This document shows, in pieces, positions 1 through 64,000 of a stretch of 64,000 nt of DNA; the first letter of the stretch is position 1; each line of letters begins with the position of its first letter. A program made the position numbers and the translations under genes. The notes under the pieces are model-generated. The model was not told the DNA's origin. It did no database searches and saw nothing but the letters and a program-made list of their open reading frames with translations. Source of the stretch: Deroplatys truncata (lineage: Eukaryota > Arthropoda > Insecta > Mantodea > Mantidae); the NCBI GenBank assembly GCA_030765065.1, contig CM060990.1, positions 661,366,618-661,430,617 of the forward strand, in the 5' to 3' direction.

Positions 1-1305
1 AAAGAGAACGGGATTTCACAAGTGAAACAGTACTGTGATAACGATACCACTGAAACAAAAAAAAAAATCTGATGTGTAACACTCACATGACTTTCTCAAC
101 TCTTGTACAAAGTATTTTTACAAACGCTTATTCCCCATCTAGTTCATGTTAATCGAGATAAACATTTGCAAAATCTATTTTATTGCTAATTTTCTTGTAT
201 AAAAAAAAAAATCTGATGTGTAACACTCACATGACGTTCTCTACTCTTGTACAAAGTATTTTTACAAACGCTTATGCTCCATCTAGTTCATGTTAATCGA
301 GATAAACATTTGCAAACTCTATTTTATTGCTAATTTTCTTGTAGATGTAGGGGAAAATATATTTACAAGGGGAATATAGAAAAACAGTAGCCTTTAAGCA
401 CATACATATCTCTTAATAGCTGGTTGCTATGTGCAACACCATTCTTTTTGCCACAGATTAATACTGTTTGCATATCAAAGACAAAAAAAAAAAATGAATA
501 ACGAAGTCCCATTTGAGAAAATAAATATTGGAAAATTAACAAACAATATCTCGAAAACGGTTCACTCAACAACAAAAATGTATATTACATAAGATGTGTA
601 TTTTAACGCGATCTACATTTTTTGTGTAGTAAAATTTTGTCTATCTCTTACGGTTTTTCAGTTATGAAAAAGACGTTCACAATGAAGAATACTTTTGGAG
701 ACATTCCCAGAAAATTCGAGATATACATTTCATTTCTCACGACATTATATTAAACATACGATATTTTTCATCAAAATCGTTAGAGCCATTTTTTTTAATA
801 CAAAGAGAACGGGATTTCACAAGTGAAACAGTACTGTGATAACGATACCAACAAAACTAATTATTATTCACCCACTGAAACACATAAAAAAAATCTGATG
901 TGTAACACTCACATGACTTTTCTCATCTCTTGTACAAAGTATTTTTACAAACGCTTATTCCCCATCTAGTTCATGTTAATCGAGATAAACATTTGCAAAC
1001 TCTGTTTTATTGCTAATTTTGTTGTAGATGTAGGGAAAATATATTTACAAGGGGAATATAGAAAAACAGTAGCCTTTAAGCACATACATATCTCTTAATA
1101 GCTGGTTGCTATGTGCAGTACCATTCTTTTTGCCACAGATTAATACTCTTTGCATATCAAAGACAAAAAAAAAATGAATAACGAATTCCCATTTGAGAAA
1201 ATAACTATTGGAAAATTTAAGTAAATAACAAGCAATATCTCGAAAACGGTTCACTCAACAATAAAGATGTATATGACATAAGTTGTGTATTTTAACGCGA
1301 TCTAC
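1..1305 (-). repeat. Cluster of partial F1 copies, left palindrome arm
   Basis: The F1 right-terminal motif ATCTGATGTGTAACACTCAC occurs near 67, 211 and 893, marking three partial minus-strand copies. The first is a ~140-bp terminal piece, the second runs to about 800, the third to about 1300. Short open frames in these copies carry the same peptide (ending CFSIFPL) because the copies are related. I see no real coding capacity. Confidence 0.8.
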
Positions 1306-1770
1306 ATACTTTCGTACTCACCTATAAGATATAGAGGGTAGAGGTCGTACGAACGTAGCACTTTGAGAATCTATATTCAACAGTTGGTGTTACTCCTTAG
1401 AAAGGAAGTATCTGCTGATTTTTATTTAATTCTTTACATTTTACATAACACGTATGCACTGGCACAACACAAAAGCACTACACACAATACTCAGTTTTAA
1501 TATTTGCACTAATAACATCAGGAATAACTGAAGTCTGCAAACAGTCATTTCCCATGTGCAGCCTTACGTACAGAAAACGTGTGTGGCTGATCTATGTGTA
1601 AAAAGAGCCTGAGAGCGGATGTACGTCAGCGGTAAAATCTTTTAAATGCATTTTTATTGGCGATGGTAGAAATCGTGCAGTGGTGGATCGTGAAAATTCA
1701 TATAAATGGATGTATCACCTCATAATAAGCCTCTATATACCAAGAATATTGAGTTTTTAAAAAGTCAGCA
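1306..1770. other. Unrecognised unique-looking segment, left arm
   Basis: About 460 bp between the F1 cluster and the 76-bp array, mirrored at 5966-6430. Read on the minus strand it has a TATA-like TATATAGAGG near its inner edge and an AATAAA further on, so it might be a promoter or LTR piece. No reading frame or family is recognised. Confidence 0.4.
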
Positions 1771-1771
1771 A

Positions 1772-3330
1772 CTGTACCTGTGTTTCTATACGTGAACGTC
1801 AGATGGCAGCTTCGATACGTGTCCACGGAGACCTTAGTGCTAGGCAACTGTACCTCTGTTTCTATACGTGAACGGCAGATTGCAGCTTCGATACGTGTCC
1901 ACGGAGACCTTAGTGCTAGGCAACTGTACCTCTGTTTCTATACGTGAACGGCAGATTGCAGCTTCGATACGTGTCCACGGAGACCTTAGTGCTAGGCAAC
2001 TGCACCTCTGTTTCTATACGTGAACGGCAGATTGCAGCTTCGATACGTGTCCACGGAGACCTTAGCGCTAGGCAACTGCACCTCTGTTTCTATACGTGAA
2101 CGGCAGATTGCAGCTTCGATACGTGTCCACGGAGACCTTAGTGCTAGGCAACTGTACCTCTGTTTCTATACGTGAACGGCAGATTGCAGCTTCGATACGT
2201 GTCCACGGAGACCTTAGTGCTAGGCAACTGTACCTCTGTTTCTATACGTGAACGGCAGATTGCAGCTTCGATACGTGTCCACGGAGACCTTAGTGCTAGG
2301 CAACTGCACCTCTGTTTCTATACGTGAACGGCAGATTGCAGCTTCGATACGTATCCACGGAGACCTTAGTGCTAGGCAACTGCACCTCTGTTTCTATACG
2401 TGAACGGCAGATTGCAGCTTCAATACGTGTCCACGGAGACCTTAGTGCTAGGCAACTGTACCTCTGTTTCTATACGTGAACGGGAGATTGCAGCTTCGAT
2501 ACGTGTCCACGGAGACCTTAGTGCTAGGCAACTGCACCTCTGTTTCTATACGTGAACGTCAGATTGCAGCTTCGATACGTGTCCACGGAGACCTTAGTGC
2601 TAGGCAACTGCACCTCTGTTTCTATACGTGAACGGCAGATTGCAGCTTCGATACGTATCCACGGGGACCTTAGTGCTAGGGAACTGCACCTCTGTTTGTA
2701 TACGTGAACGGCAGATTGCAGCTTCAATACGTGTACACGGAGACCTTAGTGCTAGGCAGCTGTACCTCTGTTTCTATACGTGAACGGCAGATTGCAGCTT
2801 CGATACGTGTCCACGGAGATCTTAGTGCTAGGCAGCTATACCTGTTTCTATACGTCAACGGCAGATTGCAGCTTCGATACGTGTTCACGGAGACCTTAGT
2901 GCTAGGCAACTGTACCTGTGTTTCTATACGTGTCCACGGAGACCTTAGTGCTAGACAACTGTACCTCTGTTTCTATACGTGAACGGCAGATTGCAGCTTC
3001 AATACGTGTCCACGGAGACCTTAGTGCTAGTGCTAGGCAACTATACCTCTGTTTCTATACGTGAACGGCAGATTGCAGGTTCGATACGTGTCCACGGAGA
3101 TCTTAGTGCTAGGCAACTATACCTGTTTCTATACGTGAACGGCAGATTGCAGCTTCGATACGTGTCCACGGAGACCTTAGTGCTAGGCAACTGTACCTGT
3201 GTTTCTATACGTGAACGTCAGATGGCAGCTTCGATACGTGTCCACGGAGACCTTAGTGTTAGGCAACTGTACCTCTGTTTCTATACGTGAACGGCAGATT
3301 GCAGCTTCGATACGTGTCCACGGAGACCTT
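1772..3330. repeat. 76-bp minisatellite, left arm
   Basis: About 20 tandem units of 76 bp. The unit contains TCTATACGTGAACGG and later CGATACGTGTCCACGG, so the two halves share a (T/G)ATACGTG core. Most units differ by single bases (TGTACC versus TGCACC, CGTGTCC versus CGTATCC). Near 2920-2940 a unit joins TCTATACGTG directly to TCCACGG, as expected from recombination between the half-unit cores. No conserved reading frame is seen. Confidence 0.95.
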
Positions 3331-3893
3331 TCGCTTCAGGTGACAAAATAACACTAGGCACTTGTGTGCCGTGGTGTAAGCCGCAATCACGGTATTGGTA
3401 GCGTGGATCTCCTTGGGGCTCTCCTCGGAGTTACCTCAACACCACGTACATGACCTGGTTCGTCACGGGTACGCAGGTCTGCACTACCACTTCCTCGGCG
3501 TTGAGCAGGCCCAGGAGGCGATCGTACCGGTACACCAGCTAGCACGTGGACATGTTATCGCGCTGTGGTGTTGCGTGTGCGAGGTATGGAAACTCAAGGA
3601 CGCAAAACATGCACGACCGAGGGTTAAAAAGCAGAACAAGTAGTGACGTGGAGCGTTGTGATTGGTGTAAATAAGACGATCTCTGATAGGTGGACAAATT
3701 GAAATAACGTGATGTGATAGGCGAAAATAAAATCAAAGGTGATTGGATGAAAAATGACGAGAAGGAATTAGCGGTGAATTTGTGAACTAAGATGGCGAAG
3801 ATTTTTTTTTTTTTAAAAAAAAGGATAATATAAGTACGGCAACTGTAAAGGTTTACGGCAAACGCGCGCCGCGCAATGCGTCACGCCCGGGCA
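3331..3893 (-). promoter_or_regulatory. Promoter-plus-exon-like core, left arm (mirror of 3921-4482)
   Basis: Same sequence as the right-arm core on the opposite strand; see that entry. The arms differ here by a homopolymer base, one A/G change that alters a codon of the small reading frame (Leu here, Pro in the right arm), and one extra C at the inner tip. Confidence 0.4.
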
Positions 3894-3920
3894 ATAAAAC
3901 AAAAATCATATTGAGCAAGA
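3894..3920. other. 27-bp spacer at the palindrome centre
   Basis: AT-rich, non-palindromic spacer flanked by GC-rich arm tips (CGCGCGCCGCGCAATGCG on the left and its reverse complement on the right). I see no resemblance to the PacBio SMRTbell hairpin adapter, so a simple missed-adapter read is not supported. Confidence 0.9.
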
Positions 3921-4482
3921 TGCCCGGCGTGACGCATTGCGCGGCGCGCGTTTGCCGTAAACCTTTACAGTTGCCGTACTTATATTATCCTTTTTTTAAA
4001 AAAAAAAAAATCTTCGCCATCTTAGTTCACAAATTCACCGCTAATTCCTTCTCGTCATTTTTCATCCAATCACCTTTGATTTTATTTTCGCCTATCACAT
4101 CACGTTATTTCAATTTGTCCACCTATCAGAGATCGTCTTATTTACACCAATCACAACGCTCCACGTCACTACTTGTTCTGCTTTTTAACCCTCGGTCGTG
4201 CATGTTTTGCGTCCTTGAGTTTCCATACCTCGCACACGCAACACCACAGCGCGATAACATGTCCACGTGCTAGCTGGTGTACCGGTACGATCGCCTCCTG
4301 GGCCTGCCCAACGCCGAGGAAGTGGTAGTGCAGACCTGCGTACCCGTGACGAACCAGGTCATGTACGTGGTGTTGAGGTAACTCCGAGGAGAGCCCCAAG
4401 GAGATCCACGCTACCAATACCGTGATTGCGGCTTACACCACGGCACACAAGTGCCTAGTGTTATTTTGTCACCTGAAGCGAA
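3921..4482 (+). promoter_or_regulatory. CCAAT-rich promoter and GC-rich exon-like core, right arm
   Basis: Seen in order on the plus strand: CGCCATCTTAGTTCAC near 4015; CCAAT at 4066-4070 and 4147-4151; a TTTTTAACCCTCG element near 4182; then a GC-rich stretch with an open frame from CTG 4274 to the stop at 4379-4381 (35 codons, beginning LVYRYDRLLGL). A possible splice donor, TTGAG|GTAACT, cuts inside that frame after 4377. The CCAAT-to-TTTTTAACCCTCG arrangement matches the 1.1-kb tandem units at 9660-12130. I infer a promoter with a short first exon. The peptide matches no family I recognise, and the open frame could be chance in a GC-rich patch. Confidence 0.4.
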
Positions 4483-5962
4483 AGGTCTCCGTGGACACGT
4501 ATCGAAGCTGCAATCTGCCGTTCACGTATAGAAACAGAGGTACAGTTGCCTAACACTAAGGTCTCCGTGGACACGTATCGAAGCTGCCATCTGACGTTCA
4601 CGTATAGAAACACAGGTACAGTTGCCTAGCACTAAGGTCTCCGTGGACACGTATCGAAGCTGCAATCTGCCGTTCACGTATAGAAACAGGTATAGTTGCC
4701 TAGCACTAAGATCTCCGTGGACACGTATCGAACCTGCAATCTGCCGTTCACGTATAGAAACAGAGGTATAGTTGCCTAGCACTAGCACTAAGGTCTCCGT
4801 GGACACGTATTGAAGCTGCAATCTGCCGTTCACGTATAGAAACAGAGGTACAGTTGTCTAGCACTAAGGTCTCCGTGGACACGTATAGAAACACAGGTAC
4901 AGTTGCCTAGCACTAAGGTCTCCGTGAACACGTATCGAAGCTGCAATCTGCCGTTGACGTATAGAAACAGGTATAGCTGCCTAGCACTAAGATCTCCGTG
5001 GACACGTATCGAAGCTGCAATCTGCCGTTCACGTATAGAAACAGAGGTACAGCTGCCTAGCACTAAGGTCTCCGTGTACACGTATTGAAGCTGCAATCTG
5101 CCGTTCACGTATACAAACAGAGGTGCAGTTCCCTAGCACTAAGGTCCCCGTGGATACGTATCGAAGCTGCAATCTGCCGTTCACGTATAGAAACAGAGGT
5201 GCAGTTGCCTAGCACTAAGGTCTCCGTGGACACGTATCGAAGCTGCAATCTGACGTTCACGTATAGAAACAGAGGTGCAGTTGCCTAGCACTAAGGTCTC
5301 CGTGGACACGTATCGAAGCTGCAATCTCCCGTTCACGTATAGAAACAGAGGTACAGTTGCCTAGCACTAAGGTCTCCGTGGACACGTATTGAAGCTGCAA
5401 TCTGCCGTTCACGTATAGAAACAGAGGTGCAGTTGCCTAGCACTAAGGTCTCCGTGGATACGTATCGAAGCTGCAATCTGCCGTTCACGTATAGAAACAG
5501 AGGTGCAGTTGCCTAGCACTAAGGTCTCCGTGGACACGTATCGAAGCTGCAATCTGCCGTTCACGTATAGAAACAGAGGTACAGTTGCCTAGCACTAAGG
5601 TCTCCGTGGACACGTATCGAAGCTGCAATCTGCCGTTCACGTATAGAAACAGAGGTGCAGTTGCCTAGCGCTAAGGTCTCCGTGGACACGTATCGAAGCT
5701 GCAATCTGCCGTTCACGTATAGAAACAGAGGTGCAGTTGCCTAGCACTAAGGTCTCCGTGGACACGTATCGAAGCTGCAATCTGCCGTTCACGTATAGAA
5801 ACAGAGGTACAGTTGCCTAGCACTAAGGTCTCCGTGGACACGTATCGAAGCTGCAATCTGCCGTTCACGTATAGAAACAGAGGTACAGTTGCCTAGCACT
5901 AAGGTCTCCGTGGACACGTATCGAAGCTGCCATCTGACGTTCACGTATAGAAACACAGGTAC
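4483..5962. repeat. 76-bp minisatellite, right arm
   Basis: Mirror image of the left array with the same order of variant units, including the unit carrying GCGCTA and the half-unit deletion near 4885. It is one unit shorter: the left array has two successive TGTACC units near 2152 and 2228, while the right has only one near 5578. Confidence 0.95.
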
Positions 5963-5965
5963 AGT

Positions 5966-6430
5966 TGCTGACTTTTTAAAAACTCAATATTCTTGGTATA
6001 TAGAGGCTTATTATGAGGTGATACATCCATTTATATGAATTTTCACGATCCACCACTGCACGATTTCTACCATCGCCAATAAAAATGCATTTAAAAGATT
6101 TTACCGCTGACGTACATCCGCTCTCAGGCTCTTTTTACACATAGATCAGCCACACACGTTTTCTGTACGTAAGGCTGCACATGGGAAATGACTGTTTGCA
6201 GACTTCAGTTATTCCTGATGTTATTAGTGCAAATATTAAAACTGAGTATTGTGTGTAGTGCTTTTGTGTTGTGCCAGTGCATACGTGTTATGTAAAATGT
6301 AAAGAATTAAATAAAAATCAGCAGATACTTCCTTTCTAAGGAGTAACACCAACTGTTGAATATAGATTCTCAAAGTGCTACGTTCGTACGACCTCTACCC
6401 TCTATATCTTATAGGTGAGTACGAAAGTAT
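5966..6430. other. Unrecognised unique-looking segment, right arm
   Basis: Mirror of 1306-1770. On the plus strand it starts near a TATATAGAGGC motif, and an AATAAA lies near 6310. Nothing else is recognised. Confidence 0.4.
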
Positions 6431-7735
6431 GTAGATCGCGTTAAAATACACAACTTATGTCATATACATCTTTATTGTTGAGTGAACCGTTTTCGAGATA
6501 TTGCTTGTTATTTACTTAAATTTTCCAATAGTTATTTTCTCAAATGGGAATTCGTTATTCATTTTTTTTTTGTCTTTGATATGCAAAGAGTATTAATCTG
6601 TGGCAAAAAGAATGGTACTGCACATAGCAACCAGCTATTAAGAGATATGTATGTGCTTAAAGGCTACTGTTTTTCTATATTCCCCTTGTAAATATATTTT
6701 CCCTACATCTACAACAAAATTAGCAATAAAACAGAGTTTGCAAATGTTTATCTCGATTAACATGAACTAGATGGGGAATAAGCGTTTGTAAAAATACTTT
6801 GTACAAGAGATGAGAAAAGTCATGTGAGTGTTACACATCAGATTTTTTTTATGTGTTTCAGTGGGTGAATAATAATTAGTTTTGTTGGTATCGTTATCAC
6901 AGTACTGTTTCACTTGTGAAATCCCGTTCTCTTTGTATTAAAAAAAATGGCTCTAACGATTTTGATGAAAAATATCGTATGTTTAATATAATGTCGTGAG
7001 AAATGAAATGTATATCTCGAATTTTCTGGGAATGTCTCCAAAAGTATTCTTCATTGTGAACGTCTTTTTCATAACTGAAAAACCGTAAGAGATAGACAAA
7101 ATTTTACTACACAAAAAATGTAGATCGCGTTAAAATACACATCTTATGTAATATACATTTTTGTTGTTGAGTGAACCGTTTTCGAGATATTGTTTGTTAA
7201 TTTTCCAATATTTATTTTCTCAAATGGGACTTCGTTATTCATTTTTTTTTTTGTCTTTGATATGCAAACAGTATTAATCTGTGGCAAAAAGAATGGTGTT
7301 GCACATAGCAACCAGCTATTAAGAGATATGTATGTGCTTAAAGGCTACTGTTTTTCTATATTCCCCTTGTAAATATATTTTCCCCTACATCTACAAGAAA
7401 ATTAGCAATAAAATAGAGTTTGCAAATGTTTATCTCGATTAACATGAACTAGATGGAGCATAAGCGTTTGTAAAAATACTTTGTACAAGAGTAGAGAACG
7501 TCATGTGAGTGTTACACATCAGATTTTTTTTTTTATACAAGAAAATTAGCAATAAAATAGATTTTGCAAATGTTTATCTCGATTAACATGAACTAGATGG
7601 GGAATAAGCGTTTGTAAAAATACTTTGTACAAGAGTTGAGAAAGTCATGTGAGTGTTACACATCAGATTTTTTTTTTTGTTTCAGTGGTATCGTTATCAC
7701 AGTACTGTTTCACTTGTGAAATCCCGTTCTCTTTG
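6431..7735 (+). repeat. Cluster of partial F1 copies, right palindrome arm
   Basis: Mirror of 1-1305, now in plus orientation. Right ends with the motif GAGTGTTACACATCAGAT occur near 6828, 7507 and 7652. The copies differ from those of the left arm only in rare homopolymer lengths. Confidence 0.8.
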
Positions 7736-8048
7736 TATTAAAAAATGGCTCTAACGATTTTGATGAAAATATCATATATTTAAGATAATGTCGAGAGAAA
7801 TGAAATGTATATCTCGAATTTTCTGGGAATGTCTCCAAAAGAATTCTTCATTGTGAACGACTTTTTCATAACTGATAAACCGTAAGAGATAGACAAAAGT
7901 TTGCTACACAAAAAATGTAGATCGCGTTAAAATACACAACTTATGCCATATACATTTATTTTGTTGAGTGAACCGTTTTTCGAGATATTGCTTGTTATTT
8001 CCTTTAAATTTTCCAATACTTATACTTTTTCTCAAATGCGTTATTCAT
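7736..8048 (+). repeat. F1 partial copy interrupted by another F1
   Basis: Internal F1 sequence (GGCTCTAACGATTTTGAT through the ATTCATTTTT run) that stops where a new F1 left end begins at about 8049. The break is at a T-run, which suggests that one F1 copy inserted into another. Confidence 0.7.
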
Positions 8049-8832
8049 TTTTACTTTCTCTACTACGTATAGTAAGTAGGGGAAGTATTGCATTCCACCC
8101 AAAAATTCGATACCGAGATTTCACTGGAAATACATGTTTTGAGAATCACTGAATCCAGAAAAAAAAAGCATTTTTGGAAACATGTCCGTGTGTGTGTCTG
8201 TCTGTGTGTCTGTGTGTCTGTGAACAGCATAACTCAAAAACGAACAGTCGGATAAACACCAAACTTGGTATTTAGGTTCAGTATCTTCCAGAGATGCGAC
8301 ACGAAGGTTTTCAAGAAATTCCCCCCACCCCAGACTACCCTTTACATGGAACATTTTTCGAAAATTTTAATTTTCTCAAAAACGGCTCTAACGATTTTGA
8401 TTAAAACATCATATGTTTAAGATATTGTCATGTCAAATAAAATGTATATCTCGAATTTTCTGGGAATGTCTCCAAAAATATTCTTCATTGTGAACGACTT
8501 TTTTGCATAACTGGTAAACCATAAGAGATAGACAAAATTTTACTACACAAAAAATGTAGATCGCGTTAAAATACACAACTTATGTCATATACGTTTCTTT
8601 TGTTGAGTGAACCGTTTTCGAGATATTGCTTGTTATTTCCTTAAATTTTCCAATACTTATACTTTTTCTCAAATTCGTTTATTCATTTTTTTTATGTCCT
8701 GAACATGCAAACAGAATGGAATTCGCCACATAGCAACCAGCGTTAAAATATTTGACTATCGCTTAAAAGCTACCAATTAGATTGTACAAGAGTAGAGAAA
8801 GTTATGTGAGTGTAACAAATCAGTTTTTTTTT
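8049..8832 (+). mobile_element. F1 element, near-complete copy
   Basis: Runs from the left end TTTTTACTTTCTCTACTACG to the right end GTAGAGAAAGTTATGTGAGT followed by a T-run. The terminal sequences contain the short inverted match ACTTTCTCTACT / AGTAGAGAAAGT. A TG-rich microsatellite sits near 8187-8222. There is no coding frame, so F1 looks like a short non-autonomous element (about 0.8-0.9 kb) of unknown class. Confidence 0.7.
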
Positions 8833-8848
8833 ATACGCTACTATTTTA

Positions 8849-8883
8849 GTGTGTGTGTGTGTGTGTGTGCGCGCGCGCGCGCG
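8849..8883. repeat. (TG)n(CG)n microsatellite
   Basis: About 10 TG dinucleotides followed by about 7 GC dinucleotides. Confidence 0.9.
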
Positions 8884-9094
8884 AGTACGTGCCTAGGAAC
8901 CGTGCGCCACAAGCCAAAACGACGACGTTATAGAAAAACTTTATCAATTGCCTACCGGCCAGGGACAACCGCTAAAAAACCTGAAAAAAGCTCTAAGAGT
9001 ATTCTAACGCTTACCGATCTGGAAAACCCTTGAAAACAAGATAGTACACTTTTGAGATATTGCTTGTTATTTCCTTAAATTTTTCAATACTTTT
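8884..9094. repeat. CTACC-CAGGGACAACC motif block and F1 scrap
   Basis: Contains TTGCCTACCGGCCAGGGACA followed by CCGCTAAAAAACCTG, a block that recurs at 9365-9405. It ends with a short F1 piece (GAGATATTGCTTGTTATTTC) that abuts the next F1 left end. Confidence 0.5.
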
Positions 9095-9198
9095 TTACTT
9101 TCTCTACTACGTATAGTAAGTAGGGGAAGTATTGCATTCCGCCCAAAAATTCGATACCGAGATTTCACCGGAAATACACGTTTTGAGACCTCCTGAAT

Positions 9199-9233
<35 letters not shown>

Positions 9234-9250
9234 CATTTTTGGAAACATGT
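9095..9250 (+). mobile_element. F1 left-end fragment
   Basis: The F1 left end TACTTTCTCTACTACGTATA followed by about 150 bp of F1. A 33-base A-run (9200-9232) sits where other copies have 7-8 A. The copy is lost after the expanded GT tract. Confidence 0.8.
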
Positions 9251-9315
9251 CCGTGTGTGTGTGCCTGTCTGTGTGTCTGTCTGTCTCTCTGTGTGTGTGT
9301 GTGTGTGTGTGTGCG
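9251..9315. repeat. GT-rich microsatellite inside F1
   Basis: Mixed GT, CTGT and CTCT repeats ending in about 10 GT units, at the position where other F1 copies have short GTGTGTGTCTGTCTGTG. Confidence 0.9.
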
Positions 9316-9659
9316 CGCCAGTACGTGCCTAGTATCCGTGCGCCGACAAGGTAAAACTTCATCATTTGCCTACCGGGCAGGGACAACCGCTAAAAACCTG
9401 AGAAAACCTCCAAAATTAGAAACGCCTTCGTCAACCAGTACAGAAAACGCCTACCAACCAGGGAAAACCTATGAAAAAGCAGAAAGAGCTTGCATTTGTT
9501 TACCATCCGCAGAAAACTCCCCAAAAAAAAAAAAAAAAAAAAAAACTAGTCATTTTAAAAAAAAAAAAGGAAAAAGACCAATAATATAAGTATGGTAGAA
9601 ACAGCTTGCATTCGTCTACCAACCAGAGAAAACCCCCGAAACACTAGTTATTTAAAATT
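9316..9659. repeat. Degenerate CTACC-CCAGGGAAAACC motif repeats and A-runs
   Basis: Blocks of the form CTACCxxxCAGGGAMAACC occur near 9370, 9449, 9500 and 9616, separated by A-runs at 9521-9545 and 9557-9568. The AGAGAAAACCCCCGAAA part resembles the reverse complement of the CGGGGTTTTCCC segment of the SINE2 family, so this may be stacked SINE debris. Confidence 0.4.
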
Positions 9660-10790
9660 GCTGATGAGTTCTGGATAGGCTTTTGCAAATGTTGTTGGTA
9701 GCAAAACTTGCCTTTTCCATCACCTCCAACATACCCCACTCCCACACCTTTTTTTCTTTCCACCAATCATAATCTCTCTTATTCTCGCCAATCAGCAACT
9801 TTCATTTGTTCCTTTCCACCAATAACATCACTTCTTATTCCCACCAATGACAACTTCACACGTCACTTTCTGTTATACTTTTTATCCCTCGTTCGCCATC
9901 TTTCCCCCTCTTTCAGACCCCAACCGCCGCACAGTCAACACCTCGCCGCTCCTTAACCTCAACTTCGTGCCTCCGCCATCTTATTTAGTTCACATTTTTA
10001 CCACCGCGCCTCTCATCTCTCAACCAGATTGCCTGCAAGAACAGATCTCGTTCATTCGCACCTCGACGGTTGCCTCGGCAGCAGCTACTGCCAACACCTA
10101 CGTCGTACACGTTTTTGACCGCTTTCGACCGGCTTGAGAACCCTGCTCCTACGTACGCTAGCGACCATCACGATGGTCCAGTACCAGGTTTTGGTATAGT
10201 TAAATTACGCCTCTGCAAAGGGTGTCTGTACCGCTTTAAAAACCTAGGTATATCAGTGCGTAGTGATGTTGGTTGATCTTAAAGCTGGTTAAGCATTTTC
10301 AAAAACAGTTTGCTTTTATTTTTCCGCCTCGCGTGCCGCGCTTTTGGTGACGCATCCACACCGGTAACAGGTAAGTAACACACGCATAATTATTTTTCGG
10401 ACCTGCTTGGCGTAGGAATATATCCTTTCGTGTTTTGGTACTGTAACCTCAAACCTCCTTACCCTCCTCTTGCGTCCGCCATCTTGTTTAGTTCTCACCG
10501 CATCTCCTTGTCGCAGACCCTCCGCCATTTTTAGTTCCCGCTATTTTAACCTCAAAATCTACTCTTCTAACCTCTTGCTACCGCCATCTTCTTTTAGTTC
10601 CCATTCTCACCACCGCGTCTCCTTACCCCCACCTCTTGCGACCGTCATGTTCACCACTAACCTCCAAATTTCCTCGTCCTTAAACCTCTTGTCTCAACCA
10701 CCTTGTTTAGTTCCCATTTTCGCCACCGCATCTCATATCGCCCCATCTCTCTATCCACTCAAGAAAACTACCATCCAACGTTCAAAAATT
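9660..10790 (+). repeat. 1.1-kb tandem unit 1: CCAAT cluster, leader, splice donor
   Basis: Starts GCTGATGAGTTCTGG. It contains a cluster of CACCAAT/GCCAAT motifs (about 9761-9850), an ACTTTTTATCCCTCG element near 9877, a GC-rich leader, a short frame starting ATGGTCCAGTACCAG, and a consensus splice donor GTAACAG|GTAAGTA with GT at 10371. Downstream are degenerate repeats of CCGCCATCTTxTTTAGTTC. The CCAAT block resembles that of the palindrome core. I read it as a multicopy promoter plus first-exon module, but the product is unknown and no downstream exon is recognised. Confidence 0.65.
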
Positions 10791-11863
10791 GCTGATCAGT
10801 TCAAGACAGGCTTTTGCAAATCTTGCTGCTAGCAAAACTCACCTTTCCCATCACCTCCAACATACCCCACTCCCACAACTTTTTCTTTTCCACCAATCAT
10901 AATCCCTCTTATTCCTACCAATCAACAACTGTCATTTGTTCCTTTCCACCAATAAAATCACTTCTTATTCCCACCAATCACAACTTCACACGTCACTTTC
11001 TGTTACACTTTTTATCCCTCGCTCCCCATCTTTTCCCTCTTTCAGTCCCGACCTCCGCACACACAACACCTCGCCGCTGCTCACATCTCCGAACCAAATT
11101 GCCGGCGAGAACAGATCTCGTTTATTCACACCTCGACGGTTGACTCGACAGCAGCTACTGCGAACACCTACGTCGTACACGTTTTTGACCGCTTTCGACC
11201 GGCTTGAGAACCCTGCTCCTACGTACGCTAGCGACCATCACGATGGTCCAGTACCAGGTTTTTGGTATAGTTAAATTACGCCTCTGCAAAGGGTGTCTGT
11301 ACCGCTTTAAAAACCTAGGTATATCAGTGCGTAGTGATGTTGGTTGATCTTAAAGCTGGTTAAGCATTTTCAAAAACAGTTTGCTTTTATTTTTCCGCCT
11401 CGCGTGCCGCGCTTTTGGTGACGCATCCACACCGGTAACAGGTAAGTACCACACGCATAATTATTTTTCGGACCTGCTTGGCGTAGGAATATATCCTTTC
11501 GTGTTTTCGTACTGTAACCTCAAATCTCCTTACCCTCCTCTTGCGACCGCCATCTTGTTTAGTTCTCACCGCATCTCCTTGTCGTAGACCCTCCGCCATT
11601 TTTAGTTCCCACTATTTTAACCTCAAAATCTACTCTTCTAAAACTCTTGCTACCCCCATCTTCTTTTAGTTCCCATTCTCACCACTGCATCTCCTTACCC
11701 CCACCTCTTGCGACCGCCGTGTTCACCACTAACCTCCAAATTTCCTCGTCCTTAAACCTCTTGTCTCAACAACCTTGTCTAGTCCCCATTTTCGCCACCG
11801 CAACTCATATCGCCCCCATCTCTCTATCCACTCAAGAAAACTACCATCCGACGTTCAAAAATT
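10791..11863 (+). repeat. 1.1-kb tandem unit 2
   Basis: Direct repeat of unit 1, offset by 1131 bp, beginning GCTGATCAGTTCAAG. It keeps the CCAAT cluster, the leader with ATGGTCCAGTACCAG, and the donor ACAG|GTAAGTACC with GT at 11442. By eye the part from the leader to the CCGCCATCTT repeats is almost identical to unit 1, which suggests recent duplication or gene conversion. Confidence 0.85.
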
Positions 11864-12130
11864 GCTGATCAGTTCAAGACAGGCTTTTGCAAATCTTGCT
11901 GCTAGCAAAACTCACCTTTCCCATCACCTCCAACATACCCCACTCCCACAACTTTTTCTTTTCCACCAATCATAATCCCTCTTATTCCTACCAATCAACA
12001 ACTCTCATTTGTTCCTTTCCACCAATAAAATCACTTCTTATTCCCACCAATCACAACTTCACACGTCACTTTCTGTTACACTTTTTATCCCTCGCTCCCC
12101 ATCTTTACCCCTCTTTCAGTACCGACCTCC
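11864..12130 (+). repeat. 1.1-kb tandem unit 3, 5' part only
   Basis: Third start of the unit, 1073 bp after the second, with the same CCAAT cluster and CTTTTTATCCCTCG. Similarity ends near 12130 in a C/T-rich stretch, so the leader and donor are missing. Confidence 0.85.
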
Positions 12131-12268
12131 GCACAGACAACACCTCGCCACCCAGCTCCTCTCCATCACGCGACCTCCATACTCCTCCATCTCCCTTCCT
12201 CCATCTCCCACCCCAAATTAACGAACCAATCAAAACACTACACGTCACTTCCTCAATTCTTTCAACTC
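12131..12268. other. Pyrimidine-rich stretch
   Basis: C/T-rich sequence with one further ACCAATCAAAAC motif and a CACGTCACTTCC element near 12240. This may be a remnant of another unit. No gene is seen. Confidence 0.3.
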
Positions 12269-12417
12269 GTCCCGGATGAGCCAACCGATTTAACGATAAT
12301 CCTACCGCTCAGGGCGCTTTTCAAACACACCGCCGCCGCCGTCGCACGCACCGACACTAGCGACACCAGCGCCCCTAGCGGCAGGATTATCGTTAAATCA
12401 ATTGGCTCATCCGGGAC
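12269..12417. mobile_element. Foldback MITE, 149 bp with ~50-bp inverted ends
   Basis: The left end GTCCCGGATGAGCCAACCGA and the reverse complement of the right end GTCCCGGATGAGCCAATTGA continue in parallel through TTTAACGATAATCCT and (A/G)CCGCT to GGGCGCT. This gives inverted ends of about 50 bp with few mismatches around a GC-rich loop. No coding capacity. The target duplication is unclear, so the superfamily is not assigned. Confidence 0.8.
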
Positions 12418-12894
12418 TAATACTACTTTTGCCGTTTCGCTTATCCAGTAAACATTCTTTTTAATTTTTATTTTTGTATATTTATTTGAAAGTGAGTTAA
12501 TGAATTTCGATATAAATGTGGGCAACTATCCTAAGTACACCTTTTGCCACTATGCCCAAAGTTAGCCACTTATTCGGCAACGTACATGTGCGAAAGGTAG
12601 AGAGAGTCCTTCAACTGGGTAAACAAAGATCTGGGTCACAAATTTAGGCTGGCACCGTGAGCGCAGGATCCATTCCTCAGGAATCCAGGTAGCTTAGCAG
12701 GTAATACCCTTCATGCCTTCCGGCCGTATGACCAGTCTAATAGGCAGCAGGCAATAGCTTGGATCCCTCGCCCTCTTCTAGGAAGCCTCAGAGTGGTATG
12801 AATGTCGTAATTGTGTTATAAGACTAAAATGAAGAAAAACATCTTATAATAGTAAACATGTCCCCCAACGAGATTGAAATTACAGTGAGCAGAG
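12418..12894. other. No gene recognised
   Basis: AT-rich with a moderately GC-rich patch at 12640-12800. A lone A-box-like TAGCTTAGCAGG occurs near 12691 without a convincing B box at tRNA distance. Confidence 0.3.
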
Positions 12895-13180
12895 TTAAAA
12901 TTAAATTGAGTTTTATTTATGGACGCTCTTTAACTACTACGGTCCTTAGCGTCCCATTCCATATTGGGAGTGAAAGACCGGTAATTTTGCTCAGCGGCCT
13001 CTTTATCAGGCTTGAGGTTCTTTTACGTGCCGTAAATCTACGACACGGGACCACCGGCCTTACTTCCCTTCCGAAGGAAGCCATGATAAGGATTTTTACG
13101 CCCGAAAAAAATCCATCGCCCTCCGCCGGGTTTGAACCCGCGACCTTGGGAACTAGAGGCTAGCACGGTACCACTAGTGG
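12895..13180 (-). mobile_element. SINE1 copy (tRNA-derived)
   Basis: On the minus strand the head carries a B-box-like GCGGGTTCAAACCCGG (near 13125), then CGGGCGTAAAAATCC, a GGCTTCCTTCGGAAGGGAAG block, GTCGTAGATTTACGGCACG, and a tail ending near AATTTAATTTT. The same order of blocks is found at 32414-32697 and 50763-51020, and its 3' half at 44112-44287. Pol III transcription from an internal promoter and LINE-aided insertion are known for tRNA SINEs. The target duplication is not clear here. Confidence 0.75.
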
Positions 13181-14394
13181 AGTGGGAAATGAAATGCCCG
13201 TACATAAAAGTCATACTTTCATTAGAACCACCGCTGTTATGGTTTTCTCTGCGCCCAAAGATTCAGATTTTAAACAGTAAAGCCGAAAGTCTCAATTTAA
13301 ATATACCCTTTAAGGAAGAAACCGATTTAAAATAACATTTTTATCGAGTTGTTTTCTAGTTCAATAAGAAACGCAATCTGAAATAATGTTTACGAAAATT
13401 GCATCATAAAGAGCATTTTTTGTAAAAATAGCTTAAATGTGTGTTGTAAAATGCATAATCCAGGGATGAAAGTGCATGTAGCAAACTTTGCAATCGCACA
13501 TATTTACACTGACAAAAGATGTGATAGAAAGTTTAAAAAGCTCAGTAGGGTGTTTTGCGTTTTCGAAAATTCACAGTTCGTTCCCCTTAAACTGTGAAGT
13601 GTGGCTCTTGGCTAAGGTTTTAAGTATTTGGCATTTCCCCTTTAATAACGGTGCTCACGAGAAAGGCGAAAAGATTTTGTGAAATAAAGTAATTAATAGG
13701 GTTTATTTACGAGCTTTGGCGGCGATGTCAAAGTAAAGGGATATATTTTGTGGTGGAAAAGACATGTAATACATCAGTGGATTATATTTGTACTGTATAA
13801 GAAAACCTTCATGGTACTGCAAGCGCTGATATGTCGTTTTGACGGAACATAAACCTCAAATCTGCTAAAATTAAACACGCGAAATTCACGCTTTAAGCTG
13901 CAAGGTTTTCTTGAAAGGGGATGCCGACAAAAGTTCTCAGAGCGACGCGCAACAAACGCCCATTGAAATGAAAACCGATGTTCGCCGAAAGGCAAAGGGT
14001 CCAGAAATAGAATCCAGCAGCGTTTAATTTATTGCGAGAACAGAAATGCTACAACTGACGTTTTAGCTGAATGAGGAATTCGTGCAACATGCTGCGCTAA
14101 TCAAATTATTTCAAACAATTGGATACTGGTAATTAAATATGCAGCCCCGTGTAGACTACATGTCGGGTCAGAAATACAAAGGATGCGGTCGACGAGAAGT
14201 TACAGGAACTTCAGACAATAGCATGGACATCGCATAATTCGTAATAAAGGATCGCCACAAAGCATACACCTGGTAAATCAGAATTCCCTTTGAAATAACT
14301 GAAACATAAAAAAACTATATGGAATTTCAGCGCTATATACACACACTCAGCCATGTTAACTCATGGTGTTTACTTCAGACTATTTTTGTTCGGA
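13181..14394. other. No gene recognised
   Basis: AT-rich sequence with only short frames on either strand and no motif I can name. Confidence 0.3.
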
Positions 14395-14500
14395 AATGAT
14401 TAATTTTTACTTTTTCTACATCCCACCTATAGCAAGCAGACGAAGTATAGCACTCCACCCAAACGTTTGATGCTAAGATTTCACTGAAAAATTTAATTTC
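14395..14500 (+). mobile_element. F1 left-end fragment
   Basis: TTTTTACTTTTTCTAC, a diverged CTATAGCAAGCAGACGAAG and CACTCCACCCAAA match the F1 left end. Truncated just before the LINE remnant. Confidence 0.7.
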
Positions 14501-14511
14501 ACTGAATTAAA

Positions 14512-15188
14512 TATGCAAAAATCTCTATATCAATTAAACAAAATAAACCAAAACTACAAAATAAAAATATCACAACACAAAACTAAAATATTGTCTTTCA
14601 TAGGACCCGAAACATTAAGAGCAAAAATAGTAATACAAGAGACAATATTACAACAAATAAGCAGTTTTAATTATTTAGGTTGTAACGTCCCATACTTAAA
14701 AAATGACATAATAAACAAAATTAATGAATTCAACCAAATATGCGGCACCATCAAACGAAATTTAAAAAATACTAAGAAAAAAAAATAAAATTTTACAAAG
14801 TGATGGCTGTTCCAGTGTTAACGTATAGATCCGAATGCTGGACAATGACCAAACAAATGGAAATAAAGATAGAAGCAGCAGAGATGCACTTTTTTAGACA
14901 TGTAGCAGGATATATATTAAAAGACAGAAGGAGAAGTTATGACATACGTTTCAAAATACTAGAAAGAATTAAAGAAAATCAAAACAACTGGAAACAACAT
15001 ATGGAGAGGATGGGTAATAACCGCTATACGAAGCTGGTTTTAAGATATACACCAAAAGGCCAAAGAAACATCGGCAGACCTAAAAGAAGGTGGATGGAAC
15101 AGTTTAAATAATGAGACCCGAACAAGCCAAAGGGCTTAAACCATGAAAGGTGGTGGTGATTTCATTGAAAACATACATTATGAGGCTG

Positions 15189-15227
<39 letters not shown>
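14512..15227 (+). mobile_element. LINE 3' end: reverse transcriptase C-terminal remnant
   Basis: Two adjoining frames (14513-14788 and 14800-15111) read as one C-terminal LINE region. The first has HKTKILSF and, further on, SSFNYLG, as in reverse transcriptase domains 6-7. The second has AVPVLTYRSECWT, AAEMHFFRHVAGY and GRPKRRWMEQFK. These are the thumb and C-terminal landmarks common in insect non-LTR 'endonuclease-reverse transcriptase' proteins. A frameshift in an A-run (14775-14785) separates them. The 5' part (endonuclease, catalytic YADD) is absent, as expected for 5' truncation. A GGTGGTGGTGATTTC segment and an (AAT)n tract form the 3' tail. The clade is not assigned. Confidence 0.8.
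15193..15227. repeat. (AAT)n microsatellite, LINE tail
   Basis: About 11 AAT units directly after the LINE 3' end, probably its original repetitive tail. Confidence 0.9.
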
Positions 15228-15228
<1 letters not shown>

Positions 15229-15759
15229 CGAATACATTTCAATCTTAATAAATATATATTAATGTTATTTATTTGAAGTGGCGTGGTGATACAAATTTGG
15301 ATATATTTTCAGAAAGTACTTTTTATGCAAATGATACTATGCAGCTAATCTGTTCTGACTAGTAAAGTTATTTAAATGCAACAAAGTACAGATGTAATGC
15401 AAATAGCATCCTTCTGAACCACTCAAGGGCGGAATTAGTGTTATCAACTTTAAAGAAGCGCGTGAAGAGTCATTTTAATAAGGTTGGTATTGTAGTAAGG
15501 AAATTCTGCTTATGTCAATAAAGCCTTGCATTTTTCACAAGATCATTAGCATTTTAATTAGTTCTACTAATAAAGAACGGTTAGTGAAATATTATGTCAC
15601 TCGTTATCCATTTTGGAAGTGTTGTGGTTTTACAGACAATATAGTGACGCAGCGGCTATAGCCGAAGCTTATTGCAAGGAAGTTGACCGGCCAGCTGGAC
15701 GGTTGAAGAGATAAGGAGCGCTATCACCCGACCTAAACACTAGAAGCGCTATCGAGAGG
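15228..15759. other. No gene recognised
   Basis: AT-rich sequence with no open frame of note. A GC-richer patch begins near 15640. Confidence 0.3.
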
Positions 15760-16053
15760 AATCCAGATTCTTCTGGAAGTTTTTGCTTTTCGCATTCCAC
15801 AAACATTGCAGAAATTCTCGCATTTGTACATAAGCAATCGTGCTCGTGAGTGAGTTTGTGAAGCGGAAAACTACCGGTAACTCATTGCGTTCCACCAGTG
15901 AGGTTGTAACGACAGTTATGACGTACAGTGAGTGCTGCTACTGTAAGCAATTAAAGAGGTTTCGTGTTTAACACCCCAAATAGTGAAGCGGAAGAAGAGG
16001 GAGCTTCCGGTCTCTTACGGCTACGTCGCGAGGAAAAGTATTCACAAAGAGAA
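15760..16053 (+). promoter_or_regulatory. Possible heat-shock-like promoter and leader before the minisatellite
   Basis: AGATTCTTCTGGAAGTTTTT (near 15767) approximates alternating GAA/TTC units. It is followed by a GTGAGTGAGTTTGTGAAGC-rich leader like the one after the perfect element at 61180. A short frame reading SEAEEEGASGLLRLRREEK lies just before the minisatellite. The relation to 61180-61560 is suggestive only. Confidence 0.3.
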
Positions 16054-17095
16054 CTGAAATAAACCATTAGTGAAATGATGGTGAAAACTGAAATAAACCA
16101 TTAGTGAAATGATGGTGAAAACTGAAATAAACCATTAGTGAAATGATGGTGAAAACTGAAATAAACCGTTAGTGAAATGATGGTGAAAACAGAACTAAAC
16201 CGTTAGTGAAATGATGGTGAAAACAGAACTAAACCGTTAGTGAAATGATGGTGAAAACAGAACTAAACTGCTGGTGAAATGATGGTTAAAACAGAACTAA
16301 ACCGTTAGTGAAATGATGGTGAAAACAGAACTAAACCGTTAGTGAAATGATGGTGAAAACAGAACTAAACCGTTAGTGAAATGATGGTGAAAACAGAATT
16401 AAATCGTTAGTGAAATGATGGTGAAAACAGAACTAAATCGTTAGTGAAATGATGGTGAAAACAGAACTAAATCGTTAGTGAAATGATGGTGAAAATAGAA
16501 TTAAATCGTTAGTGAAATGATGGTGAAACTGAACTAAACCGTTAGTAAAATGATGGTGAAAACTGAACTAAACCGTTAGTGAAATGATGGTGAAAACTGA
16601 ACTAAACCGTTAGTGAAATGATGGTAAAAACTGAATTAAACCGTTAGTGAAATGATGGTGAAAACTGAACTAAACCGTAAGTGAAATGATGGTGAAAACT
16701 GAACTAAACCGTTAGTGAAATGATGGTGAAACTGAAGTAAACCACGTTAATGAAGCGATGGTGAAAACTGAACTTAACCACGTTCGTGAAGGCACAGTGG
16801 AAACTGAACTACATCACGTTAGCGAAGTGAGGGTGAAAAGTGAACTACATCACGTTAGCGAAGTGAGGGTGAAAAGTGAACTACATCACGTTAGCGAAGT
16901 GAGGGTGAACTAAATCAAGTTATTGAAGCGACGGTGAAAACTGAACTAAACCACGTTAGTGAAGCGATGGTTAAAACTGAACTAAACCACGTTAGTGAAG
17001 CGACGGTGAACAGTGAAGTACATCACGTTAGTGAAGTGAGGCCGAAAAATGAACTACATCACGCTAATGAAGTGAGAGTGAAGAGTGAACGAAGT
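16054..17095 (+). repeat. 34/36-bp minisatellite with 12-residue coding periodicity
   Basis: About 20 units of 34 bp (core AACCGTTAGTGAAATGATGG) to about 16735, then about 10 units of mostly 36 bp (core AACCACGTTAGTGAAGCGA) to 17095. The 34-bp unit lacks two bases (ACCACGTT becomes ACCGTT). The 36-bp units keep an open frame: five units near 16740-16915 read like ELHHVSEVRVKS, and a second run reads ELNHVSEAMVKT from 16934. A short deletion separates the runs. The 34-bp units shift frame at every repeat and cannot encode a long protein. The 36-bp end therefore looks ancestral and the 34-bp end a later expansion. Confidence 0.9.
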
Positions 17096-17173
17096 TACAA
17101 TATGGTTATGCATGGCTTTAGAAATGACCATTCTTATGCTACTACACATACACATACCTTCAAGGTGGACTGA
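16934..17173 (+). CDS. Short frame of 12-residue repeats, probably not a whole gene
   Basis: 79 codons from ATG at 16934 to TGA at 17171-17173. It consists of about four ELNHVSEAMVKT-like repeats followed by a unique tail (YNMVMHGFRNDHSYATTHTH). The repeats alternate acidic and basic residues and could form a helix. The frame starts inside the minisatellite, has no upstream promoter of its own, and matches no protein I know. It may be a relic of a repeat-bearing coding exon, or an open frame kept only because the repeat length is a multiple of three. Confidence 0.25.
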   Translation: MKTELNHVSEAMVKTELNHVSEATVNSEVHHVSEVRPKNELHHANEVRVKSERSYNMVMHGFRNDHSYATTHTHTFKVD

Positions 17174-17746
17174 TCTTAAATATGTCAAATTTTGATAAGT
17201 TTGCTATCATTGCTAACAAGATTCCACTAGATATATTATGTAGAACAGGTCGCATTTTAAATGCAAAATTTCTGGTTGGCTAACTAGGAAGGTATTTTAT
17301 GAAAGTAATGAGTTTTGTAACTGTGATATTCTGAAATATGTCGAAAAACATTATATTGTCACTCTTTGTCTTACGACATCTGTGATAATAAATGAACAAT
17401 TAATTAAATAGTAATGACGAGCCTTTGAGTACTACCTTTTGTTTATTTTCCTTACTTCCCAATTAAAGAAAACGAACGCATAGCTTGCCGGTCTTCATAT
17501 CCATCAGCAAACTAACAAGATATTTTGTCTTCCAAGTTCCAACATAATGAACTGATTAGAGCCGTGAACAGTGAATGATTGAAATAAATAATTTTTGCCG
17601 AGTGTGGACTGGCAGATATGATTGATGCTAGAATGCGCTGACAAGGCATTAACTAGCCGTTGGTCGATAAAGCAAATCCTGCTGTACCGACCAGTAAGCT
17701 AAAACACTTACATACAAATGAATGACGGAAGAGCATTTTGAGTTTT
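17174..17746. other. No gene recognised
   Basis: AT-rich sequence, short frames only. Confidence 0.3.
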
Positions 17747-17835
17747 CTTTCTTACTTTTCTCTACCACTTGTCTAGTAGGCATAGGAAGAACTGAATTTC
17801 ACGTAAAAATTCGACGTAGAGGTTTTAAAGCCGGT
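17747..17835 (+). mobile_element. F1 left-end fragment, diverged
   Basis: TTCTTACTTTTCTCTACCAC, AGTAGGCATAGGAAG and AAAAATTCGA follow the F1 left-end order. Confidence 0.5.
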
Positions 17836-17852
17836 TATCGAGACCCAGGGGA

Positions 17853-17853
17853 G

Positions 17854-17898
<45 letters not shown>

Positions 17899-17899
17899 T
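17853..17899. repeat. (ATA)n microsatellite
   Basis: About 15 trinucleotide units. Confidence 0.95.
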
Positions 17900-18884
17900 A
17901 CGATCGAAATCGAACATAACGACGAAAACATGCCGAAAAGAGATGAAGGATATAAATAGAATCAATTTAAAAATAAAAAGACGCCCGCTCTGTAAATTCA
18001 TATTAGGAATGGATTTTGTTGAAAAGGCAGAAAAACAAGTTTTGTTTTCCTCGAAACGAAAGCAGATGTATGCTATCGGTGACAACAAGTCTACCGGAAG
18101 TTTCGCGTTTGTACTTTGGCTCGGACGTGTAGTTTACAATGGTTTCAAAGCTTAGCAGGGTCAGAAAGTATACGTGTCTTATCTACGATCTAAGAATATT
18201 CGTGGGGAAATTTTAAAACTCAAAATAAACTGTAAGAAGCAGACGGGAAAGTTGTCAAGTGGGGGTAGCCAATTATAAAATCATGAAACAAAAATGATAG
18301 CCAATCAAATATCGCGTATAGATCAAATGATACGTTTGAACTTAAAACGGAACGAAACATAAGAAAGGTGGGGGGAAATTCCAAGTTCGACGAAAGGCGT
18401 GAAAAAGGAAAAGAAACGCCGAGACGCATTCGGGTAAGAGCTAATCACGAGGACGGTTGACGAAACAAAATAAGAAGAAAATAATCAGAAAGTTTATAGT
18501 GTAAAAATGAAGTTGTGAAATCTAGGCAATTCGAGGGCTAGTCGGAGGAACACATAAGTAGCGACTTCGAAAGTGACGACAATTATAACAGTGGTTTCGA
18601 CGACGAAGGTGGCGGGTCGACCAGATAGGAATCTTTGTGACAAAATAAAGAAATAACTCAATCTTCGCCGGCAGTATTATTAATATCATCAAGGCAGTGT
18701 CACCACCCCTGAAAACAGAACCTCAGCTCTACCAAAACAAATTCCTAATCCCTGCCATCCAAAAATCAAACCCGAGACTCAGTCTCCTGAAGCGACAACA
18801 AGGAACAACACAGATGTGTCAAAGGTCAGCGTTAGTTTCAACGGGAATATGCGCTTCGAGGCCCTATAAATTCACACACGCGCG
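17900..18884. other. No gene recognised
   Basis: Near 18550-18630 one frame reads an acidic stretch (SSDFESDDNYNSGFDDEGGG) bounded by stops. It could be a scrap of a protein with an acidic tail, but nothing else supports a gene. Confidence 0.3.
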
Positions 18885-19110
18885 TGCGCGTGTATGTGTG
18901 TGTGTGTGTGCGAACACCTCAAAGTGGCTCTTAACGATTTTGATTAAAATGCCATAATTTTAAGATATTTATATGACAAATCTTGAATTCTCTGGGAACA
19001 GCCTTTGAAGTCCTCTTCACTCGTAAGGAATTTTGTATAACCGGTAAACCATGAGAGATAGACAAATATTCACTACATAAAGATGTAGAACTCTTTAAAA
19101 CACACAAAAG
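18885..19110 (+). mobile_element. F1 internal fragment
   Basis: Begins in a GT tract (18891-18910), then GGCTCTTAACGATTTTGATT, TCTGGGAACAG and ACCATGAGAGATAGACAAAT in F1 order. Confidence 0.7.
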
Positions 19111-20355
19111 TATTTAAAATAACTGTGTTATGCAAGGGAGGTTTTAGTAAATAAACAGAGCAATTGTGTTACCACACGGAGTATAGGTAACGTCAGGTAA
19201 TATAACGGACGGTGTGTATTTTGTAGGGATATTTCCGCCTGATTAAAAATACATAAAAAGGAACTGTGTAATAAGTATAGTTTAGGAATTATTAATAATT
19301 AATTAACATTCAATTTAATAAATTTACATAATTTTAAAGCCTTAGGATTAAAATCTCTACCAATCGAAAGCCGTTCAGAAGCTGTAAATATGTTTTAAGT
19401 TTTAATAATATTGTTAAATAAATAAGGACATAATTGCCGAAGAAAGTCTGCAAGATTTAGGTAAAATAAAAGTAGCTTCGCTTTAGACTGTCCATTATGT
19501 TTTCCGAGCGTGCAGCCATAAAATTCGAAAACTGCTTTTGTACTTCGTGGGGATGAGGCAAGTTTTAAGAGTAAACAGACGCTATGAGGCAACGGACATT
19601 TCTTACAGTTAGGCTTTGAATTTTCAACCAGGGAACCAATAAACGTAGAGAATAAGTGCGAGAACCAATGGAATCACAGCAAGACGCAGTGACGTACAAA
19701 ATTTGAAGGCGAGCAGTCGTTGTTATATGTGAATGCGAGCGTGGATTTAGGGCAGTTTTGTCACGATTCTTCGTTGAGGTAACACGTAGCACTCCGGATC
19801 AGAAAAGGACGCTAAGTTCCGAAATTTGATAAGTACCGCGCAATTATGCATTTATAAAGTGGTGTAGGTAAAAAATTTATATAATGTGCTAACTGCATTC
19901 TTTGATATAATTATATCCAAGCTCATAAGCGAGTTAATGTTAGTCAAGTGACTATTTCAAGTTCGCGCGAATCTAAAGAACGGCGATACAGCACCGAGAT
20001 ATTAAATAACTAGCCGGAGCAAACTTAAGTGTTCTAAGAGACAATAGCGGGACGAAAGTGCTAAAACAATCATGCGTGTTAGAGAATATCAATGAATCTT
20101 GCAGGATTTCTAGCATAAGAGTGAGAAAAGTGAAAACAGTGTTTCTTTCAAGACAATATCCTGGTGTCAACACTCCCTCAATCCTACCCTGACAACAACT
20201 GTAGGGAATTTCAGGCCGATTCGCCGACAGTTGACCCTGAGATCGACGAGAAGTGCTTACTGGCTGATATCGCTGATTACGAGTCCTGAAGACTTCACCT
20301 ATAACGACGCAGAGACGAGAACGACTGCGAGGTAATGAAATAGCGCGCTGTCAAA
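19111..20355. other. No gene recognised
   Basis: AT-rich sequence with short frames only. The last ~150 bp are more GC-rich. Confidence 0.3.
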
Positions 20356-20359
20356 ACGC

Positions 20360-21368
20360 TGAAGTAGATATTGTTCTTGGAGCTTATTTATTTATTTCCA
20401 TATTGACGTAAATTTGAAGTGATATATGTTCTTTATGTTGTTGAACGAGTTTATTTACTGTTGTTGCAGTTTTGTACCACGTTTTGGGCGTTAATTTGAA
20501 GTAGTTGTTTACGTAATATGCTGCTACGTATGAGAAGCCGATTTGAAGATGTATTTTTGTTGTTACACTCCAAGTTTAAAAAAAATATTAACTATTAACT
20601 TGGTTATTAAACTGGTTCTATAGATATTATTTATGTTTGTTTTTGCCTCGGCTGCTTCAGTATTACTTTAGAGACACGTTTCTCTTAATCAGGGCGTGGT
20701 GCGACAAGAATGTAGGCTTACACAGATTTTAAGTTTAAATTCACTTCTTTTTATTAATCCTTGACACAAATTAAATAGCACTACACCGATATTAAGAGCT
20801 ATGAGATTCTTTTATTTAATACTTGCACTTTGTTAACGCGTATACTTAATTTTTGTTTCACACGGATACGTAATATTTCTTTAGAGAACACATCTTCCAT
20901 CCGGTCACTACCAAAGTCTGCAGGCAACTGAACATATTTCAACCGTCCAAACCCGTAAACTTCTATTTCGAGTCTCTGATTGGCTAATCCTAGTCCAATA
21001 GAATACCTGCATTTTATTAAAGCTTTTTCTGGCTGTTGATTGGCTATTTTTAAACTGTCACAAAATTTACATTATTACTGCCCTAATCATAACTAGTAAC
21101 ATTTAAACTCAAACTCATTATTGCCTCAAGGTTACCTCATTGTTAGCATCGTTAAACTTATTATTCTCACAGCTCTTACACTATTAAACTACGTAATGCA
21201 TTCACATAACATTTTAAAACATGTTTACAATAATATAAGCCTATGCAATGACTGTTACATACATTTTTACAAATTATTACATACATATTGTTTCAAGGCG
21301 GGCTGTTATTGAATTTACATATTATATAATTTAATTTAAATTATTCAAGTGTTAAAAATACTGCCTCA
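20360..21368 (-). mobile_element. Solo LTR, family LTR-A (fossil)
   Basis: About 1009 bp, from TGAAGTAGATATTG to ATACTGCCTCA, flanked by a perfect 4-bp duplication ACGC (20356-20359 and 21369-21372). On the minus strand it begins TGAGGCAGTATTTTTAA. It carries CCAAT motifs in the U3-like half (GATTGG on plus near 20979 and 21040) and a polyadenylation-like TTATTAAT. No internal coding region is attached, so this is a solo LTR of a gypsy-type size and target length. It looks old, at roughly three-quarters identity to the other copies by eye. Confidence 0.85.
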
Positions 21369-21372
21369 ACGC

Positions 21373-21374
21373 TA

Positions 21375-21440
<66 letters not shown>

Positions 21441-22310
21441 ACAACGTAACTCTAAAATGAAAACTCTGATAAATACCAAACTCGGTATTGAAGGTCAGTA
21501 TCTTCCGAAGATGGGACACGAACACGTTTAACAAAACCCTCCCTAAACCAAAGTATCCTTTACATGGTAGATTTTTACATTTTTTATTTTCTCGAAACTG
21601 ATCTACCAATTTGGATTAAAATACCACATTACACCTATAAAAATTTCATGAATTAAGATCATGCGGGGAAATCGATTATCATTCAAATTATATTAAATTT
21701 GGAATAATGCATATAAAGAGGGTTAAATATAGCGTCCATAACCAAAGGCATTATCACATTAAAGATTAAACTTAGCAGAGCTGTTTAAACATTAAACTAT
21801 CACTATCTCTGAAGTGTATTTCCTTGCACTTTAAGTCATTTACATGACAAACTGCGTTTCTTAAATTTTATGGTAATAGTCTCCGAAGTTACTTCATTCG
21901 GAATAATTTTTTTATAATCTTGTGTAACTTGTAAACGTTAAACGATAGACGAAAACGTACTCCACAAGATATGCAGTCCTCTTTAAAAACATAATTTATT
22001 TTAAATAACTTTTTTGTAATATAAGTCATTTCAAAGATATGCGTTATTAATGGTTTGAATAGCTCAATACCTTTGCCATTACTTTTAAGTGCTGTAGATA
22101 TTCAGTTGTTTCTCCTGATTGCATGGTAAGAGTATAAATTTTCTTCTTTGTATCTATGTTGAAATGTATAATGTAGCTATTTCTGCAAATTTTTTTATCT
22201 ACATTTAACCGAAGTATAAAAATAGGCCTTCATAAAAATAGTTTATATACCCAATAAACGATCGAGAGCAGAAAAAGTCATGTGGATATGTCGCAATAGA
22301 TTTTTTTCTG
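21373..22310 (+). mobile_element. Highly diverged F1 copy with expanded GT tract
   Basis: After the GT tract come ATACCAAACTCGGTATTGAA, CAGTATCTTCCGAAGATG, CCTTTACATGG and later AAGTCATGTGGATATG, all in F1 order. Parts are weakly conserved. The LTR-A insertion lies directly at its left border. Confidence 0.6.
21377..21432. repeat. (GT)28 microsatellite inside F1
   Basis: Uninterrupted GT repeat of 56 bp, the longest expansion of the F1 internal GT tract in this window. Confidence 0.95.
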
Positions 22311-25300
22311 TTTAGGAAAAAAAAATCAAACGATGTTCTTGAATCTCTCTGAATCACGTTTTATACAGCTTGTTAGCATTAATTGGGGGGCTATCCAGAA
22401 ATTCTGCAGTAGAATTGGATTTTAATATATTTCTATCATCATCCAGGTCATCTGTAACGCCATTAGCAGGAATGTCCTACTCAATTCACCATTCTACACC
22501 TTGTGGTTATCGTGTTTGGAAGATTTCTAGGCAACTTAAAAATTTTAATGAAGAATTCATTATTAGAATATACCAGTTCCTCCAAGTGAGGCAATAAGGG
22601 TTATGACAATTTGAGTAAACTCAAGCATCCCCTTGGGCACAGTTGGATGTTATTTTATTACCCTCCTGTCGCCAGTGCAAGCGCTAAATCTTATTGCCGT
22701 CTGGCTGAGAAGATAAACGCCATTACCCATAAACTTCAAGCCACACGCTTCATGTAGGTATAATTCACGCACAACGAGAAGTGCGATACCAGCACCAACC
22801 GGTCCAAGAGTAGACACATACAGTTGATTTCTGACCAGGATAGCTTGATATCATCAGTGTTACATCACCTGCTGATAGTGGACTTAGGCGAAGCTCGGCA
22901 AGCGTCAATTACCATAAAGAATGCACAAACTGCGCCAAAGAAAATATTCGGCGGATTTTGTATCGTTTTCTGTGGTTCTTTGAGGCGTATCCTTCGCCTT
23001 ACCTATCGCAGAGCGTGGTGACTTGATAAAACAGCAATAAGGGGGAAAAGAGAGAGGTTGATGCCTTTGCTTTTTCTGGTGTTACTGAAACCAAAACATG
23101 TTTATTTTCTCAGAACCAATAATGCCGTATACTAGTGATAGCCCGTATCTTGGGTATGTGGGAGGCTGTTCGCACTCTTACAGCAAAATTACAGAATAAA
23201 AATATTCCAGGAAAGTGGGGAATACGGTCTACATGCTCGTCACAAAGTGGGCAGTCCCCGTAAAACATCCGCAGATGATGATATTCGTTTACTAAATGTA
23301 AATTACTCTTTTGTTATAACTGACAGATCATGTTTAGAAACTAGAGATAAATCTGTATATGTTTAACCGAATATTATGGCAGTAAAATTGGGTTATATTT
23401 TTTTCTATAATCCTGTTGCATTCCTATGATCAGCAATTCGTTAGTAAAGGTATATTAACCAATTATGGTTTGAATTAGAGGGAAAACATGTTGCTTTATT
23501 TATTTGTTATTTATTTGTGTTTTTTCTATGCAGCAACAAGCATTGATACCACTGTGAGAATACAGTTCTGTTTATGCTTTGTCATAAAGTAGTCTTGCTA
23601 TGTATTTAATGAATACCTTAAAACCTTTAATTTGCATCCCCTGAAAATCTTCTCACACTGCACATTCTACATTTCGCTAACCTGGACGCTCATCAAGTTT
23701 TCGCCTTAGCTTTTAACACTTTCAAAGGCGTGTCCTGCAATAGCAGATAAGGTATGGGCTACCAATTACGATAAGAGGTAGTTATGACAAACTGAATGCA
23801 CTCAATCTACCCCTTTCTCTTTTAGTCAATACGATCGAGAGCGTAAACATATATTTCGTTTCTACACCATTTTTAACCTTTTTTGTGGTTATTGGTGTAA
23901 GTATTTAGCAGGAGGAGTGTGCACCCTTGCACCGTGGCCTAAAGCAACCAATAAAATGGCCATGGCTTTGCAAGGCCTTGTACAACGCTAAATAATGTGA
24001 CGTAGACACGAGGTTCAGTGATATTTTCTTTGGCGCTCTTTGTACTACTTGGAAGGCATATAAAAAAGTCCTCAAAGACGCAATTAAGCAGAGACTAAAT
24101 GGAGAAAATTTCCAAACATTGACATTACTAGATTTTATGCATTTTATAAATAGAACTTTTCTTTAATTGCACAACTATTTTATCATTTTAACCATATGAA
24201 GCCGAAAGTATAAAGTCAATAATTATCATAATGATCTAGGAAGGATAGCGAAATAAAATAAATAATAAAATATTTAAAATCAGTGCATGTATTAAAAGGA
24301 GAAGCATTGGGAAAATTGTTGACTGTTAAAAGCAACAGAAAGACCAGACAGGCACATTTTAGCTAATTAGGAACCAGCCCCAGGTATAAAGGGTAAAATA
24401 GCTGAAGCCAGCTTCTCTTGGAATTAATGGGTGCAATTACACTGGCCAGGATGTGAAGGTCATTAGAAGCTTCATGACGCTGAGTTTTTGGTGCAAATTT
24501 TAAGGGGAGAGAGGGGAAGTTAGGAGGTTCTTCTTTGTATCGCGCGTGTGGTGAGGACATTCTCGCTGGAGCACTCTGGGAGTGCGGAACAACGGTCTCG
24601 TCGAGGTCCGAAGACTGGGTATGAACTTGCAAGAGGGTCGGACGATCAGATGTAATTGATAATCTTCGGTCTTGGAAAAGACACAGTAACATCGTAAGAA
24701 TTTAAATATGATCGGCAAATCTTAAGTCTTATTTTAATAGTGAATAAAAGTGTTCCAAGAAAGCGTTCGTGTTTCTATGTACATACACTCACGCATACCC
24801 AGTGATTAAGATCTCATGCTCGAACAGCCGTGGCAAAGTATAAAAAAAACAAGGAGGAGAAAAGCAGCAACCGTGAGGCAAAGGTTTTGCTTCAGTGGTT
24901 GGAGGACGTAGCGTGACTGCGTCACATATATTTATATTTTTGGTCGACCATATAATACTTTGATTACATGAGACGTAACTGAACTATAACAACAGCCATT
25001 ATACTTCACCGACTCAATGGAAGTTTGCCAAGTGTCTTCTATGGGGTGACTAATGTAGGTTTGGCCTTCGGTTTGAAAATCAAATAACACTTGCTGGTAT
25101 ATTAGCTACCTGGAAAATGAAAGTTTTCATGCGGAACGGTAGCCGATGTTTTACGAAATGCTGTAATGAGATCATATAATTTTGTATCGATAATCTTGCG
25201 TGCAGCCGGCTTTCCAAATAGATTTTAATTATCTTTCATGTAAACAAATATTTTAACTTGTAAAAGTCACTGGTTACTAATATATCACATATTTTATTTT

Positions 25301-26130
25301 TAAGTGTATTTCGGTATTGAAAATTAAAATATTTTAATAAAACGCACACAAATCGGGACAGTGTGTTGAACAATATTTGAAAGAAATTACAGAAAGTTTT
25401 TAACATTGAAAAATAGTAAAGCCAAAAACCACTCTTACATCTTGATATGCTTTCCCGTTTATTACGCATAATGTAAAAATTAAAAATAATGCAGTAGCAA
25501 TGAATAAAACGAATTTATAAAATACCAAGTATAGAAATAGGATCAGCAAAGTCTAAAATTCTGAACACAACAGTATGTGTGTTCAATAAAAGTTTAAACA
25601 AGAATATCCTAAACCAAGTATGCTTAGTGACTTTATTGATCTGCATATCAAAATGTTGTAGGTTAATAGCGTATTAGAACAAATTAATCCGTGTATAATA
25701 TTAGTCCCGCCATATAGGACTATTTTGATGGTACTACTATGAAGCTAAGATAATATACATTAATATTTAAATTACTTAAGGCTATAGAATTATTTTAGTA
25801 TATACTGTATCATACAGAAGTCTTGGTTATATTTTGATCTGTACCTTATGAAACTGCTTCCACAGAATTAAGCCATCCTGAAAAACAAAATAAAATAAAT
25901 TAGAATAATTATACATTGCCGTTATATTAATTAAAACACTAGGTATTTTTTACTCTGTTTTATAACCTGGAATAAAGAAAGAAGAATATTCAATAATTAT
26001 AATTACCTGAAAGAAATGCTGGAAGTTATAGGTTATTCACTGTGACATAACCTGTAATTTTGTTTAGATAATCTAGTTATAGTATTAATTAACCTGCGTG
26101 TTTTTCTTCACATATCCCTTGATTGGCTAT
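22311..26130. other. No gene recognised (except an R-E scrap at 24775-24840)
   Basis: 3.8 kb of AT-rich sequence. The longest frame is 24363-24692 on the minus strand (109 codons, Ser/Pro-rich, no known domain), which I regard as chance. No splice-consistent exon set is visible. Confidence 0.3.
24775..24840 (-). repeat. R-E core copy 1
   Basis: Minus strand reads GGCTGTTCGAGCATGAG then CTGGGTATGCGTGAGTGTAT. The same order occurs at 33480-33550 and 46165-46235. Its start resembles a tRNA-like head. Confidence 0.4.
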
Positions 26131-27025
26131 GTTTTTTTTACTTTCTCTACTACGTATAGTAAGTAGGGGAAGTATTGTATTCCACTCAAAAATTCGATAC
26201 TGAGATTTCACCGCAAATACATGTTTTGAGACCCCCTGAATCCAAAAAAAGTATTTTAGAAACATTTCCGTGTGTGTGTCTGTCTGTGAAAAGCATAACT
26301 CGTAAACGAACAGTCGGATAAACACCAAACTTGGTATTTAGGTTCAGTATCTTCCAAGGATGCGACACGAAGGTTTTCAAGAAAATCCCCCACCCCAGAT
26401 TACCCTTTACATGGAAGATTTTTCGAAAATTTTAATTTTCTCAAAAATGGCTCTAACGATTTTGATTAAAGTATCATATGTTTAAGATATTTTCATGACA
26501 AATAAAATGTATATCTCGAATTTTCTGGGAATGTCTCCAAAAGCATTCTTCATTGTGAACGACTTTTGCATAACTGGTAAACCATAAGAGATAGACAAAA
26601 TATTACTACACAAAAAATGTAGATCGCGTTAAAATACACAATTTATGACACATACATTTTTGATGTTGAGTGAACTATTTTCGAGATATTGCTTGTTATT
26701 CCCTTAAATTTTTCAATACTTGTTTTCTCAAATGGGAATTCGTTATTCATTTTTTTGTCTTGGATATGCAAAGAGTATTATCTGTGGCAAAGAAAATGGT
26801 GCTGCACCTAGCAACCAGCTATTAAGAGATATGTATGTGCTTAAAGGCTACTGTATATCTATATTGCCCTTGTAAATATATATTTCCTTACATCTACAAG
26901 AAAATTAGCAATAAGATAGAGTCTGCAAATGTTTATCTCGATTAACACGAAGTAGATGGAGAATAAGCGTTTGTAAAAATAGTTTGTACAAGAGTAGAGA
27001 AAGTCACATCAGATTTTTCTTTTTG
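26131..27025 (+). mobile_element. F1 element, most complete plus-strand copy
   Basis: About 890 bp from TTTTTTACTTTCTCTACTAC to AGAGTAGAGAAAGTCACATC. The internal order is as in 8049-8832, plus the AGAGTATTATCTGTGGCAAA to AACCAGCTATTAAGAG segment that is also found in the palindrome copies. Best reference copy for the family here. The two ends share ACTTTCTCTACT in inverted orientation. Confidence 0.8.
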
Positions 27026-28094
27026 TGAATACTTTTAAACAGTACTTCTAAAAATTGTTTAAAACAATAATTGAACAATGGAGTGTCAAATTAGTTGCAA
27101 TATAATGCATCAGTTTAGCACTAATTTATGTACCATAAAAGCCCCTTTGAGTAAAAACATCTCAACTTTGAAGACTTTCATCGCGTTGTAGTAAATATAG
27201 TCTGTCAGTTAAAACGCACAATTTTTACGGTCTGTATATTTGAATAAGCGAATTCATAAATGGAGCAAATCAAAGGTTTAAAAATCAAAGGTATATAACT
27301 ATGCTAAAGAAGGGTTAAGAAGGTTTATTTTATTCTATTTTTCTCTCGAATTCTTTTTTCCAGAACTAAAAAACATTTTTTCAATTACCTTACACTGGGT
27401 TAAAAACCTATATTTTTATGTAACAAAGGCCCAGACTGTCATGACGTGCTTTTTGAATTCAAAATTAATGGTGTTACTTTTAAACAATCTATACAATAAA
27501 ATAAGCACTCTGAAAATAAAAGCTTTTGATCTACATTTATGACGTTAAAATATCTAAACGGAGAGTGTAATTGACAAACTAGTTTGAAACATGATCTACG
27601 ATCAAAAGGACTGATTGAGGGCGATTATGTACAAACGAACATGTAATGAATACTCAGAATGGGGGCACAAATAAAGCTGTTATAACGGAACTAACCCGAT
27701 GGTTACACAAAGGAGTATGACCTTTGCACTTTGTTTTCTGTTTGATTTCGGAGCAACCATGACAAAACTGGGTACACAGACCTGTTTGTTTGAACATTAA
27801 AGCGTCGTCTGCTAATTTGTAAACCCCCACCGCAATTCCTTTTCCAACTGTAACCCCGTGTAATTTTACCCGGCAATATTTGCTTGCTCATTTTCGAAGG
27901 GCTTAAATAAGAATTCAGCGTTCTCAGACCTACATTGCTGTGGTTTACTTGTGGATTAACTTCATGTTATGAGCTTCAAGTTACCTTATTTTACACAATT
28001 ATCCTTCAAAAAAGCATTGAAACACAGAGATTTTGAACACAAATGTCACACGTTTAAAGCTCATCTTCTTTGTTTAGTAGCTTTGAAAACGCTT
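27026..28094. other. No gene recognised
   Basis: AT-rich sequence, short frames only. Confidence 0.3.
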
Positions 28095-28908
28095 GTCCAA
28101 AAGTGAGAGTATGGGAAGTATTGCATTACACCCAAAAATTTTATACCGATATTTCACCGGAAATACATGTTTTGAGGCCTCCTGAATAAAAAAAAACATT
28201 TTTAGAAAAAGTTCTGTATGCGTGTGAACAGCATAACTCAAAAACGAAAAGTCGATAAATACCAAACTTGGTATTTAAGTTTAGTATCTCTCAAAGATGC
28301 AACAGGAATATTTTCAAGAAAATTCCTCCAACCCAGAATACCCTTTACATGGAACATTTTTCGAAAATTTTGATTTTCTCAAAAATTTCTCTAAGGACTT
28401 TGATTAAAATAGCATATGTTTAAGATATTTTCATGACAAATAAAATGTCTATCTTGAATTTTCTGGGAATGTCGCCAAAAGTCTTCCTTCTGAATGGCTT
28501 TTCCATAACTCGTAAGCCGTAAGAGATAGACAATATTTTTCTACACAAAAAATGTAGATCTCGTTAAAACACACAATTTATGTTGTACATTTTTTGTGCA
28601 GAGATATTCCTTAATATTTATTTGAATTTTCCATTTCTTATATTTTTTCTCAAATGGGAATTTGTTATTCGTTTATGTCCTGGACATGTAAAGAGAATGG
28701 AATACTCCACATAGCAACCAGCTCTTAAAAGATGAGACTATCGCTTAAAACCTACCACATTTCCCTTGCACCTACAAGAAAATAAGCAATAAAACTAACA
28801 TCCTGATATCTCGATTAACATGAAGTAGATGGAGAATAAGCGTTTGAAAAAATAGTTTGTACAGGAGTAAAGAAAGTCATGTGAGTAACAGAATCAGATT
28901 TTTTTTTA
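28095..28908 (+). mobile_element. F1 copy lacking its left tip
   Basis: Starts at GGGAAGTATTGCATTACACC and follows F1 order to AAAGTCATGTGAGTAACAG and a T-run. The expected ACTTTCTCTACT at the left end is missing. Confidence 0.75.
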
Positions 28909-28992
28909 TTTTCTTTTTTACAAATGAAGTATGATAACATATCGAAACGTCACAAAATAACTCGGTGACTCTCGCCATTTTACACTTTCTTT

Positions 28993-29385
28993 TATACTTT
29001 CTTTGCTCAATGAGCACGTATAATACATATTCTAACAAATGGGAACACCCCTACTGCGAAACACTTTATTTATCAATTTAAGCACTCAGCGTAGCACAAA
29101 TGTTACACTTGGAGTCACTTTTGGCACACACTCGGAACACAACATAACTGATCCGTCTAATCACAACCCACAACTGAACTGCATTGGCACTGTCCATTTT
29201 CCACTTCGTAACTTCATAAATAACTAAATTCTCGGGCAAAGCAGCCTCTTATATAGACCTTGTTTACAAAGCGGAATGTTCTGGAAAGCGGGGGCTACTA
29301 TAACATGACGAAGGGAATGTTCTGGAACAGGGAAGCGCCGGGCAGGGAGGCACTTAGCAGTGGCCCGCAGATAGCTTCACGCGCG
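28993..29385 (-). promoter_or_regulatory. Heat-shock-element and TATA module, possible LTR
   Basis: Two perfect three-unit heat-shock elements (GGAATGTTCTGGAA at 29273-29286 and GGAATGTTCTGGAAC at 29314-29328) lie upstream, on the minus strand, of TATATAAG (29248-29255). An AATAAA follows downstream near 29070. Strong promoter, leader and poly-A signal in about 400 bp resemble a compact LTR, but matching target duplications were not found. It could instead be a relic of a heat-shock gene promoter. Confidence 0.5.
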
Positions 29386-30959
29386 CGGTCACAATATGTA
29401 AATTAATATGGTTATTAATTTTCAATTCTATATATAACAAAAGGACCTGATATATACATTGTATCTGATTAAAAACCGTTTTACTCTAGAAGCCTGAAAT
29501 AATTCGTCATATGCTGATGTCTATTACGATCGTAAGTAATCATGTTACACATTCTTCAATGACCAAACACATTTACCTACACTAATTGTTGGGTAGATGG
29601 GTTAAGTGTGCTACTTCCAAAAATTTAACGGTTTTAAATTTTTACTCAAAAATTTAAAAAATTTAGGTACCTGTTAAAGTCCTTCTAAGCTTAACAAAAA
29701 TATCAACAGGGATTTTTACTAACAAAGCTGTTAATATCAATAGAAGCCAACTAATATAGTTAGGTTTTTAATGAAATAAAAGTCACTATGTGTTTAAGAA
29801 AGTATTCATAATATATATACATATAAAGCATTGTTATGAAAAATCTTCTGCATTGTTGGCCCAAATTAATATTTAAGATCACTTTTAAGCTTTGAAGTTT
29901 TTCTACTTATTCGTTTCTTATACTTTAACATTAAGCGCACAAGTAAAGGTTTTTGTTATAACATTCTCATATTTTTATTCAACATTTAACAAGCATGTTT
30001 CAGTTTTAGTGCTCTCAATAAACATTGAACATGTTAAAAACGCAAGAAAGAAATGTTTTGGTAATTAAACACAACTAGGAAATATAATATTGTTCCCCAA
30101 TGCCGCAATAACTTCGCAGGTATTTCACACCGCGCGCAGTCTACTTTGCGGCGGACCTGACCTTACCCATCAAGCGTGATTTTCTCACTCACGGATAGAG
30201 AAATCGCATTATTACCAAGCTTATGTGGATTTGAAAGCCTTTTTCTACAAATCTACAAACTGATACATTAACCATCTCAAAATCTGTGTGCGCTTTAAAG
30301 GACGACAACTATACAACTTACACGCGGGTTGCACTACTCTTAAAGAACCTGTGACATCAGTTTTCACCATTAATGAGGTTAATGCACTTTAATAAGTTGC
30401 GAATCTAAATTCCGTAATTTGGTGATGGTACTTCGGAATTAAAAAAGGGTAATAATTGCACTCTCGGATGCTATCCGTGTTCTATTTCTTCCTAAGGATG
30501 GAAGCCCTAGGCGGATTAAGATCTACCTCAGAACCGCTGCACACTCTTCCTCCCCACAGGGCTATGGGCAGTAACGTGGGTGGCTCCATCTGTCTGCTTA
30601 TGCTCTTGAATCAAATACCTTCTCAATCACTTACGTCTATTTATTCACAATTTGAGAAAACAAATTCTTGTAATTTAAGGGCCGTTTAAATGCACTATTT
30701 TGCAAATACTAACTTCTAACTTCATGAACGATTGTCTCAAACTATTTAAGATAGACTAAAACTTTTGCACGACTTATATATGTATGTCTCTACATTTGCT
30801 AATCTGCTATTACACGTTAATGTAATTTATTAAGGAAATAGGATTTCCTTTTGCCAACTTATATAATTTTATATAAAACTTTATCAACAATTAATTTTGC
30901 AAAACCTACTTAGAATCTTAACAGCAAAGTATATCAATTTATTTTATTCATTTTTATAA
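29386..30959. other. No gene recognised
   Basis: AT-rich sequence. A GC-richer patch at 30110-30180 carries no frame of note. Confidence 0.3.
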
Positions 30960-31753
30960 TGACGCAGTAATCTGTATCACAAATTATGTAAATGTCAGAG
31001 TGATTGTAGTGTGAATATGCATTGTTGTGTGACATTGATTTGAGATGTTTATTGATTGTAATTATTGTCGAGAAGTGGGTTTATACGGCCTTACTGAAAC
31101 TGACAATAATAGCGTGCAATAATGTAGCGAGGGGGTGAGCTGTTTATCATTATTAAAGACGAGCAAATGACGTCAGAGTGGCGTGTTTTTCTTAGAATTT
31201 GCTGGAACATTTTCCCCAGAGCAGATGTTTTCGTAATTTTCATTGGATATAAATATAGACGCTAACGTTGGCGCGTTTTATTAACCAATAGCAGCTCGGT
31301 TATAAATCTTTAGGCATATCGGGCGAGGTAGTATAAATTCAATGTCAGAATCAAGTTTCACGTAGTTCAACGGAGGCATTCATGGAGTATGCATCGCACG
31401 CAGTTCAAGGTTATGCGTAGCAAATTTGTGAAAAATCTCTCGTGTCGTAAAGTTAATTACACAAAAAGATGAGGTACAGGAATTAATAATGGGCAGTAAA
31501 GAAGTTATTATAACAGTTTCAGTTTGGCGAGTGTCAAGATTAATAGGTGAAAGTGAACAATGTGTTACGACAATAAAAGTGTAAAACAAATTCTTTTATC
31601 AGTGTTATCTTTGGATAAAAACTCCTTTCCGTTTACACACCTGTACAAGATAAGTGCTTCACCGAAAAATCATAGCTAGCCAGAGGACAGTGAACCCAAA
31701 ATTAAATACAATAACAGGCGCTCAGTAAAAGATAACACGAAGTGACCGCGACA
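30960..31753 (+). mobile_element. Solo LTR, family LTR-B (fossil)
   Basis: About 794 bp from TGACGCAGTAATCTG to GTGACCGCGACA. It contains the cAMP-response element TGACGTCA at 31168-31175, a CCAAT motif near 31284, GTAGTATAAATTC (TATA) near 31328, and AATAAA near 31571. No clear 4-bp duplication remains. No internal region is attached. It is a solo fossil, moderately diverged from the other two copies. Confidence 0.8.
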
Positions 31754-32401
31754 AATTGTATTCCATACGTGCGGCAAATAAACAGTAGCATTTTCAATTA
31801 CAAACATTAATAATACCGCCACAATAATTTCAAAATTTAATTCCTCTTTCTTTAGTAGTTTGTGAGACAACATGTAATTTATATGAGAAAGATTCACAAA
31901 AAAAGAGCAGTTAAAGTAAAAATTGATAAAAAAAAAGGCTCAAATATGTTTACAAAGAGAAAGAATATTGCTTAAACATGTGGAAGCTGCCATACTTAGC
32001 AGTAAAACCAATTTGAAGAGCAATACTTCCCTTAAAAGATGAGCTAAAATATACATTCTACTCCAGAATATACAAGTTATGATTTTAAAATTGAGCGAAA
32101 TTCAGCTTTCAAAATGGCAGATGCAGTGCCATTTTTATAAAATAAGTTTTAAATGCAAATACTGTGACTACGTGATAGATACTTATAAACTTAAATAAGA
32201 AATTTTAATTTTTAGTACTATACAACAAACAATTGATTTTTTTAGCAATGTTTGCCATTTATATTCCAGTTAAAGGTAATATGTTTGTGTTATAAGGAGC
32301 ACACAATGAACTATCTCGGGAAGTTATAGTACTATGTGAGTTTATAAAATAGCATTATATGTATTCTTCCATAATAAAGCCCGTTTCTACTCTTAATTTT
32401 G
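31754..32401. other. No gene recognised
   Basis: AT-rich sequence, short frames only. Confidence 0.3.
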
Positions 32402-32413
32402 CGTGCAGTTAAC

Positions 32414-32697
32414 AAAAACTTAAATTCTTTTATTTATAGACGCTGTTTAACTATTATGGTCCTTAGTGTTTCATTTTATATTGGGCGTGAAAGTCCGGAA
32501 ATTTTGCCCAGAGGCCTCTTTATCGGGCTTGAGGTTCCTTTACGTGCCTAAATGTACGACACGGGACCACCGACTTTACTTCCCTTCCGAAGAAAGCCAT
32601 GTTAAGGATCTTTACGCCCGAAAAAAGTCTATCGCCCTCCCCGGGTCTGAATCCGCGACCTCGGAAAATAGAAGCTTGTATGATAACCCTAGGAGGA
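32414..32697 (-). mobile_element. SINE1 copy with perfect 12-bp target duplication
   Basis: Flanked by CGTGCAGTTAAC at 32402-32413 and 32698-32709, which fixes its ends. The minus-strand head starts TCCTCCTAGGGTTATC and has a B-box-like GCGGATTCAGACCCGG. It is followed by the GGCTTTCTTCGGAAGGG block, GTACATTTAGGCACG and an A/T-rich 3' tail. Total 284 bp. The long target duplication shows LINE-type retroposition. Confidence 0.9.
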
Positions 32698-32771
32698 CGT
32701 GCAGTTAACTTTGTATATTTTGGATACATGAAGCGTAGTAATAAAAACAACCTGCTTTCAAAATTTTAAGG

Positions 32772-33090
32772 TGCCTTGATGCCGTAATTACTAACAGGAG
32801 GATATAAATAATTAAACAAAGAAATGATAGCAAGATAGAGAAATAATTACAATAAATAATTTCTGTATATTAAATCACTGTATAATGTAATACGCCTAAG
32901 TTGAAAGTTTTGTCCGGGCTAAAAGGTCATTAGTAACAGCCGAGTAACGAACGTGTTAGCATAAAGGCTCCTGGAATGCAGTTAAGGTTTTAGTTCACTA
33001 CGTTTAAAAAGTCACGTAGGCAGCAATTCTGTAAATTAGAAAGGGAATGGAATTCTGAGATTTGAGGAGGTAGCACATAGTTAAAGTGTC
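32772..33090 (+). repeat. R-B dispersed repeat, copy 1
   Basis: GATGCCGTAATTACTAAC, GGATATAAATAATTAAA, AGATAGAGAAATAATT, CTGTATAATGTAA and TTCTGAGATTT match, in order, the reverse complement of 46720-47055. Class unknown. The other copy has a tRNA-like head, so this may be the body of a long SINE. Confidence 0.6.
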
Positions 33091-35605
33091 AAACTAATAC
33101 GCAGAGTTTTAACACTGGGCCACGCGAGAAGGAACATTGGTAGGGGTATTGATATATGGACATAGCTTAAGTTAAGAAAACATCGCACATTCTAAACCTG
33201 ATATACATTCGTGACTCTTCCGGTATTCTCGGCTCTTCTATGAGTTACTCTTGTGTGTAATTTTAAAGCTGTGTAACGCATATGAATGCGCCTGCGTTAA
33301 AAAGATTTAGCGGCTATTGAGAGGGATCCTTCCGAGGAATTTTTCGGCAACTTACGCAAATGACACTTCGCTTAATTATTGTTATAGAAGTAATTAATTC
33401 ATAAATTCAACAGTCGGCAACTCTTCTCAAACTGAACATTTTAATCAACATTAACCTTTATCAGCTAACTAAACTGGTGCTATCCTTTCAAAATACACTC
33501 GCGCATACCCTGAGATAAAGAACTCGTAGCCATACCACTAGAACAGCTGGCACACCAGACAACGCAGAACAAGATGACATAAAACTTATCAACAGAGCAG
33601 GTAATATTAGATGTTATAAATTGAAGCAGGGAGCGGCATCAAAGTTGTCGCACCACGAATGGCATCAACCTATTCGCTGAATAAAGTATAAGACAAAGAA
33701 GCTTAAAAAATATGTTCATAGATAATCATTCATTAATGCTGATAGTGTTTATTGAAACAAATGATAACACAGCATACAATCTCGAGAACCTAAAAAAGCA
33801 AGGAAAAGCATTTAAATAATCTGAAATGCGTACGATTTAAGCAGTTTAAAGCTACCAGCTACACGTAATGTGGCATATCAGATGACCTTTCAAAACAACG
33901 ATGCGCTTTTCTACTGGTATAACCAATTCCAGATATAAAAAGTGCTTTCTACATTAAACGTTTAGTTGGTATCCAGTAACTCACGTTTAAATTGCGCAAC
34001 TATGTGTTAAAATAGTCCTATTTTCGCTGGTCAATTAAGTCACAACTATGGATTAATTAAGCAAGAATCTTTCCGTACTTAAAGCAATGACAACGGGGGC
34101 AAAACTGAGGATTGCAGCAAAGGAACACTGGAATCTGCAAAGCAGCCTAAAAGAAGGAAGTATTTAAATGTTAACAAATGACAATTTTATTAACAAAAGA
34201 TGTTACCTTAACCCTACATGCTGTTCACAAAGAAGTCAATTGTCCAAAACTCATCCTTGCCACGAAGCAGGTGCAGAGAGAACACCACACAAGTCTTGCT
34301 GCATAAAGAGGTCGAACAATTAATCCCCAAGCATTTTATATGCAAACATCCCCACCCCTACTTCCTATCTAAAGCGTCACCAAAGCCACCGGAATATTCT
34401 GGCCTATCTAGAACAAAATCAAACTACCTACATTTGAGCTGAGCCTTCCGGAATGAGCAGGTCTATCAAACTCATTCTGGGAGGGCCGACCCCGTGTTAG
34501 GCATACCGACCTAACTCTACATGTGCTCGCCACAATATGTATCTGTAGCACCGCAAACAGTGATATTAGCTAGTTCTTGTTCATACCTTCATACCCCTAC
34601 AATCAATGCTCAGAATTTACTAAACGTTAAAAACATTATAAAAGGGTTCAGTTTGAAAGGTTTAAAATATGAAACGAAGTTAAAATCATTGTAGTAGTGT
34701 AGTTTAAATGAAAAAACAGAAAATTCTAAAACTCTCGGGTTGCGGAACTTTAAGAAAAATAAAACGCAATGAAGTTGGAAAGTTGATGATAAAATCTTTC
34801 GAGAATGTCAACATATTTGATTTACAAGCTCTTGGAAAATTTCAACTGGAAAATATTATTCAAGATGAATGGCGGAAAAGTTACTGAGAATTCTGTACGC
34901 TGTCGCGAAATAGTAAATTGCTGCGAGAATGGCTGTGAACGGATTTTACAAATTTAAATACTGCAATATCAATCCCCTTTGTTTTCTTTGACTTTAATTA
35001 AATCAGTGGAATAACAAATGGAAATTTAATCCGAAGTTAAATTCTGCATATTGAGTAGTTGAGGGCGAGACACTGCTTCTTTTATCCTTCTGTTTTCTCT
35101 TCTCCCTTGGTTGTTAATGGTCTAATCCGTTACTGTTGAGAATGCCTTGCAAATGCTGAGATTTGTGAACTATTAATACCATCTGGGACACTTGAAGATT
35201 GTCGAAATATGTGCTGTATTTTCTAAAAGCATTCATCGATTGGGAATTCGTAAAATAGGCCACATACACTGTAACACACTCGCAGGTTTTGGTATACTTT
35301 TATTTCAAATCTATGAAAATCCAAAAATTGTGTGCGTTCTTCCGATTTTTTCGACTGTTTTACCTTATACTCAGAACATAAAACACATCGTGTGCACAAA
35401 ATTTTAACGAGTTATGTCGTACCGTTGAAAATATATTTTTTCTATTCATAATTAACCAGGTTTCGATATGGTAGCATGAAATGCTCCTTGGATCCTGCAG
35501 TTTATGTCATATCTCCATAATTTTTAATTTGAGCTTAGTATGCAAAAAATAAAATGTGCAGGAATATCTTCATTTTAATTAGTTTGGGAGAAAAAAATTA
35601 TGTAT
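33091..35605. other. No gene recognised (except R-E 33480-33550 and a hairpin near 34443)
   Basis: AT-rich sequence. GCCTTCCGGAATGAG (34443-34457) and CTCATTCTGGGAGG (34471-34484) form an imperfect hairpin with a 13-base loop. No coding frame is recognised. Confidence 0.3.
33480..33550 (-). repeat. R-E core copy 2, tRNA-like
   Basis: Minus strand reads GCTGTTCTAGTGGTATGGCT, then GAGTTCTTTATCTCAGGGTA and TGCGCGAGTG. The first block resembles the A-box region of tRNAs of the TCTAGTGG type. No convincing B box, so it is not a functional tRNA. Confidence 0.45.
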
Positions 35606-36657
35606 TGAGGCAGTGGTTTTAACACAAATGATTTCAGTCAAATTATATAATAAGTAAATTCAATAGCAGCCCTCCTTGAAGCAATATGTGTATGTAATAA
35701 TTGGTAAAATGTATGTAACAGTCACAGTATATGTTTATATTATTGTATACATGTTCAATAATGTTATATGAATGTATTAATTTAATAATATAGGACCTGT
35801 GAGAATAATAAGGTAAACGTTGCTAAAAATGAGGTAACCTTGAGGCAATAATGAGTTTGAGAGTTTAAATGTTACTTGTGATTCTTGGAAGCATTAATGT
35901 AATTTTAGTGACAGCTTATAAAAATAGCCAATCAACAACCAGAAAAAAAAGCTTTAGTTAAATGCAGGTATTCTATTGGAGTAAAAATAGCAAATCAGAC
36001 ACTTGAAATACAGAAATTTACAAGTTTAGACGGTTGAAATCTAGTCAGTTACCTGCGGACAGTGTTTGTAACCGGATGCATGATGCGTCCTCGAGAAATA
36101 TAATACGTATTCGTGGGAGACGAAAATAGTATATGTATTAAAAAATGCAAGTATTAAATAAAAGAATCTCACAGATCTCAATATCAGTGAAGTGCTATTT
36201 AATTTGTGTCAAGGATTAATAAAAAGGAGTGAATTAAAACTTACAATCTATATAAGCCTACATTCTTGTCGCATCACGCCCTGCCAAGACTTCCATGTCT
36301 AACAATAATACTGATGCAGCCGAGGCAAACAAATATTTCATACTTAAAGAAACAGTTTAATTACAAAGTTAATATTTTTTAAACTTGGGGCGAAGGCTAC
36401 CGGAAACCGGGTACTATATGTGCGATTGCAACGAATTTCAAGTTCGGCTCCCCAACAGTTGAAATATAACACAACTCCTTTAATACAGCATCTACAAACT
36501 GACTTTTCATACGTAGCAGCAAACAACGTAAAAGAACAATACGACCTATTTCAAATTGGCTTCCATACGTGGGGCAGAAACCAACTTCTTCAAATTGGCG
36601 TCCATACGTGGACCTAAATAAATAAACAGTTCCAACGTAAAGAACAATACTTCTTCA
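35606..36657 (+). mobile_element. Solo LTR, family LTR-A (fossil)
   Basis: About 1052 bp from TGAGGCAGTGG to AATACTTCTTCA. The flanks GTAT and GTTA(T) are an imperfect 4-bp duplication. Two motifs like GCCAATCAAC occur in the first half, and AATAAA-like signals near 36215. The 3' part holds tandem copies of TTCAAATTGGCxTCCATACG. No internal region attached, so it is a solo fossil. Confidence 0.8.
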
Positions 36658-37810
36658 GTTATATACATGTTATTGAATTCAACTTTTTGAGTACGAGTTA
36701 CGAAAAACAATTTAGCTGACGAATTTATTTTTAACTAGTGCATAACAGTTTTAAATCCGTAATTACTGAAGCTTTTCTAAAGATTTAAAGTTAAGATATA
36801 AACTGTGATAAAGGAGCCATTTCAGAAGTGATAAATGCTAAAAAAAAAACTTTGAAGGAAATGTACTTTAAAGTTAAGTACGGTGTCCTAAATAATACAG
36901 GATCAATTAAATAGCTATTTGTAGCAATCAACTGTTGGTATTAAAAAACCAAATTTTGTAGCATGAAGGTACAAGGTTTCACTAATAAAAATGTAAAAAA
37001 AACCAAAGGAAAGCTTTTTCACATGTTTCGCCAAATTTCACAGGTACACCCGTGGACAAAATAAATGAGTCACATCCTGAACGCAATAGTCCTACACAGC
37101 ACAGCGCCTTATTTACACTATACGCAATATAGTTGTGTAGCTGCTGCAGCAAACAGTACGGCATCATTAAACATGCTACATCCCATGTGTCTTCTCTGTA
37201 GCGCTGTGGCAAAGTGTATAGTACTTCTGCGGTTAAGACACAGATTCGCTTCCTGCATGTAGTAAACACTTTTTTCTTCTGTTAATAATGTTCAATCAAC
37301 ACATAGTGACTACTATTTTCGATTTACTCCATTTCAAACAAGTTCATATGTAATAGTTATTACGATGCAAAATACCTGGCTAAACAATTTCATCATGATC
37401 GTATATCTGTATCTTGTTGGATATCACAAAACGGTTTGTGTGTGTTGTGGTAGCTTGGCACTGAACAGTGTGCAATACACGGTAATACTTCAGAATATTT
37501 TGATTCCTTCTGTGGGGATAAAATATCCTGATGGAATTGAATTCGCACAGGATTCTGGGCACAAAATCAAGAAGCCTGGAATGTTGTAGCTTCTCGTCCA
37601 GGTTACTACAGGATTTAATTTCATCTATAACCCGAAAATAAGGGCAATTATAGGTGCTCACGATTACCCCATATTAATTTTGTTTATTTTTTGTGTGTTT
37701 TAGATTTGAATTGTGTGTTTATGTGCATACATATGCCTAAAACTTAAAATTCTAACGTTATTATTATGTTGTACACATCCATTCATAAAATGAACATAAA
37801 TATAAGAATA
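36658..37810. other. No gene recognised
   Basis: AT-rich sequence. The longest frames (under 100 codons) show no domain. Confidence 0.3.
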
Positions 37811-37876
37811 ACTAATGCGAGATTTAAACCGAGAAGCTTATGAGCGCAAGCGATGCCTTCTTAACCTCTCAGCCAA
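37811..37876 (-). mobile_element. tRNA-like head, likely SINE
   Basis: On the minus strand TTGGCTGAGAGGTTAAG (A box of the Leu/Ser type) is followed about 45 bases later by CGGTTTAAATCTCGC (B-box-like). The spacing fits a tRNA, and GCTT/AAGC could form part of an anticodon stem around CAT. The acceptor ends do not pair convincingly, so this is a tRNA-derived SINE head or tRNA pseudogene. Confidence 0.5.
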
Positions 37877-38698
37877 CGAAACGTTTTTCCGTGCTCTGTT
37901 TTCAGTAGCTAATAAGCGTCACCACCGAGAAACACGTTATAAGGTGACTATTGCGCTCACGGGGCAGAGACCATTTTGCATTTCCTGCGTGTGCGTTGTG
38001 AACACAGCGATCGTCATATAGAATCTGGGGATGACCTTTTTTCTTGCCATGAAAGTGTAATAACAAAGACTGGTCAAGTCCAAAACTCACCTAGTAAATC
38101 GATGAGAATTGGTTTTGCCATAAGGGTAAAACTGTGTTGCTATAAAATCCAAATAGTCAAATTTCTACGAAAACTTAATAAAAAAACCTAACAACTGGAT
38201 TAAGTTTCGTAGGAAGAAAATTATGTAGTCACCGAGGAAGCGACTAAGATGTTGGGGCAAGCAGGTAGCAAGCTACACCCACTTAATAGGTATAAATGTG
38301 ACAAACAAGGCATTTTTGTCACATTTCTGATCCTTGTCTTGCACTGAAGTATGGAAAACTCTTCAAGACCTCACTAGTAAGCTACTACCTGAAAAAAGTT
38401 TGCTAAACGAGTTACAGGCGCAACATTTTCTCTACCCTAACCTTTATAAATGTATATGTACACTAAAGTTCTTAAAAAGGGGGCCCATATCCCTAGATCG
38501 CAATAGTATCTTCCCGTTCTACAAGGTATGCACCTGCAAGTAACCAACCCTCCAGCCGGTATTCGTTTATGTGACTGGACTGAAAAAAAATCCATGCAGT
38601 TAAAGCCGAACCAACGATATATAATAAATCATATAATGTACATTCAAATATAAATTCGGTTATAATATCGAATAGTATTATAATAATGTAAAATGAAA
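37877..38698. other. No gene recognised
   Basis: Possibly part of the SINE next to it (37880-38020 is GC-richer), otherwise AT-rich sequence with no motif. Confidence 0.3.
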
Positions 38699-39173
38699 CG
38701 GTGGTTCGGATACCGCCTCTATGAAAGTGTCTCGCTACAATTGGTACAGAAGGAAATGCTAGACTAATTCAACATAATTGGCCTTCTAGAGGAAGGGGAT
38801 AAGAATTGTTTGCGTGTGTTGTTGAACTGAACCAAAGCTATTACATTTATAAAATAGCTTTCATCAGCGACATAGAGATGAAGAGTTGTGTGTTTATTTC
38901 TACGTTTTTTTATATTTCATTTCCGTCTAAATTCAACGGAACATTGCCTTAACGATGCTCGGCCAGTGAGAACTTGTAGCGTGTAATGTTACCCTTCGGC
39001 AGTTCGGCCATATTTTTGGAGAGAGAAAGTCCCTACAAATCCAGCTGCTAATAATTATGCTTAAGGAACATAGCAGCTCACGCTGGCAGAGGGTGGGTCC
39101 ACCTTTGTCATTACCGACGTAATCAGCTGCGTCCCCTTATGGGCCACTTTTTATGATCGTCAGTACATACTTT
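38699..39173 (+). repeat. R-D dispersed repeat, copy 1
   Basis: GCCTCTATGAAAGTGTCTCG, CTACAATTGGTAC, TAGAGGAAGGGGATAAGAAT, GCTTTCATCAGCGACAT, ATGTTACCCTTCGGCAGTTC and TTATGGGCCACTTTTTATG match, in order, the reverse complement of 59934-60402 at about three-quarters identity. No long frame is shared, so it looks non-coding. Class unknown. Confidence 0.75.
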
Positions 39174-39394
39174 ATATTACAGTATTTGTATAAAGATAAT
39201 TAATAAATTCAGAGGCCCTAGTAATGAGTTCTTGCGAAGGAAAACAAACTAACAAACTTAACTTTCAAACACATTTCGTCCGTTCCCCACTTAAACTAGT
39301 AATATGGAGTATTTAAAAAATGTCAAACGCTACGAAAAAATAATTAATGTAAACACGTAACATTCTTCATCAACTACAAACTTGCATATATACT
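39174..39394. other. No gene recognised
   Basis: AT-rich gap between R-D and the LINE remnant. Confidence 0.3.
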
Positions 39395-40680
39395 AATGCA
39401 AACTTAGTCCAGTAATATTTAACCTATTTATAGATTATATTATAGAAGAGAGAAAAAATTTGGTAAGCATTACCAGCTATCAACAAGGAAATATTACTGT
39501 TTGCATTTCAGTTGTAGGTTTAATTAAAGCTATTGAAGCAATTGGAAAATACTGTAAAGATTGGGGGCTGAGAATACACAAAAAGAAATCAAAAATCATG
39601 ATCTTTAAGAAAGGATATATACTAAGAAAGACCGAAAATTTGTATTAGGAAGGAACGGAGTTGGAAGTAGTGAAGAAAATTGATTATCTAGGAGTAAGGC
39701 TCAATAGTGCAGGGGATTGTACTAGTACTAGCAAAGGTGAAACCAACAATACAGGTAATCAAAGATTGTGAATAAAATACCAGAAATGCAAATGACATGG
39801 CTAGGAAGGATGTATAGCACGTGCTGAAAGCAATGATGTTATACCCAGCAGAGATATGAGGGTTGGAAAAAAAGTTGAGAAAATTCAAATGCTATACATA
39901 CTAATTTTTGTAAAATAACCCTGGGATTGCCAAGAAGCTCGCCGAATGGAGTAGCACAAGCAGAACTAGGGAGGGTGCGAGTTAAAGACAAAATTGTAGA
40001 AAGGGCAATCAAATACTGGTTCAGAATAAAGCTACTAGAAGAAAATGATATACTAAAGCAACGCTGGGTTGTACAGGAGAAAATGGGAAAAAAAGGAAAC
40101 TTGGATGCACAAGATACAGACAACACTGGAAGAAATAGGAATGGGAGAAACATGATAAACAGAAGGAAACAACAAAATTAAGGGTTTCTGGAAAGAAATT
40201 AGAACAAGAATGGAGGATATTGAAAAGCAGGAAATTATAGGTTGTTTCAAGGAAAAAGGTCATTAATAGATTTAAAATATTTGAAAACAGAATTGGAAAA
40301 AGAAAGATACGTCGAAGTATGCAACAAAGAAGCCAGAATGGACGTGCATAGGCGAGGACAGGTGTAATGACTTAAAGTGGAACAGGGAGAAAGGGTGGAA
40401 GATGCACTAAATGTAATTGATTACATGACAATTGGCATTATTTTCTTGAATGCGAGGATACGAATAGAGGAAGAGAGAATTTAATACTAGAGAAATGGAA
40501 AAATGTATCAATAGAGCTAAGAACTAGGACGATTTTTAATACAAAATCAAATGAATATATGGAGAAAACAGGAAAGTATTTAGGAAAATTAAGGTTCAAA
40601 TGGTTAAAAGAAATGTGAAGCAAATTGGAGAAAATACGCAAAAAGGTTAACAAGGCAAAAAGTAAACTGTGAATACATTA
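39395..40680 (+). mobile_element. LINE remnant: reverse transcriptase to C-terminal region
   Basis: From about 39403 a frame reads LSPVIFNLFIDYI (reverse transcriptase domain 4), later WGLRIHKKKSKIMIF (domain 6) and VVKKIDYLGVRLNSAGD (domain 7). The catalytic FADD/YADD segment that should lie between is unrecognisable. Past several stops and frame changes, 39900-40180 reads ITLGLPRSSPNGVAQAELG and KDKIVERAIKYW, typical of LINE C-terminal regions. A last piece near 40440-40610 reads FLECEDTNRERE and KTGKYLGKLRF. It is 5' truncated and dead. It is a different family from the LINE at 14512. The clade is not assigned. Confidence 0.75.
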
Positions 40681-41060
40681 TACTTCCCCATTGTATATAC
40701 AGTGGAATGTTAAATATAAGGGGAAGAAAATAAGCAACTCCCGGAGGGAGTAACGCATTGGGTAAATTGTATATGAAGTTTAAAGAGACAACAAATCATT
40801 CGTTTATTCATACTAGTCGGCTATGGGTGTGTGTGGTGGAAAGAGAAACTAAACGGTTACGAAACAGGTGGGCGGGGCATCGGAAGGACAGTCGGTAAAC
40901 AGAACATCCACAGTTCGAATTGATTTTATTAGCGAGTCTGAGACCTGCAAATGTAGTACTGTTTTCATTGTGACTGTACATTCCCCTCTGATCCCCAGTC
41001 CTATTGTCAACAAAAACAGTGGCGATCTTCTCCAAGCGGATCCATATCGTGGTCGACTAT
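40681..41060. other. No gene recognised
   Basis: Sequence between the LINE remnant and the mariner. The plus strand 40860-41040 is moderately GC-rich with short frames only. Confidence 0.3.
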
Positions 41061-41062
41061 TA

Positions 41063-42350
41063 AAGGGTATTTCAATAAGTGTCCTATCTTTATGTGTTAG
41101 CTGCCGTTGTTATTGAGTTACAGCCGCCATTTTTTCATGTGGTTACAGTTGTTATTGATAAATAGCCATGGAGCGCTACAGCATTCAGCAACCCGTAGAA
41201 ATTGTGAAAATGTATTATCAAAGTGTATTATCTGTTCGCCAAACCTTCCGTGTATTCCGTGAAGTTTACGGTGTGCATAACCATCCCTGCGAGAGAACGA
41301 TTCGGCGTTTGATCGATAAAGTTGAAAGAAGTGGTTCTGTCAGCGATCAAAGAATGCCTGTACGTAATCAACGTAAGCGCTCCAACGAAAACATAGGTGC
41401 CGTTCGTGAGAGTGTACGCGAGAATGGAAACAAATCAATTGCTCGTCGAGCGCAAGAACTGGGGGTTTCGCCGACCACAACTTGGCAAATTATGCATCTG
41501 GACTTGAAGTGTCACGCTTACAAAATGGTGATAACACAAGAACTAAAGTCCAACGACCATAGGTTGCGCCGTGTATTCGCTGACTGGGCTATAGAGCCAT
41601 GGAAGCTGACCCGGATTTTTGTCGAAAAATCATGTTCAGCGAAGAAGTCCACTTTTGGATGGATGTTTGTCTTAAACAAAATTGCCGCTATTGGAGCAAT
41701 CACAATCCAATGCAGATTCAAGAACGACCATTTCATCCCCAAAAGGTTACTGTGTGGTGTGGATTTTGGTATGGTGGAATCATTGGTCCATATTTTTTCC
41801 AAGATGAAGATGGAGTAGCTCTAACTGTCAACGTAGAAAGATACCGGGCTCTTATAAGGGACTATTTTTGGCTTAAATTGGATGGCATGGATCTCGGAAA
41901 CCTCTGGTTCCAGCAAGATGGTGCTACATGTCAATAATGCTCTCGAAACAATCGATGTTTTGAAGGAGAATTTCAGAGGTTTCATCATTTCCCGTGGTGG
42001 TGATGTTAAATGGCCCCCGAGGTTATGTGATTTAACGCCGTTGGATTACTTCTTGTGGGGTTATGTTAAATCTCGAATTTATGTCAACAAGCCAGAAACA
42101 GCAAATGATCTTATGAATAACATCACGCGTGTTATTCGTGAAGTTGGACCTAATTTACGTTCTTCTGTCATTGAAAATTGGGTCAACCGTATACGCGCAA
42201 CCCAACGAAGTCGCGGCGGTCACTTAACTGATATTCTCTTCCACACGTAATGACAATTATGTTCCAAAATAAAAAAGGAATAAACCTCTTATCATTTATA
42301 GAACGTGTTTTATTTAAGTTCAAAGATAGGACACTTGTTAAAAGACCCTT
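41063..42350 (+). mobile_element. Tc1/mariner transposon, DD41D type, inactive
   Basis: A complete 1288-bp element flanked by TA (41061-41062 and 42351-42352). The inverted ends are AAGGGTATTTCAATAAG on the left and AAGGGTCTTTTAACAAG on the right, both continuing TGTCCTATCTTT. One transposase is spread over three frames. The first (from ATG 41168) has the DNA-binding helix-turn-helix region (MERYSIQQPVEIVKMYYQ...). The next (41599-41937) has FSEEVHFW and WFQQDGATC. The third (to 42250) has PPRLCDLTPLDYFLWGYV and SRGGHLTDILFHT. Frameshifts lie near 41590 and near 41935. The second and third catalytic Asp codons are 124 nt apart, 41 codons plus one base, which fits the DD41D (rosa-like) group. 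The first catalytic Asp is replaced by Glu. It is therefore non-autonomous. Confidence 0.93.
41168..42250 (+). pseudogene. Mariner transposase pseudogene
   Basis: The enzyme cuts and joins DNA at the element's inverted ends in the nucleus. Family landmarks are present in order: N-terminal helix-turn-helix domain, a second domain with ARRAQELGVSPTTTWQI, and the catalytic core with WFQQDGAT and CDLTPLDYFLWG. The total coding length of about 360 codons equals the family's usual size, so nothing large is missing. Two small indels break the frame, and the first acidic residue reads E (FSEE) instead of the usual D (FSDE). Otherwise conserved wording suggests a fairly young death. Confidence 0.9.
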
Positions 42351-42352
42351 TA

Positions 42353-42730
42353 CATTCTATATTACAACATTATTCAAAAACTTATTCTTTTGTCCACCAC
42401 ACAGTTTCTGCCAGAAATATTTTCTAACTAAGCGACGATAAATGGTCAAAGTTCAAAGAAATAACACTTATTTACTTACACAGTCTTACTAACTGGAATT
42501 TCTTCTTTAATTTGTTATATCTTTTATCACTTTAGACAACATACTTATATTTTAAATACGGTAAAGCACCTGCCAAGTGTTGCGTGAATTACACTCAAAA
42601 CTCCTACACACTTAAAGAGTAGAGCGGTTAGCTTTAGCGCATCTTTTAGGGGAAGTTTTTCTCCAGAAACTTGTGCTGTGTCAAGTACTTTAGCTTCGGT
42701 CTGTTCAACCCATGCGGTTTCTTTCTTTGC
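42353..42730. other. No gene recognised
   Basis: AT-rich sequence between the mariner and LTR-B copy 2. Confidence 0.3.
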
Positions 42731-42734
42731 AAAT

Positions 42735-43566
42735 TGACGCAGTATTTTATATCACAACACTGTGAATGCCAGAGTGATTGTAGTGTAAATTAACATTATT
42801 GTATGACATTGATTTGAGATGTTTGTTAATTATAAGCATTGTTAGGAAATAAGTTTACACGGCCTCACTGAAACTGACAATAGGAGCGGGTAACAATGTA
42901 GCGAGGTGGTGATTGTTTATCAATTAGAAGAGACAAACAAATGACGTCAGATTAGGGCGCTTTTCTTAGAAATGGAGGGAATATCTTCCCTAGAGCATAT
43001 GTGTTCATAATTTTGATTGGATATAAAAATAGACGCTAATGTTGGCGCGCTTTATTAACAAATAGCAGTTCTGCTATAATGTTTAGGCTTATCGGGGTGA
43101 GGGAGTATAAAGAGCTGAAGCCAGAGACGGGTAACGCTCAGTCCAACAGAATCATTCGCGGGTTATACGTCGCACAGTTTTACAGAATCATTCACAAGGC
43201 AAACGTCGCGCAGTTCTACAGAATCTCTCGCGTCGTAAAGTTAGTTAAAAGATGTGAAATACGCGAATTAATAATGTGCGGCAAATAAGTGATAATAGTT
43301 ACATTCGAAAATATAACACTTTCAGTCGGGCGTGTATCAAAAGTAAACATTTGAAATTAATGAAGTGTGAAGGCAATAAAAGTGTAAAAATAAATTCTTT
43401 TATTAGTGTTATATTTTAGTAACAACTCCTTTCCGTTTACACACCCTGTTCAAGAGATTTGCTCGACGAGTAATAATAGCTAGCCGGAGGACAAAGAACT
43501 CAAAATTAAAAATAGTAAAACAATAACAGGCGCTCAGCAATAAGATAGCACGAAGATACCGCGACA
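42735..43566 (+). mobile_element. Solo LTR, family LTR-B (fossil), best-defined copy
   Basis: 832 bp from TGACGCAGTATTTT to GATACCGCGACA with a perfect 4-bp duplication AAAT (42731-42734 and 43567-43570). TGACGTCA at 42942-42949, TATAAA at 43106-43111, an AATAAA at 43375-43380 and a second near 43389 define U3, R and U5 in plus orientation. No internal region. TG...CA ends and a 4-bp target agree with a gypsy-like origin. Confidence 0.9.
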
Positions 43567-43570
43567 AAAT

Positions 43571-44045
43571 GTATGCAAGTTTGTTTTCCCCATTTTTTAC
43601 TTTGAATAGTTTTTCTGTGGATTACATTTTCTGGTATGAATGATCCGTTTTGTCTAAGTATTGCAGATAGCTAAATTAAATTTTAGGAGAATAAAAACCC
43701 CATCTAAGGGCGTTGTGGATCTGCTTTAGTGTTAATAATTTCTTCGGTTAAATTAAAAAAAATAGTTTGAATCAATAGGCGGTATAGTTAGAAAAAACTC
43801 CCATCTGAATAAAAAAAAGTTTATTCGTCAAAAATATACCAGTGGACCTAGAAGGCGTGTATCTACATCCTTTAGCAATTTCAGGCTGATATCTGAAAAC
43901 AGTTTGAGATAATAGGTTATGAGTAGGGCAGATTTCACAATGCTGGGCTAGGGCATTTAATCTCTCCTTAAGCAAAAAGTGCTTAGTTACCTACAATGTG
44001 CCAAAACAGCATTCAGATGTTTATACCAGTAGCACAGGGGAATAA
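43571..44045. other. No gene recognised
   Basis: AT-rich sequence, short frames only. Confidence 0.3.
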
Positions 44046-44058
44046 ATTCCTAAGTGTT

Positions 44059-44821
44059 GGATTGGAGTGGTTGGTGAAGTGGAGGGTATTCGCCACCGAT
44101 CCAGGACTGAAAAATTAAATTTAGTTTATTTGTGGATGCTGTTTAACTGCTGTGGTCCTTAGCGTCCCATTCTATCTTGGGCGTGAAAGACTTGTAATTT
44201 TGTTCAGTGGCCTCTTTATCTGACTTGAGGTTCTTTTATGTGCCGTAAATCTATGACACGGGACCACCAGCTTTACTTCCCTATCCAGGAATGAATATGT
44301 TGTACCGACGTCCAACGAGGGGGCGCTCCAGGGAGAGGGGGAATAGGTGAAGGGACAGCGGGTACCCGGAACCAGGCGTGACGGCACAAAAATGAAAGGG
44401 TCTCTACAATTTCCAGTTGGAGATTCCCTGGCATTCGGACAGACAAGTCGGGGACCCCTTCCTACAAAGTTCCCAACGCCCCCCCCCAAAGGTGCGATCC
44501 TTATATCCCGACAACTAGCCGAAGGCCGAGGGACGGAGATAATGCACAGAGAGAATCCTTTTTCCCTGCCACTTTGCAACGAAACACCATCGCCAACACT
44601 TACAACCCTGAAACGATGAAACCGGATGAAGGATGAATTAAATTATTAATGGGACGAAATGGAAGGACAGAAATTTGGGGGCTGAAAGGAACCAATTCGT
44701 CTGTCGACCCGGGAAAACCCCGAAAAAATCCATGTATGAGACTGGGTGGTCACCAGGGATCGAACTCAGGATTTCTGAAATTCGGGCTACAAATCTTACC
44801 GCCCGAGCCATTCCACTATGC
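44059..44821 (-). mobile_element. Mosaic SINE: SINE2 head and body with SINE1 3' module
   Basis: A 13-bp duplication ATTCCTAAGTGTT (44046-44058 and 44822-44834) frames 763 bp. The minus strand begins with a tRNA-like head: TGGCTCGGGCGGTAAG (A box) and GAGTTCGATCCC (B box) about 42 bases on. Then comes GGATTTTTTCGGGGTTTTCC as in the SINE at 59361, a GC-rich body, and at 44287-44112 the 3' module of SINE1 (GGAAGTAAAGC, GATTTACGGCAC, AATGGGACGCTAAGG). A last ~50 bp are unlike either. The single outer duplication implies that the mosaic moved as one unit, or that SINE1 later inserted into the SINE2 tail. Confidence 0.75.
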
Positions 44822-44834
44822 ATTCCTAAGTGTT

Positions 44835-46719
44835 AGTAAGGTGCTCTTATAAAGTAAAACAAAAAAGAAATCCCTAAGATATGAAAACGCAATTCTACAC
44901 AAAATATATTTTTTATGGATGGTACAAGGTTTCCTTGTTATACAAAGTTATACAGAACTCAATTAGAATGAAGATGACTCGGGCTACAGCAGAAAATTCA
45001 ATGTCAACCCTTTTGAGAAAACCAAAACTAACAAAATTTGCTGGTTGTAAAGGACAATTCAAGAGATAATTTGAAGATTCATTCCTAAAAGAGGCTGTAC
45101 AAAGTTTAGTTTCTCTCTCTCCCTTCTCCATTCTCTCCACTCATTCCTCTCCTCCCCCCACACACACACGTGCACGTCATTATTACTGTGTTTAAAACAA
45201 AAATGTTGCACTGAAATAGAATGTCTCGTCAATTCCATACGGTATATTTTGGGCACATATTTTGCACAAGCTTTTATAAACTCTAGAATACTAACAACAG
45301 CAAAAGCTTATAGCAATCCCAATAATTGATCCAATAGTCGCAATCTCTCCCTCCTTAGAGAATCATTGGTTCCAGCGGGATACACAATGTCGAACAAAAA
45401 TGTACAAATATTAGCTGCATAGTGGTTCAATACATGAATACTCTCGAGAAAATACTAAAGTCAACACAGCTAAAGAGTCGTGTTTACGCCATTGCTCACA
45501 TAGTAAGCATCAGGTTGTTGAATGCTAGGTACACTTTGTTCATTAACCGACAATTTTACGTGTATGTTACTTTTATTGCTGGCACTTCCTAGCCCACAGA
45601 TGAAACTTTTTATTAATATGGCCCCAAACTTCTCTGTACGTAAACATAGCCAAAATTGTTTCCATGAGTGAGGGTTAGAGCTTGTTATATGTGAGAGAAT
45701 ATTCCCCAACTGCCATAGGCATCTTTTGGGTCCTTAACCTCCGGCAGAGGAAGTTCAATGGTAATAGCCGCACGGGGGCTTTGCGGCCAGGGGCAAACTG
45801 CTGTGATATAGGTGACTACGATCCCTATCATTTCCAAAATGTTCAAGGACCAACGCATTCGCTCCCTGTGCACCCAGCTCCTATGTAAACGGCCACCACC
45901 CCATGAATCACAATAGTTTCTTACCATATGCTCACCAGTACTGTGGAAATAACGATACGACAAAGCATAAAAGGGTAAAAAATTTGATCATTCCAACCTG
46001 GCATTCGGCATATGGGATCCAAGAAAACCACTTAAAAACCTGAAGCCGGAAAAATTTTATGCCACAAGGCGCCTTTTTGAAGCAGTAACAGGACGAAAAG
46101 ATTGTGCGACAATTTAAAACATGAATGTAGTTGCCACCTTTTCTCGTCTCCAGTATCTACTATTGATTCTGCTGCCGGCTGCTCCAATGGTTGAGCTATA
46201 AGTATTTCCCCCCAGGGTATGCGTGGATATATTGTGAAAGACCACACTACTTTAAATTAACTGAGAAATTTATTGTGAACTAATATTTGAATTATTGGAG
46301 TGAGTTGCGGACCATTCAGATGGAGAAATAGGCCGATTATGAATCGTAGCACTCGAAATGGTAACAACTGAATTATTATGCCGCCTAACTTTTGCAGTAT
46401 CAAAGTTATTACGGTTGGAAACAACTGCTTCCGCTATCAAAGAAACTAGAAGCGTAACCTGCCGTGAGTTGCTAAAATATTTACCGGCAAGATCCCTCGT
46501 GATAGACGCTACTTACACAAGCGCATCACTGGGCGCTTAAAATATCACACGAGCACGTACCGCTGGCAGTACCAGAGAGAGCGAGAGTAACTCCCTGATT
46601 AAATTATACGTCTTAGCACTTAAGCCACGCCTACATTAGAATTACTACCACTAACATCCTACCTTATACGTTCCCCAGTCACAAAACTAAGTATCCGAAA
46701 GTGACACTTACTAGGAACT
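44835..46719. other. No gene recognised (except R-E 46165-46235)
   Basis: 1.9 kb of AT-rich sequence with a CT/CA-rich patch at 45105-45178. Frames up to 92 codons show no domain. Confidence 0.3.
46165..46235 (+). repeat. R-E core copy 3, tRNA-like
   Basis: GCCGGCTGCTCCAATGGTTG, AGCTATAAGTATTTC and CCAGGGTATGCGTGGAT align with the minus-strand readings of 33480-33550 and 24775-24840. Confidence 0.45.
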
Positions 46720-47118
46720 TAGCTAAAAATCTCAGAATGTAAGTGCCTTTCTCCTTTCCAGAATTGGCCTACGTGCCTGTGTAAACTTACTGAACTTAAC
46801 TGCCTTCCTAGAAATTCTTAAGCTAACATTCTCGCTACTTCGACTGTCACTAATGACATTGGCTAACCAAACGTGCTATTTACCTTCGTGTTTCCGGTCA
46901 AAATCTTTCAACCCAAGCTTGTTACATTATACCGTGGTTTAATATACGGAAATTATTTCTTGCAATTCTTTCTCTATCTTACGGTTATTTCTTTAATTAT
47001 TTATATCTGCCGGTCAATAATTACGGTATCAAACCTCAGCCATACTGTCTAGCATCGGGGATTGGACGCGAGATCTCCTGAATGCAAGCCACAGGCGTTA
47101 CTAATTGAGCTATTCTCT
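46720..47118 (-). mobile_element. R-B copy 2 with tRNA-like head, probable long SINE
   Basis: On the minus strand AGCTCAATTAGTAACG (A box, 47111-47096) and GCGTCCAATCCCC (B box, 47069-47057) are about 42 bases apart, as in a tRNA. The body then follows the R-B order found at 32772-33090 (TAATTATTGACC, AGATATAAATAATTAAAG, AACCACGGTATAATGTAAC, CATTAGTGACAG, TTCTGAGATTT). Unclassified family. Confidence 0.65.
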
Positions 47119-47859
47119 AGGGATTAACGCTTATCCAAGTAATTTGTCCTAACCGGGACACGAACAAGGTCTCGCAGGATAGAGGTAAGCGCGTTGCAAT
47201 ACATCACTGCCTTGAAGAATTGATGTGTTCTTCGTGGAACCTCTAAAGATTAAAACAAAACTAAGTTATTAGAATAAACGATTCAAAATTAAAGCACTAG
47301 AAATCTAAAGATTCTTTTGATTGAGTTATCAGCACAGCGAATTCACTTATTCAAATACCAAACACCCTTTTTAGTTATTTGCTGCAAATAAAACAGCACC
47401 AACCGAGAAAAGGACCCGACTAGCTCATTTCCTTCCGTCAACTCCGTCACAAGCATTCTACATCCCGCATTTCTTGTCCAATGCCATAGTTCATAGAAGT
47501 AAACGCGCTTGCAGTAAAGCTATTCGTTGATAATGGACTTAAGATTGTCATTCCACCTTTAATGTTTCACATCTGGTACATCATGTCCAACTTCAAATTG
47601 GCAGAAAAAAATCCCTTTCAGCTTCTAAGAAATATCCGTAACAATCACAAGTAAACACGTTTTTTCAACAAAAAGCTACTTTAGAAATCCGTTTACGTCT
47701 TCAGGATAAATAATTGCGAATAAATAGTTTTAGTTTGGACAGAAGGAATCTGAGACTGCAATCAACTGTTTATACTACAGGCCTAAACACAGGATGTTAA
47801 ACAAAACAAATGATGTCAGAGAATATAGCGATTTCTTAGATATGAACACTTCCGTGCAA
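47119..47859. other. No gene recognised
   Basis: AT-rich sequence, no motif. Confidence 0.3.
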
Positions 47860-47945
47860 AAACAAAAAAGTGCCGATATAATGAACCGCATGTTAAGTTT
47901 GCAAGGCTGCACCCCACCCCTTACTTGGTTCTAGAAACCCAAGTT
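47860..47945 (+). repeat. R-C repeat, 5' part
   Basis: TGCCGATATAATGAACCGC, TTTAAGTTTGCAAGG-like and CTTGGTTCTAGA-like blocks correspond to 61950-62035 (TGCCGATATGAAGAACCGC and on). Class unknown. Confidence 0.45.
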
Positions 47946-48194
47946 GAGTGGCAGATTTTTTCGCGATGGCGGGTGTGCATCAGAGGCTAAGATCCAAGGC
48001 AGTTTTAGACTCGTTGAGAAAGCATAATTAATTCAGCTTTATTAAGTTTTCTTCCGTAGGCTGGAAAGGTAGAAGCAGAACAAAAAAGAGAATGCAAGTT
48101 GATATTGGGGTATGTTATCACAAGAAAAGCTAAGGATGCCTTACTTTACCGGGAAAATTGGACTGGCATGGAGAATTTCACGATATGTTATGTT
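47946..48194. other. No gene recognised
   Basis: Moderately GC-rich start, otherwise AT-rich. No frame of note. Confidence 0.3.
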
Positions 48195-48262
48195 GACGTC
48201 GCAGCTCAAATACGGCGCAGCGGTATGGGAAGCTGAAGATCGGTGGTTCCAATCCCGACTAT
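48195..48262 (+). mobile_element. tRNA-like fragment, weak SINE head
   Basis: GGTGGTTCCAATCCCGAC (48242-48259) is a good B box. The upstream CGGCGCAGCGGTA looks like an A box but is only about 31 bases away, too close for a tRNA, so the head is either deleted internally or coincidental. Confidence 0.35.
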
Positions 48263-49169
48263 GGCATTTAATTTTTTATTCATTCTACCTTTCCACAGTT
48301 AATTCGAAGTTAGTGATATCTTAAATAAGTTTTATTATTAGAGTTTTGCAAACAAAGGAATACAAAGAAAGTTGTCAAACCTTTTCATGTAATGTGAAAA
48401 TGCTGTTTTGCTAAGTTTTGCAATGGTTTTTTTTCGATTTACGTGGTTCATTTCGTATAACTCAGTTCCTTACCATGCTTGTTTGTGATATTTTATATCT
48501 CAAAATGAATATATCTGTTGCTCTTGTTACATTGCGAACAACTATTAGGTAGAAGACAATAACAATAATAATAAAAATAACAATCCCATAGTGTCCTAAC
48601 CTATTAAGTGTTATTGAAAGTAAAATAGTGTTTTTATCTTTCCTGAAAAGTTTAACTGTTTTCTTCACATGTCCTTTAATATTCCTTTATATCTCCTTGT
48701 GATGTGATTTTAAAGATTCTGGTGCCATGCGGACTACATTATGCGTTTCTAATTAAATACGTCACCTGGTTTGCGTGTCCAATAACCACATTCGTGGTAT
48801 TTCTTCCACGAGTTTGACGCTATTTTTCCAGATACTCAATAGCTCGCAGATCTCACTCCACGATAACCTTGCTCATTGAGGGCAATAGTTTTCGGTTCGT
48901 TGTCCATATCCTTTGCTAATTTCAAATGACGTATATAATAAATAGGACATTGTTTACAAGCCAATTTAATCCAACCACTTAGCCTGATTAATTAATAGTA
49001 ATTAATGTGTGCCCTTATGATTTGCACACACTTAATTTTAAAGTGTAATTTTATGACTTATCTTATGGGTTATTTCACCTAATGTTTGTCTTATCCCCTC
49101 CCCCGGGGTTCTTTCCATCCTGAGCCAGAAATCCAACACTGATCATTGGTTAGGGTTTTACTGCCAGAC
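48263..49169. other. No gene recognised
   Basis: AT-rich sequence with a short (AAT)n-like patch at 48557-48582. No gene. Confidence 0.3.
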
Positions 49170-49375
49170 TTTTTACATCAAACCAATAAGAGACAGATAG
49201 ATTTGGGGAGTATCTTGCAGCCATTCAGGTGAAATGCTTCCGATTCCCACCCCTTTCGCCTCTCACTTTGTTCAAACCAATAAGAGATTAGCGCATCCGA
49301 ATAGATGTGAATACAACTGAAAGGAGATTTTGCCAACATCAAATAAAGAGAAACACTATGGGAAACCAAGAGCAC
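49170..49375 (+). repeat. R-C repeat, 3' part
   Basis: ACCAATAAGAG, GCAGCCATTCAGGTGAAATG, CCGATTCCCA, ACCAATAAGAGATTAGC and TTTTGCCAACATCAA match blocks of 62050-62300 in the same order. Confidence 0.5.
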
Positions 49376-49674
49376 CGGATTATACTTTGAGATAGGGATT
49401 GTAGTGTCTGCTTTTTGAAATATTGAAGGTACGGCATTACGTTTCTAAATTACCAACCGATAATATATCATAAGATAAGGTGGCCAAACTTCCCTATAAA
49501 TAGAATTATCACTTTTTATAGACTTTAATTCCATTTTTTTTTTTTTGCTTCTTCTCTTGACTTTATAAAATGACTTCATTATTCAATGTTCAACCATGCC
49601 AATGTATTATTTTGCTACAAATATTATTCACCCTTGTGAACTCCAAGACAGAATAATAGAAGGGCACGTGTTGT

Positions 49675-49957
49675 GATGTGTCTGAAGCCCAAGAAAAATA
49701 CATCCACTATAAAGGAATTCTGTCAGTAATTGATGAATTAGTTATGGCAGTCCCCGGAACAAATGCAGCTGTGAAGAGAATTCTTGCTCTCGTAAATGCT
49801 TTGTGGACAGACGAAAAGAACCATTCAAACATTAAGACTGAGAAAGTAACATTCGAGATCAAGATATAAGAGTACTTTGACAATCCCTATATTCACGTAT
49901 GTGAGAAAATCCTGAGAGACGAAAACACCCTGGGAGGACACGATGTCTTCAGATAAT
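49675..49957 (+). pseudogene. hAT transposase C-terminal dimerisation domain, remnant
   Basis: A 63-codon frame (49678-49869) reads VMAVPGTNAAVKRILALVN and LWTDEKNHSN. This is the hAT dimerisation signature (…PGSNAAVERvFS…W…RN…). After one in-frame stop the same frame continues EYFDNPYIHVCEKILRDENT and ends at 49957, matching the family's last helix. The zinc finger and catalytic region are absent, and no inverted ends were found. It is an old fragment of a hAT transposon, or less likely of a hAT-derived host gene. Confidence 0.75.
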
Positions 49958-50754
49958 TATGATGATATTCCTGATACTCTGTAAACGTAATAAATCACCT
50001 TGCACATCCTTGGCTTTAACTTAAGTTCAAAATATTTGTATGTTATTCAACTTTTATGCAGGCCGTATCAAAAAGTCCCGTATTTTGTCAAAATATTAAG
50101 TACAGAAACGCTCATGGGGTCCCATTTGCTTTCGGAAATCGCGTAGCCCCTATCAAAGGCTTTTGTTATATAGTAATAATTCTTTGTTTCAGACGATGAT
50201 TAAACATATTTACGACTTAGATTTATTATTGCACTCTTGAAAAGGCCATAGGATGGCATGATGATTATGGTGTGCATTCTGCAAAGATGGAGCATGAGTG
50301 AAAGGCTACTTCAAACTTTGATATGCTAGGTTCCACTCCCGTATATGATACTTAATGTTTTACATTATACTTAATTACGAAATCAGGGACAGAGCGCATC
50401 CACAATAATCCGGAATGAAAAACGGAGGAGTTAAGCACTAGATGTTGCCCTAACCAAATCAAATAACCCAAACTTTTTAGTGACAGCAGTTATATAAGAG
50501 AAACTGGCATCATTTTGAGATAAAAATGAATAAATCCTGCTAAATAGTCAGCAAAAGGTGCTAAATCAATGCCGCTAATAATCCTGGGTCTTTGGGATTT
50601 AGCTTGACAAATTCTAGGTCGTCGATCGGCAGTTGCGGCCTTGGCCTTAGGGCTACGCTTTGCGGCTCAGGGCCCTCCCAGGTGTTTGCAGTACTCCGTA
50701 CCTTCCACTATGTTCGGATTGCCAATGTTGGCAGCGGAAGTAACGTTCCAAAAA
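49958..50754. other. No gene recognised
   Basis: AT-rich to 50580, then a GC-richer stretch (50610-50750) with a short frame and no known domain. Confidence 0.3.
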
Positions 50755-50762
50755 ATGCCTGG

Positions 50763-51020
50763 AGTTTTAAATTAAATCGAGTTTTATTTATGGACGCTCT
50801 TTAACTGCCTGTAGTCCTTAGCGTCCCATTCTATATTGGGAGTGAAAGACAAGTAATTTTGCTCAGAGGTCTTTATATCAGGCTTCACCTCCTTTTACGT
50901 GCCGTAAATCTACGACATGGGACCACCGACTTTACTTCCCTTCCGAAGGAAGTCATGCTAAGAATTTTACGCCCGAAAAATCCATCGCTCTCCATTGGAT
51001 TTGAGCCGGCTCCCTCGGGC
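50763..51020 (-). mobile_element. SINE1 copy, 5' shortened
   Basis: The duplication ATGCCTGG (50755-50762 and 51021-51028) frames 258 bp. The minus strand starts within the B-box region (CCGGCTCAAATCCAATGG), then CGGGCGTAAAATTC, GACTTCCTTCGGAAGGG and GTCGTAGATTTACGGCACG. The part upstream of the B box is missing, consistent with 5' truncated retroposition. Confidence 0.8.
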
Positions 51021-51028
51021 ATGCCTGG

Positions 51029-51379
51029 GGTGTGATACATGTGTGGAACTTGTTTATAATAAACAGAACTGCCTATAGTTGTGATAAATGTATTAAGATA
51101 TGTTATCTACAGTGTTAATTTGTGTCGTATAATGTATCTAAATTTGTGTTATACAGTAAGTAATTGAAGAGATGCGTGTGTATCTTATGTATTACGTGTC
51201 CGACTAATTAGCATATACGGGAGTATATCCAAGTGTTGTGTAAATATACATAAACACTTCATATACATTTAAACCTAGCGTTATATTTTACTTGTGTTAA
51301 AAGTTAAGGGTAAGGAAATAAACAATTCCGTATGAAAAAGTAACCTAAAGCATTACGAGAAATGTAATGTGTTGCATTC
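51029..51379. other. No gene recognised
   Basis: AT-rich sequence, no motif. Confidence 0.3.
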
Positions 51380-51760
51380 ACATTACTTTCTCTACTCACT
51401 CCTCTACATACTATTCTTACAAAAGCTTATGCCTCTATTTACTTTTTAGTAATCGAGATATTTCATTACACATTTTGTTGTAGATGTAAAAGGGATACAG
51501 TTGGCTAAACTCAAATTTTTAATAATTAGGTCGCTATGTTGTGTGTAAAACATTCTATGCTCTTTGCACGACCACGAGAAAAAATGAATAGCGACTTACC
51601 ATATGAAAAAGTAAAGTATTTGAAAATTCAAAAAATAACAAGGAATATCTCTGAAATGGTTAACGCCACAAAAGTTTATGAACAAATTATGTGCTTTAAA
51701 TCGATACGGTAGCCAAATTTTGTCAAAAAACTTACTTTTATAACATACTTTTTAATAGAA
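51380..51760 (-). mobile_element. Diverged F1 copy, right half
   Basis: ACTTTCTCTACTCACTC, TTACAAAAGCTTATGCC, AGTAATCGAGATATTTC, TTGTTGTAGATGTAAAAGGG and TTGAAAATTCAAAAAATAAC follow minus-strand F1 order. Confidence 0.65.
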
Positions 51761-52714
51761 GATAAAGACGGGCACATACTCCAAGGGTATTTTGTTTGTT
51801 TTTCCACTTCTAGATGCATTTAAAATGTGTGCAACTGTGCCACGCCCCTTTTTTAAACAGGCACCAGCTCCGTGTTTGTTAGAGTTTGCATTACTATTTA
51901 TTCCAGTAAAATTGCAAATTCTTTTAAATGATGTAAGTGGTTGTTAAAGGGAACCCCAAAATGAAATATTAAATAAAATAGTGAGTATAGTAACTTTTTA
52001 CGAAAATGTACGTAACAGGTGCAACACTGGGTGCTTCTGTCTGCCCCCTATTCATCCAGGCATGCCGTACCAGTGTGTTAAAATTACAGAAGAAAGTAAT
52101 CGAAAGGTGTAATTCCACCAAGTATTTCTTAGAATAAGTGCTGGCAGCATTTAATGTGGAAACATAATAAAATGTAAGGTTCTTCAAAAGTTAGAGCTGA
52201 GTGGCGGTTCACAGACTGCACAGGCAATGTTGTGAACAGATGCCAAAAAAGGGACAAATGCGAAAAACCCATAAAAAATTTAGAAAAGCCGCAAGACAGG
52301 AAGAAAGGTGTGAGAAGCAAGCTTGATGTCGATTTTCAACAGGAGGAAGGCTGTGGAGCAGACATTCATTGATGTTTCCACTTTAACCCTAATTTTACGT
52401 AAGTTTATTTTTTCATGTAAAAATTTATTTTTCAAAGTTCCTATTGAACTTAACATATTGACATTTTCAGAAAATATTTTTATGTTCAGGCAGGTTTTGG
52501 AAGTTTTATAAGTGACAAAGCATTGCAAAAGCTTAAACACTTTTAAAACATCCCATTATAGAAAATAAATATTTCTCCGTAACTAAGGCCTTTAATAAAA
52601 AATATTTCAGCATGAACACATGGCATGCATAAATGTAGCTATGTAGCTTCAGTAGTTTTGTATAAAAGAAAATTTTAAAACATTGGGGAAATATGCTATT
52701 CCAGGTTGCATTAA
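51761..52714. other. No gene recognised; separates two F1 pieces
   Basis: About 950 bp lie between F1 parts that are adjacent in complete copies, so it may be an insertion. No terminal repeat, frame or family is recognised. Confidence 0.3.
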
Positions 52715-53005
52715 CAAAATTCACATTTTTTGTACAGTAAGATTTTGTCTCTCTTACAGTTTACTAATTATACAAAATTCATTCAGAATTAATAGGATCA
52801 CAAAGGCTATTTGCAAAAAATTCAAGATATACACTGTCTTTCAAATTTCCTAAACATGATATTTTAATCAAAATCGTTAAAGTAGTTTTTGAGAAAACGA
52901 AAAATAATGAAAAACTTTTCATCTACAGGAAAGCTTGTAGGGATATATTTTCTAGGAAACCTTCCATGTGGCATCTTTAAGAGACGCTCTACTTAAACAC
53001 CAACT
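52715..53005 (-). mobile_element. Diverged F1 copy, left-internal half
   Basis: ACATTTTTTGTACAGTAAG, TTTTGTCTCTCTTACAG, ATATTTTAATCAAAATCG and AACACCAACTTTGGCATTT follow minus-strand F1 order. Confidence 0.65.
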
Positions 53006-53755
53006 TTGGCATTTAATAGAGATGGGAGCTTGATACCGTCGATACCTCGATACTATCGATGTGTGTAATACTTTTAAATAAACCTTCGATACTTTTAAAT
53101 TTTGCATTATGCTAGAGAAGGAATGAAGGAAGCCAAGACTTCACCTTGCATTGTGTCCCCAAAGAGTTGCTGGGCTATAGTTCTTGATACACCTTGACTG
53201 CGTTTCCTGTGGGTAAGTCAAATCATTGCAACATCCCATAGACTCTAGTATCTAAACTGTATTCACTCTTAGGTTGATCCGCGTCAAAACAAAATCCAGG
53301 TGCCCAATGCATCGTAGTGTATCCTTCCGCCATTCGCGCCAGAAATGCTGTCATACTTTCACGACCATGTGGCGAGCACACGCCGCACGTAATGTAGAAA
53401 GAACAGGGCTCTTATTCCGACAACTTAAGCGCTGACTTGCGTATTCTGTAAGGGGTTAAAGGATAAGATTAATTATTACAACAAAATAAACGTTTGCGCA
53501 CATAATAATAGTTAATTCTAAGAGAAAAAGGAAGTAACAGGTAAGCGATAACTTACATTTATTGGCTCTTTGGAAGTGGCACTTTACCAACTGTTGACGG
53601 CTTGTTTTTTAAAAAAGAAATTGTACACTGTTATGCAAATTGCATTCTTCACAAAATCGTCTCATTCTTGCTTCGCGTATTTCACAAGCTTTCTTTTATT
53701 TCTGGGTGTAACCCTTTTTCCCCGTTTCAGATTTTTCTTTACGAGCACTGTTTAT
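53006..53755. other. No gene recognised; contains a possible hAT-like end and a short repeat
   Basis: TAGAGATGGGAGCTTGATAC at 53018 followed by CGATACTATCGATG resembles a hAT terminus, but no partner end was found. 53259-53297 (GTATTCACTCTTAGGTTGAT and on) is an inverted match of 55046-55085. Confidence 0.35.
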
Positions 53756-53759
53756 ACTT

Positions 53760-54626
53760 TGTCGCGGTAACTTCGTGTTATCTTATTTGCTGAGCGCCTG
53801 TTATTGTATTACTAGTTTGAATTTTGGGTTCTTTGTCCTCCGGCTAGCTATTATTTCTCAGTCGAGCATATCTCTTAAACAGGGTGTGTAAACGGAAAGG
53901 AGTTTTTACTGAAAGATAACACTGATAAAAGAATTTGTTTTTACACTTTTATTGCCGTCACACTTTATTCATTTCACATAATTATTCTTGATACACGCCT
54001 GACTGAAAATGTTATATTTTCTAATGTTACTATAATCACTTATTTGCTGCACGTTATTAATTCGCGTATTTCACATTTATAACTAACTTTACGACGCGAG
54101 AGATTTTGTAGAATTGCGCGACGTATAACGCGTGAACGATTCTCTTAAACTGTGCGACGTATAACCTTTGTATGATTCTGTTGGACTGAACGACGTATTA
54201 CCCACGAATCCTTCTGTTGGACTGAACGAAACCTGTCTCTGGCACGGAATTTATACTCCCTCAACCGACATGCCTAAAGATTATAACCGAGCTGCTATTG
54301 GTTAATAAAACGTGCCAACATTAGCGTCTATATTTATATCCAATCAAAATTACGAACACATATGCTCTAGGGAAGAAATTCCCTCCATTTCTACAGAAAA
54401 GCGCGCTAATCTGACGTCATTTGCTTGCCTCTTCTAATTAATAAACAACTCACCCCCTCGCTCATTGTTGCCCGCTCTTATTGTCAGTTTCAGTGAGGCC
54501 GTGTAAACTTATTTCCTAACAATGCTTATAATTAACAAACATCTCAAATCAATGTCATACAATAATGCTTATTTACACTACAATCACTCTGGCATTTACA
54601 TTGCTGTGATATAAAATACTGCCACA
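53760..54626 (-). mobile_element. Solo LTR, family LTR-B (fossil)
   Basis: 867 bp in minus orientation with a perfect 4-bp duplication ACTT (53756-53759 and 54627-54630). TGACGTCA is conserved at 54412-54419, a TATA motif near 54250 and a poly-A signal near 53945. It has more tandem copies of the TCGTTCAGTCCAACAGAA-like leader motif than copy 2. No internal region. Confidence 0.9.
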
Positions 54627-54630
54627 ACTT

Positions 54631-55244
54631 GTATTCGAAAGAGCGGTGAATTCAGAAGTTAATTTTACCGCTTCTTTCACGGGAACTATTGGATATTTCT
54701 CACATACATTGAAAACCTTTTTTTTTATGCCGCTAGTCAGTGGTTTGCCCGGCTTATGCTTTACGTAAATCGATGAAGACGCAACAGCAAATGCACTGTT
54801 CGTCACGGTACTATGGCTGTAAACAATATTCTGCGCATACCCGGAGTCAGGTGACATACGAATTGCATGTTGGGACTTGTAGCTTTGTTTAGCGATATAA
54901 ATCAGCGTTAATTAAACTCTTTAAGTATATGTATAGAACATCATACTATTTGAGAATAAATTCACTCTTAAAATTTACATTATTAACAAGGGACTACTTT
55001 TCTGCGCGCATTGCTACCGTGTTGTACCACGGTGCACTGGTCGCGTGAGTTTGTTTTGGCGTGGATCAATCTAAGAGTGAATACCGTATAAATCAAAACG
55101 TGCAAAACAATGGGAGGAAGTATTAGAGGTAGGTACTCGGGTAACGTGCAGCGTTAACTGAGTTGTGAATGAAGCTGATTTAGTTGACTCTAAATCGTGT
55201 TTCTGCAACAGCCTGAATGGCGACTCATTCTCAGCCATTACATT
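54631..55244. other. No gene recognised
   Basis: Contains 55046-55085, the inverted partner of 53259-53297, and a small hairpin TACCGTGttgtaCCACGGT near 55016. No gene. Confidence 0.3.
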
Positions 55245-55280
55245 TACCTACCTACCTACCTACCTACCTACCTACCTACC
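55245..55280. repeat. (CCTA)n microsatellite
   Basis: About 9 tetranucleotide units. Confidence 0.95.
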
Positions 55281-55505
55281 AAAATCTTTGAATCCAGCAG
55301 AAACAAATCAGAGCTTAAGTCGTGAGATAATACAGCCCATGGAAATATTTATTCCTTCCATCTGTCTGTTAGTTTGTGACAAACTCGGGTCATGAGCGTA
55401 GCTTACAGGTAAACCCTACGCTTAAATTTCCTTAATATGGATAGAAACCCCTTCAAAGGAAGGCTTTCCGCACAAAATATACTTACATAAAAGGGATACA
55501 AAGGA

Positions 55506-55506
<1 letters not shown>

Positions 55507-55554
<48 letters not shown>
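55507..55554. repeat. (TTA)n microsatellite
   Basis: About 16 trinucleotide units. By analogy with 15193-15227 it could be the tail of a minus-strand retroelement, but no body is recognised. Confidence 0.9.
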
Positions 55555-55611
55555 TCAGTTATTAGCTTTCGCTAACAATAAGGGCTGTATGGCATGTGGC
55601 ATTATCCAGAT

Positions 55612-56485
55612 AAAAATTCTGATGTGTTACACTCACATGACTTTCTCTACTCTTGTACAAACTATTTTTACAAACGCTTATTCTCCATATGCTTCATGTT
55701 ACTCGAGATATCGAGATGTCAATCTTATTGCTAATTTTCTTGTAGATGCAAGGGGAACATGGTAGGTTATAAGCGATAGTCAAATCTTTTAAGCGCTGGT
55801 TGCTATGTGGCGCATTCTATTCTGTTTGCATATCCAGGACATAAAAAATTGAATAACGAATTTGAGAAAAAGTGTAAGTATTGGAAAATTTAAGGAAATA
55901 ACAAGCAATATCTCGAAAATGGTTCACTCAACTAAAAAAATGTATATGACATAAATTCTGTATTTTAACGCGATCTACATTTTTGTGTAGTAACATTTTG
56001 TCTATCTCTTATGGTTTACCAGTTATGCAAAAGTCGTTCACAATGAAGAATACTTTTGGAGACATTCCCAGGAAATTCAAGATATACATTTTATTTGTCA
56101 TAAAAATATCTTAAACATATGATATTTTAATCAAAATCGTTAAGAGCCATTTTTGAGAAAATTAAAATTTTCGAAAAATCTTCCATGTAAAGGGTACTCT
56201 GGGGTGAGGTGATTTTCTTGAAAACCTTCGTGTCGCATCCTTGGAAGATACTGAACCCAAATACCAAGTTTGGTGTTTATCCGACTGTTCGTTTCTGAGT
56301 TATGCTGTTCACAGACACACACACAGACAGACACACAGACACACATAAGGACATGTTTCCAAAAATACTTTTTTTGGATTCAGGGGGTCTCAAAACAGTA
56401 TTTCCGGTGAAATCTCGGTATCGAAATTTTGGGTGGAATACAATACTTCCCCTACTTACTATACGTAGTAGAGAAAGTAAAAAAT
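55612..56485 (-). mobile_element. F1 element, complete minus-strand copy
   Basis: From AATTCTGATGTGTTACACTC and GACTTTCTCTACTC at its right end to CTATACGTAGTAGAGAAAGT at its left end. About 870 bp, in the same block order as 26131-27025. A CA-rich tract (56310-56345) lies at the standard GT position. Confidence 0.85.
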
Positions 56486-56784
56486 GCTGTCAATTTCAGA
56501 ATGTCAAAAAGGAACAATTTCAAAATTAGCACACAAAATTGGTTACATGCGTCTATACACAAAGAACTACTTATAAGAACATAATTCGGTAAGAAACTAT
56601 CACCTTTGTAGTTTTTTTATAAAGCGAGTGTCGAGTATAGGTACTCCTAAACCATTAACTGTATCGAATATCGAAAATTATAGTTTCGTTTCATCACTAG
56701 GTTTTAACCATTTCTTTTACGAGCTATGTTCTTCCTTCACCCGCACGTACGCACGCACGTACGCAAACCTTTCGCTAAAAATGA

Positions 56785-57286
56785 CATTTTTACTTTCTCT
56801 ACTAATTTTAGTATGTAGGGAAAGTATTACATTCACCCAAAAATTCCATACCGAGATTTCACCGGAAATACGTGTTTTGAGGCCTCTGAATCCAAAAAAG
56901 GTACTTTTAGAAAGGTCCATGTGTGTGTCTGTGCGATTGTGAAGAGCATAACTCAAAGACAAAAAGTCTGGTAAATATCAACTTGGTATTTAGGTTCAGT
57001 ATCTTTCAAAGATGCGACACGAAGATTTTCAAGAAAGTCCCCAACGCAGACTACCTTTACATAAAACATTTTTGCAAAATTTTGATTCTCAAAAATGACA
57101 TATGACATTTTAATCAAAATCGATAATTTAAATGTTTTCATGACAAATAAAATGTATATCCTGAATTTTCTGGGATTGCCTCCAAAACTCTTCATTCTGA
57201 ATGGTTTTTGCATAACTAGTAAACCGTAAGAGATAGACAAGACTGTTGTACGCAAAAAATTTAGATCTTGTTAAAACACACAATTT
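56785..57286 (+). mobile_element. F1 copy, part before an LTR-A insertion
   Basis: TTTTTACTTTCTCTACTAAT through CGTAAGAGATAGACAAG and AACACACAATTT in F1 order, stopping at the LTR border. It resumes at 58257. Confidence 0.85.
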
Positions 57287-58256
57287 TGAGGCAGTATTTT
57301 TAAAACTTAAATGATTTTCAGTCTAATTATATAAATATAAATGCAATAACAGCCCGCCTTAAAGCAATAACTGTATGTAACAATATATAAAAATTGTATA
57401 TTACAGTCATTGTATATGTTTGTATTATTGTATCCATGTGTAATAATGTTATGTGAATATATTACGTAATTTACTTATGTAGGAGCTGTGAGAATAATAG
57501 CTTAAAATTTGCTAACAATGAGGTAACAATGAGGTAACCTTGAGGCAATAATGAATTTAAAAGTTTAAATGCTACTAGTCATTATTGGAGCAACAATAAT
57601 GTAAATTTTGAGACAGTTTAAAAATTAGCCAATCAACAACCAGAAAAAGCTTTAGTTAAATGAAGGTATTCTATTGAAGTAGGAATAGCCAATCAGAGAC
57701 CTGAAATACAGAAATTTACAAGTTTAGGCGGTTGAAATCAGTTCAGTTGCCTGCAGACAGTGTTTGTAACCGGATGCGAGATGCGTCCTCGAGATATTTA
57801 ATACGTATTTTTTGTGAGACAAAAATATTTTACGTGTTAAAAAGTGCAAGTAATTAATATAAAAGAATCTCACAGCTCTCTATATCAGTTAAGTGTTATT
57901 TAAATCGTATCAAGCATTAATAAAAGGAGTGAAGTAAAATTATAATCTTTGTAAGCTTACATTCTTAGTCGCACCACAACCCTGCTAAGAGAAACGTGTC
58001 TCTAACAATAATACTGACGCAGCCGAGGCAAACATAAATCTTTAATATTTAAAGAAACAGTCAAATTACAAAGTTAATATTTTAAAACTTAGGGCAAAGG
58101 CTACCGGGTACCATACGTGCGGCTGCAACTACTTCAAGTTCGGTTCCCCAACAGTTGAACTACAATACAACTACTTTCTCAAATTGACGTCCATACGTGG
58201 AGCTAATACTCCTACTTCAAATCGGCTTTTCCATATGTGAAACAATAACCTTCTCA
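57287..58256 (+). mobile_element. Solo LTR, family LTR-A (fossil), nested in F1
   Basis: 970 bp from TGAGGCAGTATTTTTAAAA to ATAACCTTCTCA with a perfect 4-bp duplication ATTT (57283-57286 and 58257-58260). The interrupted F1 reads on across it. It carries two CCAAT motifs (GCCAATCAAC near 57628, GCCAATCAGAG near 57688) and ATTAATAAAAGG near 57907. It is younger than its F1 host copy. No internal region. Confidence 0.92.
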
Positions 58257-58584
58257 ATTTATGACAAACATTTTTTGCAGAGTGAACCATTTCCAAGATA
58301 TTTCTTGTTATTTGTTTGAATTTTCCAATACGTATACTTACTTTTTCTCAAATGGTACTTTGTTATTCGTTTTTTTTATGTCCTGGACATGCAAACAGAA
58401 TTGAATGCTCTACATAGCAACAGGCTCTTAAAAGATTTGCTGTCGCTTAAATCCTACCATATTCCCCTTGAACCTCAAAAAGGTTAGCAATAAGATAATT
58501 TCTGCAAATGTTTATCCCGATTAATATGAAATGGATGGATAATAAGCGTTTGTAAATATAAACACATCAGATTTTTGGATTGAG
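58257..58584 (+). mobile_element. F1 copy, part after the LTR-A insertion
   Basis: ATTTATGACAAACATTTTTT, TTTCCAAGATATTTCTTG, ACATAGCAACAGGCTC and AACACATCAGATTTTT complete the copy begun at 56785. A deletion has removed the AGTAGAGAAAGT box near the right end. Confidence 0.8.
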
Positions 58585-58690
58585 GCAGCGTCGAAACTTC
58601 TAATTCCGGTGAAATCTCGATATGCAACTTTTGGTGTTAAAATGCAATAATTCCTCTACTTGCTGTACCCAAGTAGTAGAAAAAGTAAAA
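58585..58690 (-). mobile_element. F1 left-end fragment in opposite orientation
   Basis: TTCCGGTGAAATCTCGATAT and AAGTAGTAGAAAAAGTAAAA are the minus-strand F1 left end, joined back to the right end of the previous copy. Confidence 0.7.
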
Positions 58691-59207
58691 AAAAAAAAAG
58701 AAGACATTTCTTCAACATTTACTATTATTTATTCTACGTTCGCATTTTGAAATAGCAATACCTCATACCCCGGTAGAGGCAGTAAAATGCAGTGATTTTA
58801 AAGCGCTGTGCGCCCCCCCCACTCTCCAGTGCAGCTAATGTTCAGTGGGAACAAGAAGAAATGTATTCACAGAAGTCCATATTTGCCACTAGGGATCCGG
58901 AATCCATTGTCAGCTCTGACCGTGCAATGTGTCTGCAATTATGATGCCAAGTCCCACTTTCAGCTGTAGGATTTCTTGCCTTTCACGGTGTAAAATATTC
59001 ACAGCAGTGGTAGCAGACCACAGAGAGAACAGCTACAATAGAGCTCGCTTATACCCTCCTGGGCCTTGTTACCTATTTAAATAATTCTTCCTCGAATAAA
59101 CTTCGAGAAGCTGAGGTTAAATCTCGGGCACGCTGCATGAAGGAAATCGAACACTTTGTAAGATTTAGCTGTTTGTGCTGGAAACAACGAGGACAAACAC
59201 ACACACT

Positions 59208-59214
<7 letters not shown>
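58691..59214. other. No gene recognised
   Basis: A C-run near 58813 and moderately GC-rich sequence. No frame or motif. Confidence 0.3.

Positions 59215-59268
<54 letters not shown>
59215..59268. repeat. (CT)27 microsatellite
   Basis: Uninterrupted CT repeat. Confidence 0.97.
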
Positions 59269-59269
<1 letters not shown>

Positions 59270-59360
59270 AGGAAAGTTTATCGACCATCCTAATTTCTAA
59301 GCATTAAAGTCAGGACTAAAAGAAATAAGCATAAAATGTTATTGGGCGTTAGGTAGGGAC

Positions 59361-59891
59361 ACCAAGCTCAGGTGGTAACGTCTGTGACACACATTAGGGA
59401 GGTTGTGGGTTCAATTTCTGCGGCTAACCTTCCTTACCCATGGTTTTTTCGGGGTTTTCCCCGTGTCACTATGCGCTAGGTTGGGAAGATTGATTACATC
59501 CCCCGAATTTCCTGTGCCTCCATTTCATCTCCATTCTCATTTCATTTCACCTTTCATTTGCTTTATCTTCAGGGTTGAAAGTATCGCGGGAGTCTCGATG
59601 TTGAATGGCAGGGGAAAAGGATGCTCTGTGTCACCCTTCGTCCCCGAAATGGAGGCGGTCTCCGAGTCCCGGGGGATGTGCAATCCCGCAGGGGGAATGG
59701 GAGCCGGTTGCACCATCTGCCATCCCCGGAGTTTCAATCTGTAAAAGGTAGGGAACCTGTCCTCTGCCCTGGCCCGGCTACCCTCTGTCTCCTCACACCC
59801 TTCCCTCCTGGGGACACACCGTCAAGGTCTTAGGCACAAAAGATCTTGTAGGTCGAGGTGCTATGTCCCCCTCCGTACCTAGTCCTACTCC
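59361..59891 (+). mobile_element. SINE2, tRNA-headed, 531 bp
   Basis: A perfect 12-bp duplication TTAGGTAGGGAC (59349-59360 and 59892-59903) fixes the ends. The head has AGCTCAGGTGGTAACG (A box, 59366-59381) and GGGTTCAATTT (B box, 59407-59417). The body follows with GGTTTTTTCGGGGTTTTCCC, CTTCAGGGTTGAAAG and a GC-rich 3' half. Head and front body match the mosaic at 44059-44821. Confidence 0.85.
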
Positions 59892-59933
59892 TTAGGTAGG
59901 GACGTCGCAGGTTACAAACCACCCCAAAGCCTC

Positions 59934-60402
59934 GTATACTGGCGAACATAAAATTTGGCCCATAATGGAACGTAGCTCTTTATGTTGGTACAGACAAAAT
60001 CTAGCCGCACCCCCTACCAGACTGGCCACCTCTTGTTTTTCGAGCATAATTCTAGCCACTGGATTGGCGGGGTACTTTACCTCCCCCAGAGTATGGCCGA
60101 ACTTCCGAAGGGTAACATTACAACTGAAACCTTATAGTTTCATGTTACACTACCGTTCCCTTAATGTCGGTTTTCTAATTGCCGTTTAATAGCAGCCAAT
60201 AACTTAACCTTCGTCTCCATGTCACTGATGAAAGCTCTCATATAAGTTAATATCGTAGCTGTCGTTCAGTTTAACCAGGCATGCAAATAATTCTTCACCC
60301 CTTCCTCTAAAAGACCGAATTATATTTTAATTGGTGTAGACTTCCCTTGTGCACCAATTGTAGCGAAACTCTTTCATAGAGGTGTTATCTGAACCCCCAT
60401 TC
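59934..60402 (-). repeat. R-D dispersed repeat, copy 2
   Basis: The minus strand gives, in order, ACACCTCTATGAAAGAG, CTACAATTGGTGC, TAGAGGAAGGGGTGAAG, GCTTTCATCAGTGACATGG, ATGTTACCCTTCGGAAGTTC and TTATGGGCCAAATTTTATG, matching 38699-39173. SINE2 inserted beside its end. Confidence 0.75.
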
Positions 60403-60956
60403 ATTCCGCATAGATTATTAACATTATGCATGGGTTAGTTTGTATGTCCCTGAATTGTTCTTCAGGCCAGTCACATAGAGAACTGATACTGGCTGGGTGG
60501 AATGAAATGTTGGTTATCTGAAGGTGGAAACCTTAGGGAGGGAAAAACACTATGGCGATCTAGGAGAATGGGCCACTAAGGCACGACAGTGTACATTCTG
60601 TTCGTGTTGCAGACAGCACTCACCAGACAGTGTTTACTTGTTATCAGTGCATTTTTGCCGCTGTTTACGTTCTTTGTATTGAAATATCGTTTGAGATTTA
60701 GATAACTACGCCAATTGCTTAAGAATTTCTTTCCCTCTTAATTTCACCGCGAAGCATTTCATTTAGCTTGAGAAACCTGTCTCTAGTCGATGCTAATTTG
60801 CATACTTCTGGATTGAGTACAACAAGCCGAATGAGCTCAATACAATGCCTTTTTGTACTCTTAATATAAATAAAAAGCTTGTTTTTGGAACTACTTCCAG
60901 TTAATCATAGAAAAAGAGTTAGGTTGAAGCCTGAAACAGCAGTCAAATTTTAGTTA
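60403..60956. other. No gene recognised
   Basis: AT-rich sequence, short frames only. Confidence 0.3.
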
Positions 60957-60991
60957 ATAATTACCTTCCAGTAATGATGGAAGGTAATTAT
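60957..60991. repeat. Perfect 14-bp hairpin, 7-base loop
   Basis: ATAATTACCTTCCA, loop GTAATGA, TGGAAGGTAATTAT. It has no T-run or partner gene that would make it a known element. Confidence 0.85.
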
Positions 60992-61149
60992 GTTCACAAT
61001 AAATCGTGAGAAACAAAAGAACGACTACAAACTATTTGAGCCATAGTCGATGCGTTACAATATTTTAAGCAGTATATCTTCAAAGTTATCGGGAGGTCGG
61101 CGCCAGGCAGTCGGAGATAAAACAATCATAAGTAGCGCTCGGCAGCGTA

Positions 61150-61570
61150 AACACCGAGAGCGGTATTGGCAGATAACCAGAACCTTCTGGAAGTTTCTAT
61201 ATCCCCTACTCCAGAACGTGTGTCGAATAGTTCTAGAATGTTTTGTGGAAGATTCCATTGTTAAGGAAGCGTATTCGCGAGAGGAGTAACTCACTAAGCG
61301 AGCGCAGCGAGTGCGTTCCCGCGGCGACGGAAGGTGCTGTTCTCCGAGTGAGTTTCTAAGAATGTTGTGTCGGATAGTGAGTGCTACTGCGGAGCGAGAC
61401 ATTGTAGAAGCCTTGTGTTAAGACTTCCCAGCGACTGAACTGTCAGACTACGTCCCGAAGTGAAGTGAAGCGATGGGAGCTGAAGTAACAGTGTGAATTA
61501 AGTGAAGTCTTGGTGATCGTTGAATTAGATAACAGTGAAGTGACATTGAGAACTTAGAGGAGTGACAGCT
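61150..61570 (+). promoter_or_regulatory. Heat-shock-element promoter-like region with long leader
   Basis: GAACCTTCTGGAAGTTTC at 61180-61197 is a perfect four-unit heat-shock element (GAA, TTC, GAA, TTC at 5-bp steps). Further units lie near 61231-61255 (TTCTAGAATGTTTTG, GGAAGATTCC). TCTATATC is a weak TATA. Downstream, a GTGAAGTGAAG-rich stretch to 61560 resembles a long untranslated leader. No heat-shock protein frame follows, so this is a promoter orphaned from its gene or part of a mobile element. Confidence 0.45.
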
Positions 61571-61929
61571 GAAAAACTGGACAAAGCCATAACATGGAAA
61601 AGTTCAAATTTTGTAAATTTCGGAAACTGTTCATGATACAAAAATATTTCATATAAATGCGTACTATATCACTGAAATTATCCTTTTCCTGAAATGCGGT
61701 CCAGTTATATAAAATTCAAAGAGGGTGCTTGCTGAACATCTGCCCGTCACTGAACTGGAAAGCAAGAGCTAAAAATTAATTCATTTTCGCTAAGGTACTT
61801 ACGGCTGCTCTTTGGGTCTTTGTTTACTTTACCGCTTCTATATTATGTACAACTGTATCAAAGTGTGGCTCAGTTCCAGAGATAGCAATAGTTGTTTTTT
61901 CGTAAAGTTCCTACATGTACATTCGGGTG
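61571..61929. other. No gene recognised
   Basis: AT-rich sequence, short frames only. Confidence 0.3.
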
Positions 61930-62305
61930 CAAAATAAAAAAAAAACCTTGCCGATATGAAGAACCGCGGTTTAAGTTGGCAAGAATAATTAACACGCCTC
62001 TGCCGCGCCTTCCATTCCTCACTCGGTTATAGAGGTTAACACTTGAATGCCGAACCAATAAGAGCCGGACTCATTCAGGGGCTAGTGTGGGCAGTCTTTG
62101 GGAGGCATTGTTTCAACATTCAGGTGACATATACCGATTCTCCACAGCTTTCATCGCCCAGGCCTGATCTTTCTTCATAGGGTAATGCTAGCGTATCGGA
62201 CTTCAGCTAAAACCAATTAGAGGCTAGCTCACCTAAGGCAGGCGCGGAACACAAATGATGAGATTCTGCCAACATTCAAGAATGGAAAACACTAAAAGTA
62301 ACCAA
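61930..62305 (+). repeat. R-C repeat, longer copy
   Basis: Holds, in one piece, the blocks seen separately at 47860-47945 and 49170-49375 (TGCCGATATGAAGAACCGC, ACCAATAAGAGCC, CAACATTCAGGTGACATA, TTCTGCCAACATTCAAG). It is non-coding and of unknown class. Confidence 0.5.
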
Positions 62306-62620
62306 AATAATCGACATAGTTTTTTGCACATGACTGCAACAAACCAACCCAGAACTCCATTCAGCCCATATTGTTTCTCTCAAAGACTGGTTTGAAGAAA
62401 TATTCCAAATAAAAATGAACAAGTGGAAATTGTTATATTTGGTATGAAATGAAAAGGGGAGCAAAAATTGTCTTCCTTAGGGGCATCGACTAGCCTATTG
62501 GTGAAAAATTCAATATTCAGGTTTAACGATTAAATAACACATACCTTCCTCTATCGGAAGGAGGGTTAATTTTATTAGTGTAGCAATTTGTAAAAGCCTA
62601 GCAGCCATGTTTAACGTTCA

Positions 62621-62926
62621 ATGTGTAAACATTTAAATCAGCAAGCTCACTATACCTACTTCCCTGAAAACTTTACATTGGAAGCAGAAAGTAAACCTGT
62701 TGATATTCATCCAAACAAACTCAGGGTAAAACTTTCACCTGATGTAGCAGGCAAAATAATGCCAGTATATCAGCAACTAGTATCGGATGATTTGGTGGAG
62801 CGATGCAAACAGGGCAAGACAAACTCCAACGGAAGTTTACATTACACCATTTGGCACTTTGCCCAAAAGAAACTTGCTGTTTTAGAAGCAGTACGCAAAT
62901 TTAGCATGGAATGCTTAAACCAGTGA
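62621..62926 (+). CDS. Fragment resembling a Mutator-like transposase domain
   Basis: A 101-codon frame from ATG 62621 to TGA. Its middle reads DVAGKIMPVYQQLVSDDLVERC and its end KQGKTNSNGSLHYTIWHFAQ. Proteins with a Mutator-like transposase domain in arthropods and cnidarians often have a similar run: an 'I.P.Y..L..D.LL..C' stretch followed by 'GKTQN.NESL...IW...PK'. Here the E of NES is G, and the K of the PK pair is kept as QKK. The frame is far shorter than such proteins and has no start context or neighbours of the same family. I infer a fossil C-terminal piece. This assignment rests on memory of the motif and is tentative. Confidence 0.45.
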   Translation: MCKHLNQQAHYTYFPENFTLEAESKPVDIHPNKLRVKLSPDVAGKIMPVYQQLVSDDLVERCKQGKTNSNGSLHYTIWHFAQKKLAVLEAVRKFSMECLNQ

Positions 62927-63650
62927 CAAAAATACCAGCTAAAATCAGCCAACGCGGATACATAATTCACAAACGTCAAAGCAAGAGAAGTGCCTCTACA
63001 GAACGAAACAACGACGAGCAAGAATAGCAAACTAAAACCCTGACACTGCAGAAGATATTGGACTACTCATAATGCAGGGCAGTTCTGGGTCTAGTGCACA
63101 ACTGTAATTTGCCAATTTCTCACTTGTGCTATAGTATAGGTTCTTATAATTTCTCTTAATTGAATTGTATCTACTGCAATTGGTCTACAATGTTAAAATA
63201 GTCCCTTTTTATCTTTTAGTGAAAAATGAGCATACATAAGATTAATCTTTTCCTTCCTGAAGGTTTAGGAATACATTAAAATCCAGAGAAATTTCAATGA
63301 ACATTCCATGATGAACGTGGAGATTGGATTAGACTATTTCTGGGTTGTTTAAGCCCTGTTATCTTCTCCTCGTGGCGACCTCGATGAATCTATTGTGATA
63401 AACCCTAATCTATACTGTCACGTTAGCTGTTAAGGTTCTTCGATTTATTTTATGGACACTTTCTCATACATTGTAATACAAATTATATATTTTTTTATTT
63501 CATAGCTTTTCTTGACTTATGGATTGTAGCAGCATCTAACAACGTGGGTACCCACTTCCTATGACAATACCAATGGATTTTACCAAGATATCTGCTTCCT
63601 CAGAGCTAAGTGCAAACTTTCACAGCATCAAACCGCATCCTGAGCTGTCA
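62927..63650. other. No gene recognised
   Basis: AT-rich sequence, short frames only. Confidence 0.3.
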
Positions 63651-63660
63651 TGCTTCCCTA

Positions 63661-63830
63661 GGAATGTTCTGGAACAATTTGAATACTACAGTTCTATTGC
63701 TGTTACAACTCAAGCCTAGGACGTTTATATACCATAATTGGTAAAGCTTACGGCGCGATTGTCGAGACCACCCTAGGCAGAGATTGACTATATAAAGAGC
63801 CCCAGGGGTCTCATTCTCTAGTCCGGTCCC
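63661..63830 (+). promoter_or_regulatory. Heat-shock element plus TATA box, promoter-like
   Basis: GGAATGTTCTGGAAC at 63661-63675 is a perfect three-unit heat-shock element, identical to that at 29314-29328. TATATAAAG lies at 63789-63797 with the initiator-like TCATTC at 63811-63816, somewhat close to the TATA box. The following ~150 bp to the window end are GC-richer and could be a leader. No frame of length follows inside the window. Confidence 0.45.
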
Positions 63831-64000
63831 CTGCACGACGCTACTCAACAGCTACGCAACACCTCTCCCAAGTAATGTCCCGTATGGGAATCTCATTCTA
63901 TGTTAATGATCAGGTGTCTCATTTCTAAGTCTCTTCAAGACTTCATCCAGTGTTTTGGGATCTATAATAAGCCCTAGTACCTAGGGGCATGTAAGACAAC

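Follow-up and report, generated by a model that had tools for sequence, protein, structure and literature searches.

A 64,000-nucleotide stretch of the Deroplatys truncata genome (hereafter the window) contains a large part of a giant palindrome, which is probably a non-autonomous, fully palindromic member of the Polinton/Maverick elements with about 800 relatives in the same genome, its arms being kept matched by fold-back in extrachromosomal replication. The element is placed with the Polintons because its termini recur in non-palindromic elements that encode a family B DNA polymerase (PolB) and an integrase. Since it lacks a PolB of its own, it is regarded as a non-autonomous derivative and not as a complete member of the group.

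Structure of the palindrome in the window

At this locus the whole element measures about 17.1 kb and consists of two arms of about 8.5 kb that flank a 27-bp loop. Base 1 of the window lies opposite base 7734. The loop (3892..3918) is preceded by the inner part of the left arm (1..3891, minus strand; identical to L009:5076-8966), of which the outer 4.7 kb precede the window (L009:371-5075), and is followed by the complete right arm (3919..12427, plus strand), which measures 8,509 bp between loop and terminus. The near-perfect palindrome with a 27-bp spacer that had been proposed in a sequence-only reading was confirmed, but its extent (1..7735) was not, as the window edge cuts the left arm and the right arm continues to 12427. 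The few single-base differences and the one 76-bp unit that it had reported between the arms were borne out: comparison of 1-3891 with 3919-7734 gave two changes in the length of A runs (483/7253 and 3815/3998), a single A/G difference (3504/4308), a one-base mismatch adjoining the spacer, and a 76-bp unit that the left arm has in excess of the right. These units form tandem arrays at 1768..3330 (minus strand), which is the longer by one unit, and at 4482..5968 (plus strand), with their variants in identical order (ABBCDBBEFGHIJKLMNOPQ on the left and ABBCDBEFGHIJKLMNOPQ on the right).

Farther out in the right arm (all on the plus strand), the segment 5969..6423 has its mirror at 1313-1767 as its sole other relative seen in the window. 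The dispersed-repeat region 6424..9420 has relatives at 26443-27024, 28381-28907, and 55612-56154, and from 7742 on is also found within one end, end A, of a resident element. The outer arm (7742..12427) consists of collinear blocks with about 94-97% identity to end A of two non-palindromic resident elements, E2 and E6. Within it, 9654..12149 is rich in CCAAT, contains a tandem pair of 1.07 kb, and belongs to end A. A single long hairpin is the predicted fold of the terminal ~160 bp (12268..12427; -53.3 kcal/mol, z -13.2), which end in ...ACTAATACTACT (reverse AGTAGTATTAGT), next to the 6-bp target-site duplication TTTGCC (12428..12433), whose partner lies in L009 immediately 5' of base 371. 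No Pfam domain above cut-off was detected in the right arm in six frames; Catalase-rel hits in the arm were under the curated cut-off and within the 76-bp array, and were taken as spurious. Known RNA genes were not detected in the window by Rfam gathering scores or ARAGORN.

A gap of 1000 N directly precedes the window, and positions 1-3925 match the last bases of the preceding contig without a difference (3925/3925). The assembly therefore contains the inner left arm in duplicate, and the true left arm of the element is L009:371-8966. The unmerged 3,925-bp overlap beside the gap is a small assembly fault and not the source of the palindrome. The assembly broke the palindrome at this locus.

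Copy number and insertion sites

A search of the 4.29-Gb genome for the loop junction gave 804 occurrences (≤3 mismatches; reversed-pattern controls, 0). The 27 letters of the loop are identical in nine other full copies and in 20/20 further centres, two of which are broken at the loop, and a one-base asymmetry beside it is common to the eight centres inspected. Element E5 is not a palindrome with an unrelated loop, as its loop departs from that of the family by one base. A 36-bp arm marker taken from the segment 5969..6423 and its mirror (window 1361-1396 and 6340-6375) is found 1,560 times genome-wide, a ratio of 1.94 to the centres, and inverted pairs hold 94 of 100 markers among the matches listed.

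All ten of the copies that were read from end to end are palindromic. Target-site duplications of 6 bp were identified in nine of them by script and in the tenth, C7, by eye (TGCGTC at the outer terminus), and were likewise seen by eye in 3/3 of the elements E1, E2, and E6. Sequence related to the empty site spans the insertion point for four of nine copies tested; the relative of C609 is 98.7% identical over 234 bp, and those of C4 (about 77%), C14 (85% at best), and C11 (86%) are weaker. The suggestion of a foldback element holds in part, as the palindrome is mobile and of foldback type, with 804 junctions and 6-bp duplications in 10/10 full copies.

Relationship to Polinton/Maverick elements

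The element terminates in AGTAGT in the window copy, and full copies have AGTAGTATTAGT or AGTAGTAATAGT at both ends, with one AGT fewer in C11. The terminus motif AGTAGTAWTAGT... occurs 4,522 times in the genome. Vertebrate Maverick end motifs include 5'-(AGT)2//(ACT)2-3' and are accompanied by 6-bp duplications (PMC8097293). Both the 6-bp duplication and the AG/(AGT)2 termini of Polintons are thus found in the palindrome, as are inverted terminal repeats and a size of 17-18 kb. Among the same-terminus elements, E2 and E6 encode PolB (PF03175), and E2 additionally encodes an integrase with rve (E=3.3e-15) and chromo domains; genome-wide, 997 occurrences of a PolB marker were counted. Resident elements also have an ORF with a P-loop-like motif, for which no Pfam family passes the cut-off, and none of their scanned ORFs matched a capsid or protease family in Pfam.

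In contrast to these relatives, the palindrome is gene-less, both of its ends are end A, and its arms are concerted. A six-frame Pfam search of the arm detected no integrase, capsid, protease, or packaging ATPase gene and no intact PolB gene, only a frame-broken PolB fragment being present. The two ends of E2, and likewise those of E6, have only ~160 bp in common. The outer arm of the palindrome matches end A in depth, whereas, apart from the terminal ~160 bp, a single 52-bp stretch is all that it has in common with end B of E2; end B is missing from the palindrome. Its inverted repeats of ~8.5 kb make up the whole element, compared to 46-1,447 bp in intact vertebrate Mavericks (PMC8097293). 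No palindromic Polinton is described in the open-access literature among the matches listed.

The resident PolB/integrase elements with the same termini could supply enzymes in trans, and because termini and target duplication are shared we infer from sequence that the palindrome is mobilised by them. A second palindrome class, E1, has the same end and a different centre, which suggests that such satellites arise repeatedly.

A diverged PolB remnant

The PolB fragment lies near the loop in two pieces, one at 4274..4378 (plus strand; 60% over 35 aa to resident PolB; mirror at 3431-3538, minus strand) and one in another frame at 4377..4487 (plus strand; 56% over 32 aa; mirror in the left arm, minus strand). 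Neither Pfam nor viral contigs gave a match, and the best PHROGs hit had an E-value of 0.25. Piece 1 had no match in phage records, piece 2 none in PDB sequences, and exact-pattern searches of viral_contigs and genome_contigs were also negative. A PolB origin was later supported by the resident PolB sequences, to which the remnant has 77.5-78.6% DNA identity. Relative to end A, it runs in the opposite direction to the PolB of the resident element. Given this orientation and divergence, simple folding back of a resident element does not account for the palindrome, and no direct progenitor was found.

Concerted evolution of the arms

Over 7,762 aligned columns, the arms differ by 0-14 substitutions within a copy and by 13-113 between copies. 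At 161 of 218 variable sites the minor allele is on both arms of every carrier, and none of the 218 separates X from Y arm types. The arms of one copy therefore evolve in concert. Similarly, indels outside the arrays (677-681 and 205 bp) agree between left and right arm in 10/10 copies, an ATT/AAT variant of the terminal motif is the same at both ends in 10/10, and 43 both-arm variants are common to two or more copies. The terminal repeats of the ten palindromes have 0-2 substitutions, compared to differences at 8 and 9 of 155 bp in E2 and E6.

The matching has exceptions. In the window copy the 76-bp arrays are unequal by one unit; those of C11 differ by about 350-380 bp, and those of C16b and C609 differ in unit number. 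Some 15 bp inward of the terminal motif, one site is not the same at the two ends in C4 and in C13. The arms are unmatched in the outermost ~1 kb of C4 and the outer ~1.6 kb of C7, and the X arm of C4 has fewer differences from an arm of another copy (13) than from its partner (14).

Alternative explanations

The evidence for the palindrome is the genome assembly itself, and foldback or inverted-repeat reads are described as common in long-read data (PMC12870357, PMC13141652); a contig overlap error is also present at the window locus. However, there is next to no probability that the palindrome arose as an artefact of assembly or amplification, or through one recent inverted duplication. Instead of a single locus with unmatched flanks, there are 804 junctions that share one loop between distinct flanks, matching 6-bp duplications at both ends, and empty-site relatives for 4/9 copies; nine of ten full elements contain no assembly N, the exception being the window copy. 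The artificial chimera raised in the sequence-only reading is thereby ruled out for the family, and the very recent, one-off inverted duplication is rejected on the junction number and the matched duplications. It is also very improbable that the element has no kinship to Polintons and belongs instead to the FB/Galileo (P superfamily) or Mutator/Tm1 foldback transposons. Drosophila FB, Galileo, and nematode Tm1 do resemble it in having long, near-identical inverted arms, tandem arrays inside, and a short middle; Tm1 is reportedly a Mutator-type foldback element with long inverted arms. FB and Mutator types have 9-bp target duplications. Galileo duplications measure 7-8 bp (PMC4168063, which also describes the similar arms and tandem repeats), whereas those of the palindrome are 6 bp. 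Moreover, its ends are of the AGTAGT Polinton type, and PolB and integrase are what the examined elements with these ends encode, where foldback elements depend on a P- or Mutator-type transposase.

A more serious alternative, although still unlikely, accepts the element as described and attributes its matched arms to post-insertion chromosomal gene conversion, as in Y-chromosome palindromes, instead of copy-back. This would likewise yield concerted arms, and the heterogeneous tracts at the outer arm ends of C4 and C7 and the unequal arrays of some copies are consistent with it. In contrast, the matching spans most of the arm, including the 677-681 bp indels and the terminal ATT/AAT variant in all ten copies, while the resident non-palindromic elements (n=2) have unmatched terminal repeats. 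The 43 both-arm variants found in at least two copies suggest that matched states predate the insertions of those copies. The suggestion of active arm-to-arm gene conversion holds in part, in that the arms are kept alike, with fold-back synthesis preferred as the cause. Less probable again is the new formation of each palindrome from a single-arm parent folding back at one natural hairpin. Such a process also gives matched arms and one fixed loop, E1 with its other centre suggests more than one palindrome origin, and at centre L042 unrelated sequence follows a perfect stem of 24 bp. However, the marker ratio and the inverted pairing of listed markers imply that a single-arm parent is rare or gone, and eight centres have the identical asymmetry next to the loop.

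Proposed mechanism and implications

For the concerted arms, the favoured explanation is fold-back synthesis while the element replicates as an extrachromosomal molecule. Polintons are thought to use a protein-primed polymerase for replication, and we know of no direct view of this process in animals. The palindrome would replicate off the chromosome as linear DNA, with the resident PolB as the protein-primed enzyme. A nascent or displaced strand would snap back at the 27-nt loop and copy its own arm outward, which would regenerate a matched arm pair in every round, and the Polinton integrase would then insert the product. Once integrated, a copy would accumulate differences between its arms, and the age of the insertion could therefore be read from them, as it is from LTRs.

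Palindromic derivatives of protein-primed linear replicons include those of yeast pGKL plasmids and symmetric defective genomes of the adenovirus type. In these, as in the palindrome, part of a linear replicon is mirrored about a short loop and one end type is kept twice; unlike them, the palindrome is genome-integrated in hundreds of copies, between which concerted arms are visible. In yeast, strands fold at breaks near short inverted repeats and fill-in generates an inverted duplication (PMC10622511), but these are single chromosome rearrangements, whereas the Polinton palindrome is mobile and multi-copy. There is an even chance that the palindrome is the DNA counterpart, in a eukaryote genome, of copy-back defective genomes: gene-less, extrachromosomal, using the enzymes of a full-length relative, and with an arm rebuilt each round. 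Its copy number resembles that of the full-length relative (804 centres and 997 PolB markers).

Real giant palindromes may be discarded by read filters or broken by assemblers. Very long hairpin RNA that feeds silencing might also arise from the palindromes. The hundreds of palindromic copies and their concerted arms suggest intramolecular fold-back between insertions, which is testable from sequence, and the matched arms would serve as a built-in clock for each insertion.

Extent of the palindrome and its assembly setting

The palindrome described in the sequence-only reading was confirmed: base 1 of the window pairs with 7734 around a 27 bp spacer (3892-3918), the arms differ at only a handful of places, and the left-arm array of 76 bp units holds one unit more than that of the right arm. 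The arrays contain 17 unit variants, in identical order on both arms, and the centre folds into a long hairpin. In the 4.29 Gb assembly, an N run of 1,000 bases directly precedes the window (G000:C16:661366618-661430617), and window 1-3925 is identical at 3,925/3,925 positions to the sequence before that run (L009:5076-9000). The window therefore starts where a contig starts, and this contig and its neighbor overlap across the gap; the unmerged overlap is a local false duplication of 3,925 bases on both sides of the 1000-N gap. In this copy, the outer ends of the arms lie at L009:371 (left) and window 12427 (right), which by arithmetic gives 8,596 + 27 + 8,509 bp with the duplicated overlap omitted. 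Both termini read AGTAGTATTAGTCCCGG..., and TTTGCC is present at both flanks.

Elsewhere, the window contains a 34 bp tandem array of approximately 29 copies (16052-17056) and an ORF of 216 aa (41168-41818), probably a transposase remnant, in which a DUF4817 helix-turn-helix domain was detected (E=4e-15). This ORF and the repeats would tentatively suggest an insect-type origin.

Family size and insertion sites

A 39 bp pattern spanning the loop (up to 3 mismatches, whole genome, both strands) matched 408 + 396 = 804 times, and reversed controls gave no matches. The palindrome is thus a family and not one locus. Of about 800 copies, ten were analyzed in full, the window copy and nine others picked among the best matches to its centre, so that copies which are older or have diverged further are under-represented; the arm sequences depend on the assembly for their accuracy. 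Each of the ten forms a palindrome over 17-18.6 kb. Assembly N is absent from nine, and the single N in copy C2 is a script separator. An exactly 6 bp target duplication was detected by script in nine copies. For the tenth, C7, the script took an inner, duplicated terminus, and the outer terminus matches with TGCGTC; the terminal ~605 bp are tandemly duplicated at the left end of this copy (L024:773-1377). Sequences related to empty sites were present for four of the nine copies tested (C7 omitted), the closest being that of C609 (98.7% over 234 bp, within a satellite array), with weaker relatives for C4 (about 77%), C14 (85% at best), and C11 (86%). C609 itself sits in a satellite array (L021 around 8659-9744) whose adjoining units represent empty sites at 96.6-98.7%. 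In C11 (L016/L017), both ends are one AGT shorter than in other copies; repeated end triplets would suit a jump-back model of protein priming.

Among 20 additional centres, 18 were palindromic across the stretch examined (185-387 bp per side), and two were broken past the loop, L042 after 24 bp and L047 after 7 bp, where each continues in other sequence matching dispersed repeats, as might be expected of a fragile palindrome centre. The 24 bp stem of L042 is perfect and lacks the one-base asymmetry of eight other centres. An arm marker matched 776 + 784 = 1,560 times genome-wide, or 1.94 per centre, and 94 of 100 arm markers among the matches listed (exact matches) form inverted pairs. Lone arms are therefore rare, and this speaks against a common single-arm parent.

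Gene-bearing elements with the same termini

The terminus pattern (up to 1 mismatch) has 2,263 + 2,259 genome matches, or over two for each palindrome. Among elements with paired termini, six (E1-E6) for which no loop appeared among the matches listed were sampled in pieces. E2, E3, and E6 are 18.7-19.8 kb long and non-palindromic across the pieces examined, and their middles carry an open PolB-like ORF and a P-loop ORF. In E2 and E6, the two that were run, PolB (PF03175) scored above the Pfam cut-off (E=1.5e-06 and 5.7e-07, respectively), while no family did so for the P-loop ORF. One E2 piece encodes an integrase (rve, E=3.3e-15; chromo, E=5.9e-07), and a PolB marker (up to 3 mismatches) matched 517 + 480 = 997 times in the genome. 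The two ends of E2, and likewise those of E6, share only ~160 bp; one of these ends is named end A and the other end B. Of the others, E4 is a derivative of reduced length, E5 is palindromic, its arms being those of the present family and its loop differing by one base, and E1 (15.3 kb; G000:C1:238762-254044, from L049, L055, L056, L071, and L072) represents a second palindrome class with another middle of ~1 kb. Both termini of E1 are of the end A type (99.5% identity to each other over 2,997 bp), and its target duplication is AAGCTT.

From 12427 inward to about 7742, blocks of the window arm align collinearly with end A at roughly 94-97%. With end B of E2, the arm has in common the terminal repeat and one 52 bp match. 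No coding domain in the arm exceeded the Pfam cut-off. Between array and loop, two frame-broken pieces match the resident PolB (60% over 35 aa and 56% over 32 aa; 77.5-78.6% in DNA). These are directed toward end A, while the resident PolB is directed away from it, and thus the sampled resident elements are not the direct parent.

Concerted evolution of the arms

Because the loop orients every copy, its arms can be named X and Y. Faithful copying of palindromes would be expected to make X arms resemble X arms, but the opposite was observed. Over 7,762 gapless columns (20 arms, ten copies), arms of the same copy differ at 2, 14, 8, 1, 7, 7, 9, 6, 9, and 0 sites, compared with 13-113 (median 49) for the 180 between-copy pairs. 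Nineteen of the 20 arms are closest to their own partner, the exception being C4_X, which is one step nearer another copy. Similarly, arms are sisters in the tree for every copy except C4, with support of 98-100 for seven copies, 72 for C7, and no value for the window copy. Among 218 biallelic sites (two more, with over two alleles, were set aside), 118 vary in one copy only, on both of its arms, and 43 are common to several copies, on both arms every time; the rest are 38 single-arm singletons, 17 mixed, and 2 one-arm in several copies. At none of the 218 are X and Y consistently distinguished. Outside the arrays, indels of 677-681 bp and 205 bp have the same state on both arms in every copy. 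Terminal repeats differ by 0-2 substitutions in the ten palindromes (plus one gap in C13) and by one substitution and a 9-base length difference in E1, compared with 8 and 9 of 155 bp in the non-palindromic controls E2 and E6. The inner 380 bp of 25 centres (seven from the ten full copies; L042, L047, and L045 left out) have 14 variable sites (3 both-arm only, 9 single-arm, 2 mixed) and are too uniform to be very informative.

Arm matching is not complete. The 76 bp arrays do not always agree: the two arms are unequal in total length in the window copy (89 bp) and in C11 (356 bp, in the array), and array gaps are unequal in C16b and C609. Shared polymorphisms account for 8 of 14 arm differences in C4 and 8 of 9 in C7, in the outermost ~1 to 1.6 kb, and for 6 of 9 in C609, mostly in the array. 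The arms could have been matched patchwise by conversion after insertion. Alternatively, a strand could fold back at the loop and copy its own arm, so that one arm would be rebuilt from the other in a single step; such copying would cover the full arm length, large indels included, and would leave residual mismatch, if any, at the far ends. The arm differences, site classes, indels, and end mismatches appear to fit patchwise conversion less well, and fold-back copying is the most likely explanation.

Insertion by a Polinton-type integrase would fit the ends and 6 bp duplications. The genes that define an autonomous Polinton are absent from the element, and the same-terminus elements are candidate sources of integrase and PolB. 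In published descriptions, the terminal repeats of intact vertebrate Mavericks measure 46-1,447 bp, their ends carry AG or AGT repeats, and their duplications are 6 bp long (PMC8097293); the target duplication is 6 bp for Polinton and usually 6 bp for IS3EU, but the latter has TA..TA ends (PMC10045372). No description of palindromic Polintons was found in the literature searched. The element resembles foldback elements in how it works; its termini and target duplication place it with Polintons, as a non-autonomous derivative.
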